Shown: positions 1 to 51,055 of the stretch, piece after piece | How positions within the stretch are numbered: position 1 is the first letter of the stretch | Layout: each line of letters starts with the position of its first letter | Source of the DNA: Chloroflexota bacterium | GTDB lineage: Bacteria; Chloroflexota; Limnocylindria; Limnocylindrales; CSP1-4 | Direction of reading: 5' to 3' | Assembly (NCBI GenBank): GCA_015478725.1 | Contig: JADMIG010000019.1 | Coordinates: forward strand, 1-51,055 | Length of the DNA stretch: 51,055 nucleotides | Position numbers and translations under genes: made by a program | The notes under the pieces: generated by a model | The model's input: only the letters and a program-made list of their open reading frames with translations | What the model was told of the DNA's origin: nothing | The model's database searches: none

Positions 1-64
1 CGCTCCCGGCGCATGTGAGGACCGGCTGCGCCGGCTCGAGTCACTGGACCATGGGGGACCGACG

Positions 65-238
65 TTGACGACCATCGGAGTGCGACCGCACCGGGAGAGT
101 TGGCCGGCGATCGAGAGCATTCCGGCAGAGCGACGGGTGCGCCGGCGGGATGACCTCGAGGCCGTGGGCCTCCTCCTTGGGATCCTCGGCATCCTCCTTG
201 TCCTCGCGGTCACGGTCGGGACGGCGCCGCCGATCTGA
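65..238 (+). CDS. Small single-span membrane protein (hypothetical, tentative)
   Basis: This short frame encodes about 57 residues: a charged, arginine-rich N-terminal half followed by one strongly hydrophobic segment (LLLGILGILLVLAVTV, about residues 36-51) and a very short tail ending at TGA 236-238. The start is taken as TTG at 65 because a G-rich stretch (GGGGGA, 53-58) lies six bases upstream; GTG at 80 is the alternative. The arrangement suggests a small inner-membrane protein with a cytoplasmic basic N-terminus, though no family is recognised. The gene could also start before the window. Support is only compositional: one good transmembrane segment in an otherwise empty stretch, followed by two more small genes on the same strand. 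Confidence 0.35.
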   Translation: MTTIGVRPHRESWPAIESIPAERRVRRRDDLEAVGLLLGILGILLVLAVTVGTAPPI

Positions 239-348
239 CGCGGCGATCGCCCGGGCCTCGAGGGTCGTGCGATCGCCTTCGAACTCCCGTGGCGCCGCGC
301 CCCGTCATCTCCGCCCCCCAGGGTCTGCTGCAGGAACAGGAGGATCTC

Positions 349-591
349 GTGACACAGGATCGTTCGTCCGCTACGGACGGTCCGTCGGACGCGACGGACG
401 TCGTCGAAGGCAAGGTCGGCAGCGCGTGGCTCAGGGATCCGGCGACGTCCGGATCGATCGGCGCCGACCTCGGGGGACTGATGCCGATCGATGTGCCGTC
501 CGCCGACCGGGCGGACGAGGGCGGATCGATCGAAGGCCGTCCCGAGTCGCCTGATCCCCAGGTCGGAGACACCCGTCGGCGGGATCGGTGA
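349..591 (+). CDS. Hypothetical acidic small protein, 80 aa
   Basis: The protein is hydrophilic and low in complexity, rich in Asp, Ser, Gly and Pro, with no transmembrane segment or recognisable motif. The start is set at GTG 349 rather than the upstream in-frame GTG 289, because a perfect AGGAGG (338-343) sits five bases before 349. Its stop overlaps the start of the next gene (GTGA at 588-591), which points to translational coupling with that small membrane protein. No function is proposed. The ribosome binding site and the coupling are the main reasons to treat it as real. Confidence 0.5.
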   Translation: MTQDRSSATDGPSDATDVVEGKVGSAWLRDPATSGSIGADLGGLMPIDVPSADRADEGGSIEGRPESPDPQVGDTRRRDR

Positions 592-779
592 GCAGAGAGC
601 GCCCGCAGATCGTCGTCATCCGCCAGGGAGGCGACCACGGTTGCCTCATCACGATCCTGCTCCTCATCGTGGCGTGGCCGCTGGCGATCGTCTACTGGAT
701 CCTGCGACTGGTGGTCTGGCTCCTGGGCGTGACCGTGGACTGGCTGACGGGCGGCCCCTGGCGACGACGGCGCGGGTAA
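588..779 (+). CDS. Small hydrophobic membrane protein, 63 aa
   Basis: The GTG start overlaps the preceding stop (GTGA). The sequence has a short polar N-terminus with two histidine/glycine residues near position 16, then about 35 hydrophobic residues (roughly 19-53) that could form one long or two short membrane spans with several tryptophans, and a basic RRRR tail consistent with a cytoplasmic end by the positive-inside rule. It lies directly upstream of the PAP2 phosphatase gene, separated by about 58 bases. It resembles small uncharacterised membrane proteins common in Actinobacteria and Chloroflexota; no family name is certain. Confidence 0.55.
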   Translation: MSRERPQIVVIRQGGDHGCLITILLLIVAWPLAIVYWILRLVVWLLGVTVDWLTGGPWRRRRG

Positions 780-837
780 GGCGCATCATGGGCGCGCCCG
801 CACGGCCGCCCGCCATCCCGATCGACAGGAACGAACC

Positions 838-1596
838 ATGACTGACCGCTGTGGCGCCGCCACCGATGCGGACACGGCGATCGGCGACGCGGTGCCACCG
901 ATCGAACCGCCCGTGACCCCCGATGAGCGCGGGGTCAGGGAGCTCGCGATTGGGTTCGCCGCGGCGCTGGTGGCGATGTTCGGCTTCGCTTTCCTGGCGG
1001 ATCAGATCCGCGGCCAGGAGGCCCTCGTCCTCGACACCGTCGCGAACCCGTTCCTGCACGGGATCTCGTCGCCCACCCTGGACGCGATCATGAACGCCAT
1101 CACCGCCCTCGGCTCGGATCCGGTCCTCGGCATCCTCGTCGTCCTCGCCCTGGGCTTCCTCGTCGTGTGGCATCGTCGCGCTGAAGCGCTCTTCCTCGTG
1201 GTCGCGATCGCTGGCAGCGTGGCGTTGAACGGCGCCCTCAAGCTGCTCGTGGGCCGGCCGCGCCCGGTGCTGCCGTGGGCGCACGTCCTGCCCGACCCGA
1301 GCTTCCCGAGCGGCCACTCCATGAATTCGGTCGTCTTCTACCTCGCCCTCGCTGTCATCGCCTGGACCTGGTCGGGGCGACGAGCGGGGACCATCGCTGT
1401 CGTGGGCGCGGTGGCCATCGCCTTCGCCATCGGCTTCAGCCGGATCTATCTCGGGTACCACTACCTGAGCGATGTCATCGGCGGGTTCACCGCCGGTGTC
1501 GCCTGGTTGATCGTCGTCGCCCTCGCCTTCGAGACGATCCCCCGAACCTGGGCAAGGCGGCCCTGGGCGACGCGGCGGGGAAGGCGCTCGAGCTGA
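838..1596 (+). CDS. PAP2-family membrane phosphatase (undecaprenyl-diphosphatase or lipid phosphatase type)
   Basis: This integral membrane phosphatase of 252 residues carries all three motifs of the PAP2/haloperoxidase superfamily: K-x6-R-P (K135, R142, P143), PSGH (157-160) and SR-x5-H-x3-D (S201, R202, H208, D212). H160 would be the general acid and H208 the nucleophile, as known for the family. Several hydrophobic spans flank the motifs (about 38-58, 94-118, 120-138, 162-180, 183-200 and 214-232). Likely substrates are lipid phosphates or diphosphates such as undecaprenyl diphosphate or phosphatidic acid; the sequence alone does not decide. The N-terminal 30 residues are polar. It may be cotranscribed with the small genes before it. 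Confidence 0.88.
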   Translation: MTDRCGAATDADTAIGDAVPPIEPPVTPDERGVRELAIGFAAALVAMFGFAFLADQIRGQEALVLDTVANPFLHGISSPTLDAIMNAITALGSDPVLGILVVLALGFLVVWHRRAEALFLVVAIAGSVALNGALKLLVGRPRPVLPWAHVLPDPSFPSGHSMNSVVFYLALAVIAWTWSGRRAGTIAVVGAVAIAFAIGFSRIYLGYHYLSDVIGGFTAGVAWLIVVALAFETIPRTWARRPWATRRGRRSS

Positions 1597-1741
1597 CCGA
1601 CGATCGTCCGGGACAGGTGGCCGGGCCGCAGCCGGCCGCGTTCATCCAACAGGGTTTCCATCCTTGTCCTGCCGGATACCGCTGGCCATCATGCGAGGAA
1701 GGGAGCGCTGACAGGCGCGAACCATCACAGGAGATCCAGTC

Positions 1742-2035
1742 ATGACTGACCAGCGAATCTTCGAGCGCGAAAACGTCACCGACGGCGGCGTCGCGCGGAC
1801 CGAGACCATCGAGACAGAGCACCTTTCGAGCGGCCCGCGTGGCGGGGATGCCGAGGCCGGGGGAGCGGTCGCCGGAGGCGCCGTCGGCGCCGTCGCCGGC
1901 GCGGTCGTCGGCGGGCCCATCGGCGCGGTCGTCGGAGGCGCGATCGGCGCGGCCTCGGGCGCCACGGTCGGCCTGATCAACAACGAGAGCAAGGGCGACG
2001 AGGTCGTCGTCAAGCGAGAAGAACGGCGCTGGTAG
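1742..2035 (+). CDS. Glycine-zipper domain protein, 97 aa
   Basis: The protein has a polar N-terminus (about 1-38), then a glycine/alanine/valine stretch (about 39-77) with repeated GGA-VGA-VAGA-VVGG patterns, and a charged basic tail. The central part matches the glycine-zipper pattern seen in proteins that pack helices in or at membranes (the YMGG/Gly-zipper families). The start ATG 1742 has GGAG ten bases upstream. No signal peptide is visible, so its location is unclear. It lies between a membrane phosphatase and a UspA-like protein, in a neighbourhood that looks like small stress-associated genes; that is inference only. Confidence 0.6.
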   Translation: MTDQRIFERENVTDGGVARTETIETEHLSSGPRGGDAEAGGAVAGGAVGAVAGAVVGGPIGAVVGGAIGAASGATVGLINNESKGDEVVVKREERRW

Positions 2036-2126
2036 GCCCGGGCCGATCGAGCCCGGCGCTCGCCATCTGCGGCGCCGGGCTCCACGATCGGCGGCTCGGT
2101 TCGTGGGTCGGCGGAGGAATGGGTGA

Positions 2127-2708
2127 GTGTCGCGCGCATCGGATGACGGGCGGGTCCCCGCGCGCGACCGTCGGCGCCCGAGCCTGGATGGCCCGTCCGT
2201 GGTCGCGTTCACCACCGAGGACGATCATCACGCCGAGGTTCGCCACGCGGCGGGGGTCCACGCGAAGGCGCACGGCTGCTCCCTGATCCTGTATGCCGCC
2301 GACGTGGCATCCCTGTGGTCCGAACCGATGCCGAACCAGTGGGCTTCAGAGGGTGAGGCGGAACGGTTCGGCGACCGCCTGAGCCCGAAGGATCTCGAAC
2401 TCCTTGGCCGGTCGGCCATCGCCCGCCAGGTGCGCGAAAGTCGTCGCGTGGGAGCGAAGGCGTCGGCCTCGCTGCCGAAGGACAAGGGGATCGAGGCGCT
2501 GGCGGCGTACGCCGCCGCCCAGGGGGCTCACATCGTCTTCGTGCCCGAGTCCATGGCCGCCATCGACGAACTCCGCCCGCTCCTTGCGGGTGCGGGGGGC
2601 GGCAAGGAAGCACCTCGGGTCGCGGTCGAGCTCCAGGTGGTGGTGCGTCTGCCCGACTCGACCAGGCACGTTTCGGAATCGGGCGATCCGGCCGCCGACC
2701 CCACGTAG
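2127..2708 (+). CDS. UspA-like universal stress protein, 193 aa
   Basis: Residues about 24-150 have the alternating strand-helix layout of the UspA fold: an N-terminal strand (VVAFTTED), a helix with HAEVRHAAGVHAKAHG, the strand SLILYA, a long helical region, and the late strand IVFVPES followed by a helix. The classic G-2x-G-9x-G(S/T) nucleotide motif is not clearly present, so ATP binding is doubtful. The start is GTG 2127 with GGAGGA (2113-2118) eight bases upstream. The gene converges with zwf (stop at 2712), leaving only three bases between them and no terminator hairpin. Function beyond a stress-protein-like fold is not known. Confidence 0.55.
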   Translation: MSRASDDGRVPARDRRRPSLDGPSVVAFTTEDDHHAEVRHAAGVHAKAHGCSLILYAADVASLWSEPMPNQWASEGEAERFGDRLSPKDLELLGRSAIARQVRESRRVGAKASASLPKDKGIEALAAYAAAQGAHIVFVPESMAAIDELRPLLAGAGGGKEAPRVAVELQVVVRLPDSTRHVSESGDPAADPT

Positions 2709-2711
2709 GGC

Positions 2712-4115
2712 TCAACCCATGGGCACCCGCTGCGCCGCCGGATCGGCCATGGCCGGGTCGTGCCAGTGGTCGCCGTGGGCCAGGATCCGGGACGCCTCGG
2801 GCGGACCCCAGGTGCCCGGCTCGTAGTCGTGCAGCGGCGTCGCGGCACCGAGGGTGCCGTCGACCACGCGCCAGGCCGCCTCCACGGCGTCCTCGCGGGC
2901 GAAGAGCGTCTGGTCGCCCCTCGTGGCATCGCCGATCAGGCGCTGGTACGGCGGGCGCTCGGTACCGCTCTGGTGGGAGGCGTAGAGCTCCACCGCCTCG
3001 CCGACGAGGGCCTCCCCGGGCTTCTTGGCGCGCGCTCCGAGCGAGATCGACATGTCCGGCGCGAGGCGGAAGCGGAAGTAGTCGGCGTCCGGCGGCTCGC
3101 GCTCCGGGAACACGGACTGGGGTGGACGCTTCAATGCCACGAGGACCTCCGTGGCCGTCACCGGCAGGCACTTGCCGGCCCGGAGGTAGAACGGGACCCC
3201 GCCCCAACGCCAGGTGTCGACGTGCAGGCGCAGCGCGGCGAACGTCTCCACGGTCGAGCCCGGGGCGACTCCCTCGACGTCGCGATATCCGCGGTACTGG
3301 CCGCGCACGACGTCGTTCGGCGCGATCGCCCGGATCGAGTCGAGCACCTTGAACTGCCCATCACGCACCGACTCCCCGGTCTGCCCGGACGGTGGCTCCA
3401 TGCCGAGCAGGCTGACCACCTGGAGGAGGTGGTTCTGCATCACGTCGCGGATCGCCCCCGCCTGGTCGTAGAAGGCGCCGCGGTCCGCGACGTCGAAGGA
3501 CTCGGCCATCGTGACCTGGACACTCGCGACGTGCTCGCGGTTCCACAGCGGCTCCAGGAACGAGTTGGCGAAGCGGAAGTAGAGCAGGTTCTGGACCGCC
3601 TCCTTGCCGAGGTAGTGGTCGATCCGGAAGATCGCGGGCTCGGCGAAGACGCCATGGACCGTCGCGTTGAGGGCGACGGCGCTCGCCAGGTCGCGCCCGA
3701 ACGGCTTCTCGAGGATGACCCTCGCGCCCTCGGCACACCGCGACCCTTCGAGGTTGGTGATGACCTCGCTGAACAGGGCCGGCGGGATCGCGAGGTAGTG
3801 GAGTGGATGCCGGGCGTCGCCGAGCTCGGCGCGCAATGCCCGGAATGTCTCGATGTCGTCGTCCGAGCCCTTCACGTAGCGCAATCGCCCGCTGAGCGCC
3901 TCGATCGCCGCACCGTCCACGATCCCGGCCGCGGCGAGGCTCTGCCGGGCCCGCTCGCGGAGGGAGACCACGTCACCCGAACGGGCGACGCCGATGATCG
4001 GCAGGTCGAAGCCCTCGTCCCGGATGAGGGCAAGGAGGGCCGGGAAGATCTGCTTGAAGGCCAGGTCGCCCGTTGCCCCGAAGAACACGAACGCATCCGA
4101 TCGCTCGGCGGCCAT
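2712..4115 (-). CDS. zwf: Glucose-6-phosphate 1-dehydrogenase
   Basis: The enzyme oxidises glucose 6-phosphate to 6-phosphogluconolactone with NAD(P)+, the entry to the oxidative pentose phosphate pathway. The 467-residue product has the N-terminal dinucleotide motif GATGDLA (about 13-19) and the family signature RIDHYLGKE around residue 164, which holds the catalytic His and Lys that bind substrate. The length is typical (about 460-510). ATG 4115 is preceded by a strong AGGAGGGGAG ribosome binding site. No 6-phosphogluconate dehydrogenase, gluconolactonase or transaldolase lies alongside, so the gene stands alone. A 277-base gap with a stem-loop separates it from the response regulator upstream on the same strand. 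Confidence 0.97.
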
Positions 4116-4234
4116 CGACCTCTCCCCTCCTCACGGGAATGGCTTGGCCCGGCCCGGTCGATCATGGTCCCCACCAGGTCGAGCGGCATGTGGACGCACC
4201 GACTGTAGCACCGAGTCGCTCGCCCGGACGAGGA

Positions 4235-4278
4235 GACACCCCGGCTCGGTTCCCCCAGGAACCGAACAGCGGGGTGTC
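4235..4278 (-). terminator. Stem-loop between response regulator and zwf
   Basis: An imperfect inverted repeat pairs GACACCCCG...GGTT (4235-4251) with AACC...CGGGGTGTC (4260-4278), giving a GC-rich stem of about 17 pairs with a two-base bulge and a small loop. It lies 115 bases past the response-regulator stop and about 120 bases before the zwf start, so it is well placed to end the kinase-regulator transcript. There is no T-run on either strand, so classic intrinsic termination is not shown; it may act as an mRNA 3' end stabiliser. The rest of 4116-4392 shows nothing else I can name. Confidence 0.4.
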
Positions 4279-4392
4279 AGGAATGAACGATCGACGGGTC
4301 GAAGACCGCGGGCAAACGCCGCGATCCGCGATGCAGGCCGCACCGTAGCCGGCCGGACGTGAACCCGCGAGGATGAAAACCCTGCAGGGCTC

Positions 4393-5004
4393 TCAGGCCT
4401 CGTCCAGCAGCCAGCCTTCCTGCCGCGCGAGGTGGACGAGGCCGGTGCGGTTCGGGACGCCGTACCGATCGAACAGGCGGCGCAGCTGGCTCTCCACCGT
4501 CTTGACGCGGATCGAGAGGGAGGCGGCGATCTCCAGGTTCGTGCGACCCTGGGCGACCAGTCCGATCGTTTCGAGTTCGCGCGGGGTGGGCACTCGGAGC
4601 CCGCCGCGGGCGGCTCGCAGGGCGTCCGGGGAGAAGGTGCGGCGTCCTCGCGCGGCCTCGCGGATGACGCGGAGGATCTCATCGACGGGCTCGAGCTTCG
4701 AGACGTAGGCAGCGGCGCCGCGGGAGATCGCCTTGGACATGAAGCTCGACTTGCTGTACGCGCTGTACATGACGAATGCGGGTCCGCGGCCCGCGAAGTC
4801 GCCGAGCAGGTCGAGTCCGCTGTCGAGCCCCCCCTGCATGACGTCGCAGAGCACCACGTCCGGGTGGGCCCGCTCGATCAGCTCCCGGGCGCTCCCTCGA
4901 TCATGGGCAGTCCCGACGAGGTTCACGTCCGCCTCGCTTCTGAGCAGGGCGGCGAGCCCCTCGGCGATCGCCGGATGATCCTCGACGATGACGAGGTCGA
5001 TCAT
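4393..5004 (-). CDS. NarL/FixJ-type response regulator (REC + LuxR HTH)
   Basis: The 203-residue two-domain regulator has a receiver domain (about 1-120) with the acidic pair E8-D9, phospho-acceptor D54 in VVLCDVMQ and the conserved Lys in YVSKLEP, followed by a LuxR/GerE helix-turn-helix (about 140-200) with TPRELE and NLEIAASLSIRVKTVE. The start is ATG 5004, which overlaps the stop of the upstream kinase gene (ATGA), so the pair is translationally coupled. It is therefore almost certainly the partner of the large CheB-CheR-kinase fusion. The target genes are unknown; the divergent ABC transporter operon is one candidate. Confidence 0.93.
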   Translation of the reverse strand: MIDLVIVEDHPAIAEGLAALLRSEADVNLVGTAHDRGSARELIERAHPDVVLCDVMQGGLDSGLDLLGDFAGRGPAFVMYSAYSKSSFMSKAISRGAAAYVSKLEPVDEILRVIREAARGRRTFSPDALRAARGGLRVPTPRELETIGLVAQGRTNLEIAASLSIRVKTVESQLRRLFDRYGVPNRTGLVHLARQEGWLLDEA

Positions 5005-8000
5005 CCGTGGCTCCGCGGCGCCGGCATCGGCAGGCGGACGGTGATCGTCGTGCCGTGCCCCACCTCCGAGGCGGCCTCGATGGATCCGCCATGGGCGACC
5101 ACGATCTCGCGGGCGAGGAAGAGGCCGAGGCCGAGGCCGACCCGCACCCCGCGGCGGGGCTCGCCCGCGCGGGCGAAGCGATCGAACAGGCCGGGCATCT
5201 CGTCGGCGGGGATCCCGCCTCCATCGTCGGCGACGACGATCTCGGCCCACGGCCCGACGCGCTGCAGTTTCATGTCCACGTTCCGGGCTGCCCCGTGCAC
5301 AAGGGCGTTGGTGATCAGGTTGGTGACGACCTGCTCGAGGCGCCCGGGGTCGCCGTCGACCGTCAGCCGCGCTGGCGCCTCGTGGACCGAGATCTGCGTG
5401 CCGCCCGCCAGGACGGCGGTCACCTCCGCGACGCGCCGTGCCAGGGCCACGAGATCGACCCGCCTGCGCTCGAGCGTCATCCGCTTCATCGCGAAGAGGC
5501 TCAGGTCGAAGAGCCGGTCGGTCAACTCGCCGAGTCGCCGCGTCTGAGCGAGAGCGCTGGCTGCATACCCGGCGGCTGCCTCGTCGGCAGCCGGGTCGAG
5601 GCGCCGGGCGAGCAGCTGGACGTACCCATGGAGAGCCGCGATGGGCGTGCGGAGCTCGTGGCTTGCCGCGATCAGGAACTGCTCCTGGAGCGCCCGCAGG
5701 CTCCGCTCGGTCACCTCGCGGATCACGACGATGCCGGCCCAGCCGGGGATCGGCAGCCGCAGACTCGAGCCTTTGGCCTCGAACCACCGCCGGGCGCCAT
5801 CCGGGCCACGCATCGTGAAGCTCACGCTGAAGGACTCCCCGCGCCGCGCGCGCTGCTGCGGCCACGCCTCCGCGGCGAGCGGCTGGCTCGCCTCGTCCTC
5901 GGGGACGAATGGCACCGCGGGGTCGCCGAAGATCGCCTCGTAGGTCTCGTTCCACATGACGGCCCGGCCATCGGCATCCACGGCGAGGACAGCGTCGGTC
6001 ATCCCGTGCAGGATCGACTTCATCCGGTCGCGCTCCTGGGCCAGCTCCTGCGTCTGTACCGTCAGGACGGCGGCCTGGGCGGCGAGCTCATCGGTCCGGG
6101 CGGCGAGGTCCTCGTTGGCGACATTCAGCTCTTCGACGCTCGCCTGGAGCTCCTCGTTGAGGGTCTCGAGTTCCTCGTTGGAAGCCTGCAGCTCCTCGGT
6201 CAGGGTCTCGGCCTCCTCGGTGGACGCCTGGGCGTCCTCGGCGCCGATGAGGAGTTCCTCGTTCGCCACCCGCAGCTGGTCGTTGGCGGAGGTCACCTCC
6301 TCGTTCACCGTGAGGAGCCGCTGCGTTTCGTCGATCGCCTGCTGCAGGCGCTGGCGCAGGATGGGCACGGCCGCCCGGTCCTCCGCCACCGGACTCGCGT
6401 CGCTGATGAGGATGACGGCGCCCACGATCGGGTCTCCGGGCCGCTCGCGGAACGGTGCGCAGCTGACGTCCAGATAGCGCGGCCTGCCGGTGAGGAGGTC
6501 GGGCGTGGGGGTCTCGCACCACGTCGTGCTCGACTCTCCCTGGAGCGCGCCGCGCAGCGCGGTTCGCAGCGTCGAAGCGGGAAGCGTCTCCGCGAGGTGG
6601 GTGAAGTCGTCGCCCAGGGCCGAGCCGTGGATGCCGAGCAGCCGCCGTGCGGCCGGGTTGATCCGCAGCGTCTCCCAGCGCCGGCCGACGGTGACCACGC
6701 CGACGGGCATCTCGAGCAGGATACGCTCGGCGTGGGCCTCGCCGGAGCGCCCCACCTTCCGGGAGCCAGCGTGACCGCTGACCGCACCCGGGACGGCGCG
6801 CGCCGGCCGCGGAACCTGGGCCGGAGCTCGCGTGAGCGTCATGAGTGGAGGAGCCGGCGCCGGGCCGTCCCGCCGGTAGATCTTCAGGGGCCCCGGCACA
6901 GGGGTGAAGCTGTGGCCCAGAGACGCGGCGCTCTCCGAGCTGCCGAGCACGAGCCAGCCCCCCTCGCGCAGGGCGAATGCGAAGACGCGCAGGACGCGTT
7001 GCTGGAGCTCGGGCAGGAAATAGATGAGGACGTTCCGACACAGGACGAGATCGATCCGGGGGAACGGTGGCCGGGCGCCCAGGTCGTGCTCGCCGAACAC
7101 GACCAGCTCGCGCACCTCCCTGGTGACCGAATACTCGTCACCAGCCGCCACGAAGTGCCGGGTGAGGAGACCGGGCGGCACATTCCGCACGGTCCTGGCG
7201 TCGTACACCCCGCGACGCGCGAACGCGAGTGCCGCCGCGTCGACGTCCGTCGCGAAGATGCGCACGTCGATGCGCTCGCGCTGATCCCCGAGCGCGTCCG
7301 CGACGAGCATGGCGATCGTGTAGGCCTCCTCGCCGGTCGCGCAGCCGGCGCACCAGACCCGCAGCTCCCGGGTCGCCTGGGCCTGTGCGACGAGATCGGG
7401 CAGCACGCGGCGGCGGAGGTGGTCCATCACCTTCGGATCGCGGAAGAACTCGGTCACCTTGATGAGCAGGCTGCCCGTCAGGCGCTCGTATTCGTCGGGC
7501 TCCTTCTCGAGGAAGCCGACGTAGTCGGCGAGCGTTGCCTGGTGCGTGGCAGCCATCCGACCCTGGAGGCGTCGCAGGATGGTCGGCCGCTTGTAGGCCG
7601 CGAAATCGATCCCGCTGCGCTCGCCCAGCCGCGCGAGCAGGAGGCGGAGTTGGCGATCGTTGGCCGGGTCCGCTTCGGTGAGTGGGCCCGAGATGAGTCG
7701 CTCGAGCAGCGGACCCATCGCCGCCGGCTGGGCCACGATGTCCACGCTGCCCGCGGCCACGGCAAGGGGCATGGACGGGAAGCCGGCGTTCACGGGATCC
7801 TGGATGAGCACGGTGCCTCCGGCCGCCGCCACCTCGTGCGCCCCGACGGCACCGTCGGACCCACTGCCGCTGAGGACGACGGCGATCGTCCCCGCGCCTA
7901 CCGATGCGGCGGCGGACCGCATGAGCCGGTCGATCGACGGCGCGGCCCGCCTCGGCGTGGCCTCGTGCAGGACGATCGACGTTCCCTCGATCTCCGCGTC

Positions 8001-8264
8001 GTGGTTGGCCGGGATGACGAACACCACCCCGTCCTCGAGCGGCTCGCGTGCACCGACGGCACGGAGTGGCAGTGTCGACCGACGGCCCAGGATGTCATGC
8101 AGATGGCTCGGTCGCCCCGGATTGAGGTGCTGGGCGACGACGACCGGCGCGGCGAGGTCGGGCGGCAGCGACGCGAGGAGCGCGGAGATGGCCTCGACGC
8201 CGCCGGCCGACGCGCCGACCACGACGAGATGGCGGCTCTCGCGAGCTATGGACTCCTGCGGCAT
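5001..8264 (-). CDS. CheB-CheR-PAS-histidine kinase fusion protein
   Basis: This single protein of 1087 residues contains, in order: a CheB methylesterase domain (about 12-190; triad S19 in GASAGG, H46 and D137 in SGSGSDG) without the usual receiver; a CheR methyltransferase (about 205-465; FFRDP 273-277, SAM motif GCATGEEAYT at 307-316, CRNVLIYF near 411); a first PAS domain (about 512-625); a long coiled coil (about 635-750) rich in NEEL/TEEL heptads; a second PAS (about 748-855); a HisKA domain with phospho-acceptor H869 in SHELRTP; and a HATPase domain (about 960-1080; N983, DDGGGIP, GLGLGLF). The start is ATG 8264, six bases after GGGAAG; ATG 8270 abuts that site and is less likely. It probably senses an unknown cue, adjusts by methylation, and phosphorylates the coupled regulator. 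No transmembrane segment is seen. Confidence 0.93.
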   Translation of the reverse strand: MPQESIARESRHLVVVGASAGGVEAISALLASLPPDLAAPVVVAQHLNPGRPSHLHDILGRRSTLPLRAVGAREPLEDGVVFVIPANHDAEIEGTSIVLHEATPRRAAPSIDRLMRSAAASVGAGTIAVVLSGSGSDGAVGAHEVAAAGGTVLIQDPVNAGFPSMPLAVAAGSVDIVAQPAAMGPLLERLISGPLTEADPANDRQLRLLLARLGERSGIDFAAYKRPTILRRLQGRMAATHQATLADYVGFLEKEPDEYERLTGSLLIKVTEFFRDPKVMDHLRRRVLPDLVAQAQATRELRVWCAGCATGEEAYTIAMLVADALGDQRERIDVRIFATDVDAAALAFARRGVYDARTVRNVPPGLLTRHFVAAGDEYSVTREVRELVVFGEHDLGARPPFPRIDLVLCRNVLIYFLPELQQRVLRVFAFALREGGWLVLGSSESAASLGHSFTPVPGPLKIYRRDGPAPAPPLMTLTRAPAQVPRPARAVPGAVSGHAGSRKVGRSGEAHAERILLEMPVGVVTVGRRWETLRINPAARRLLGIHGSALGDDFTHLAETLPASTLRTALRGALQGESSTTWCETPTPDLLTGRPRYLDVSCAPFRERPGDPIVGAVILISDASPVAEDRAAVPILRQRLQQAIDETQRLLTVNEEVTSANDQLRVANEELLIGAEDAQASTEEAETLTEELQASNEELETLNEELQASVEELNVANEDLAARTDELAAQAAVLTVQTQELAQERDRMKSILHGMTDAVLAVDADGRAVMWNETYEAIFGDPAVPFVPEDEASQPLAAEAWPQQRARRGESFSVSFTMRGPDGARRWFEAKGSSLRLPIPGWAGIVVIREVTERSLRALQEQFLIAASHELRTPIAALHGYVQLLARRLDPAADEAAAGYAASALAQTRRLGELTDRLFDLSLFAMKRMTLERRRVDLVALARRVAEVTAVLAGGTQISVHEAPARLTVDGDPGRLEQVVTNLITNALVHGAARNVDMKLQRVGPWAEIVVADDGGGIPADEMPGLFDRFARAGEPRRGVRVGLGLGLFLAREIVVAHGGSIEAASEVGHGTTITVRLPMPAPRSHG

Positions 8265-8402
8265 GGTCATCTTCCCGATGCGATCCGGGTGCACGCCCGG
8301 ATACCGCCGTGAGTGTACCCATCGTCGGCCCGTGCGGCCTACCGGCCGACGCGACGCCGTATGGTATCGGTCACGACCCGTTAACATTCCTCGGTCACCG
8401 TC

Positions 8403-8432
8403 TTGACTCGGGAGTGGCGGCCGCTGTCAAAT
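8403..8432 (+). promoter_or_regulatory. Candidate promoter for the ABC importer operon
   Basis: TTGACT (8403-8408) is followed after 18 bases by TCAAAT (8427-8432), a plausible sigma-70-like -35/-10 pair about 130 bases before the transporter start. It lies in the 300-base region between the kinase gene and the transporter, which are divergent. Nearby are two CGGTCAC repeats (8349 and 8392 areas) and a GTTAAC palindrome that could be an operator, but I cannot assign a regulator. Confidence 0.25.
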
Positions 8433-8563
8433 GCGCCTCAGCGCACCGCACTGGCTCTCTCCCGTCGCAGGACCGGGACAGGCGTCCATGCGTGGGCCTC
8501 GGAGGAGGTATCGCGTCGGTGGTCCGCTGGCATCGCAACAAGCCCGCAGCAATGGAGACTCAC

Positions 8564-9748
8564 TTGTCGACGAAACGCATGCCCCGGTCGCTTGCCGCCG
8601 CAGCGGCCATCCCGCTCCTCTTCGCCGCCTGCAGCTCGGCGGCCACGCCATCCCCAGCTGCGAGCACGGCACCGAGCGCTGCCGCAGGCAGCGCTGCCGC
8701 GAGCAGCGCGCCGGCCGCGAGCAGCGCGCCGTCAGCTTCCATGGCCGCGCTCATCGCCGCCGCCCAGAAGGAAGGGACCCTCACGACGATCGCCCTGCCG
8801 CACAACTGGTGCGACTATGGCGATCTCCTCACCGGCTTCACGGCGAAGTACGGCATCAAGATCAACGAGCTCAACCCGGATGGCGGCTCGGGTGACGAGA
8901 TCAACGCCATCAAGGCGAACAAGGGCAGCACCGGCCCGCAGGCCCCGGACGTCATCGACGTCGGCCTTTCGTTCGGCCCCCAGGCCGTCACCGACGGCCT
9001 CATCGCGCCGTACAAGGTCTCGACGTGGGACAGCATCCCGGCCAGTGCCAAGGACCCGAACGGCTACTGGTACGGCGACTACTACGGCGTGCTCGCCTTC
9101 GAGGTGAACACCGCGGTCGTCAAGAATGTCCCGCAGGACTGGTCTGACCTGCTCAAGCCAGAGTACAAGGGTCAGGTCGCCCTCGCCGGTGACCCGACTG
9201 TCTCGAACCAGGCCATCTCGGCGGTCTGGGCTGCGGCCATCGCCAACGGCGGCTCGCTCGACAACGCCCAGCCGGGCCTCGACTACTTCAAGCAGCTCAA
9301 TGCCGGCGGGAACTTCGTCCCGGTCATCGGCAAGACGGCCACCGTCGCCTCCGGCGAGACGCCGATCCGCATCGCGTGGACGTACAACGCGCTCTCGGAC
9401 AAGGACTCGCTCGCCGGCAATCCGCCGATCACGGTCGTCGTCCCGAAGTCCGGTCGCTTCGGCGGCATGTACATCCAGGCCATCAGCGCCTATGCGCCCC
9501 ATCCGAACGCGGCCAAGCTCTGGGAGGAGTACCTGTACTCCGACGCGGGCCAGAACATCTGGCTCAAGGGCTACTGCACCCCGATCCGCTATGACGACAT
9601 GGTCAAGCGGGGCGTGGTGGATCCGGCCGCCCAGGCCAAGCTTCCGGACACCTCCGGGACCGTCCTCCCGACGCTCGCCCAGATCACGGCGGCCTCCACC
9701 TTGATCACCAAGGGCTGGGCGACGACGGTGGGTGCTGTCGTCAAGTAG
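8564..9748 (+). CDS. ABC transporter solute-binding lipoprotein (family 1, Fe3+/polyamine/phosphonate-like)
   Basis: This is the extracytoplasmic binding protein of an ABC importer. The start is taken as TTG 8564 because GGAG (8554-8557) lies six bases upstream; ATG 8552 overlaps that site and ATG 8582 is a further option. A lipoprotein signal follows, with a basic n-region, a hydrophobic Ala/Leu segment and the lipobox LFAAC at about residues 19-23, then an Ala/Ser/Pro linker. The mature part (from about AQKEGTLTT) has the type-2 periplasmic-binding fold of family 1 proteins such as AfuA, PotD and PhnS. The order binding protein, two permeases, ATPase is standard for this class. The substrate cannot be fixed from sequence. 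Confidence 0.88.
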   Translation: MSTKRMPRSLAAAAAIPLLFAACSSAATPSPAASTAPSAAAGSAAASSAPAASSAPSASMAALIAAAQKEGTLTTIALPHNWCDYGDLLTGFTAKYGIKINELNPDGGSGDEINAIKANKGSTGPQAPDVIDVGLSFGPQAVTDGLIAPYKVSTWDSIPASAKDPNGYWYGDYYGVLAFEVNTAVVKNVPQDWSDLLKPEYKGQVALAGDPTVSNQAISAVWAAAIANGGSLDNAQPGLDYFKQLNAGGNFVPVIGKTATVASGETPIRIAWTYNALSDKDSLAGNPPITVVVPKSGRFGGMYIQAISAYAPHPNAAKLWEEYLYSDAGQNIWLKGYCTPIRYDDMVKRGVVDPAAQAKLPDTSGTVLPTLAQITAASTLITKGWATTVGAVVK

Positions 9749-9776
9749 ACCAGACAGGCATCGCAGCGGTGGAACG

Positions 9777-10679
9777 GTGACCAACGTCGCCGTTCCGCTT
9801 GACGCACCGGGAGCGCCGACGGCGCGCCCGGTGCGTCGTCGTTTCGACTGGGGCTGGGTGGGGGTCGCCCCGTTCCTCCTCTTCGCCCTCGCCTTCCTCA
9901 TCGCCCCGACCCTCTACCTCGTGTTCGGGAGCTTCGAGACCGGCCAGGGCGGGTTCACCCTCGCGAACTACGCCAACCTCTTCGAGCCGTCCATCGTCAG
10001 GACCTACCTCAACAGCATCGAGATCAGCCTCGTCACCGCGGTCGTCGGCGGGATCTTCGGCTTCCTCCTCGCCTATTCGGTCGTCGCCGGAGGGCTGCCG
10101 GGACCGTTCCGATCGGCCCTCATGACGTTTTCCGGCGTCGCCTCGAACTTCGCCGGCGTCCCCCTCGCCCTCGCCTTCGTCTTCACGCTCGGGCGGGTCG
10201 GGCTCCTGACGGTCTTCATCAAGGGTCTCGGGATCGATCCGTATGCCGACGGATTCACGCTCTATTCGAAGGTCGGTCTCGAGATCGTCTACCTCTACTT
10301 CCAGTTCCCCCTCATGGTCCTCATCATCGCCCCGGCCATCGACGGCCTGAAGAAGGAGTGGCGCGAGGCGTCGGAGAACATGGGGGCGTCGTCATACCAG
10401 TACTGGCGGCACGTCGCCCTGCCGATCCTCATGCCGTCGCTCCTCGGCACGATGATCCTCCTGTTCGGGAACTCGTTCGGTGCCCAGGCCACGGCCTATC
10501 AGCTGACCGGCGGCTTCATCGACATCGTGACGATCGCGATCTCGCGCCAGATGCGCGGCGACGTCCTGTTCGACCCGAACCTCGGCTATGCGCTCGCGAT
10601 GGGGATGGTCGTCATCATGGGTCTCTCGATCGCCGGGTACTCGCTGCTCCAGCGGCGCGCGGAACGGTGGCTCAGGTGA
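9777..10679 (+). CDS. ABC transporter permease 1 (PotB/FbpB-like)
   Basis: The first membrane subunit of the importer has 300 residues and six probable membrane spans, beginning with the segment VGVAPFLLFALAFLIAPTLY. The cytoplasmic EAA loop that docks with the ATPase is visible as EASENMGASSYQYWRHVALPI near residue 200. The start is GTG 9777 with GGTGGAA five bases upstream; the frame is open back to 9732 but there is no better site there. Its stop overlaps the next permease start (GTGA, 10676-10679), so the two permeases are coupled. Confidence 0.88.
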   Translation: MTNVAVPLDAPGAPTARPVRRRFDWGWVGVAPFLLFALAFLIAPTLYLVFGSFETGQGGFTLANYANLFEPSIVRTYLNSIEISLVTAVVGGIFGFLLAYSVVAGGLPGPFRSALMTFSGVASNFAGVPLALAFVFTLGRVGLLTVFIKGLGIDPYADGFTLYSKVGLEIVYLYFQFPLMVLIIAPAIDGLKKEWREASENMGASSYQYWRHVALPILMPSLLGTMILLFGNSFGAQATAYQLTGGFIDIVTIAISRQMRGDVLFDPNLGYALAMGMVVIMGLSIAGYSLLQRRAERWLR

Positions 10680-11464
10680 GGCGGCCCGCCCGGTTCGGCT
10701 GGTGGCTCGTCTTCGTCGCCGGATTCCTCTACTTCTTCCTGCCGCTCTACGGGACGCTCGACTTCTCGCTCAAGTCAAAGCCGTTCCTCTCCGCGTACAC
10801 GGCGATCCTCGAGGACAAGCAGTTCACGGCGACGCTCCTCTACTCGTTCATCGCCGGCGTGCTGACGATCGTCGTGAGCCTCGTCATCATCGTGCCAACG
10901 GCCTTCTGGGTGCGATTGAAACTCCCGCGACTCCGCCCGATCATCGAGTTCATCACCCTCCTCCCGTTCGTCATCCCGCCGATCATCCTCGTCTTCGGCC
11001 TCATCAACACCTACAGCAAGCAGCCGTTCGCGCTGACGAACTCAGAGACGGGGAGCAATGCCCTCCTCGTCGCTGCCTATGTCGTCCTGTCCTTCCCGTA
11101 CATGTACCGGGCGGTGGACACGGGGCTGCGGGCGATCGACATCCAGAGCCTGACGGAGGCATCCCAGAGTCTTGGCGCCGGCTGGTTCCGGATCCTCTGG
11201 CAGGTCATCTTCCCGAACCTCCGGACCTCCCTGCTGAGCGGCGCGTTCCTCACCCTCGCGATCGTCGTCGGCGAGTTCACCATCGCCACGTTCCTCGCCC
11301 GACCGGCGTTCGCGCCATACCTCGGCATCGTCGGCGACGAGCGCCCGTACGAACAGGCGGCACTCGCGCTCGTGAGCTTCGCCATCACCTGGATCGCGAT
11401 GGTCGCGATCGCCTTCCTCGGTCGCGGCGGTCGAAGCCGCGGCCGGTTCACCGCGGTCCGCTGA
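10676..11464 (+). CDS. ABC transporter permease 2 (PotC-like)
   Basis: The second membrane subunit has 262 residues and starts at GTG 10676, overlapping the stop of permease 1. It shows an N-terminal span (WWLVFVAGFLYFFLPLYG) typical of PotC-type permeases and further spans around 55-80, 90-112, 128-148, 195-217 and 230-250. The EAA-type coupling loop is EASQSLGAGWFRILWQVIFP near residue 163. Its frame runs through to a basic C-terminus. It would pair with permease 1 as a heterodimeric pore. Confidence 0.87.
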   Translation: MRRPARFGWWLVFVAGFLYFFLPLYGTLDFSLKSKPFLSAYTAILEDKQFTATLLYSFIAGVLTIVVSLVIIVPTAFWVRLKLPRLRPIIEFITLLPFVIPPIILVFGLINTYSKQPFALTNSETGSNALLVAAYVVLSFPYMYRAVDTGLRAIDIQSLTEASQSLGAGWFRILWQVIFPNLRTSLLSGAFLTLAIVVGEFTIATFLARPAFAPYLGIVGDERPYEQAALALVSFAITWIAMVAIAFLGRGGRSRGRFTAVR

Positions 11465-11487
11465 CGCGAGCAGGAGACGACGAGACG

Positions 11488-12594
11488 ATGCCGTTCCTCG
11501 AACTCACGGGCATCCAGAAGCGGTTCGGTGAGATCGCGGCCGTGCGCGACTTCAACCTCCAGGCCCAGCGCGGCGAGTTCGTCTCGTTCCTCGGCCCGTC
11601 CGGGTGCGGCAAGACGACGACCCTGCGGATGATCGCCGGCTTCGAGCGGCCGACGGCCGGCGCGATCGTCGTCAACGGGGTCGACATCACCCACCAGGCG
11701 CCGAACCAGCGGAACGTCGGGATGGTCTTCCAGTCGTACGCCCTCTTCCCGAACATGACCGTCGCCGACAACGTGGGATTCGGCCTCCGCGTCCGAAGGC
11801 GCCCGAAGGTCGAGATCCGTCGTCGCGTCGGCGAGCTTCTCGACCTCATCCATCTGCCCGACAAGGCGGACCGCTATCCGTGGCAGCTGTCCGGCGGCCA
11901 GCAACAGCGGGTGGCGCTCGCCCGGGCGCTCGCGATCGAGCCACAGGTGCTACTCCTCGACGAGCCGCTGTCGGCACTGGACGCGAAGATCCGGGTCGTC
12001 CTCCGCAACGAGATCCGGTCGATCCAGCGCGAGCTCGGGATCACGACCGTCTACGTGACCCACGACCAGGAGGAGGCGCTCTCGCTGTCCGACCGCATCG
12101 TCGTCATGAGCGAGGGCCGAATCGAGCAGATCGGTACGCCGTTCCAGATCTACAACTTCCCGTCGACCGCCTTCGTCGCCTCGTTCGTCGGGACACTCAA
12201 TGTTTTCGACGCGGCGGTGGTGGACGCTGCCGCGGGCCAGCTCACGGTCGTCGGCCAGCCTGTCGCGACCGGTCGTCCGCTCGTCGGCGCGGGTGCGCCC
12301 GGCGCAACCCTTCCGATCGCGCTCCGGCCCGAGATGCTCTCGATCGGTGGCGAGGGCGGGGCGAACGTCCTGACCGGGACCGTCGACGACGTCACGTTCC
12401 TCGGCTCCATCGTCCGCGTCCGCGTCCGGATCGGGGATGGCGGTCCGCTCGTCGCGGCGGACACGTTCAACGATCCGAGTCTCACGATCCCCGAGCGCGG
12501 GTCCGTGACGACGGTGACCTTCCCGCCGAATGCGATCCTCGTCCTCGACGCGCCGCCCGTGGTGAGCGTGGAAGAGCTCATCGCCGAACGGTGA
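11488..12594 (+). CDS. ABC transporter ATP-binding protein (PotA/FbpC-like)
   Basis: The ATPase subunit of the importer has 368 residues. Walker A is GPSGCGKTT (about 36-44), the signature is LSGGQQQR, Walker B is LLLDEPLSALD, and the switch His is in TVYVTHDQEEALSLSDRI. A C-terminal TOBE/OB-fold region (about 245-360) matches the PotA, FbpC and MalK group of importers that also carry a regulatory domain. ATG 11488 has an AGGAGA-type site about ten bases upstream. Its stop overlaps the HAD phosphatase start (GTGA), so the phosphatase is made with the transporter. Confidence 0.93.
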   Translation: MPFLELTGIQKRFGEIAAVRDFNLQAQRGEFVSFLGPSGCGKTTTLRMIAGFERPTAGAIVVNGVDITHQAPNQRNVGMVFQSYALFPNMTVADNVGFGLRVRRRPKVEIRRRVGELLDLIHLPDKADRYPWQLSGGQQQRVALARALAIEPQVLLLDEPLSALDAKIRVVLRNEIRSIQRELGITTVYVTHDQEEALSLSDRIVVMSEGRIEQIGTPFQIYNFPSTAFVASFVGTLNVFDAAVVDAAAGQLTVVGQPVATGRPLVGAGAPGATLPIALRPEMLSIGGEGGANVLTGTVDDVTFLGSIVRVRVRIGDGGPLVAADTFNDPSLTIPERGSVTTVTFPPNAILVLDAPPVVSVEELIAER

Positions 12595-13361
12595 GCGTCG
12601 AGCTCGGTCCGCTCGCCGGACACCGGCTCGTCGTCTTCGACAAGGACGGCACGCTCATCGACTTCACCGCGATGTGGGGCGGCTGGGCCATCGGGCTCGC
12701 CGACCGCCTCGAGGCGGCGACCGACCGACCGATACGTGGGCCCCTCTACGAGGCGTTCGGGATCGACGGCGTGTCCGGCCAGATCCTCCCGCACGGTCTC
12801 CTCGCCGCGACGTCGATGGCGGTCCTCCGCGGGGTCGCGCTCGACCTCCTCGAGGTCGGCGGAACGACCAGGTCGCGCGCGACGGCCGTGCTCGAGGAGG
12901 CATGGCGCCCGCCCGATCCGGTCGCGCTCGCCCGCCCGCTCGCGGATCTCGGCGCGCTGTTCGAAGCGCTCAGAAGCGCCGGAGCCAGGATCGGCATCGC
13001 CACCTCGGACGATCGCGGACCGACGCTCCGAACCCTCGACGCGCTCGGGATCGCCGGCCTCGTCGACGCCATTGTCTGCGCCGACGACGGCGTCGCCGTG
13101 AAGCCCGCCCCGGACATGATCGTCGAGCTCTGTCGCGTGGTCGGCGTCCCGGCGACCGAGACGGCGATCGTCGGCGACACGATCGCCGATTTGCGGATGG
13201 GGCGCGCCGCGGGCGTCCGGACGTGCGTCGGGGTCCTGTCCGGCTCCGGGACGGCCGACGAGCTCCGCGCGATGGCCGACATCCTCATCCCATCGATCGC
13301 GGTGCTCACGCGAGGGCCCGTCGCCCCGCTGCGTCGCGCGGCCGACGTGAGGCCTCAGTAG
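12591..13361 (+). CDS. HAD-family phosphatase (phosphoglycolate phosphatase-like)
   Basis: The 256-residue HAD hydrolase has motif I FDKDGTLID (nucleophile and acid/base Asp, about 14-22), motif II in ATSDD, motif III Lys in VKPAPDM and motif IV VGDTIADLRMG. An alpha-helical cap of the C1 type lies between motifs I and II. It starts at GTG 12591, inside the stop of the ABC ATPase, so its expression is tied to uptake. That could mean the imported compound is phosphorylated or a phosphonate, or that the enzyme removes a phosphorylated by-product. The substrate is not determined. It is similar in length and motif order to Gph and PhnX relatives, but the PhnX-specific cap lysine was not identified. 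Confidence 0.85.
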   Translation: MSVELGPLAGHRLVVFDKDGTLIDFTAMWGGWAIGLADRLEAATDRPIRGPLYEAFGIDGVSGQILPHGLLAATSMAVLRGVALDLLEVGGTTRSRATAVLEEAWRPPDPVALARPLADLGALFEALRSAGARIGIATSDDRGPTLRTLDALGIAGLVDAIVCADDGVAVKPAPDMIVELCRVVGVPATETAIVGDTIADLRMGRAAGVRTCVGVLSGSGTADELRAMADILIPSIAVLTRGPVAPLRRAADVRPQ

Positions 13362-13388
13362 AACGGGCGTTCACTCACCCCCGCAACG

Positions 13389-13799
13389 ATGAGTTCTGGC
13401 ATACTCGCGGCCGACGAGACGGAGGAGACATCGGTGGGCGCGACCGGACTCGCCGCGGACCCGACGGAGTACCGGGCGCGGCTCAGCGAGCAGACGGACG
13501 ATCAGATCGATGCCTGGGCGGCGGAGCTCATGCGGGACGTCGCGATACGCCGGGGTGTCCGGAAGGTCATCGTCGATTTTCTTGCTGCGGCGCGGATCGA
13601 CGAGCCCTCGTTCGATCGGGTCTTCGCCGCTGGTGGAGGGCCACCGGCCGTCGTGGGGCGCGACCGGGAGGGTCGACTCCTCGTTCCGGCGATCGCCCTC
13701 TACGCGCTCGTCCCGGGGATCCGGGCGGAGACCACGGACGGACGCGAACGGCTCATCGAGTACCTCGTCGAGAACTTCGAGGACCTCGTCTACGTCTGA
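13389..13799 (+). CDS. Conserved-looking hypothetical protein, 136 aa
   Basis: No family is recognised. The N-terminal 20 residues are polar and acidic; residues about 28-70 look helical (SEQTDDQIDAWAAELMRD, RKVIVDFLAAARID), and the rest mixes strands and helices ending in a hydrophobic/acidic tail (EYLVENFEDLVYV). There is no signal peptide and no membrane segment, so it should be cytoplasmic. The start is ATG 13389. Its stop overlaps an ATG (TGATG, 13797-13801) in the frame-shifted leader of the UbiA gene. It is probably in the same transcript as the transporter and HAD genes. Confidence 0.6.
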   Translation: MSSGILAADETEETSVGATGLAADPTEYRARLSEQTDDQIDAWAAELMRDVAIRRGVRKVIVDFLAAARIDEPSFDRVFAAGGGPPAVVGRDREGRLLVPAIALYALVPGIRAETTDGRERLIEYLVENFEDLVYV

Positions 13800-13800
13800 T

Positions 13801-14739
13801 GCGGCGGACTCGGACGGTCCGTCGGGAGACCGCGGTCAGGGTCCCGGTCGCCGGGGACGCGAGTGGCGGGCGCGCGAGTGGCGGGCGCGCGACCGGGTAA
13901 TCGCCCACCTCCGGCTCCTTCATCCCTTCCCGTCCACCCTCGATGCGCTGACGGCCGCCGCTCTCGGGGTCGTCGCCGGCGGATCGTTGGCGTCGTCGAC
14001 CCGCCTCGGGATGGCGATGCTCGCGATCCAGGTCGCGATCGGCGCGACCAACGACCTTGCCGACCTGGATGCGGATCGCCGGTCCAAGCCGTGGAAGCCC
14101 CTCGTGACCGGGGGAGTGACGCGACCCATCGCGATCATCGTGGCCGGTGTGGGAATCACGGGCGGCATCCTCATCGCCGCATCCGCCTCGGCCGCGGCCG
14201 CCGCGGTCGCGGCGCTCGGTGCGGCCATCGGTGTCGCCTATGATCTGCGACTCAAGGGGACCGTCCTGTCATGGCTTCCCTTCGCGCTCGGGGTGCCACT
14301 CATCCCGGTCTTCGCCTGGATCGGGACCACCGGATGGATCCCGATCCCGGTCGCCATCGCGGCGGGGATCGCCGTGCCAGCGGGTGCTGCCATCGCCGTG
14401 GCGAACGCCCTGCCGGACATCGAGGGCGACGAGCGATCCGGCGTCCGAACCGTGGCGACGGTCCTCGGGCGAGAGCGAGCATGGCGACTCGACGCGGCGT
14501 TCCAGGTCGGCGTCGTGGTCGTCGCGATCGTGGCGTTGGCGGTCGTGGCCGGCGCGCGTCTCGCACCGCCCGTATGGCTCGCCGTCGCCGGGTCCGTCGC
14601 GCTCCTTGCCGCCGGCGTTGGGCTGAGCGGCGACCGGCGGCGCGGCCGTCGTCAGCGTGGCTGGGAGCTGCAGGCGGTCGCGACGGGACTCCTTGGCGCA
14701 GCCTGGCTTGGCGGGCTCGCGGCCGCCGGTCGGCTCTGA
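13801..14739 (+). CDS. UbiA-family prenyltransferase (start not resolved)
   Basis: The membrane prenyltransferase has both UbiA motifs: ND-x2-D-x3-D (NDLADLDAD) in the first half and the second Asp motif DIEGDERSG. About eight hydrophobic spans are visible. Such enzymes attach an isoprenoid chain to an aromatic or glycerol-phosphate acceptor, as in quinone or lipid synthesis; the acceptor here is unknown. The typical N-terminus (LRLLHPFPS) begins near 13906, but no ATG, GTG or TTG lies in this frame between the preceding stop and TTG 13987. The natural coupled ATG at 13799 is in another frame and stops at 13900. In-frame GTG 13633 and TTG 13582 lie inside the previous gene. A frameshift, a sequence error or a non-standard start is therefore possible. 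The coordinates give the open frame, not a proven start. Confidence 0.75.
   Translation, partial: AADSDGPSGDRGQGPGRRGREWRAREWRARDRVIAHLRLLHPFPSTLDALTAAALGVVAGGSLASSTRLGMAMLAIQVAIGATNDLADLDADRRSKPWKPLVTGGVTRPIAIIVAGVGITGGILIAASASAAAAAVAALGAAIGVAYDLRLKGTVLSWLPFALGVPLIPVFAWIGTTGWIPIPVAIAAGIAVPAGAAIAVANALPDIEGDERSGVRTVATVLGRERAWRLDAAFQVGVVVVAIVALAVVAGARLAPPVWLAVAGSVALLAAGVGLSGDRRRGRRQRGWELQAVATGLLGAAWLGGLAAAGRL
13859..13888 (+). repeat. 15-bp tandem duplication
   Basis: The unit GCGAGTGGCGGGCGC occurs twice back to back (13859-13873 and 13874-13888), followed by a partial third start (GCGA). In the UbiA frame it reads REWRA-REWRA; in the frame of ATG 13799 it reads ASGGR-ASGGR before a TAA stop. 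Its position exactly where the UbiA start should be suggests that slippage here could have disturbed the reading frame. Confidence 0.9.
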
Positions 14740-14755
14740 GGGCGCTGGCCGCCGA

Positions 14756-15787
14756 TCAGTCGCGCGGTTCTCCGCTCCGGACGAGGGCGATCGCGTTCTC
14801 GAGTCGGAGCTTCGCGATCGTCAGGTACTTGGCCAGGTTCGCGCGGTCAACCGGACCGATCGACTCCATCACCGTCGGGGCGCGAAGTACCTCGACGAGC
14901 TCCTCGACCGCGTCCGCCAGCTGTCGCTTCGCCGAAACGAGCGACTCGTCGGTGAGTGGCGCGCTCGGCCGGTCGTGCGTCCAGTCGGGGTCCTCATCCG
15001 GCGGCCGGCCTCCGACGCGGCTCGTCGCGGCATCTGAGCTGTGGCGGGTGGAGACGCCTTCGTCGGGCTCGGGATCCGTCATCCGCGGAGGCCGGCCATC
15101 GACCTTCTCGCGGAGCTTCACGAGCGAGAGTTCACCACGGGCGACCTGTTCGGCCAATCGTCGACGCTTCCGTGGATCGGCGACCTTGAGGAGCTCGTAC
15201 GCGTGCGACAGAGTGTCTTTGCGCACGGACACGAGCGCGCGGACCTCATCCGGCGCGTCCGCGAGCCGGAGCCGGTTCTCGAGATACCCCTTGTCCTTGC
15301 CGAGTTTCTCGGCGAGCTTGCGGATGCTGTAGCCGTGCTCGCGGATCATCCGGTCGTACATCGCCGCCTCGTCGAGCGGTGAGAGATCCTCACGCTGCAG
15401 ATTCTCGATGATCGCGATCTCGAGGGCGGTCTCGTCGTCGATCTCCTCGACGAGGGCGGGGATCGTGTCGAGGCCGGCCTGGCGCGACGCGCGCCAGCGG
15501 CGTTCTCCGGCGACGATCTGGAAGCGGCTCGGGCCGATCGGCCGGACGAGGATCGGCTGGAGGACGCCGCGTTCCCGTATCGATGCGGCGAGCTCGTCGA
15601 TCGTCTCCTGGACGAAGGTCACCCGCGGTTGCACCGGGTTCGGCTCGACGCGATCGAGAGGCAGGTGTCGCACCGACCCTGCCTTGCGCGGGCCGTCCGA
15701 CGTGAGCAGGCTGACGATGGCGGGGGAGAGGTCGCGCTCCTCCGAGAGGCGACGTGCGGCCGTCGCTCGGAAATCTGGTCTAGCCAA
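14756..15787 (-). CDS. parB: Chromosome partitioning protein ParB/Spo0J
   Basis: The centromere-binding CTPase of the ParABS system has 343 residues. The N-terminal CTP-binding ParB/Srx domain contains GERRWRAS and [14 protein letters not shown]; the central helix-turn-helix ([22 protein letters not shown]) reads parS; a long polar linker leads to a C-terminal dimerisation region. The start is TTG 15787, inside the parA stop region (CTTGGCTAG), supported by GGAGGTGA about six bases upstream. It converges with the UbiA gene with a gap of 16 bases. I found no parS-like palindrome (GTTTCAC-GTGAAAC type) in the window. Confidence 0.96.
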
Positions 15788-16547
15788 GGTCGATCACCTC
15801 CCGGGCGAATTCGCGATATGTCCGTGCGGCTTCCGAGCTGGTCGCGTATACGGTAATCGGCCGCCCCGCGAGCGGCGCCTCGCCGAGCTTCACGGTGTTG
15901 CGGATGATGCTGTTGAAGACGTGGTGATCGCCGACGACGCGAAGCTCATCGAGCATGTCGCGAGCGAGGATCGTCCGCCCATCGTAGAAGGTCGGCAGAA
16001 GGCCCAGGATCCGGAGATCGCGATTGAGGCGCGCCCGGATTGTGTTGATGACCTTGACGAGATTCGTCAGGCCCTTCATCGCGTAGTACTGGGTCTGGAC
16101 CGGGATGATGACGCTGTTCGCGGCAACGAGGCCGTTGACCGTGAGGAGGCCCAGGTTCGGTGGGCAATCGATGAGCGCGAAGTCGTATCGCGCCTCCAGC
16201 CGTCCCTCGAGCGCTTCGCGAAGCGTCTGCTCGCGGCCGAAGGCGGTGAACAGCTCACCCTCGGTCGCTGCCAGGTCGATGTTCGCCGGCGCGACGTCGA
16301 TCCCCGGCGTCTCTGTCGGGATGATCACCTCGTCGATCGTGGCGCGTCCGTCGGCGAGGACGTCGGCCATGGATCGCTCCACGGTGTTGAGGTTGATGCC
16401 GAGGCCGGCCGTGAGATTCGCCTGGGGATCCATGTCGATGCAGAGGACGCGGAACCCTTCTTCGGCGAGCGCGCCCGCGAGGTTGATCGCGGTCGTCGTC
16501 TTGCCGACGCCGCCTTTCTGATTCGCGATCGCGATCACATTCGTCAC
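15780..16547 (-). CDS. parA: Chromosome partitioning ATPase ParA/Soj
   Basis: The 255-residue ParA ATPase works with ParB to move replication origins. It has the deviant Walker [13 protein letters not shown] near the N-terminus, Walker A' with DMDPQANLT, and [11 protein letters not shown] as Walker B. GTG 16547 ([10 protein letters not shown]) is chosen because family members begin immediately before the strand that leads to the P-loop; the open frame back to 16616 adds a Pro/Ala-rich stretch unlike the family. The site GAGG lies about nine bases upstream. Its TAG overlaps the parB TTG start, so the two are coupled. A TAGCAT -10-like element and two DnaA boxes lie upstream. Confidence 0.96.
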
Positions 16548-16614
16548 TGGGTGGACCTCGTGCGGGCGAAGCGGTGGATGGGACGCCGGCGGGGCGGCGG
16601 CTCGGAGTCGAACC

Positions 16615-16620
16615 ATGCTA
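16615..16620 (-). promoter_or_regulatory. Candidate -10 element for parAB
   Basis: On the minus strand this reads TAGCAT, about 70 bases before the parA start, with no clear -35 at 17 bases. TAG-type -10 elements also occur before mraZ and icd in this window (both TAGAAT), which supports it. The DnaA boxes lie just upstream of it. Confidence 0.35.
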
Positions 16621-16649
16621 CCCCACCGCGACGCCGCACGGACACGAGG

Positions 16650-16692
16650 TTATCCACACGGAGGGCGAGTTGTTCACCGAATCTGTGGATAG
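16650..16692. promoter_or_regulatory. Two inverted DnaA boxes between parA and pccB
   Basis: TTATCCACA at 16650-16658 is a perfect consensus DnaA box. TGTGGATAG at 16684-16692 is the reverse complement of CTATCCACA, one mismatch from consensus. The boxes face each other across 25 bases, in the gap between divergent parA and pccB. This could be a DnaA-controlled promoter region or a remnant or satellite of the replication origin, since parAB often lies near oriC. No AT-rich unwinding stretch or further boxes were seen nearby. Confidence 0.65.
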
Positions 16693-16813
16693 TCGACGCT
16701 CACCCGGGTCGGTGAGGGACGACTCGGGTCCGTCTATCATGGCCAGCGTCCGCACCGGGACTGTCCGTACGCAAACACAGCCGGCCGGGACGATCGACGA
16801 CGATGAGGTGGCC

Positions 16814-18367
16814 GTGCCGACCAACGGGGAGCGGATCGAGCGTCTCGAGCGGATGCGCGAGGAGTCGCGACTCGGCGGTGGCGCCGCCCGGATCGAACGC
16901 CAGCACGTGGCGGGCAAGCTGACGGCGCGTGAGCGGCTCGATCTCCTCCTCGACCCGGGATCGTTCGTGGAACTCGACGCCTTCGTCACCCACCGCTCAT
17001 CCGGCTTCGGCATCGACGAACAGATCGTCCTCGGTGACGGGGTCGTGACGGGTCACGGGACGATCGACGGCAGGCTGGTGTTCGTGTTCAGCCAGGACTT
17101 CACCGTGTTTGGTGGGTCGCTCTCGGAGGCGTACGCCGAGAAGATCTGCAAGGTGATGGACCTGGCAATGCGCGTCGGTGCGCCGATCGTCGGTCTCAAC
17201 GATTCCGGCGGAGCGCGGATCCAGGAAGGTGTCGCATCGCTCGGTGGATACGCCGACATCTTCCTCCGGAACACGCTCGCCTCGGGCGTCGTTCCGCAGC
17301 TCTCGGTCGTGCTCGGACCGTGCGCCGGGGGAGCGGTGTACTCGCCTGCAATCACGGATTTCACGATCATGGTGGAGGGCACGAGCTACATGTTCGTGAC
17401 CGGTCCGAACGTCGTGAAGACCGTGACCCACGAGGATGTCGATGCTGAACGCCTCGGTGGTGCGGTGACGCACACGACGATCAGCGGCGTCGCCCACCTC
17501 GCTGGACGGGACGAGGCCGAGTCGCTCGATCTCGCCCGGCGCATCCTCGGCTACCTGCCGGCGAACAACCTCGCCGATCCGCCGATCGTGCCGACCGCCG
17601 ACCCGGACGATCGTCGGGACGCCGAACTCGACGGCATCGTGCCGGAGGATCCGCAGCGACCGTATGACATGCATCGCGTCATCGAGTCGATCGTCGACGA
17701 CCGTGTCTTCCTCGAGACGCAGCCGGGCTACGCCCCGAACATCCTCACCGGTTTCGCGCGGCTCGGCGGTCGGAGCGTCGGCATCGTCGCCCAGCAGCCG
17801 GCGGTCCTCGCGGGCGCGCTCGACATTGGCGCCTCGACGAAGGCGGCCCGCTTCGTTCGGACCTGCGACTGCTTCAATGTCCCGTTGCTCACCCTCGTCG
17901 ACGTGCCGGGATTCCTGCCGGGCGTCGGCCAGGAACATGGCGGCATCATCCGTCACGGCGCCAAGCTCCTGTTCGCCTACTGCGAGGCGACGGTCCCCAA
18001 GCTCACGGTCATCACCCGCAAGGCATACGGCGGAGCCTACGATGTCATGAGCAGCCGGCACGTCCGGGGCGACATGAACTTCGCCTGGCCCACGGCCGAG
18101 ATCGCCGTGATGGGGGCGGAGGGGGCGGTGAGCATCATCTTCAAGGATCGCATCGCCGCCGCGTCGGATCCGGCCGCCGAGCGGCAGCGCCTCGTCGCCG
18201 AATATGAGGCCGAGTTCGCCAATCCGTACATCGCCGCGTCGCGCGGGTACGTCGACGACGTCATCCGTCCGTCGGAGACCCGCCCCCGACTCATCCGGGC
18301 GCTCTCGATGCTCGAGAACAAGCGGGTGGAGAACCCGCGGAAGAAGCATGGCAACATCCCGCTCTGA
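16814..18367 (+). CDS. pccB: Propionyl-CoA (acyl-CoA) carboxylase, carboxyltransferase subunit
   Basis: The beta subunit moves the carboxyl group from carboxybiotin to propionyl-CoA to form methylmalonyl-CoA. The 517 residues contain the N-terminal [18 protein letters not shown] region, the acyl-CoA-binding half ([24 protein letters not shown]) and the carboxybiotin half ([37 protein letters not shown]). GTG 16814 fits the family N-terminus and has GAGG five bases upstream. ATG 16739 and GTG 16808 are alternatives; the ATG one overlaps a TATCAT that could be the -10. Adjacent mutase and epimerase genes favour propionyl-CoA over acetyl-CoA as substrate. Confidence 0.93.
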
Positions 18368-18388
18368 CGACGGAGCGGTTTCGCGCCG

Positions 18389-18419
18389 CCCGTCCGTCTT
18401 TACGCAAAGACGCGACGGG
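18389..18419 (+). other. Intercistronic stem-loop before the biotin carboxylase gene
   Basis: CCCGTC-CGTCTTT (18389-18401) pairs with AAAGACG-c-GACGGG (18406-18419), a 13-pair stem with one bulged base and a four-base loop ACGC. It ends nine bases before the GTG start of the biotin carboxylase gene and overlaps the only G-rich stretch that could serve as a ribosome binding site. It could limit translation, mark an mRNA processing site, or act as a partial terminator. There is no T-run. Confidence 0.5.
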
Positions 18420-18427
18420 GATCGCAG

Positions 18428-19996
18428 GTGACGCCGCCACCATTCCGTCGGGTCCTGGTGGCGAATCGGGGCGAGATCGCGCTCCGTATCATCCGCGCCT
18501 GCCGGGACCTCGGGATGGAAGCGGTCGCGGTCTACAGCGACGCGGATGCGACCGCGGCCCACGTCCGGGCCGCCGATGTCGCCATCCGGCTCGGTCCGGC
18601 GCCGGCGGGGGAGAGCTACCTCCGGAGAGAGGCGATCCTCGATGCCGCACGGGCCACCGGGGCGGACGCGATCCACCCGGGGTACGGGTTCCTCGCCGAG
18701 CGCGCGGATTTCGCGACGGCGGTCGTGGAGGCGGGGCTGGCATGGATCGGTCCGGATCCTGCGGCGATCGCTCGACTCGGTGACAAGCTCGCCGCTCGGC
18801 GGGTCGCCGCGACCGTCGGCGTGCGCGTCGTCCCCGGCACCCTCTCGGCCGTATCCGTCGAGCGCGCGGACCAGGTCGTGGCGGTGCTCGCGGAGGCCGA
18901 TCGGGTCGGGTTCCCGCTTCTCGTGAAAGCCGCGGCGGGTGGCGGTGGACGGGGGATGCGGCGGGTGGAGCGTCGAGAGGATCTTCCGGCGGCGCTCGCG
19001 GCCGGCTCCCACGAAGCCCGAGCCGCCTTCGGTGACGGGACCGTCTACCTCGAACGGGAGCTCCGCCCCGCTCGACACATCGAGGTCCAGCTGCTCGGCG
19101 ACCGGGCCGGCACGGTCGTCGCCGTCGGCGAGCGCGACTGCTCGACCCAGCGCCGCCACCAGAAGCTCATCGAGGAGGCGCCGGCTCCCGGCCTCACGAG
19201 CGACGAACGCCGCGAACTCCACGATGCAGCCGTCCGGCTCGGTGCCGCGGCCGGCCTGACGAATGCGGCGACGGCCGAATTCCTGTTCGACTCCGAGCGG
19301 CGCTTCTCGTTCCTCGAGGTCAACACCCGGCTCCAGGTCGAGCACGGCGTGACCGAGCTCGTCGCCGGGATCGACATCGTGGTCGAGCAGTTCCGAATTG
19401 CGGCCGGGGAGCCGCTGAGTGACGAGGCGCGATCCGCCGCGCTCGCCGCGACCGAGCCGGACGGCCACGCCATCGAGGTCCGCCTGTCCGCGGAGGATCC
19501 GGCGCGGGATTTCGCGCCGGATCCGGGATGGGTCACGCGGTGGGTCCCGCCGGGAGGGCCGGGGGTCCGGGTCGATGCCGCGATCGAGGCGGGCGTCCGG
19601 ATCCCAACGGAGTACGACCCGCTCATCGCGAAGATCCTCGTCCATGGGCCGGATCGAGGCACCGCGATCGCCCGGCTCCGACGCGCACTCGACGAGACGG
19701 AGATCGGTGGGATCCAGACGACCCTCCCGTTCCTCCGGGCGGCGGTTCGTCACCCGAGGTTCGTCGACGCCGATCTCTCGACCGACTGGGTCGCCGAGGC
19801 ATGGGACGGCCCGGCCGATCGCGGCGGGACCGAACGCGCGGCGCTTCTCGCGGCAGCGCTCACGGCGTCGGACGTGCTCGAATCCCCGGCTGCATTCGCG
19901 GTCGGCATGCCCGGCGGATCGCCGCGCCCGGGAGCGTCGCCGTCCGGTTGGCGGGCGATCGGTCGATCAGACGCGATCGACCGGTGGCCGCGGTGA
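18428..19996 (+). CDS. Biotin carboxylase subunit of propionyl-CoA carboxylase
   Basis: The ATP-dependent biotin carboxylase (522 residues) charges the biotin of the carrier protein with bicarbonate. It has the N-terminal domain start (VLVANRGEIALRIIRACRDLG), IHPGYGFLAE, the glycine-rich ATP loop AAAGGGGRGM, DCSTQRRHQKLIEEAPAP and EVNTRLQVEHGVTE. The last motif has Gly where most members have Pro after the His. The C-terminal 60 residues are a variable Ala/Gly-rich extension. GTG 18428 is used, with only a weak G-rich site partly inside a hairpin. Its stop overlaps the carrier gene start. In many bacteria these two are one polypeptide; here they are separate. Confidence 0.94.
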   Translation: MTPPPFRRVLVANRGEIALRIIRACRDLGMEAVAVYSDADATAAHVRAADVAIRLGPAPAGESYLRREAILDAARATGADAIHPGYGFLAERADFATAVVEAGLAWIGPDPAAIARLGDKLAARRVAATVGVRVVPGTLSAVSVERADQVVAVLAEADRVGFPLLVKAAAGGGGRGMRRVERREDLPAALAAGSHEARAAFGDGTVYLERELRPARHIEVQLLGDRAGTVVAVGERDCSTQRRHQKLIEEAPAPGLTSDERRELHDAAVRLGAAAGLTNAATAEFLFDSERRFSFLEVNTRLQVEHGVTELVAGIDIVVEQFRIAAGEPLSDEARSAALAATEPDGHAIEVRLSAEDPARDFAPDPGWVTRWVPPGGPGVRVDAAIEAGVRIPTEYDPLIAKILVHGPDRGTAIARLRRALDETEIGGIQTTLPFLRAAVRHPRFVDADLSTDWVAEAWDGPADRGGTERAALLAAALTASDVLESPAAFAVGMPGGSPRPGASPSGWRAIGRSDAIDRWPR

Positions 19997-20565
19997 GTCG
20001 TGACGCGGCTTCCGTCTGGTTGCGCGATGGGGTCCGCGCACGGGTGGCCGGCGGGCCGGCGGACGGGGGGCTGACGCTCGTCGGACCGGATGCCGATGGC
20101 GTCCTGCGGGTCGACGGCGCCCCGATGCCCGTCGCATTCCGCCGGTTCGACGAGGCGCACGCCCTCCTCGTCGAGTCCGGGCGGACCGTGCAGGTGCTCT
20201 TCGAGCCTGCCCGCCGCCGTCCGCGGGACGGGGTCGTCGTCCGGGTGGTGGTCGTGGACGGATGGCGGTTCGAGGTGGAGATCGAAGCGGCGACCCGCGC
20301 AGCGCTCCGCGCCAGGGCGAGTCGCGATCCCGGCAGCATGGTGGCCGCTGGGCGGACGGAGGTTCGGACCATCATCCCGGGGCGGCTCGTGGAGGTGTCA
20401 GCGGCGCCGGGGGACAGGGTCGTGGCCGGAGACCAGCTCGCGGTCCTCGAGGCGATGAAGATGCAGAACGAGCTCCGCTCCCCACGCGATGGGACCGTCG
20501 AGCGCGTCCTTGCCGTCGTCGGCGAGAATGTCGAAGTGGGCGACCTCCTCTTCATCGTCTCGTGA
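19993..20565 (+). CDS. Biotin carboxyl carrier protein subunit
   Basis: The 190-residue carrier has a C-terminal biotinyl domain (about 118-190) with the biotinylation motif EAMKMQN, in which the central Lys receives biotin, and downstream [13 protein letters not shown]. The N-terminal 110 residues are strand-rich ([32 protein letters not shown]) and likely correspond to the BT linker domain of fused alpha subunits that binds the carboxyltransferase core. GTG 19993 overlaps the biotin carboxylase stop, and its own stop overlaps the mutase start (GTGA), so all are coupled. The sum of this and the preceding gene equals a usual PccA. Confidence 0.92.
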
Positions 20566-22244
20566 CCCGGCTTCGGACCACCGCGGCCGGCGATCCCGGT
20601 CGCGACGCCTGGCGGACCACGATCCGGGCGAAGGCGCTCCGCGGCGCGCCGGAGCGTCGCGAGCGGTTCGAGACGAGCTCCGGGATCGAGATCGCCGACC
20701 TGTACACGCCTGCCGACATCGCCGGACTCGACGAGGCGCGCGATCTCGGCCGACCCGGCGAGTTCCCCTTCACTCGCGGCATCCAGCCGACGATGTATCG
20801 GTCCCGCTTCTGGACGATGCGCCAGTACGCCGGGTTCGCCACGGCGGCCGAGACCAACGAACGCTTCCGCTATCTGCTGTCCGAGGGTCAGACCGGCCTC
20901 TCCGTCGCGTTCGACCTGCCGACGCAGATGGGGTACGACTCGGACGCGCCCGAGGCGCAGGGTGAGGTCGGCCGGGTCGGGGTGCCGATCGCGTCGCTCG
21001 CCGACATGGAGACGCTCTTCGCCGGCATCCCCCTCGGGACGGTGAGCACGTCGATGACGATCAACGCCACGGCCGCCATCCTCCTCGCCCTCTACGTCGT
21101 GGCCGCGGAGCGACAGGGCGTCGGCCGGGCTGAAGTGAGCGGCACGACCCAGAACGACATCCTCAAGGAATACATCGCCCGCGGCACGTACATCTTCCCG
21201 ACCCGGGCCTCCATGCGGCTCGTCACGGACATCGTCGAGTTCTCATCCCGGGAGCTGCCCCGCTGGAACACGATCAGCATCTCCGGCTATCACATGCGGG
21301 AGGCCGGCGCGACGGCGGCGCAGGAGCTCGCCTTCACCCTCGCCGACGCGATCGCCTACTGCGAGGCGGCGGTCGAGCGCGGGCTCGACATCGACGACTT
21401 CGCCGGCCGACTGTCGTTCTTCTTCGCCGCCTGGAGCGAGCTGTTCGAGGAGGTGGCGAAGTTCCGGGCCGCCCGCCGGATGTGGGCGACGATCGTCCGG
21501 GATCGGTTCGGCTCGTCGAACATCCGTTCGATGCTGTGTCGGTTCCACACCCAGACCGCCGGCTCGAGCCTCACCGCGCGCTCGATCGACAACAACGTCG
21601 TGCGGACCACGATCCAGGCGCTCGCCGCCGTCCTCGGCGGGACCCAGAGCCTGCACACCAACTCGCGGGATGAGGCGCTCTCGCTGCCGACCGCCGAGGC
21701 CGCCCGGCTCGCCCTCCGGACGCAGCAGATCCTCGCCCACGAGAGCGGCGTGACCGAGACGCCGGATCCGCTCGCCGGCTCGTACTTCGTCGAGACCCTG
21801 ACGAACGAGGTCGAGGCGGCGGCGTGGGCCTACCTCGAGGAGATCGATGCGATGGGCGGGACGCTCGCCGCGATCGAGCATGGGTTCCAGCAGCGCCAGA
21901 TCCAGGAGTCCGCCTATCGAACGCAGCAGGCGATCGAACGCGGCGATCTCGTCGTCGTCGGCGTCAACCGGTTCGTCGACGATGAGCCGGCCGTCCAGCC
22001 GGCCATCCACCGCATCGATCCCGCGGCCGAGCAGCGCCAGATCGACGGTCTTCGACGGGTCCGGGCGGAGCGCGACCCGGCCGTGCACCGAGCGACCCTC
22101 CGTCGCCTCGAGGAAGCCGCCCGCGGGGATGAGAACCTCATGCCGCCGCTCATCGAGGCCGTCCGGGCGTACGCGACGGTCGGCGAGCTGAGCGACCGCC
22201 TCCGGAGCGTCTGGGGCGAGCATCGAGAGCTCATCACGATCTGA
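20562..22244 (+). CDS. Methylmalonyl-CoA mutase, large (substrate-binding) subunit
   Basis: This subunit binds methylmalonyl-CoA and, with an adenosylcobalamin-binding partner, forms succinyl-CoA. The 560 residues cover only the TIM-barrel domain: [58 protein letters not shown] and [14 protein letters not shown] are all present, including the active-site Tyr/His region. The C-terminal cobalamin domain (DxHxxG) of full-length mutases is absent, so this is the split-subunit form and needs a small partner not seen in this window. Neither is the MeaB chaperone. It starts at GTG 20562, overlapping the carrier gene stop. Isobutyryl-CoA mutase is a less likely alternative given its neighbours. Confidence 0.93.
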
Positions 22245-22254
22245 GGTCGACCCC

Positions 22255-22746
22255 ATGACGAGTCCCGTCCCGCGACCCGATCCCGGCGCCGTCCCGCCGT
22301 TGCTGCGCCGCCTCGGGCGGATCCACCACGTGGCGGTCGTCGTCCGCGACCTCGAGGCCTCGCTCGGCTTCTACCGCGACGTGCTCGGGCTCGATCTCGA
22401 GCTCGTCACCGACATCCCGACGGACCGGGTCCGGATCGCCTTCCTCCCGATCGGCGAGAGCAGGCTCGAGCTCGTCTGCCCCACCGATGACTCGACCGGC
22501 GTGGCCCGCTTCCTCGCGGCGAAGGGGGAGGGGTTCCACCACCTGTGCCTGGAGGTCCCGGATCTCGCCGCGACGCTCACCCGGCTCGCCATCGACGGCG
22601 TCGAGCTCATCGACGCCGCGCCGCGCCGCGGGGCCGAGGGTCCGGTCGCATTCCTCCATCCCCGAGCGTGCCACGGCGTCCTCGTCGAGCTCATCGAGGC
22701 GTCCGGAGGCCCCTCCTGGACGTCACTCGGCTTCCCGCCCACCTGA
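22255..22746 (+). CDS. mce: Methylmalonyl-CoA epimerase
   Basis: The enzyme interconverts (S)- and (R)-methylmalonyl-CoA between carboxylase and mutase. The 163-residue product has two VOC/glyoxalase beta-alpha-beta modules, with metal-ligand candidates in IHHVAVVV (His), LELVCP (Glu), GFHHLCLEV (His) and VLVELIEA (Glu). The ATG at 22255 is 10 bases after the mutase stop. The first 20 residues are a Pro-rich extension. Its 3' end overlaps the convergent ABC ATPase gene by 24 bases. Confidence 0.93.
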   Translation: MTSPVPRPDPGAVPPLLRRLGRIHHVAVVVRDLEASLGFYRDVLGLDLELVTDIPTDRVRIAFLPIGESRLELVCPTDDSTGVARFLAAKGEGFHHLCLEVPDLAATLTRLAIDGVELIDAAPRRGAEGPVAFLHPRACHGVLVELIEASGGPSWTSLGFPPT

Positions 22747-23580
22747 CGTCACCCCGGCCGGTCCATCCGCGCTGCCCGCGGCTCGGCGGGCGTGGAAGCG
22801 ACCGTCGCTCCGTTCGACGCGAAGGGGCGTCCCATAGGCCGCGGACAGGAAGTCCGAGGTGATCGTCGTCTCGAGCGGTCCCGCCGCCACGACACGACCC
22901 GCCGCGAGGATGAGAGCGTGGGTCATGCCGCTCGGGATCTCCTCGAGATGATGGGTGACGAGGACGATCGCCGCGGGCGACGGAGCGTCCGCGAGTCCCT
23001 CGATGCGCTCGACGAGCTCCTCACGGGCGCCGAGGTCGAGGCCGGCCGCCGGCTCATCGAGGACGAGCAGGTCGGGGTCCGCCATGAGCGTCCGGGCGAT
23101 CTGGACCCGCTGGCGCTCGCCGGATGAGAGGCTGCCCATCGTCCGCTCGGCGAGGTGCCGGCACCCCATCCGGGTGAGCGCTGCGAGGGCGAGCGCCCGG
23201 TCGTCGTCGTCGAACGAGCTCCACCATGGCGCGAGGGCCGCGTCCCGCGCGGCGACCACGGCGTCGAACGCGGTCAGCCGATCCTCGAGGCGGGCCGCCA
23301 GCGCCGCGCTCACGAGCCCGATCCTCCGGCGCAGCTCGCGGGCGTCGACCCGACCGATCTGGGCACCGAGGACCTCGATCGTGCCCCTCGTGGGCCAGAG
23401 GTACGTGGCGACAATCGAGGCGAGCGTCGTCTTGCCGGCTCCGTTCGGGCCGACCACGACCCACCGCTGCCCGCGGTGGACGGTCCAGTCGACGTCGTCG
23501 AGGATCCAGCGACCGTCGCGCCGGACCCCGACCCGCTCGAGGCGGAGCACGCGCTCCACCTCGCCGGACGCGAGGCGCAT
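22723..23580 (-). CDS. Orphan ABC transporter ATP-binding protein
   Basis: This is a lone ATPase of 285 residues with Walker A GPNGAGKTT (about 43-51), Q-loop, signature LSSGERQR, Walker B LLVLDEPAAGLD and the H-loop VLVTHHLEEIPSG. No permease or binding protein lies alongside. The H-loop pattern and overall layout resemble the YlmA/PhrA type of soluble ABC ATPases whose role is unclear. The tail (from about 262) is polar and disordered, and its coding end overlaps the epimerase gene on the other strand by 24 bases. It is followed by sucD on the same strand after nine bases in the reverse order, so it may be the last gene of a sucC-sucD transcript. Confidence 0.85.
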   Translation of the reverse strand: MRLASGEVERVLRLERVGVRRDGRWILDDVDWTVHRGQRWVVVGPNGAGKTTLASIVATYLWPTRGTIEVLGAQIGRVDARELRRRIGLVSAALAARLEDRLTAFDAVVAARDAALAPWWSSFDDDDRALALAALTRMGCRHLAERTMGSLSSGERQRVQIARTLMADPDLLVLDEPAAGLDLGAREELVERIEGLADAPSPAAIVLVTHHLEEIPSGMTHALILAAGRVVAAGPLETTITSDFLSAAYGTPLRVERSDGRFHARRAAGSADGPAGVTSGGREAE

Positions 23581-23589
23581 CGGCCGGGC

Positions 23590-24467
23590 CTAGCGGACGC
23601 CGGCAGCGCGGAGCAGGGCCGGGATCTCCGTGGGCGACGCGGCGACCCGGATGCCCGCGGCCTCGAGGGCGGCGACCTTGCCGGCGGCCGTTCCCGCGCC
23701 GCCGCTGACAATGGCCCCGGCATGACCCATCCGTCGACCTTCGGGCGCCGTGCGTCCGGCGATGAACGCCGCCATCGGTACACCGCGCAGGTGCTCTGCC
23801 GCGTAGGCCGCGGCCTCCTCCTCGGCCGCACCGCCGATCTCGCCGATGAGGACGATCGCGTCCGTCTCCGGGTCGTCGCGGAAGAGGCGGAGGATGTCGA
23901 CGAACCGGGTGCCGACGATCGGGTCGCCGCCGATCCCGACGCACGTGCTCTGGCCGATGCCCGCGTCCGACATCGCCTGGACCGCCTCGTAGGTGAGCGT
24001 GCCGGATCGCGACACGACCCCGACGCGTCCCTCGCGATGGATCGAGCCCGGGATGATGCCGACCTTCGCCCGGCCGGGCGACGTCGCTCCCGGGCAGTTG
24101 GGTCCGACGAGGCGGGCGCCGGCCTGCCGGACGGCCTCCACCGTGGTGAGCATGTCGAGGGCGGGGATCCCCTCGGTGATGCAGAAGACGGTGCGGATCC
24201 CCGCCCCGACCGCCTCGAGGATCGCGTCGGGAGCTGCGGCCGCGGGGACGTAGATGCACGACGTGTCCGCGCCGGTGGACTCGACCGCCTCGGCCACCGT
24301 GTCGAAGACCGGGACCCTGCCGTCGAGCGCGCGCCGGCCGCCCTTGCCCGGAGTCACGCCGGCGACGACGGCGGTCCCGTACTCGAGCATCGCCCGCGAG
24401 TGGAATTCCCCCTCGCGGCCGGTGATTCCCTGGACGAGGAGGCGGGTCTCCCGCCCAACGAGGATGC

Positions 24468-24471
<4 letters not shown>
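23590..24471 (-). CDS. sucD: Succinyl-CoA synthetase (ligase) alpha subunit
   Basis: The alpha subunit binds CoA and carries the phospho-histidine intermediate. The 293 residues include the N-terminal CoA-binding fold ([12 protein letters not shown]), [49 protein letters not shown] and the active-site His in [18 protein letters not shown]. The length is typical. ATG 24471 overlaps the sucC stop (ATGA). The enzyme would release succinate from the succinyl-CoA made by the adjacent mutase, forming ATP or GTP. Confidence 0.97.
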
Positions 24472-25706
<1,235 letters not shown>

Positions 25707-25847
25707 CGCGGGCTGGACCCCTCAGGCGCCGATCGGCTCGGCGGGCCATGCGACCGACGCGCTCACTCATCGGCGACCCTGGCGCCGGGGAGTCCGAGCG
25801 ACACGGATGGTACCGCGACATCGCGGCGCGCACCGGCCGGGCGCGAC

Positions 25848-25853
25848 TAGAAT
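25848..25853 (+). promoter_or_regulatory. -10 element placing transcription start at the icd start codon
   Basis: TAGAAT at 25848-25853 ends seven bases before ATG 25861. With the usual 6-8 base spacing to +1 the mRNA would start at or next to the icd initiation codon, so this may be a leaderless transcript. The same hexamer precedes mraZ. No clear -35 is seen. Confidence 0.45.
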
Positions 25854-25860
25854 GGCCTCC

Positions 25861-26877
25861 ATGACCCACCGGATCACGCTCATCCCCGGCGACGGCATCG
25901 GACCTGAGCTCGCCGAGGCGACGCGACGGGTCCTTGCCGCGACGGACGTCAGGATCGAGTGGGAGGTCGTCGAGGCGGGCGAGTCGGTGATCGAACGGTA
26001 TGGGACGCCGCTTCCCGAGCACGTCCTCGAGTCGATCAGGCGGAACCGGGTCGCGCTCAAGGGCCCGATCACGACGCCGGTCGGGCACGGTTTCCGGAGC
26101 GCCAACGTCACGCTCCGCCAGGCGCTCGGCCTGTACGCCAACGTCCGCCCGGCGCGGAGCATGAAGGGACTCGACACCCGCTACGAGAACGTCGACTTGG
26201 TCATCGTCCGCGAGAACACCGAGGACCTCTACGGCGGGATCGAGCACATGGTCGGCCCGGACGCGGCGGAGAGCATCAAGATCATCACCCGTGCGGCGTC
26301 CGAGCGGATCGCGCGCTACGCGTTCGAGTACGCCGTGGCGAACGGTCGGCGGAAGGTGACCGCGGTCCACAAGGCGAACATCATGAAGCTCTCGGATGGT
26401 CTCTTCCTCGAGAGCTGCCGGACGATCGCGGCGGCGTACGAGGGCCGGGTGGAGTTCGAGGACCGGATCGTCGACAACATGTGCATGCAACTTGTGCAGA
26501 AGCCCGAGCTGTACGACGTCCTCGTCCTGCCGAACCTCTACGGCGACATCGTCAGCGACCTCGCCGCCGGCCTCGTCGGCGGGCTCGGCGTGGCGCCCGG
26601 AGCGAACATCGGGACCGAGGCGGCGGTCTTCGAGCCGGTCCACGGGTCGGCGCCGCGCTACGCCGGCCTCGATCGCTCGAATCCGACGGCGCTCATCCTG
26701 TCCGCCGCGCTCATGCTCCGGCACCTCGGCGAGCCGGCGGCGGCGACGCGGGTGGAGGCGGCCGTCCGGGCGGTGATCGCGGAAGGCCGCACGGTCACCT
26801 ACGACCTCGGCGGGACGAGCGGGACCCAGGCGTTCGGGGAAGCGGTCGCCGACCGGCTCTCCCTCGCGGCCGTCTGA
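25861..26877 (+). CDS. icd: Isocitrate dehydrogenase (NAD-type, isopropylmalate dehydrogenase superfamily)
   Basis: This decarboxylating dehydrogenase of 338 residues is of the short type: [10 protein letters not shown] at the N-terminus, [14 protein letters not shown], the catalytic Tyr/Lys region, [33 protein letters not shown] and [13 protein letters not shown]. The ENTEDLY motif points to isocitrate rather than isopropylmalate, which has a different substrate loop; homoisocitrate cannot be excluded. ATG 25861 is preferred over ATG 25852, which overlaps the -10. The sdhCDAB genes follow on the same strand, so the TCA genes probably share a transcript. Confidence 0.92.
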
Positions 26878-26909
26878 TCGGCCGCGGTCCAGGCGGCACA
26901 GGCGGCACG

Positions 26910-27281
26910 ATGCTGCGCCGGTACGGGTCCTATCGCGGCAGCGAGGGGATGCTCGCCTGGGCGTTCCACCGCATCTCAGGCGTCGCCATCTGGGCGTTCG
27001 TCGTGCTGCACGTCATCGACATCTACCTCGTCGGCGGGGACCCGAAGGCCTACGACACGATCCTGCAGGTGTATGCGAGCCCGCCCGGCCGGATCATGGA
27101 GACGCTCCTTGGTGCCGCGCTCCTCTATCACGCCCTCAACGGGCTGCGGATCATCATCATGGACTTCTGGCCCGTGTTCACCCGCTATCACAAGCTTCTC
27201 TGGTATGCGAACTGGGTGATCTTCACGGTCGTCGGCCTGCCGGTCGCGATCATCATCCTCAAGCCGATCTTCGGGGCGTAG
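26910..27281 (+). CDS. sdhC: Succinate dehydrogenase cytochrome b subunit
   Basis: A membrane anchor of 123 residues with three hydrophobic spans (about 21-42, 62-82 and 95-118). HRISGVAI in the first span (quinone-site Arg/Ser region) and LLYHALNGLR with a likely haem-ligand His mark the SdhC family. ATG 26910 has only weak upstream pairing. It lies 32 bases after icd and five before sdhD. Confidence 0.9.
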   Translation: MLRRYGSYRGSEGMLAWAFHRISGVAIWAFVVLHVIDIYLVGGDPKAYDTILQVYASPPGRIMETLLGAALLYHALNGLRIIIMDFWPVFTRYHKLLWYANWVIFTVVGLPVAIIILKPIFGA

Positions 27282-27286
27282 GCGGC

Positions 27287-27682
27287 ATGGCGATCTACTC
27301 TCGTTCTGGACGCCGCCGCCCGTCCGGTGGCGGCTTCGAGCTGTTCGCCTGGTATCTCATGCGCATCACCGGGCTCGGGCTCTTCGTCCTCGCCCTCGCC
27401 CACTTCCTCATCCTCCACGTCCTCTACGATCCGTCCCAGGAGAACGCCACGTTCATCGCCCACGTCCGCTGGAGCAGCCTCTTCTGGCGGGTGATGGACT
27501 GGAGCCTCCTCATGCTCGTCCTGTTCCACGCCTTCCTCGGTGTCCGAACGGTGATCGGGGACTATGCGAAGGGCGGGACCCGGATGTTCCTGCTCACGGC
27601 CCTCTACCTCCTCGGCTTCGCCCTCTTCGTCGCGGGGACGAGCGTCGTGCTCACCCTGCCGGGCATCGTGCCGCCGGCCTGA
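27287..27682 (+). CDS. sdhD: Succinate dehydrogenase membrane anchor subunit
   Basis: The second anchor has 131 residues and three spans (about 22-45, 66-86 and 97-120). YLMRITGLGLFVLALAHFLILHV and LFHAFLGVRTVIGDY carry the conserved Arg and His residues of SdhD-type haem/quinone subunits. The N-terminus is basic and Gly-rich. With SdhC it anchors SdhAB to the cytoplasmic membrane and passes electrons to quinone. The sdhA gene follows after six bases. Confidence 0.88.
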   Translation: MAIYSRSGRRRPSGGGFELFAWYLMRITGLGLFVLALAHFLILHVLYDPSQENATFIAHVRWSSLFWRVMDWSLLMLVLFHAFLGVRTVIGDYAKGGTRMFLLTALYLLGFALFVAGTSVVLTLPGIVPPA

Positions 27683-27688
27683 CGAGCG

Positions 27689-29434
27689 ATGGAGCACCGA
27701 TTCGAGGCGATCATCGTCGGCGCCGGCGGGGCGGGCCTGTGGGCCGCGCTCGAGCTCGCGAAGGCGGGTGTCCGCTCGGCCGTCCTGACGAAGCTCTACC
27801 CGACGCGCTCCCACACCGGCGCCGCCCAGGGCGGGGTTTGCGCCGCCCTGGGCAACCTGGAGGAGGACCACTGGGAGTGGCACATGTTCGACACCATCAA
27901 GGGCGGGGACTATCTGACGGACCAGGACGCCGCCGAGATTCTCGCCCGGGAGGCGATCGAGACGGTCATCGAGCTCGAGCACATGGGACTGCCGTTCAAT
28001 CGGACCACGGAGGGGAAGATCGACCAGCGGCGCTTCGGCGGCCATACCCGCAACTTCGGCGAGGGCCCCGTCCGGCGATCCTGCTTCGCGGCCGACCGGA
28101 CCGGCCACATGATCCTCCAGACGCTCTATCAGCAGTGCATCAAGGCCGGCGTGACGTTCTTCGACGAGTACCATGTCGTGGACCTGCTCACCGACGGGAC
28201 GGAGCTCGGCGACGGCGGTCGCTGCACAGGCGTCGTCGCCTACCGGATCGCCGACGGCGAGATCCACACCTTTCGGGCGAAGGCGGTCATGCTCGCGACG
28301 GGCGGCTTCGGGCGGATGTTCCGCGTCACCTCGAACGCCTGGTCACTCACCGGCGACGGCGTCGCGCTCGCGTATCGTCACGGCATCCCGATGCAGGACA
28401 TGGAGTTCTACCAGTTCCACCCGACGGGGATCGTCGGCATCGGGATCCTCCTGTCCGAGGCGGCCCGCGGGGAAGGTGGGTACCTGCGCAACGACTCGGG
28501 CGAGCGATTCATGGAGCGCTACGCGCCGCGGCTCATGGAGCTCGCTCCGCGGGACATGGTGAGTCGCGCGATCTACATGGAGATCCGGGAGGGTCGCGGG
28601 ATCGGCGGCAGGGACTTCGTCCACCTCGACGTCACCCATCTCGGTCGGGCGGTGATCGAGGAGAAGCTCCCGGACATCGCGGACTTCGCCCGGGTGTACC
28701 AGGGCGTGGAGCCGATCAGCGAGCCCGTTCCGGTCCAGCCGACGGCGCACTACGCGATGGGGGGCATCCCCACGACGACCGAGACCCAGGTGACCAGGGA
28801 TGAGCGGAACACGATCGTTCCCGGCCTCTACGCGGCGGGGGAGTGCGCCTGCGTGAGCGTCCACGGAGCGAATCGGCTCGGGACGAACTCGCTCGTGGAT
28901 CTCCTCGTGTTCGGCAGGCGGGCCGGCCGGCGCATGGCCCGCGACGTCCGCGGCGGCGACCTGCCGGAGGTGGCGCCGGACGCGGCGGAGCCGGTCGTGG
29001 CCGAGCTCGACGCGATCCGGACCCGGGTCAGCGGCGAGAATGCCGCCCGCATCCGGCAGGATCTCGCGGCGATGATGATGGACAAGGTCGGCGTCTACCG
29101 GGACGCCGCCGTCCTCGGGGAGGCCGTCCCGGCGATCCGGGAGCTCAAGGAGCGCTACGCCCGGGTGCGGATCGACGACCGCGGTCGGACGTTCAACACG
29201 GATCTCCTCGAGGCGCGCGAGGTGGGTTACCTCCTCGACTGTGCCGAGACGACGGCGACCGCGGCGCTCGCGCGCACGGAGAGCCGCGGCGCGCACGCCC
29301 GTGAGGACTTCCCGGAGCGCGACGACGTGAACTTCCTCGCCCACAGCCTCGCCTTCCGGGCCCCCGCCGGGCCGCGCCTCCGCTACAAGCCGGTCTCGAT
29401 CACTCGATTCGAGCCGAAGCCGAGGACGTACTGA
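27689..29434 (+). CDS. sdhA: Succinate dehydrogenase flavoprotein subunit
   Basis: The catalytic subunit oxidises succinate to fumarate with covalent FAD. The 581 residues have the N-terminal FAD motif [15 protein letters not shown], the flavinylated His in [15 protein letters not shown], the substrate region HYAMGGIPT, and [26 protein letters not shown] with catalytic Arg. The length is typical. Its stop overlaps the sdhB start (TGATG). Confidence 0.97.
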
Positions 29435-30135
29435 TGCAGGTGGACCTCCGGATTCTCCGCTACGACCCGGAGCGCGACGCCGCCCCGCACTGGGAGTCGT
29501 ACGACGTCGTCGCCGAGCCCATGGACCGCGTCCTCGATCTCCTCCATCGGGTGAAGTACGACGAGGACGGGACGTTGACCTTCCGTCGCTCGTGCGCCCA
29601 CGGCGTGTGCGGCTCGGACGCGATGCTCATCAACGGCCGCAACCGGCTCGCCTGCAAGATCCGGGTCGATCAGCTCGGGCGGCGTCGGATCACCGTCGCG
29701 CCCCTCCCGGGCCTGCCCGTGATCAAGGATCTCGTCGTCGATATGGACGGGTTCTTCGGCAAGTTCCGGAGCGTGCAGCCGTACCTCATGACGGAGGGCC
29801 CAGCCCCCGAGCGGGAACGGATCCAGAGTCCCGAGGACCGCCATCGCTACGACGACACGACGAAGTGCATCCTCTGTGCCGCGTGCACCTCATCGTGCCC
29901 CTCGTTCTGGGCCCAGCCCGGCTATGTCGGGCCGGCGGCGATCGTGAACGCCCATCGGTTCATCTTCGATTCGCGAGATGAGGGTGCCGAGGAGCGGCTC
30001 GAGATCCTCGCCGACAAGGATGGCGTGTGGCGCTGCCGGACGATCTTCAACTGCGTCGACGCGTGTCCGCGGGGGATCAACATCACCCGGGCGATCCTCG
30101 AGGTCTCCTCGGCGATCGTGGAGCGACAGGCCTGA
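29434..30135 (+). CDS. sdhB: Succinate dehydrogenase iron-sulfur subunit
   Basis: The electron-transfer subunit has 233 residues: a 2Fe-2S plant-ferredoxin-type domain (CAHGVCGSDAM...C), then the 4Fe-4S motif CILCAACTSSCP and the 3Fe-4S motif CRTIFNCVDACPRG. All cluster cysteines are present. The ATG at 29434 overlaps the sdhA stop. A CTG start for the next gene overlaps its own stop, which points to one long operon icd-sdhCDAB-rnh. Confidence 0.97.
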   Translation: MQVDLRILRYDPERDAAPHWESYDVVAEPMDRVLDLLHRVKYDEDGTLTFRRSCAHGVCGSDAMLINGRNRLACKIRVDQLGRRRITVAPLPGLPVIKDLVVDMDGFFGKFRSVQPYLMTEGPAPERERIQSPEDRHRYDDTTKCILCAACTSSCPSFWAQPGYVGPAAIVNAHRFIFDSRDEGAEERLEILADKDGVWRCRTIFNCVDACPRGINITRAILEVSSAIVERQA

Positions 30136-30653
30136 ACGCACCGCTCCTGTCCGGTCGCGCAGCGTCGCCTGAACCCGGGCCCGGGTTCGTCATCCGGACC
30201 GACGGCGCCTCGCGCGCGAATCCGGGTCACGCGTCCGCGGGTGCGGTCCTCATCGCCCTCGCCCGGCCGGACGCATTCGACCCGGCGGCCGCGCCCGATG
30301 CGACGATCTCCGACTACCTCGGCATCCAGACGAACAACGTCGCCGAGTACACCGCCGTCGTACGGGCGCTCGCGCTCGCCCGGGAGCTCGGTGCGCGGGA
30401 GGTCCGTCTCCTGCTCGATTCGATGCTCATCGTCGAACAGGTCAACGGTCGCTGGCGGGTCAGGGACGCGAAGCTCGCGCCGCTCCACGCGGCGGCGCGG
30501 CAGCACCTCGAAGCCTTCGATCGGTGGTCCGCCCGGCATGTCCGGCGGGCGGAGAACCACGCCGCCGACGCGCTCTGCAACGAGGCGATCGATCGAGCCC
30601 TCGCCGGCGGGCCCGTCTCGGTCGTCCGCCGTCCGCAGCTGCCCGGCGGGTGA
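30132..30653 (+). CDS. RNase HI-like ribonuclease
   Basis: The protein would cut RNA in RNA-DNA hybrids. All four catalytic carboxylates of the RNase H fold can be placed: D24 in RTDGAS, the Glu in NNVAEYTA, the Asp in LLLDSMLIV and the Asp in ENHAADALCNEA. The preceding stop (30133-30135) is overlapped by CTG 30132, with GGAG about eight bases upstream, so a CTG start (173 residues) is the best reading; CTG 30147 is a second choice. The only ATG/GTG/TTG starts in frame (GTG 30027 and 30063) lie deep inside sdhB. It resembles the YqgF-unrelated, RnhA/Rv2228c N-terminal type. Confidence 0.85.
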   Translation: MNAPLLSGRAASPEPGPGFVIRTDGASRANPGHASAGAVLIALARPDAFDPAAAPDATISDYLGIQTNNVAEYTAVVRALALARELGAREVRLLLDSMLIVEQVNGRWRVRDAKLAPLHAAARQHLEAFDRWSARHVRRAENHAADALCNEAIDRALAGGPVSVVRRPQLPGG

Positions 30654-30985
30654 CGGCCACCGACGTTCCCGACTTCCCGGCTCGGAAACCGTCAAAACGA
30701 CCTCCAGGCGGGCACGCGTCGGCGGCGATCGAGCCGATCGCGGCGGGTCGCGCTCACGTTGTGTGGCGCGCCGTCGCCGCACCGGGTCCGGGCCTGCCAG
30801 ATGGTTCACCCGCTGACCATCCGCCACGATCCGGGCGACGAGCGCCCGCCTGAGGACCGTATGGCAGGATCGCGACCTGGGCGCCTCGCGTCGGGCCGGT
30901 GATCCTCGCGACCGATCCGGGGAGGGCTCCGCGAGTCCGGGCGACGGCTCCTCGAGGAGTCTCGGCGGCCGACTACAATCGTCCG
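30654..30985. other. Non-coding stretch before rnpB
   Basis: About 330 bases with no supported gene on either strand. It holds only the likely -10 of rnpB at its end (TACAAT 30974-30979). GACCGTATGGCAGG (about 30856) has a TATGGC that could be another -10, but nothing else supports it. No hairpin with a T-run ends the RNase H transcript. Confidence 0.5.
30974..30979 (+). promoter_or_regulatory. -10 element of rnpB
   Basis: TACAAT, one base from the consensus TATAAT, lies seven bases before the 5' end of the RNase P RNA helix P1, the expected distance to +1. A convincing -35 is not visible 17 bases upstream (GGAGTCTCG region). Confidence 0.6.
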
Positions 30986-31350
30986 GTCAGCGAGGCGGCC
31001 GGATGGCCGCGCACCGGCACCGCCCGTGCGGGACCGGTTCGAGGAAAGTCCGAGCTCCTCAGCGCAGGGTAGCGGGTAACGCCCGTCCGCCGTGAGGCGA
31101 GGACCAGTGCCACAGTGACGATGCCGGAGGCCGGCGCGAGCCGGCGACCGGAGTGAAACGCGGCAAACTCTACCTGGAGCAAGGCCAAATAGGAGGGTGC
31201 AACCCCGGTTCGCCGGGGGGAGGGGCGCGCTGCCCAACCCTCGGGTCGGCCGCTGGAGCCGGCGGGTGACCGCCGGACGAGATGGATGGCCATCCCCTCG
31301 GATCGCGAGGTCCGAGGGACAGAACTCGGCTTAGAGGTCGCCTCGCTGGC
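30986..31350 (+). ncRNA. rnpB: RNase P RNA, type A
   Basis: This is the catalytic RNA that trims tRNA 5' ends. The ends form helix P1: 30986-31000 pairs with 31336-31350 over 15 base pairs with two G-U pairs. The universally conserved GAGGAAAGTCCGAGCTC is at 31041-31057 and its partner ACAGAACTCGGCTTA at 31319-31333, which together form P4 and the core. Between them are the conserved ACAGTGACGATGCC-like, GGAGTGAAACGCGGCAAAC and CAAGGCCAAATAGG elements. The length (about 365 nt) is typical. No obvious terminator follows. Confidence 0.96.
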
Positions 31351-31469
31351 GCTCTTCTCCTGACGCTCTCCCGGCCCTCTCCCGGCGCGCAGCATGCCGG
31401 CGCCGTTCCCGCGCGCCCGTGCCGTCCGCGGTGAAGGGCCCCGGGGCGTCCGTCCGAAGGAAGGCGCTG

Positions 31470-31712
31470 TCAGTCTTCGTCCGGGCGGAAGATGTGCGAG
31501 GCCGTGCAGGCGTTGCAGATGGGTGTCGCGGTCTCGAGATCGCCGAGCGGGATCGGCAGCCGTCGTTCCGGGTACAGGCACTCGACATCGTAGACCCGGT
31601 CCGGGACGCTTGCGACGTGCATGAGGCGCCGATAGGTGCAGCGACGGATCCGCGCTTCCGCGAGGTGGTACTGCTCCGGCGCCTGCGGGATGACGGGAAG
31701 CTCGAGTGCCAT
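31470..31712 (-). CDS. Small four-cysteine protein, 80 aa
   Basis: The protein is not recognised. From ATG 31712 it has 80 residues, with C25, C45 and a C66-x-x-C69 pair; C25-x19-C45-x20-CNAC could hold a zinc ion. It is rich in Pro and Arg, with VYDVECLYPERRLPIPLGD in the middle and an acidic tail (RPDED). The frame stays open to ATG 31793, but a minus-strand promoter (TTGCCG, 17 bases, TAGGCT) overlaps that ATG, so the start should lie downstream of it; 31712 is the only later standard start. There is no strong ribosome binding site. It is divergent from the LysM protein gene. Confidence 0.6.
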   Translation of the reverse strand: MALELPVIPQAPEQYHLAEARIRRCTYRRLMHVASVPDRVYDVECLYPERRLPIPLGDLETATPICNACTASHIFRPDED

Positions 31713-31784
31713 CGGGTGGATCTGCGCACCTAGCGTGAGTTCGGCCTCCGGGACGCCACGTGCGCACCCGGCTCCCCGTGGCCA

Positions 31785-31833
31785 GCCTAGCATCGTCCGT
31801 CGATCGACGGCAACCGGAGAAAGGTACTAGACT
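31785..31833. promoter_or_regulatory. Compact divergent promoter pair
   Basis: Plus strand: TCGACG (31804-31809), 18 bases, TAGACT (31828-31833), leading to the LysM gene at 31884. Minus strand: TTGCCG (31808-31813 as complement), 17 bases, TAGGCT with a TGC extension (31785-31790), leading to the small cysteine protein. The two -35 boxes overlap, so polymerase can occupy only one at a time, which suggests linked or mutually exclusive expression. An inverted CGTCGATCGACG centred near 31801 also lies there and could bind a dimeric regulator. Confidence 0.45.
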
Positions 31834-31883
31834 CCCGCCGCAGTCGGCCGGGCGACGCGACGCGACGCGAACGCGGAGGACGG

Positions 31884-32933
31884 GTGGACGACGAGGGACG
31901 CACCAAGCTGGCCGAGCGGGCCCGTCGACGCGGGCGACCTGGCGAGGCGCGCTCGGCGCGAGCCGACGGTCGGCCCGTCGCGGACCCATCGGGCGGCTGC
32001 CGATACCTGCACGCGGCGACGGGGGACCCGGCCTGTCTCGCCATCGCCCCGGCGATCCACCTCGGACCGCGGCAGGTCGACCTCGTGTGCGCCGGATCGA
32101 CCCACGCGACATGTCCGAGGTTCGCCCGCGGCCGCGCGGCCGTGAGTCCGCCTCCGCCGGTCGCGGACCGCGCGAACCTGCCGGCGGCGGCCGCCGCTGC
32201 CGCTGCCGCTACCGCTGCCGCTACCGCTGCCGCTACCGCTGCCGCTGCCGCTGCCGCTGCCGCTACCGCTGCCGCTACCGCTGCCGCTGCCGCTGCCGCG
32301 CCACCGGTCATCGAGCCGGTGATCCTCGCCGCCGCGGTCGGGTCGTCGACGGCTCTCGCGACGGGGGAGTCCGAACCCGTCGCCGCCCCGCGCGAAGCAC
32401 CGGACCGGCGCATCCGCGGTGCGCTGCCGACGACCCGATCGATCGTCGCCCGCCCGGCAACGATCGCGGCGGCACTGACGTTCGTCGTCACCCTGGCCGC
32501 AGCGATCGCCTTCCTCGACGCTCGAGGCGGGCTCGCCCTCCTGCCGGCCAGGACGTCCCCGTCCGTCGTCGCGCCCGCGCCGTCGGCCGCCCCGCCCACC
32601 GCCTCGCCGTTCGCTTCCGTCGGTCCATCGCCGACCGCCGCACCGCCCTCTGCCGTCGTCTCGCCGCCGAGCGCCGCACCGCCGACCGCGGTCGCCGTCG
32701 CCACGCCCTCGTTCCCAGGCTCCTCGCTCCCGCCGGATCTCGTCGCGCTCCTCATCCCGTGCCCGGATGGCTCCGGATGCTCGCAGTACCGGATCCGGAG
32801 CGGTGACACGCTGAGCGGCGTCGCAACCCTCTTCGGTGTCGCGTACCAGGCGATGCTCGCGGCGAACCCGGGGATCGCGAACCCGTCCCTCATCCACGTC
32901 GGGCAGCTCGTCACGGTCCCGATCCCGCACTGA
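31884..32933 (+). CDS. Membrane-anchored LysM protein with N-terminal cysteine cluster
   Basis: The 349-residue product has four parts. Residues about 37-82 hold four cysteines (C39-x11-C51-x17-C69-x7-C77) in a pattern beginning CRYL and ending CPRF, with H74 nearby. Next is an Ala/Thr tract (about 104-140) coded by hexanucleotide repeats, then one membrane span (about 193-213), an Ala/Pro/Ser-rich linker, and a C-terminal LysM domain (about 302-346; YRIRSGDTLSGVATLFGV) that binds peptidoglycan. By topology the cysteine part is cytoplasmic and LysM is outside. GTG 31884 has GGAGG just upstream. I recall similar C-x-Y-L...C-P-R-[YF] motifs in uncharacterised Chloroflexota LysM proteins; the cluster may bind metal. 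Confidence 0.8.
   Translation: MDDEGRTKLAERARRRGRPGEARSARADGRPVADPSGGCRYLHAATGDPACLAIAPAIHLGPRQVDLVCAGSTHATCPRFARGRAAVSPPPPVADRANLPAAAAAAAAATAAATAAATAAAAAAAAATAAATAAAAAAAPPVIEPVILAAAVGSSTALATGESEPVAAPREAPDRRIRGALPTTRSIVARPATIAAALTFVVTLAAAIAFLDARGGLALLPARTSPSVVAPAPSAAPPTASPFASVGPSPTAAPPSAVVSPPSAAPPTAVAVATPSFPGSSLPPDLVALLIPCPDGSGCSQYRIRSGDTLSGVATLFGVAYQAMLAANPGIANPSLIHVGQLVTVPIPH
32190..32299 (+). repeat. Hexanucleotide repeat tract (GCCGCT/GCTACC)
   Basis: About 110 bases consist of GCCGCT units mixed with GCTACC variants, all in frame, coding runs of Ala broken by Thr in the LysM protein linker. Steps of six bases keep the frame, so slippage would change linker length by two residues rather than switch the gene off. 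Confidence 0.95.
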
Positions 32934-33013
32934 GCCCGCGCGCGGTTTCGCGCGACCGTTCGGCCCTCGCGCGACCGTTCGGCCTCGAACGCCCGCCTTC
33001 CGATGTTTCCACA

Positions 33014-33041
33014 TTGACGGGAGCCCGTCGCCGTGTAGAAT
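33014..33041 (+). promoter_or_regulatory. dcw-cluster promoter
   Basis: TTGACG (33014-33019), 16 bases, TAGAAT (33036-33041): five of six consensus matches in each box, with TG directly before the -10. It is the best promoter in the window and lies about 130 bases before mraZ, so the untranslated leader holds the GTGG repeats. Confidence 0.75.
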
Positions 33042-33050
33042 GCCGGGCAA

Positions 33051-33084
33051 GTGGCGCATAGTGGTGAGAAGTGGGGAGCAGTCC
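33051..33084 (+). promoter_or_regulatory. Probable MraZ operator (MraZ boxes)
   Basis: Three direct repeats of GTGG start at 33051, 33061 and 33071, exactly 10 bases apart, with a degenerate fourth (GTCCC) at 33081. This matches the known MraZ operator layout (three or four GTGG/TGGG-type boxes on one DNA face, as in E. coli and Mollicutes). They begin about 9 bases after the -10, so they cover the transcription start. This implies autorepression of the whole division operon by MraZ. Confidence 0.75.
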
Positions 33085-33169
33085 CACAAATCCCCGGGAG
33101 CGGGGCACCGCCGGCGCCGCCGAACGGCACGCATCGCCCGGACCACAGACGACAGGGGTAGCGAGGCAC

Positions 33170-33598
33170 GTGTTCACCGGCGAGTACCGGCACTCGGTGG
33201 ACGACAAGGGACGGCTCGCCGTGCCTGCGCGCTTCCGCGCCCAGCTCGAGGATGGCGCCTTCATCTCGAAGTGGCTCGACGACTGCCTCGCCATCCACAC
33301 CCGCGGCGGGTGGGAGACCCTCGCCGCGAAGACCGCGACACTGCCGCTCGCGAACGCGGCGTCACGTGCGTTCCAGCGCCACATCTTCGGCGGCGCGGTC
33401 GAGGTGGAGCTCGATCGCCAGGGTCGAGTCGTCCTGCCGGCCTACCTTCGTGCGTTCGCAGCCCTCGAGGGTGACGTCGTCATCGTCGGGGCGCGGGACC
33501 ACGCCGAGATCTGGGCACCCGCCCGCTGGGACGAGATCCGACGGAGCCTCGAGGACCCGCAGACGCTCGCGGCACACCTCGACGGGCTCGGGATCTGA
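33170..33598 (+). CDS. mraZ: Transcriptional regulator MraZ
   Basis: This DNA-binding AbrB/SpoVT-fold protein is the first gene of the dcw cluster. The 142 residues contain two MraZ repeats, each with a DxxGR motif: FTGEYRHSVDDKGRLAVPARFR (start) and VELDRQGRVVLPAYLR (about 80-95). GTG 33170 fits the family N-terminus, with GAGG three bases and AGGGG eleven bases upstream; the frame open to 33071 overlaps the operator. The stop overlaps the rsmH start (TGATG). Confidence 0.96.
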   Translation: MFTGEYRHSVDDKGRLAVPARFRAQLEDGAFISKWLDDCLAIHTRGGWETLAAKTATLPLANAASRAFQRHIFGGAVEVELDRQGRVVLPAYLRAFAALEGDVVIVGARDHAEIWAPARWDEIRRSLEDPQTLAAHLDGLGI

Positions 33599-34602
33599 TG
33601 GCCCACCACATGCGCTTCCAGGATCTGCTCGGGATCCGTTCGACGACCGAGGATGACGACGTGGAGGAGGAGCACCTGCCGGTGCTGGTGGAGGAGGTCG
33701 TCGAGATGCTCGCGCCCGCTCCCGGCAGCCTCCAGGTCGACGCCACGGTCGGCGGCGGTGGGCACACCGAGCGGATCCTGGAGGCGACCGATCCCGATGG
33801 CCGTCTCCTCGGTCTCGATGCCGATGGGGCGGCCATCGCGAGGGTCGGCCGGCGTCTGGCCCGCTTCGGCGACCGACTCGTCCTCCGCCAGGTGAACTTC
33901 CGCGAGCTGGCCACGGCCGCACCGGCCGCGGGATTCGGCCGCATCGACGGTCTCCTGTTCGACCTCGGGCTCTCGAGCCAGCAGCTTGCCGGCACGGACC
34001 GCGGGTTCGGGTTCCGGGCCGGCGGCCCGCTCGACATGCGCTTCGATCCCTCCGCGGGCGTTCCGGCGGCGTACCTCATCGCGACCCTCGACGCGGAGGC
34101 CCTCGCCGCGCTGTTCCGTCGCTACGGAGAAGAGCCGAACGCCCGAAGAATCGCGCGGGCGATCGTCGAGCAACGGCGGAGCGCGCCGATCGAGACCGCG
34201 GAGGCGCTGGCGGCTCTCGCCGAGCGCGTCGTGCCGGTCGACCCGCGCCGTCCGCGCCGTCGCCACCCCGCGACCCGTGTCTTCCAGGCACTGCGGATCG
34301 CGGTCAACGCGGAGCTCGAGGCACTCGAGGCGGCCCTCGCCGCCGCCGTCGAGCTCCTCCGGCCGGGCGGCCGGCTCGTCGTCCTCAGCTATCACTCGCT
34401 CGAGGATCGGATCGTCAAGCGCTTCATCGCCGCGGAGCGGAAGGGATGCGTCTGCCCGCCCGAGCTGCCCATCTGCGTGTGCGGACGCGAACCGCGCCTG
34501 CGCCCGCTCGGACCGTCACGCACCCCCCGACCGGAAGAGGTCGCCGCCAATCCCCGCTCCCGGAGCGCTCGGCTCCGGGCCGCTGAACGGATCGCCGCCT
34601 GA
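33598..34602 (+). CDS. rsmH: 16S rRNA (cytosine-1402-N4)-methyltransferase
   Basis: This SAM-dependent enzyme methylates C1402 in the ribosomal P site. The 334 residues have the SAM motif DATVGGGGHTERIL, LFDLGLSSQQL, MRFDP and SYHSLEDRIVKRF, all hallmarks of RsmH (MraW). A 26-residue N-terminal extension precedes the usual HLPVLVEEV start; internal starts are possible but the ATG overlapping the mraZ stop is natural. It is followed by a small gene not usual at this place. Confidence 0.97.
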   Translation: MAHHMRFQDLLGIRSTTEDDDVEEEHLPVLVEEVVEMLAPAPGSLQVDATVGGGGHTERILEATDPDGRLLGLDADGAAIARVGRRLARFGDRLVLRQVNFRELATAAPAAGFGRIDGLLFDLGLSSQQLAGTDRGFGFRAGGPLDMRFDPSAGVPAAYLIATLDAEALAALFRRYGEEPNARRIARAIVEQRRSAPIETAEALAALAERVVPVDPRRPRRRHPATRVFQALRIAVNAELEALEAALAAAVELLRPGGRLVVLSYHSLEDRIVKRFIAAERKGCVCPPELPICVCGREPRLRPLGPSRTPRPEEVAANPRSRSARLRAAERIAA

Positions 34603-34666
34603 GCCGGACGTGACGCGGCGGACAACCCGCCGAGCCGAACGGCTCATGAAGGGAGGAGGAGCCCCC

Positions 34667-34864
34667 GTGAGCAAGCGCCATCAGTCGAGTCGTCGCCGGG
34701 CCTACGGCCGTCGTCAGCACGAGCTGCGGGAGCGCCTCGAGCAGACCCATCCGCGCGATCTCGTCGAGTTCGACCTCGGACGTGACGCCGATGAGCGTGA
34801 CGGCTTCCCCTTCTTCGACCTCGACCTCGGCGCGCGCCGGTTCGGCGTCGCGGTCGGCGACTGA
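34667..34864 (+). CDS. Small charged protein in the dcw cluster, 65 aa
   Basis: The gene lies between rsmH and the ftsL-like gene. GTG 34667 is preceded by a very strong GGGAGGAGGA (34651-34660) at good spacing; the upstream in-frame ATG 34646 is before that site and so unlikely. The product has a very basic first half (residues 3-22, Arg, His, Lys), an acidic middle (FDLGRDADERDG) and a hydrophobic/aromatic end with a near repeat FDLGRDA and FDLDLGA. No transmembrane segment is seen. No family is recognised. The gap to the next start is three bases, so it is part of the operon. Confidence 0.7.
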   Translation: MSKRHQSSRRRAYGRRQHELRERLEQTHPRDLVEFDLGRDADERDGFPFFDLDLGARRFGVAVGD

Positions 34865-34867
34865 CCG

Positions 34868-35281
34868 GTGGCGGTCTATCACGGCGCGCGCCCCCGGACC
34901 GGCTTCGCCGGTACCCGCATCGGCATCCGGCGCGACGCGGTCGCTCCGGCGGCGTCCATCGCACCGCCGACCGCCCTCCCGCGGCGAAGGACCCGCTCGG
35001 CGGTGCGGGCCGGCACCCGCCCCGCCCGCATCGGGTTCGTCCTCGGGGGCATCGTCGTCGCCTTCCTCCTCGCGTTCTTCTCGCTCGCCCAGAGCGTCCG
35101 GGTGTCCGCGAGAAGCTACGATCTCGCCTCGCTCCAGACGGATCGACAGCGGATGGAGGCGACCCTCCAGGACCTGGCGACGAACATCAACCGGCTCGGG
35201 AGCGCGCCGGCGATCCGGAAGCAGGCGATCGACGCCGGGCTGAGTCAGCTCGCCGCGCCGCTCGTCGTCGCGGCCCGCTGA
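34868..35281 (+). CDS. ftsL: FtsL-like septum protein
   Basis: The 137-residue bitopic protein has a long basic N-terminal cytoplasmic part (about 1-54), one membrane span (about 55-75, IGFVLGGIVVAFLLAFFSLAQ) and a short coiled-coil outer part (about 80-115; LASLQTDRQRMEATLQDL). This topology and its position directly before the division PBP match FtsL, which forms a complex with FtsB/DivIC and FtsQ. Sequence identity to known FtsL is always low, so the call rests on topology and place. GTG 34868 is used. Confidence 0.75.
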   Translation: MAVYHGARPRTGFAGTRIGIRRDAVAPAASIAPPTALPRRRTRSAVRAGTRPARIGFVLGGIVVAFLLAFFSLAQSVRVSARSYDLASLQTDRQRMEATLQDLATNINRLGSAPAIRKQAIDAGLSQLAAPLVVAAR

Positions 35282-35297
35282 CGCGCTCGATCGAACG

Positions 35298-37112
35298 ATG
35301 CTCGGTCGGACCGACTCGCACCGCCGCCACCTCCTGATCCTCCTCGTCCTCGCGATCGTGGCGACCGCGCTCGGCGCCCGGCTCGCCTGGTGGCAGGTCG
35401 TCCGTGGCGCGAGCCTCGCGGCCGACGCCCGCGCGCAGACGACCGTGACGATCCAGGATCCATCGCGACGGGGGACGATCTACGATCGGAGCGGGACGGT
35501 CGTCCTCGCCACGTCAGTCGATCGCTACCGGCTCATCGGCACGCCCGGGATCCTCAGCCTCGACGCGCGTCAGCGCACCGCCCAGGCCATCATCGCGCTG
35601 CTCGGCCTGAATGCGGCGGATGCTCTCGACCTGACGACGAAGATGATCTCCGACCGGGGGTACGTCGTCCTCACCCACGGGATCGACGAGGCGACCGCCC
35701 GGAAGATCCGTGACGGGCTCGCGAGCGGGGCGCTCGCCGGACTGTCCCTCGAGTCCGAGCCCACGCGGCTCTACCCGCTCGCCGGCGGCTCGCCGGGTTC
35801 CACCCTCGGCGCCCAGATCCTCGGCTTCGTCAACCGCGACGGCGCCGGTCAGTACGGCCTCGAGGAGTACTACCAGGCGCAGCTGGCCGGCCAGCCGCTC
35901 ATCGAGGTCGCCCAGCGCGACACGAACGGCGACCCGGTGCCGTCGACGATATCCGTCCAGTCGCCAGGCGTTCCGGGCTCCGACATCCGACTCTCCATCG
36001 ACGCCGGCTTCCAGCTCCAGCTCGAGCAGGAGCTCCTCGCCGCGGGGGTCGCCGATCGGGCCGTCAGCGTCTCCGGCGTCGTCATGGACCCGACCACGGG
36101 CCAGATCTACGGCGAGGCGACCTATCCCTCCTACAACGCCAACGACTACGCGACGATCGCGGCGACCGATCCGGCGCGGTTCGTCGATCCGGTCGTCAGC
36201 TCCGTCTACGAGCCCGGCTCCGTCTTCAAGCTCTTCACCGCGCTCGCCGCCTTCACGAACGGGACGGTGAATCCCGCCACGAAGATCGATGACAGCGGGT
36301 CGCTCGCGCTCGACGGCGGGACGGCCAAGGTCTGGGATTCGGACCTCCGCCCGATGGGCTGGATCCCGTTCCAGGACGTCGTGGCGTACTCACGGAACGT
36401 CGGGGCGGCGCGGGTCGCCCTCGGCCTGGCGAAGACGACCGACCAGGCCGCGGCGATCCTCGAGTCGACCTGGCTCAGGATGGGCTTCGGCCAGCCGACC
36501 GGGATCGACCTCGCCGGCGAGGTGGCCGGGATCGTCCGCGACCCGACGATCTCGCCGTGGCGCCAGATCGACCTCGCGAACGGCGCGTTCGGCCAGGGCG
36601 TGGCCGTGACGCCCATCCAGCTCGCGACCGCCTACAGCGCGATGGTCAACGGCGGGACGCTCATCACGCCGCACGTCGTCGTGTCCATCGGAGGGAACCC
36701 CGTGACCGTGCCGTCGCGGGGTCGGGTCATGACGACCGAGATGTCGAACGAGCTCGTGGCACTCATGAGCCATGTCGTCCACGCCGTCCCCTGGTATCGC
36801 GATAACACGCTCATCCCGGGGTACGTCGTGGGGGGCAAGACCGGAACGGCCCAGATCTGGGATCCCAAGGCCGACCATGGACGCGGGGCGTGGAAGACGA
36901 CGTACGACTACTCATTCATCGGCTACGTCGGCCGAGACCGGCCGCAGCTCGTCATCGCGATCACGATCCGCGAGGCTCAGCCGATGGTGGTCGCCCAGGG
37001 ATACCTGCCGCTCCGGGTGGAAAGTTACGAGCTGTTCCGCCGCGTTGCGACGGACGCCATGGGGACCCTCGACCTGTCGGCGAACCCGACCGCGTCCGTC
37101 GCCCACCCGTGA
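35298..37112 (+). CDS. ftsI: Septal penicillin-binding protein (class B transpeptidase, FtsI/PBP2)
   Basis: This is the peptidoglycan transpeptidase for the septum, with 604 residues: a short cytoplasmic start, one span (about 11-33), the PBP dimer domain with RGTIYDRSG, and the transpeptidase domain with SVFK (S308 nucleophile, K311), SRN (365-367) and KTGT (514-517). All active-site motifs are intact. ATG 35298 is 16 bases after ftsL. The stop overlaps the murF start (GTGA). Confidence 0.94.
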   Translation: MLGRTDSHRRHLLILLVLAIVATALGARLAWWQVVRGASLAADARAQTTVTIQDPSRRGTIYDRSGTVVLATSVDRYRLIGTPGILSLDARQRTAQAIIALLGLNAADALDLTTKMISDRGYVVLTHGIDEATARKIRDGLASGALAGLSLESEPTRLYPLAGGSPGSTLGAQILGFVNRDGAGQYGLEEYYQAQLAGQPLIEVAQRDTNGDPVPSTISVQSPGVPGSDIRLSIDAGFQLQLEQELLAAGVADRAVSVSGVVMDPTTGQIYGEATYPSYNANDYATIAATDPARFVDPVVSSVYEPGSVFKLFTALAAFTNGTVNPATKIDDSGSLALDGGTAKVWDSDLRPMGWIPFQDVVAYSRNVGAARVALGLAKTTDQAAAILESTWLRMGFGQPTGIDLAGEVAGIVRDPTISPWRQIDLANGAFGQGVAVTPIQLATAYSAMVNGGTLITPHVVVSIGGNPVTVPSRGRVMTTEMSNELVALMSHVVHAVPWYRDNTLIPGYVVGGKTGTAQIWDPKADHGRGAWKTTYDYSFIGYVGRDRPQLVIAITIREAQPMVVAQGYLPLRVESYELFRRVATDAMGTLDLSANPTASVAHP

Positions 37113-38569
37113 GCTTCGCGTGTGCGACACTCCCACCCGTGACCGACGCCCTGCCGCGGTCGTGGAGAGGGGCGACCGAGCCGGCCTTCACCGCCGCCGA
37201 GCTCGTCAGCCTGACCGGTGGACGCCTCCTCCGCGCCGGCGCCCGACCGATCCGCCGCGCCGCGGTCGACTCCCGGTCGGTCACCCCGGGCTGCCTGTTC
37301 GTGGCCCTGCCCGGCGAGCGGACAGACGGTCACGCCCACGTCGCGGACGCCGCGGCGGCCGGCGCGGCGGCGATCCTCGTCACCCGCCGGCCGGACGACG
37401 ACGTGCTCGAGCGGCTCGGCGACGTGACGGTCATCGAGGTCCCCGATGGTGTCCGCGCGCTCGGGGCACTCGCCGCCGACTGGCGCGCACGGTTCGCGCC
37501 GCTCGTCGTCGGGGTGACCGGGAGCATCGCCAAGACATCCACGAAGGAGGCGATCGCGACGGTCCTCGACCGACGGTTCTCGACCCTCCGCAGCGAGGGC
37601 AACCGGAACAACGAGATCGGTTTGCCGCTGACGCTCCTCGACCTGGGCCCCGAGCACGAGGCGGCGGTCCTCGAGATGGGCATGTACGTCGGCGGCGAGA
37701 TCGCCGACCTGGCGGCCATGGCACGACCGTCGATCGGGGTCGTGACGGCGGTCGAGCCGGTTCACCTGAGCCGGATCGGGACGCTCGAGGCGGTCGAGCG
37801 CGCGAAGGGCGAGCTCGTGGAAGCGCTCCCGCCGGACGGCGCGGCGGTCCTCAACGCGGACGACCCGCGGGTCGTCCGGATGGCCGGGCGGACGGTCGCC
37901 CGGGCCGTCACCTACGGGTTCTCGGCCGCCGCCGACGTCAGGGCGGAGACCGTCGTGAGCCGGGCCGCGGACGGCATGCGGTTCGTCCTCCGGACCCCGG
38001 CGGGGAGCCGGCCGGTCCTCACCGCGGCGCTCGGCCGCCACGGTGTCCACAACGCCCTCGCCGCCGCCGCGGTCGGCCTCGCCGCCGGCGTGGACCTCGA
38101 CGAGATCGCGGCGGGCCTGGCAGGCGGTTGGTCCGCTCCGCATCGGGATCGCCTCGTGCGGGTGGGGTCGGTGACGATCCTCGACGACAGCTACAACGCC
38201 TCGCCGGCGTCGATGACGGCGGCGCTCGACCTCCTCGCGACGCTGCCGGGGAGGCGACGGATCGCCGTCCTCGGCGAGATGCTCGAGCTCGGCGACACCC
38301 ACGAGGCGGGGCACCGAGCCGTCGGCGCCGTGGCGGCCCGCATCGTCGATCTGCTCGTCGTCGTCGGCGCCGGCGCGACACCCCTCGCCGAGGCCGCCCG
38401 CGAGCACCCTCGACTCGCCGGGCGCGTCCTCCAGGCGAGCGACGCGCTCGCCGCACTCGCGCTCCTCCGGCCGCTCCTCGAGGCCGGCGACGTGGTGCTC
38501 GTCAAGGGATCCCGCGGGATTGCCCTCGAGGCAATCGTCGATACGCTCGCTGCCGAGGCGGGCGCGTGA
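37109..38569 (+). CDS. murF: UDP-N-acetylmuramoyl-tripeptide--D-Ala-D-Ala ligase
   Basis: The ligase adds D-Ala-D-Ala to the muramyl tripeptide. The 486 residues have the MurF N-domain (VDSRSVTPGCLFVALPGERTDGH split into usual segments), GNRNNEIGLPLTLL, LEMGMYVGGEI, HNALAAAAVG and DDSYNASPASM. The P-loop reads TGSIAKTSTKE (K142), in which the Gly normally just before Lys is Ala141; this is unusual. GTG 37109 overlaps the PBP stop; GTG 37139 is an alternative start. MurF normally follows murE, which is absent here. Confidence 0.92.
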   Translation: MSFACATLPPVTDALPRSWRGATEPAFTAAELVSLTGGRLLRAGARPIRRAAVDSRSVTPGCLFVALPGERTDGHAHVADAAAAGAAAILVTRRPDDDVLERLGDVTVIEVPDGVRALGALAADWRARFAPLVVGVTGSIAKTSTKEAIATVLDRRFSTLRSEGNRNNEIGLPLTLLDLGPEHEAAVLEMGMYVGGEIADLAAMARPSIGVVTAVEPVHLSRIGTLEAVERAKGELVEALPPDGAAVLNADDPRVVRMAGRTVARAVTYGFSAAADVRAETVVSRAADGMRFVLRTPAGSRPVLTAALGRHGVHNALAAAAVGLAAGVDLDEIAAGLAGGWSAPHRDRLVRVGSVTILDDSYNASPASMTAALDLLATLPGRRRIAVLGEMLELGDTHEAGHRAVGAVAARIVDLLVVVGAGATPLAEAAREHPRLAGRVLQASDALAALALLRPLLEAGDVVLVKGSRGIALEAIVDTLAAEAGA

Positions 38570-39552
38570 GAGGCGGCGTCGTCGAGCTCATCCAGGGCCT
38601 GTTCCTCGCCTTCGCCATCGTCGTCATCCTCATGCCGGGCTACATCCGGCTCCTTCGCGCCATCGGGATCGGCAAGCAGATCCGCGAGGAAGGTCCGCAC
38701 ACCCATCTGGTCAAGCAGGGGACCCCCACGATGGGCGGGCTCCTCATCGTCGTCGTCGTCGCCCTCTGCGCGTACTTCCTCGGTGCCCTGGACGCCTCGA
38801 CGTACTCGCCGGTCGCGACCCTGGTCGGGGTCGGGCTTCTCGGTGCCTTCGACGACTACCTCAACGCGAAGACCGGCAACGGGATCCGGGTTCGCCAGAA
38901 GCTGCTCTGGCAGATCGTCGTGGCGATCCTCGCCGCGATCTACATCCAGCGGCACTTCGCGATCACGGACATCCGGGTCCCGTTCGTCGGCGACGTGACG
39001 ATCGGGCCGTTGCTCTATGTCGTGTTCGCCGCCTTCGCCATCGTCGCCGCGAGCAACGGCGTCAACATCACGGACGGACTCGACGGACTCGCCGGCGGGA
39101 CGGCGATCTTCGCCTTCGTGGCGTACCTCATCATCGCCCTCCTCAACGTACCCCAGCAGCCGAACCTCGCCCTGCTCTGCGCGATCATCATCGGGGGAAC
39201 GCTCGGCTTCCTCTGGTTCAACGTCCATCCAGCCCAGATCTTCATGGGGGATTCGGGCGCCCTGTCGCTCGGTGCGACGCTCGCGGTCACCGCCCTCATC
39301 ACGGGCCAGATCCTCGTGCTGCCCCTGATCGGGATCATCTTCGTCGCGGAGACCGGGTCCGACCTCCTCCAGTTCGCCTATTACCGGGCGACCGGCGGCC
39401 GCCGCCTCTTCCGGATGGCGCCGCTGCACCATCACTTCGAGCTCGGCGGCTGGGACGAGGAGAAGATCACCCTCCGGTTCTGGATCGTCTCGATACTCGC
39501 CGGGATGCTCGGGGTGACGTTCTTCCTCGCCTCGATCCGGGCGCTGGCGTGA
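38566..39552 (+). CDS. mraY: Phospho-N-acetylmuramoyl-pentapeptide-transferase
   Basis: This integral membrane enzyme makes lipid I from UDP-MurNAc-pentapeptide and undecaprenyl phosphate. The 328 residues show about ten spans with the catalytic DD motif in GAFDDYLN, NITDGLDGLAGG, and HHHFELGGWDE near the C-terminus. GTG 38566 overlaps the murF stop. Slightly short compared with E. coli MraY (360). Confidence 0.96.
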   Translation: MRGGVVELIQGLFLAFAIVVILMPGYIRLLRAIGIGKQIREEGPHTHLVKQGTPTMGGLLIVVVVALCAYFLGALDASTYSPVATLVGVGLLGAFDDYLNAKTGNGIRVRQKLLWQIVVAILAAIYIQRHFAITDIRVPFVGDVTIGPLLYVVFAAFAIVAASNGVNITDGLDGLAGGTAIFAFVAYLIIALLNVPQQPNLALLCAIIIGGTLGFLWFNVHPAQIFMGDSGALSLGATLAVTALITGQILVLPLIGIIFVAETGSDLLQFAYYRATGGRRLFRMAPLHHHFELGGWDEEKITLRFWIVSILAGMLGVTFFLASIRALA

Positions 39553-39559
39553 GCGGGCG

Positions 39560-41161
39560 ATGACGACGATGACGAACCTCCGGCCGATCGACCTCGATGC
39601 CCTCACCCTCGCCGCGATCGCGGATGGCGCGCTCGACGGCCGTCCGGTCACGGTCCTCGGCGCGGCCCGCAGCGGCCGTGCGCTGGCCCGGTTCCTTGCC
39701 GGCATCGGGGCGGCCGTGACGCTCTACGACGGGCGACCAGCGGCGGAGCTCGACCCGGTCGCCGAGGTGCCCGGGCAGCGCGGCGGATCCGTCCGCATCG
39801 TCGCCGGGCCGGAGATCGACCCGGCGCGGGTGCTTGCCGGCGCCGCGCTCGTGACGACATCGCCCTCGATCAACCCGGACTTCCCGACGACCGAGCCGCG
39901 ACTCCGGGCCGCGCTGCGGGCGATGGTCGAGGCTCGCCGAGCGGGCGACGCGATGGCCCCGGCGCTCGTCTCGGAGGCGGATCTGTTCCTGCGGCTCTGT
40001 CCGGCGCCGACGATCGGCGTCACCGGGACGAAGGGGAAGACGACGACGTCCTCGCTCGCCGCCGCGATCCTCGCCGCGGATCCCGGCCATCCGGTCGAGG
40101 TCGGCGGCAACATCGGGCGCCCGCTCGTCGAGGTCCTGCCGGAGCTCGGCCCCCGCCATCGGGTCGTGATCGAGCTGTCCGAGCTGCAGCTCCCGACCCT
40201 CTCCCGTGGCACGACGGTGGCCGTCTACACGAACGTGACCGCCGACCATCTCGACCGTCACGGGACGCTCGAGTCATATCGCCGGGTGAAGCGCCGGCTG
40301 GCCGAGCTGGTCGATCCGGACGGCGCACTCATCCTCAATGCCGAGGACCCGGTCGTCACGGCCTACGCCGGGCTCGGCGGCGCGCCGGCCGTCCTCTACC
40401 GCACGGCCGCGCCGATGCCGGGCGGGATCGGCCTCGTCGACGGCTGGATCGTCGCCGCCGGCGTCGATCGGCTCCCGATGGCCGGGGGCGGGCCCGCCGC
40501 GACCGGACCCGGCGGACGGATCATGCCGATCGACGAGCTCGTCCTTCCCGGTCGGCACAACGCGAGCAATGCGATGGCGGCGATCGCCGTCGGCCTCCTG
40601 TTCGGCGTCGCTCCGGATGCGATCCGCCGGGCGGCCGCGGCGTTCCCCGGCGTCGAGCACCGCCTCGAAGCGGTCGGCCGCATCGGCGCCGTCCGCTTCG
40701 TCAACGACTCGATGGGCACCCAGCCGGACGCCGTCGTCGCGGCGCTGCGCGCCTTTGCGCGGCCGATCGTCCTCATCGCCGGCGGGCGGGACAAGGAGAT
40801 CGACCTCGCATCGCTCGCCCCTGTCGTCGCGGAGCGGGCCGTGGCGGCCGTGCTGATCGGCGAGAGCGGGACGCGGCTCGAGCGCCTGTTCCGAACGGCC
40901 GGCCTCGAGCGGACGGAGCGAGCCGCATCGCTCGACGAGGCAGTGGACCGAGCCCACGGCCTGGCGCTCGAGGCCCTCGGGACGGCGCCGCGCGGAGCGG
41001 TCGCGACGGTCCTCCTCAGCCCGGCCGCCGCATCGTTCGACATGTTCGAGGACTACGCGGCGCGCGGCCGCGCGTTCAAGGCCGTCGTCGCCGCCCGCAT
41101 CGCTGCCGCCCGCGGCGAGCTCGACGTCGCCGACCGCCCCGACGAGAAGGAGGACCGATGA
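39560..41161 (+). CDS. murD: UDP-N-acetylmuramoyl-L-alanine--D-glutamate ligase
   Basis: The ligase adds D-Glu. At 533 residues it is longer than usual (about 440-460) because of insertions in the N-terminal domain (about 60-135) and near residues 290-310. It has VLGAARSGRALARFL, P-loop GVTGTKGKTTTSS, GGNIGRP, ELSELQL, NVTADHLDRHGTLESY, and HNASNAMAAIA. ATG 39560 lies eight bases after the mraY stop. The stop overlaps the ftsW start (ATGA). Confidence 0.94.
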   Translation: MTTMTNLRPIDLDALTLAAIADGALDGRPVTVLGAARSGRALARFLAGIGAAVTLYDGRPAAELDPVAEVPGQRGGSVRIVAGPEIDPARVLAGAALVTTSPSINPDFPTTEPRLRAALRAMVEARRAGDAMAPALVSEADLFLRLCPAPTIGVTGTKGKTTTSSLAAAILAADPGHPVEVGGNIGRPLVEVLPELGPRHRVVIELSELQLPTLSRGTTVAVYTNVTADHLDRHGTLESYRRVKRRLAELVDPDGALILNAEDPVVTAYAGLGGAPAVLYRTAAPMPGGIGLVDGWIVAAGVDRLPMAGGGPAATGPGGRIMPIDELVLPGRHNASNAMAAIAVGLLFGVAPDAIRRAAAAFPGVEHRLEAVGRIGAVRFVNDSMGTQPDAVVAALRAFARPIVLIAGGRDKEIDLASLAPVVAERAVAAVLIGESGTRLERLFRTAGLERTERAASLDEAVDRAHGLALEALGTAPRGAVATVLLSPAAASFDMFEDYAARGRAFKAVVAARIAAARGELDVADRPDEKEDR

Positions 41162-42423
41162 CGATCGCCCGGGCCATCCCCACGCGTCGTCCGCGGACCG
41201 GAACGCTGCAACGTGAGCACCATCAACCCGACTACGTGATCCTCGTCGCCGTCTTTGCCCTCGTCGCGATCGGCGTGCTCATGGTCTATTCCTCGTCGGC
41301 GATGTCGTCGTACCTGGCGTCGGACGACACGTTCAAGGTCGTCGGCCCGCAGGTCGTGTGGGCCGCGGTCGGGCTGATCGGGCTGCTCGTCGCGAGCCGG
41401 ATCGACTACCGCTACTGGCGCCTGGTCTCCGTCCCCCTCTATCTCGTGGCCCTCGGACTCCTCATCGTGGTCGTCTTCGTCCCTTCGCTCAACTACGTGG
41501 TCGGTGGCTCGGCGCGATTCCTGCGGATCGGTCCGCTGCCGCTCTTCCACCCGGCCGAGTTCGCGAAGCTCGCCCTCGTCATCTACCTCGCCCACTGGTT
41601 CGCCCGGCGCGGCGGCAGGGTCCGCGAGTTCTGGCGCGGGACGCTGACGTTCCTCGTCATCGTCGGCCCGATCGTCCTCCTCGTCATCCGCGAGCCGGAT
41701 CTCGGGACGTCCGCGGTCCTCGCCCTCACGGCGTTCGCGATGTTCTTCGTCGCCGGGGCGAACCTCTTCCATCTCGTCGCGATGGTGTCGGCGGCGACCG
41801 TCGGCCTCGGCGCCGTCATCGCGACCCATCCGTACCAGCTCGACCGCATCCGGGCCTTCCTCGACCCGTGGAGCGATCCGGCCGGCGCCGGCTTCCACAC
41901 GATCCAGGGTCTCATGGCGCTCGCCCTCGGGGGCGTGGTGGGGGCCGGCCTCGGCCAGAGCCGGCTTGCAGGCGGGCTGTTCCTGCCGAACGCCTACAAC
42001 GACTTCATCTTCGCCATCATCGGCGAGGAGTTCGGGCTCATCGGTGGGGCGATCGTCATCGGCCTCTTCCTCGTCATCGGCTACCAGGGCATCCGGATTG
42101 CGCTGAGCGCACCCGACACGTTCGGGGCCCTCCTCGCCGGTGGCATCACCGCCTGGATCTGCATCCAGGCGTTCATCAACATCGGGGTGGTCGTCGTGCT
42201 CGTGCCCGTCACGGGCATCACCCTGCCGTTCGTCAGTGCCGGCGGGTCGTCGCTCGCCATCACCCTGGCGGCCGTCGGGATCCTCCTGTCGGTCTCGCGG
42301 GAGACGGTGGAGAAGGGGACATGGAACGATGCGTCTGCTGATCGCGGGCGGGGGAACGGGCGGGCACATCTACCCGGCCCTGGCCGTCGCTCGATCGCTC
42401 CGCGCTCGACCCGACCCGCCTGA
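41158..42423 (+). CDS. ftsW: Septal peptidoglycan glycosyltransferase FtsW (SEDS)
   Basis: This membrane polymerase of septal peptidoglycan has 421 residues and about ten spans, with SEDS landmarks VGGSARFLRIGP, FHPAEFAKLALVIYLA, REPDLGTSAVL, NAYNDFIFAIIGEEFGL and PFVSAGGSSL. ATG 41158 overlaps the murD stop. The last 31 residues (NDASADRGRG onward) are read from the same DNA as the first 95 bases of murG in another frame; this tail is hydrophilic and unlike other FtsW, so it may be a consequence of losing an earlier stop. Confidence 0.95.
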   Translation: MTIARAIPTRRPRTGTLQREHHQPDYVILVAVFALVAIGVLMVYSSSAMSSYLASDDTFKVVGPQVVWAAVGLIGLLVASRIDYRYWRLVSVPLYLVALGLLIVVVFVPSLNYVVGGSARFLRIGPLPLFHPAEFAKLALVIYLAHWFARRGGRVREFWRGTLTFLVIVGPIVLLVIREPDLGTSAVLALTAFAMFFVAGANLFHLVAMVSAATVGLGAVIATHPYQLDRIRAFLDPWSDPAGAGFHTIQGLMALALGGVVGAGLGQSRLAGGLFLPNAYNDFIFAIIGEEFGLIGGAIVIGLFLVIGYQGIRIALSAPDTFGALLAGGITAWICIQAFINIGVVVVLVPVTGITLPFVSAGGSSLAITLAAVGILLSVSRETVEKGTWNDASADRGRGNGRAHLPGPGRRSIAPRSTRPA

Positions 42424-43480
42424 CCTCGTCTGGGTCGGCGGCCATCGCGGGCTTGAGGCGAACCTCGTCGCGGAGGCGGGGATCCCGCTCGAGCGTCTCG
42501 CGCTCCGTTCGCTCCGCACGGTCGAACGGGACATGCACCTCGTCCTCGATCCGGTCCGTCTCGGGCTGTCCGTCCCGCAGGCCGCGGCCATCCTGCTTCG
42601 GGAGCGGCCGGCGGCGATCTTCACGACGGGCGGATACGTCGCGATCCCCGTCCTCCTCGCGGCGGCGCCGCTCCGGATCCCCGTCGTGATGTGGGAGGGG
42701 AACGTGGTCCCCGGGCGGAGCGTCCGGGCGACCGCCCGCCTCGCCCGGGTGCTCGCGGTCAGCTTCGCGGCGACGGCTGCGGCGCTCCGGTCACCGGCGC
42801 CGTGCTATGTCACCGGGACGCCGATCCGCGACATCCGCGGCGTCGATCCGGGGGCGGCCCGGACCGGGTTCGGCGTGCCGCCGGGAGCGCGGGTCCTCCT
42901 CGTCTTCGGCGGCTCACAGGCCGTGCTGCGGTTCAATGCCGCCGTCGCCGCCGCGCTGCCGGCGCTCGTCGAACGGATGTACGTCATCCACGTCACCGGG
43001 GAGGACGGCTATGCCGGCGCCCTCGACGGGCGAGAGCGGCTCCCGCTGGAGCGTCGCGCACGGTACCTTCCGTATCCGTTCCTTCGCGAGCAGATGCTGC
43101 CCGCCCTCGCGGCCGCCGACCTCATCGTGGGCCGCGCCGGCTCATCGACCCTCGCCGAGGTCGTCGCACTCGGGACTCCGATGGTGGTCGTCCCGTACCC
43201 CCATGCCGCGGGGCACCAGCGCGCCAATGCCCGGGTCCTCGTCGAGGCCGGCGCGGCCCGGCTCGTCGAGGACGAGGCGTTCGATGCGGCAGCGCTCATC
43301 GACGCGGCGGGCATTCTCGCCGACCCGGCGACTCACGTCCGGATGGCGGCGGCGGCGAGGGCGCTGGGACGGCCCGGGGCCGCCGAAGCGGTGGGCACGC
43401 TCCTCCTCGCAGTCGCCCGCCGCGCACCGCTCCCGGATGCGGCGACGATCGAGCGGATCGCCCGGGCGGGTGTAGCGTGA
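42329..43480 (+). CDS. murG: UDP-GlcNAc--lipid I N-acetylglucosaminyltransferase
   Basis: The enzyme makes lipid II at the inner face of the membrane. The 383 residues begin with RLLIAGGGTGGHIYPALA, and show TTGGYVAIPV, WEGNVVPGR (usual: HEQN), FGGSQ, GRAGSSTLAE and PYPHAAGHQRANA. ATG 42329 is the family start and has AAGGGGA about ten bases upstream; it lies 95 bases inside ftsW. The stop overlaps murB (GTGA). murC, usually next, is absent. Confidence 0.95.
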   Translation: MRLLIAGGGTGGHIYPALAVARSLRARPDPPDLVWVGGHRGLEANLVAEAGIPLERLALRSLRTVERDMHLVLDPVRLGLSVPQAAAILLRERPAAIFTTGGYVAIPVLLAAAPLRIPVVMWEGNVVPGRSVRATARLARVLAVSFAATAAALRSPAPCYVTGTPIRDIRGVDPGAARTGFGVPPGARVLLVFGGSQAVLRFNAAVAAALPALVERMYVIHVTGEDGYAGALDGRERLPLERRARYLPYPFLREQMLPALAAADLIVGRAGSSTLAEVVALGTPMVVVPYPHAAGHQRANARVLVEAGAARLVEDEAFDAAALIDAAGILADPATHVRMAAAARALGRPGAAEAVGTLLLAVARRAPLPDAATIERIARAGVA

Positions 43481-44484
43481 CGGGCACGACCTTCGATCCG
43501 CTCGCCGTGGGTTCGGAGATCCAGCGCCGGCTCGGCGTCAAGACGTCGCGAGACGAACCGCTGGCGCGCTTCACGACGATGCGCGTCGGCGGTCCGGCGG
43601 ACCTCTTCGCGGTCGCCCACAACGCGTTCGAGCTCCGCGGACTCGTGAAATTCGCCCGGAACCGAGGCATCGAGCACACGGTCCTCGGTCGCGGGAGCGA
43701 CGTCGTCATCGCCGACGCCGGGATCCGTGGTCTCGTGATCCAGGTCCGGGCGGAGGGCGTACAGGTCGCGGACGGGCGGCTCGTCGCGGAGGCCGGCGTG
43801 CCCATGGCGCGTGCCGCGACGGTCACCGCGGACGCCGGGCTGTCCGGTCTCGAATTCGGCCTCGCCATCCCGGGCACGGTCGGTGGCGCCGTCTGGGCCA
43901 ACGCCGGCGCCCATGGCACGGACATGGGGGGCGTCGTCGAGTCGGCGACCGTCCTGCTCGCGGACGGGACCGAACGACGACTCGCGGCGGACGAGCTCGC
44001 CCTCGGCTACCGGACGAGCCGGTTCAAGGATCGCGACCGGCGGTCGGACGTGACGGGCGGGTCGATCGCACCCGCCCCGGTCGGAGCCGACGAACTCGTC
44101 GTCGCCGCGACGTTCGCCCTCGAGCCGGCCGACCAGGCGACCATCCGGACCCGGCTCGACGAGATCCGTCGCTGGCGGCAGGCGCACCAGCCGCTCGGGA
44201 TCCCGAGCGCCGGCTCGGTGTTCCGGAACCCGTCGGGCGGTCCGAGCGCCGGCGCGCTCATCGACGGCGCCGGTCTCAAGGGCGCGACCGAGGGCGGCGC
44301 GACGGTGAGCCCGAAACATGCGAACTTCATCGTCAACGACCGGCGGGGCAGTGCGGCGGACGTCCGGCGTCTCGCCGACCGCGTCCGGGCCGAGGTGGAG
44401 GGGCAGACGGGCGTGCGACTCGAATTCGAGATCGCCTTCATCGGCGCGTGGGGGGACTGGTCGTCCGAGGGAGGGTCGGAGTGA
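43477..44484 (+). CDS. murB: UDP-N-acetylenolpyruvoylglucosamine reductase
   Basis: This FAD enzyme makes UDP-MurNAc. The 335 residues include TTMRVGGPADLF, LGRGSDVVIAD, GLEFGLAIPGTVGGAVWANAG split across the FAD site, YRTSRFK with the catalytic Arg, the catalytic Ser in SAGSVFRNP and a C-terminal Glu in EFEIAFIG. This is the type I/II core form. GTG 43477 overlaps the murG stop; its own stop overlaps ddl. Confidence 0.95.
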   Translation: MTGTTFDPLAVGSEIQRRLGVKTSRDEPLARFTTMRVGGPADLFAVAHNAFELRGLVKFARNRGIEHTVLGRGSDVVIADAGIRGLVIQVRAEGVQVADGRLVAEAGVPMARAATVTADAGLSGLEFGLAIPGTVGGAVWANAGAHGTDMGGVVESATVLLADGTERRLAADELALGYRTSRFKDRDRRSDVTGGSIAPAPVGADELVVAATFALEPADQATIRTRLDEIRRWRQAHQPLGIPSAGSVFRNPSGGPSAGALIDGAGLKGATEGGATVSPKHANFIVNDRRGSAADVRRLADRVRAEVEGQTGVRLEFEIAFIGAWGDWSSEGGSE

Positions 44485-45599
44485 CCGCCGCCGACCGCCC
44501 GATCGTCGTCCTCCTCGGCGGTCCCTCGGCGGAGCACGACGTCTCGATCGTCTCCGGGCACGCTGTCGCCGATGCGCTCGAGGGCCGCCACCGGGTCGAG
44601 CGGGTCCTCATCGACCTCGATGGCGGGTGGTGGTGGCTGCCGCCCGATCATCGCCGCGCCGATCGACCGGCGGCGGCGTACGACGATCCGGCCGCGCTCG
44701 GGGCGGACGGCCCGCGCTCGGCCGGGGCCGCGATCGACCGGATCGCGGCGGCGGAGCCGGCGCCCGTCGTCTTCATCGCGCTCCACGGTCCGTTCGGCGA
44801 GGATGGTACGGTCCAGGCGCTCCTCGAGGCGGGGGGCGTGGCGTACACGGGCTCCGGCGTCGCCGCGTCGGCGATCGGGATGGACAAGGCGATCTTCAAG
44901 CGCCTCATCCGCGGCCTCGGCCTCCCGCTCGTCGACTGGCGGGAGATCCCGGCCGCGCGCTGGCACGACGATCCGACGGCCGTCCTCGCCGAGCTCGAGG
45001 CGTTCGCCCTCGGGATCGACGATCCGCGCCTCATGATCAAGCCGGCCCGCCTCGGCTCGAGTGTCGGGATGACCCTCGCTCACGGCCCGGACGAGCGCGG
45101 CCCGGCCCTCGAGACCGCGTTCCGCTACGACACGCTCGCGCTCGCCGAGGCGTACGTCGCCGGCGCCCGCGACCTCGAGGTGAGCGTCATCGGCGACGCC
45201 GCCGCCGGGCTCCGGCTGTATGGCCCGGGTGAGATCATCGCCGGCCACGAGTTCTACGACTACGCCTCGAAGTACACGGCCGGCCTGTCGGAGACGTCCC
45301 TCCGCGCGGAGCTCCCGGCCGCCACGCGGGCGACGGTCCTCAAGCTCGCCCGCGATGCGTACCGGGCGATCGGCGCCGAGGGATTCGCCCGGGTCGACTT
45401 CCTGCTCGCCGGCGACACGCTCGTCGTGAGTGAGATCAACACGATCCCGGGCTTCACGCCCATCAGCCTCTTCCCCACGCTTCCGGCCGAGGGCGGGCTC
45501 GATTTCGCGGCCGTCTGCGAACGGGTCGTCGAGCTCGCGGTCGAGCGGCACGATCGCCGACCCTCGCGCCGTCTCGCCGCGGACGATCTTCCGCGATGA
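44481..45599 (+). CDS. ddl: D-alanine--D-alanine ligase
   Basis: This ATP-grasp ligase supplies D-Ala-D-Ala to MurF. The 372 residues have LLGGPSAEHDVSIVSG, ALHGPFGEDGTVQ, YTGSGVAASAIGMDK, IKPARLGSSVGMT, and EINTIPGFTPISLFP. The last motif and the Tyr in KYTAG fit D-Ala rather than D-Lac specificity, though that is not proven. GTG 44481 overlaps the murB stop. Its stop overlaps ftsQ (ATGA). Confidence 0.95.
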   Translation: MTAADRPIVVLLGGPSAEHDVSIVSGHAVADALEGRHRVERVLIDLDGGWWWLPPDHRRADRPAAAYDDPAALGADGPRSAGAAIDRIAAAEPAPVVFIALHGPFGEDGTVQALLEAGGVAYTGSGVAASAIGMDKAIFKRLIRGLGLPLVDWREIPAARWHDDPTAVLAELEAFALGIDDPRLMIKPARLGSSVGMTLAHGPDERGPALETAFRYDTLALAEAYVAGARDLEVSVIGDAAAGLRLYGPGEIIAGHEFYDYASKYTAGLSETSLRAELPAATRATVLKLARDAYRAIGAEGFARVDFLLAGDTLVVSEINTIPGFTPISLFPTLPAEGGLDFAAVCERVVELAVERHDRRPSRRLAADDLPR

Positions 45600-46423
45600 G
45601 ACGGCCGGCCGGCCGGCGGACCGCAGGCTCGCCGAGGCGCAGCCGGATCCGGCGCGCATCGGCCGGCTTCTCGCCGCTCCGCGCCGGTGCGCTCCTCGTC
45701 ATGCTCCTCTGCATCGGGGCGATCTACGGCGTCGCCGCGACGTCCGTCTTCGGCTATGTCGGGATGACCCTCGACGGAGCCCGCTTCACCTCCGAGACCG
45801 CGATCTCGGATGCGCTCCGGGTGGACCACGGAACGAACGTCGTCACGCTCCGCACGGACGCCCTGGCGGCCGCGATCCGAACCCTGCCGACCGTCCGCGA
45901 CGCGACCGTGTCCGTGGCGCTGCCGGGCACGCTCCTGGTCCACCTCGCCGAACGCGAGCCGATCTTCATCTGGACGACCGCGAGCGGTCGTTTCCTCGTC
46001 GATCGCGACGGCGTCCTCTTCGCGTCCGCGGACGCCGCGCCGGCCTCCGCGACGGCCGGCCTGCGGTCCGTCACCGATGCCCGATCGACCGCCGCGGTCC
46101 TCGCCGTCGGGGCGAGCCTGGATCCCGTCGTCCTCGACGCCGCGAGGCGCCTCGGGTCGCTCACCCCGGCGGACGTCGGGAGCGCGGCGCCATCCCTCGC
46201 TCTCACCATCGACGACACCGATGGGTTCGTCCTGAGCAGCGGTCCGACGGGCTGGTCGGCCACGTTCGGGTTCTATACCCCCACCCTCCGGACCCCCGAC
46301 ATCATCCCCGGGCAGGTGCGGTTCCTGCGGAGCCTGCTCCGCCGGATCGCGGAGTCGAGGATCGCGAGGATCGTGCTCGCCGATCCCACGAGCGGCACGT
46401 ACACCCTGAAGAACGGCCAGTGA
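45596..46423 (+). CDS. ftsQ: Cell division protein FtsQ (DivIB)
   Basis: The bitopic division protein has 275 residues: an Arg-rich cytoplasmic part (1-28), one span (about 29-52), a POTRA domain (about 58-127; FTSETAISDALRVDHGTNVVTL, VRDATVSVALPGTLLVHLAEREPI) and the FtsQ/DivIB beta domain with FLVDRDGVLF. The start overlaps the ddl stop. The position before ftsA/ftsZ supports the call. Confidence 0.9.
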   Translation: MRRPAGRRTAGSPRRSRIRRASAGFSPLRAGALLVMLLCIGAIYGVAATSVFGYVGMTLDGARFTSETAISDALRVDHGTNVVTLRTDALAAAIRTLPTVRDATVSVALPGTLLVHLAEREPIFIWTTASGRFLVDRDGVLFASADAAPASATAGLRSVTDARSTAAVLAVGASLDPVVLDAARRLGSLTPADVGSAAPSLALTIDDTDGFVLSSGPTGWSATFGFYTPTLRTPDIIPGQVRFLRSLLRRIAESRIARIVLADPTSGTYTLKNGQ

Positions 46424-46534
46424 ATCGCCATCGCGGCATCCGCGAGCCGGGTCGTCCGTGCGGATCTCGGGTTGCCGCGCCTCCGCTGCGTCGGGTAGCC
46501 TTGGCGAAACCCCATCGTTCGAGGACGATCACCC

Positions 46535-46858
46535 GTGTTGCTCCCCCTGGCAGGCCTCGTCGCCGGCGTCCTGCTGGGGCTCGTCCTCAAAGTCAATGTC
46601 AGCTTCGAGTTCGCCCGCTACAGCGCGGTGGCGATCGTGGTCGCACTCGATTCGGTCCTCGGCTCGGTGCGGGCGGAACTCGACGGCGTCTACGACAATC
46701 GGATCTTCATCAGCGGCTTCGTGACGAACGTGGTCATCGCCGTGATCCTCACCTTCATCGGCGACCGGCTGGGCGTGGATCTCTACCTCGTGGCCCTCAT
46801 CACGTTCGGGCCGCGGATCTTCAATAACGTGGCGCTCATCAGGCGTCACTTCCTCTAG
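46535..46858 (+). CDS. sbp: Small basic protein Sbp (DUF1290)
   Basis: This small membrane protein family lies between ftsQ and ftsA/ftsZ in many monoderm bacteria; its function is unknown. The 107 residues have two or three spans (about 2-20, 27-45 and 60-80) with the family landmarks LLGLVLKVNVS, AIVVALDSVLGSVRAEL and FISGFVTNVVIAVILTFIGDRLGVDLYLV. GTG 46535 has GAGGA about eight bases upstream. It is separated from ftsQ by 111 bases with a weak TAGCCT (about 46497) that might start an internal transcript. Confidence 0.93.
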   Translation: MLLPLAGLVAGVLLGLVLKVNVSFEFARYSAVAIVVALDSVLGSVRAELDGVYDNRIFISGFVTNVVIAVILTFIGDRLGVDLYLVALITFGPRIFNNVALIRRHFL

Positions 46859-46880
46859 ACAGGAACGAGGCGGCACGGGA

Positions 46881-48113
46881 GTGGAACGAGAAGCGATCCT
46901 CGTCGGGGTCGATGTCGGGACGAGCAAGGTGACCGCGCTCATCGGCGAGGTCCACCGCGACGGGAGCCTGACGATCATCGGCAAGGGGCTCATGCCGGTC
47001 ACCGGCATCAAGCGCGGCCAGGTCGTCAACATCGACCAGACCGTCCACGCGATCAGCGGCGCCGTCGAGCAGGCGGAACGGCTGTCGGGGATGAAGATCG
47101 ACCGGGCGTTCGTCTCGGTCGGCGGGCAGCACGTCGAGAGCCAGAACTCGCCGGGCACGGTGGCCGTCAGCGGCCACGACCGCGAGGTCACTCGCGAGGA
47201 CGTGAACCGTGCGACCGAAGTCGCCCGGGCCGTGCAGATCCCGTCGAATCGCGAGGTCCTCCACGTCATCCCCCGCGACTTCAGTGTCGACGACCAGGAG
47301 GGAGTGAAGGACCCGGTCGGGATGAGCGCCATCCGTCTCGGCGTCGAGGTCCACATCGTCACCGCCTCGGCGACCGCCGTCCAGAACCTCACCAAATGCG
47401 TCGTCGCGAGCGGCGTCAAGATCGACGAGCTCGTCGCGGGCTCGTACGCCTCGGCCGAGACGGTCGCCCTGGAGACCGAGCGCGAGCTTGGCGTAGCGGT
47501 CGCCGACATCGGTGCCGGGACGATCGACCTCGCCCTCTTCACCGATGGAGCGCCGCTCTACTGCGCGGTTCTCCCGGTCGGCGGCAACAACGTGACGAAC
47601 GACATCGCGATCGGCCTCAAGACGAGCCTCCAGGTCGCCGAGGAGCTGAAGGTCCATCACGGGACGTGCGACCTGCGCATGATCGATCCGGACGAGCGGA
47701 TCAGTGTCTCGGTCCTCGGCGAGGACGCCGGCCGGGAGGTGAGCCGCCTCGAGGTGTGCCAGATCATCGAGGCCCGCATGCGCGAGACCTTCGAGCTCGT
47801 CCGCGATCAGCTCCGGCGGTCCGGCCACGGGATGCTCCCGGCGGGGATCGTCCTCACCGGCGGCGGCGCGCAGCTCGGCGGGGTCGCGGAGCTCGGTCGG
47901 GAGGTCCTCCAGATGACGGTCCGGATCGCGGCGCCGACGGGGATCGAGGGGCTCGTGGACGGGCTCCTCACGCCGGCCAGCTCCAACGCGGTCGGGCTCC
48001 TCCTCTGGGGCGCCCGCCAGCTCACGGCGGGTGAGCCGATGCGGTACGAGTCGGCCCCCGCACTCGGCGGACTCGGGCGCATCCGCGACGCGCTGCGGAG
48101 CATCTTCCCGTAA
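46881..48113 (+). CDS. ftsA: Cell division protein FtsA
   Basis: This actin-like protein tethers FtsZ to the membrane. The 410 residues include the phosphate-1 motif VGVDVGTSKVTALIGE, the 1C subdomain (about 80-160), VADIGAGTIDLALF, LTGGGAQLGGV, and a C-terminal amphipathic helix (GLGRIRDALRSIFP) for membrane binding. The presence of FtsA argues against Actinobacteria. GTG 46881 is used, with a GGCACGGGAG site upstream. Confidence 0.96.
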   Translation: MEREAILVGVDVGTSKVTALIGEVHRDGSLTIIGKGLMPVTGIKRGQVVNIDQTVHAISGAVEQAERLSGMKIDRAFVSVGGQHVESQNSPGTVAVSGHDREVTREDVNRATEVARAVQIPSNREVLHVIPRDFSVDDQEGVKDPVGMSAIRLGVEVHIVTASATAVQNLTKCVVASGVKIDELVAGSYASAETVALETERELGVAVADIGAGTIDLALFTDGAPLYCAVLPVGGNNVTNDIAIGLKTSLQVAEELKVHHGTCDLRMIDPDERISVSVLGEDAGREVSRLEVCQIIEARMRETFELVRDQLRRSGHGMLPAGIVLTGGGAQLGGVAELGREVLQMTVRIAAPTGIEGLVDGLLTPASSNAVGLLLWGARQLTAGEPMRYESAPALGGLGRIRDALRSIFP

Positions 48114-48161
48114 GGTCCGCGGCGCGGCGAACCGGGACGCCCCGAGTGGGGACGGCGGCGG

Positions 48162-48167
48162 TATACT
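48162..48167 (+). promoter_or_regulatory. -10 element upstream of ftsZ
   Basis: TATACT, five of six consensus matches, lies about 100 bases before ftsZ in the 158-base gap after ftsA. No -35 fits at 16-18 bases. A separate ftsZ promoter here would let ftsZ be made in excess of the upstream division genes. Confidence 0.45.
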
Positions 48168-48271
48168 CCCCGGACGCTCCGCCGACGCGAGGCCGTCGAG
48201 GGGTCACCACTGCGACCATCCGCGCCACCTGACGCGATCCATCACCGGCACGAGCACCGGAGGAGACGGCG

Positions 48272-49503
<1,232 letters not shown>

Positions 49504-49507
<4 letters not shown>

Positions 49508-50280
49508 CCGGGGCCGGCGCGAGCCGGCCGCAGAGCGAGTTCGAGGCCGAGGTCGCGGGGTTCTCCGCGGCCAGGGCGGCCGTCATGGACCGCATCGTCG
49601 CCGCATGCGGGCGCGCGGGACGCGATCCCGCCACGGTCCGCCTCGTCGCGATCTCGAAGACCGTGGCAGCCGAGCGCATCCGGGCGGCGGTCGCGGCAGG
49701 TCAGGCGGACTTCGGGGAGAACCGGGTGCAAGAGGCGGAGGCGAAGCGTCCGCTCGTCGGAGCGGGGGAGTGGCACCTCGTCGGACCCCTCCAGGCGAAC
49801 AAGGCGCGCCGCGCGGTCGAGACGTTCGAGGTCATCGAGTCGGTCGACTCGGTCGACTTGGCGCGGCGGCTCGACCGGCTCGTCCGGGACGTCCGCGGCC
49901 TCGCGCCGGATGGCCCGACGGCACCGGATCGTCGGCTGCCGGTGCTCCTCCAGGTGAACGTCGATGCCGACCGGGCCAAGGCCGGCTTCCTGCCGTCGGC
50001 CCTCGAGGCGGCGCTCGGCGAGCTCACCGCCTTTGGGGCGCTTCGAGTCGACGGGCTCATGACGATCGGCCGACTCGCCGCCGACCCGCAGGATGCCCGC
50101 TCCACGTTCGTCGGGCTCCACGAGATCGGCGCGCGGCTCCGGGCGCGGACGACCGCCATCGGCGCGGAGCTCTCGATGGGGATGAGCGACGACTACCCGA
50201 TCGCGGTCGAGGAAGGGGCGACGATCGTCCGGGTCGGCCGCGCCCTCTTCGGTGAACGGGTCGGACAGCGGCCGCGATGA
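49504..50280 (+). CDS. yggS: YggS-family pyridoxal phosphate homeostasis protein
   Basis: This is a PLP-binding TIM-barrel protein (PLPBP/YlmE) that buffers PLP and affects amino-acid pools. The 258 residues show the PLP-binding Lys in [36 protein letters not shown] and [23 protein letters not shown] split across the phosphate site. GTG 49504 overlaps the ftsZ stop. Its place after ftsZ is common in monoderm bacteria (ylmE). Confidence 0.94.
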
Positions 50281-50558
50281 GCGGCGCGGTGCGATTCGCG
50301 GTCCGGCTGACGCCCCGCGGCGGGAGAGATGCGATCGACGGCGTCATCGACGGCGTGCTCAGGGCCAGGGTCGCAGCGGCACCGGCCGACGGTGCGGCGA
50401 ACGAGGCGTTCCTCCGGCTCATCGCCCGCGAGCTCGGGGTGCCTCGTGCCACGGTGTCCCTCATCGCCGGTGCGACCGGGCGGCGCAAGCTCGTGGCCGT
50501 CGACGGGCTTGAGCCGGCGTCGCTGCTCGCCCGCTGGCCGGACCTCGGGGTATCATGA
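50277..50558 (+). CDS. YggU/DUF167 family protein
   Basis: The 93-residue protein has the DUF167 core: VRLTPRGGRDAIDGV, RVAAAPADGAANEAFLRLIARELGV and VSLIAGATGRRKLVAV. The function is unknown; the family often sits with yggS/yggT. ATG 50277 overlaps the yggS stop, so it is the last gene of the dcw operon before the tRNA. Confidence 0.9.
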   Translation: MSGAVRFAVRLTPRGGRDAIDGVIDGVLRARVAAAPADGAANEAFLRLIARELGVPRATVSLIAGATGRRKLVAVDGLEPASLLARWPDLGVS

Positions 50559-50594
50559 CCGGACCCCGTCGGTCCAGCGCGACACGGCGGCCCC

Positions 50595-50671
50595 GGGCGA
50601 TTGGCTCAGTCGGTTAGAGCGCGCGGTTCACATCCGCGAGGTCACTGGTTCGAATCCAGTATCGCCCACCA
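50595..50671 (+). tRNA. tRNA-Val (anticodon CAC)
   Basis: A full cloverleaf of 77 bases including an encoded CCA: acceptor GGGCGAT (50595-50601) pairs with ATCGCCC (50661-50667), anticodon stem CGCGG/CCGCG with loop TTCACAT and anticodon CAC at 50629-50631, T-arm ACTGG-TTCGAAT-CCAGT. The discriminator is A50668. It decodes GUG. Confidence 0.96.
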
Positions 50672-50739
50672 CAGCGATCTCGACCCGCCCACATGGACCC
50701 CGCGGTCGCCCGGACGCACCGCGTTCGGGCCCGCGGACC

Positions 50740-50768
50740 TTGACAGCCGGCGGATCCATTCCTACGGT
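50740..50768 (+). promoter_or_regulatory. Promoter for the Flp pilin gene
   Basis: A perfect -35 TTGACA (50740-50745) is followed after 17 bases by TACGGT (50763-50768), a weak -10 with three matches. It lies about 65 bases before the pilin start. The weak -10 may mean an activator is needed. Confidence 0.55.
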
Positions 50769-50833
50769 GACGCGGCCCTCGATGGTCGGGGGAACAGCGG
50801 GGGAATCTGTGAGGAAAGGAGGTAACGAACCGA

Positions 50834-51004
50834 ATGGCATTCTTCAACGCACTCATCGCATCCTTCCATCGTGACGAGGAAGGCCAGGGTCTCGCCGAGT
50901 ACGCACTCATCCTCGCGCTCATCGCGGTCATCGCGATCATCGCCCTCATCTTCCTCGGCGGCCAGGTCAAGACGATCCTCAGCAACGTCGGCAAGTCCAT
51001 CTAG
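50834..51004 (+). CDS. Flp/Fap-type pilin (class III signal peptide)
   Basis: The short pilin of 56 residues is the major subunit of Flp (Tad) pili. It has a charged leader (residues 1-19, ending EEGQG), the prepilin cleavage region with LAEYALIL, and a hydrophobic span (about 22-44) that makes the pilus core. The conserved Glu and Tyr after the cleavage site are present. ATG 50834 has a perfect AAAGGAGGT (50815-50823) ten bases upstream, as expected for a highly made protein. tad assembly genes probably follow beyond the window. Confidence 0.93.
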   Translation: MAFFNALIASFHRDEEGQGLAEYALILALIAVIAIIALIFLGGQVKTILSNVGKSI

Positions 51005-51055
51005 TGCGCCGTCTCAAGAATGGCTCGACAACGCCCGACCTTGGCCAGGATCGCC
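51005..51055 (+). CDS. Start of a further gene, cut by the window edge (tentative)
   Basis: GTG 51005 follows the pilin stop directly and opens a basic N-terminus (RRLKNGSTTPDLGQDRA) that would fit a TadE-like pseudopilin leader. A second option is ATG 51019, in another frame. There is no ribosome binding site for either, and only 17 codons are visible, so this is a weak call. Confidence 0.2.

Follow-up and report, generated by a model that had tools for sequence, protein, structure and literature searches.

A predicted MraZ operator at the dcw promoter of a Chloroflexota bacterium of the class Candidatus Limnocylindria

The dcw promoter, its repeats and the MraZ protein

The stretch of DNA analysed here (51,055 nucleotides, hereafter the window) carries a dcw cluster with mraZ as its first gene, and 5' of mraZ, at the head of the cluster, lie a sigma-70-like promoter and an array of three GTGG repeats (Table 1). 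Judged by its closest named relatives, the genome belongs to the Chloroflexota, class Candidatus Limnocylindria, in agreement with the sequence-only reading, which had taken it for Chloroflexota-like. These relatives are MAGs under the names Chloroflexi/Chloroflexota, Candidatus Limnocylindrales, Ca. Limnocylindrus and Ca. Aquidulcis, and the NCBI taxonomy has the order Limnocylindrales and the genus Aquidulcis in this class. NCBIfam or Pfam matches support an ftsI-like PBP gene, murF, mraY, murD, ftsW, ddl, ftsA and ftsZ in the cluster; ftsL, murG, murB and ftsQ are putative assignments from gene order only. The gene directly 5' of the dcw promoter (31884-32933) codes for a protein that has a LysM domain (Pfam PF01476) and a long stretch of low complexity rich in alanine.

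Table 1. Positions of the promoter elements, repeats and genes of the dcw locus in the window
Feature	Position	Strand	Remarks
-35 hexamer TTGACG	33014..33019	+	promoter scan; kept in the class
-10 hexamer TAGAAT, spacer 16	33036..33041	+	promoter scan; class leaders
Predicted MraZ box 1, AGTGG	33050..33054	+	class consensus AGTGGC
Predicted MraZ box 2, AGTGG	33060..33064	+	class consensus AAGTGG[G/T]G
Predicted MraZ box 3, AGTGG then GGA	33070..33074	+	class consensus AGTGGGGA
Weak inverted repeat GTGGG-gagcagt-CCCAC	33071..33087	+	p = 0.115 in the window, not significant alone
mraZ, 142 aa, GTG start	33170..33598	+	TIGR00242; frame extension to 33071 not coding
mraW/rsmH	33598..34602	+	overlaps the mraZ stop; next gene in the presumed operon
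Rest of dcw cluster	34868..49507	+	same direction

The repeats follow one another at steps of exactly 10 bp in the layout TTGACG-16-TAGAAT-8-AGTGGCGCATAGTGGTGAGAAGTGGGGAGCAGTCC (33014-33084), and the fourth 10-bp step (33080) is degenerate and reads AGTCC. TTGACG/TAGAAT was the sole sigma-70-like site that the promoter scan detected in 32900-33300; it has 10/12 matches, and shuffles give 0.1. The -10 box is separated by 8 nt from AGTGG (33050) and by 9 nt from GTGG (33051), and when the transcription start site is placed from the -10 box, the array is predicted to begin at +1 or a few bases off. The start codon of mraZ, GTG at 33170, follows the first GTGG by 119 bp. Thus, the arrangement first noticed from the letters of the DNA, namely three GTGG repeats at exact 10-bp steps (33050, 33060 and 33070), a TTGACG/TAGAAT promoter directly 5' of them (33014-33041) and mraZ, identified by its TIGR00242 match, after them, was confirmed, and the claimed position of the array at +1 holds as a prediction.

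The MraZ protein passes the equivalog model TIGR00242 with 113.9 bits (cut-off, 98.35). Its AlphaFold2 monomer model, with a mean pLDDT of 93.4, matched the MraZ proteins of Mycoplasma pneumoniae and M. genitalium in a Foldseek search (9qlg, 1n0e and 9sz7; TMq ~0.77-0.88), and among the matches are the DNA-bound cryo-EM entries 9R4J and 9SZ7 from M. genitalium (promoter and 4-box promoter, respectively). Each half of the protein contains one D-x-x-G-R DNA-binding motif, two in all, and R15 and R86 are invariant in an alignment of 12 sequences.

Conservation and rarity of the array

We gathered mraZ leaders from relatives, from the class and from the phylum by a Pfam search, together with a search of named genomes, and scored each leader by its best ungapped match to GTGG at three 10-bp steps, with a maximum score of 12. 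A perfect triplet (12/12) was found in 83 of the 96 distinct leaders from Limnocylindria, the class of the window, and in 38/47 leaders from other Chloroflexota, the latter fraction being no estimate of prevalence because sampling of the phylum favoured MraZ matches with higher scores. No dinucleotide-shuffled leader reached 12 (0/1920 for the class, 0/940 for other Chloroflexota), and 11 was reached by 0.2-0.3% of them. Conservation of the repeats in relatives, proposed beforehand as the way to check the array, is therefore clearly seen. In some members of the phylum mraZ itself was not detectable.

The conservation is concentrated on the boxes. GTGG is 95-100% identical by position in all three, and the spacers and flanks are not; the base after GTGG is preferentially C in box 1, G or T in box 2 and G in box 3 (91%) within the class. 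The distance from the end of the -10 box to the first GTGG is also kept, being 7-9 nt in 87/93 class leaders, and 72/93 were assigned a promoter spacer of 16. By contrast, the leader 3' of the array drifts in length and content among relatives, and in the class 53-189 nt separate the array from the start codon. In a relative from the same genus (L025), whose MraZ is 84% identical, the promoter and the boxes align and other parts of the leader do so with gaps only. Deviating leaders were L184, L197, L074 and L176; in L007 the contig ends before the array.

The array is also rare within genomes. AGTGG-N5-AGTGG-N5-AGTGG occurs a single time in the window, and in the whole genome GTGG-N6-GTGG-N6-GTGG was found in the mraZ leader and as an overlapping pair in a tandem repeat of contig C8, and nowhere else, the reversed control giving 0 matches. 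The C8 sequence (C8:40910-40943; G000, L216) consists purely of 10-bp tandem units, (GTGGCCGGAC)n, which imitate the spacing of MraZ sites and have the look of a minisatellite or a coding repeat and not of an operator; with this as the only other 10-bp GTGG array, no wider MraZ regulon was found in the genome. A search of 83 genomes from the class gave 33 exact matches to the AGTGG triplet and 0 to its reversed control, and the coordinates of most of the 33 lie just 5' of mraZ matches. One genome (G064) has a second copy at a contig end; because an mraZ start follows it, this copy is a second assembled mraZ leader.

These data bear on a trivial explanation, that a 10-bp repeat arose here by chance in GC-rich DNA or that the repeats belong to a coding extension of mraZ. 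The mraZ frame is indeed open back to 33071, and the C8 repeat shows that a 10-bp GTGG repeat is present once more in the genome. Nevertheless, a chance origin was ruled out by the conservation of the triplet in mraZ leaders as against shuffled leaders and by the empty reversed control in 83 genomes, and the coding extension was ruled out because in relatives the leader differs in length and is interrupted by in-frame stops, leaving this explanation with a negligible probability.

Known MraZ operators and a proposed mechanism

MraZ boxes are reportedly present at the Pmra promoter of Escherichia coli (Eraso et al. 2014, as cited in other papers). In the sequence of E. coli K-12 we found three GTGG at exact 10-bp steps between a TTGACA promoter and mraZ (AGTGGGAAATTGTGGGGCAAAGTGGG), so that the number of repeats, their phasing and their place right after the promoter and before mraZ are all as in the window. 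The two differ in that the first GTGG is 44 bp from the start codon in E. coli and 119 bp from it in the window, and in that box 1 continues with C in the window (AGTGGC) and with G in E. coli. The same GTGG layout was seen in six leaders from the Thermoactinomycetaceae (Bacillota), where it follows TATAAT or TATACT.

In Burkholderia cenocepacia, MraZ was shown by gel shift to bind four 7-nt GTG repeats with 3-nt spacers, which lie 3' of the -10 box and overlap the start site, and the MraZ site of E. coli is likewise stated to be 3' of the -10 box (PMC7761207). The 10-bp period, the location 3' of the -10 box and the overlap with the start site (a predicted one in the window) are shared with PmraBc, which has four repeats whereas the window has three and a degenerate fourth. 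The Mollicutes site is given as AAAGTG[T/G] (Fisunov et al. 2016, cited in PMC8475190). The genome of M. genitalium has a single MraZ site, and in an mraZ mutant of this species mraW, MG_223 and ftsZ are up about 4- to 8-fold (PMC8475190). The window resembles these systems in the AAGTG core, in a site that is essentially the only one of its genome and in a MraZ of the same fold, presumably likewise a ring protein. It differs in that its boxes are G+C-rich, with GTGG in place of GTG[T/G], and in that M. genitalium has a reduced dcw cluster and a four-box promoter, as named for 9SZ7. Binding of MraZ to such repeats in other phyla, which the sequence-only reading had put forward, is documented (PMC7761207, PMC8475190; 9R4J, 9SZ7). 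We found no published account of MraZ sites in Chloroflexota in the literature searched.

Because the comparisons with E. coli, the Thermoactinomycetaceae, B. cenocepacia and M. genitalium agree, the layout in the window is that of the known MraZ operator. We therefore consider, with a probability of about 95%, that 33050-33074 is the MraZ operator of the dcw promoter, a reading based on the sequence, spacing, conservation and promoter position of the boxes, on their near-uniqueness and on the identity and fold of MraZ. Autorepression of the presumed dcw operon by MraZ, as the sequence-only reading had proposed, would then be the best reading of the arrangement. MraZ, encoded by the first gene of the operon, would bind the three GTGG boxes, which are one helical turn apart, and sit on them as a ring. 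With the first box at the predicted start of transcription, this ring would block either the initiation of RNA polymerase or its promoter clearance, and mraZ would be repressed together with the division and cell-wall genes that follow it, closing a negative feedback loop with mraZ and the dcw genes as its single target. The known mechanism is left unchanged; what is extended, through the Chloroflexota, a phylum of which much is uncultured, is the range of the putative MraZ operator, whose 10-bp phasing and placement at the promoter stay the same. As it reaches through this phylum, autoregulation of dcw at its first promoter looks ancient and strongly conserved, and the array can serve as a clean motif when dcw promoters are annotated in metagenomes.

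Hairpins and DnaA boxes at the array

The box-3 hairpin of related families and the DnaA boxes described below may be the newer observations of this work. In the window, box 3 overlaps a weak inverted repeat (33071..33087) that represents a fourth, inverted box or else a small hairpin. A conserved hairpin was rejected here, as the structure is visible and not significant (p = 0.115). An RNA leader family and a terminator were also rejected, with no Rfam match and no terminator-like site found.

Elsewhere in the class the pairing is stronger. In families f3 and f5, pairing of box 3 and its spacer with a 3' arm beats pairing with shuffled arms (p <= 0.05) in 15/16 leaders, a fraction that counts sequences and not events because these leaders are phylogenetically related. 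The mean z is -3.09, and the register shifts between genera with the stem kept, as in GGACGGT-GGGGA-ACCGTCC and GACAGGTGG-GGAA-CCATCTGTC. Leaders of f3/f5 with the box-3 stem, just 5' of mraZ, include L065, L199-L205, L059, L063, L069 and L008. In family f1, to which the window belongs, pairing was weak (p <= 0.05 in 7/58 leaders); no effect was detected in family f2 by the shuffled-arm test, which gave 9/42 for the rest of the phylum.

If the repeats acted mainly as RNA, the dcw mRNA would begin with them, and a hairpin between box 3 and a 3' element would affect the stability or translation of this mRNA. The stems of f3 and f5, which beat shuffled arms and stay in place while their registers shift, speak for such a role, as does the retention of the GTCCCAC arm in the same-genus relative. 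However, the pairing is weak in the window, in f1 and in the rest of the phylum, Rfam gave no match, and an RNA role leaves the exact 10-bp phasing and the identity of GTGG across phyla unexplained; we regard this explanation as very unlikely. A narrower version, in which some members of the class also use box 3 for an inverted fourth MraZ site or for a 5' mRNA hairpin, is doubtful but deserves somewhat more credence, and a 5' mRNA hairpin would place the dcw transcript under an additional, post-transcriptional control.

Among the 47 leaders of other Chloroflexota, 11 have a perfect DnaA box, TGTGGATAA, that overlaps a MraZ box or lies 3' of the array. Shuffles gave an expectation of 0.08 such leaders, which is too low because the MraZ array already dictates GTGG; conditioned on GTGG, a rough estimate would put the expectation below one, well under the 11 observed. 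The leaders with a DnaA box over MraZ box 1 or 2 are L072, L075, L077, L082, L084, L086, L087, L088, L090, L159 and L174, and in five of these 11 another DnaA box, not in phase with the 10-bp steps, sits just 3' of the array. When 201 whole genomes were searched for the pattern of the DnaA/MraZ composite, 10 had it, of which 8 were placed by coordinates at mraZ and 1 on a contig other than that of mraZ, with 1 unplaced. Through these DnaA boxes the dcw promoter may be tied to the initiation of replication, and DnaA is known to bind the ftsL promoter region of Bacillus subtilis (PMC8203912).

Both the excess of DnaA boxes and the B. subtilis case lend something to the idea that the site bound by MraZ is an activator or dual-use site, or one shared with another regulator such as DnaA. 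On the other hand, TGTGGATAA was seen in 0/96 leaders of the class of the window, and boxes 3' of the predicted start site fit repression. We consider a shared or activating site marginally less probable even than a mainly RNA-based role, and retain the reading of the array as a repressing MraZ operator.

The array itself varies in one further family, f4 (L051, L052, L060, L064, L005 and L057), in which some boxes read ATGG in place of GTGG and the array continues in phase with extra boxes, to a total of four or more; the specificity of MraZ may be slightly shifted in this family. Several Chloroflexota genomes (e.g., G123, G146, G181 and G202) have four MraZ-domain matches each, which suggests that there are two mraZ paralogues in such lineages.
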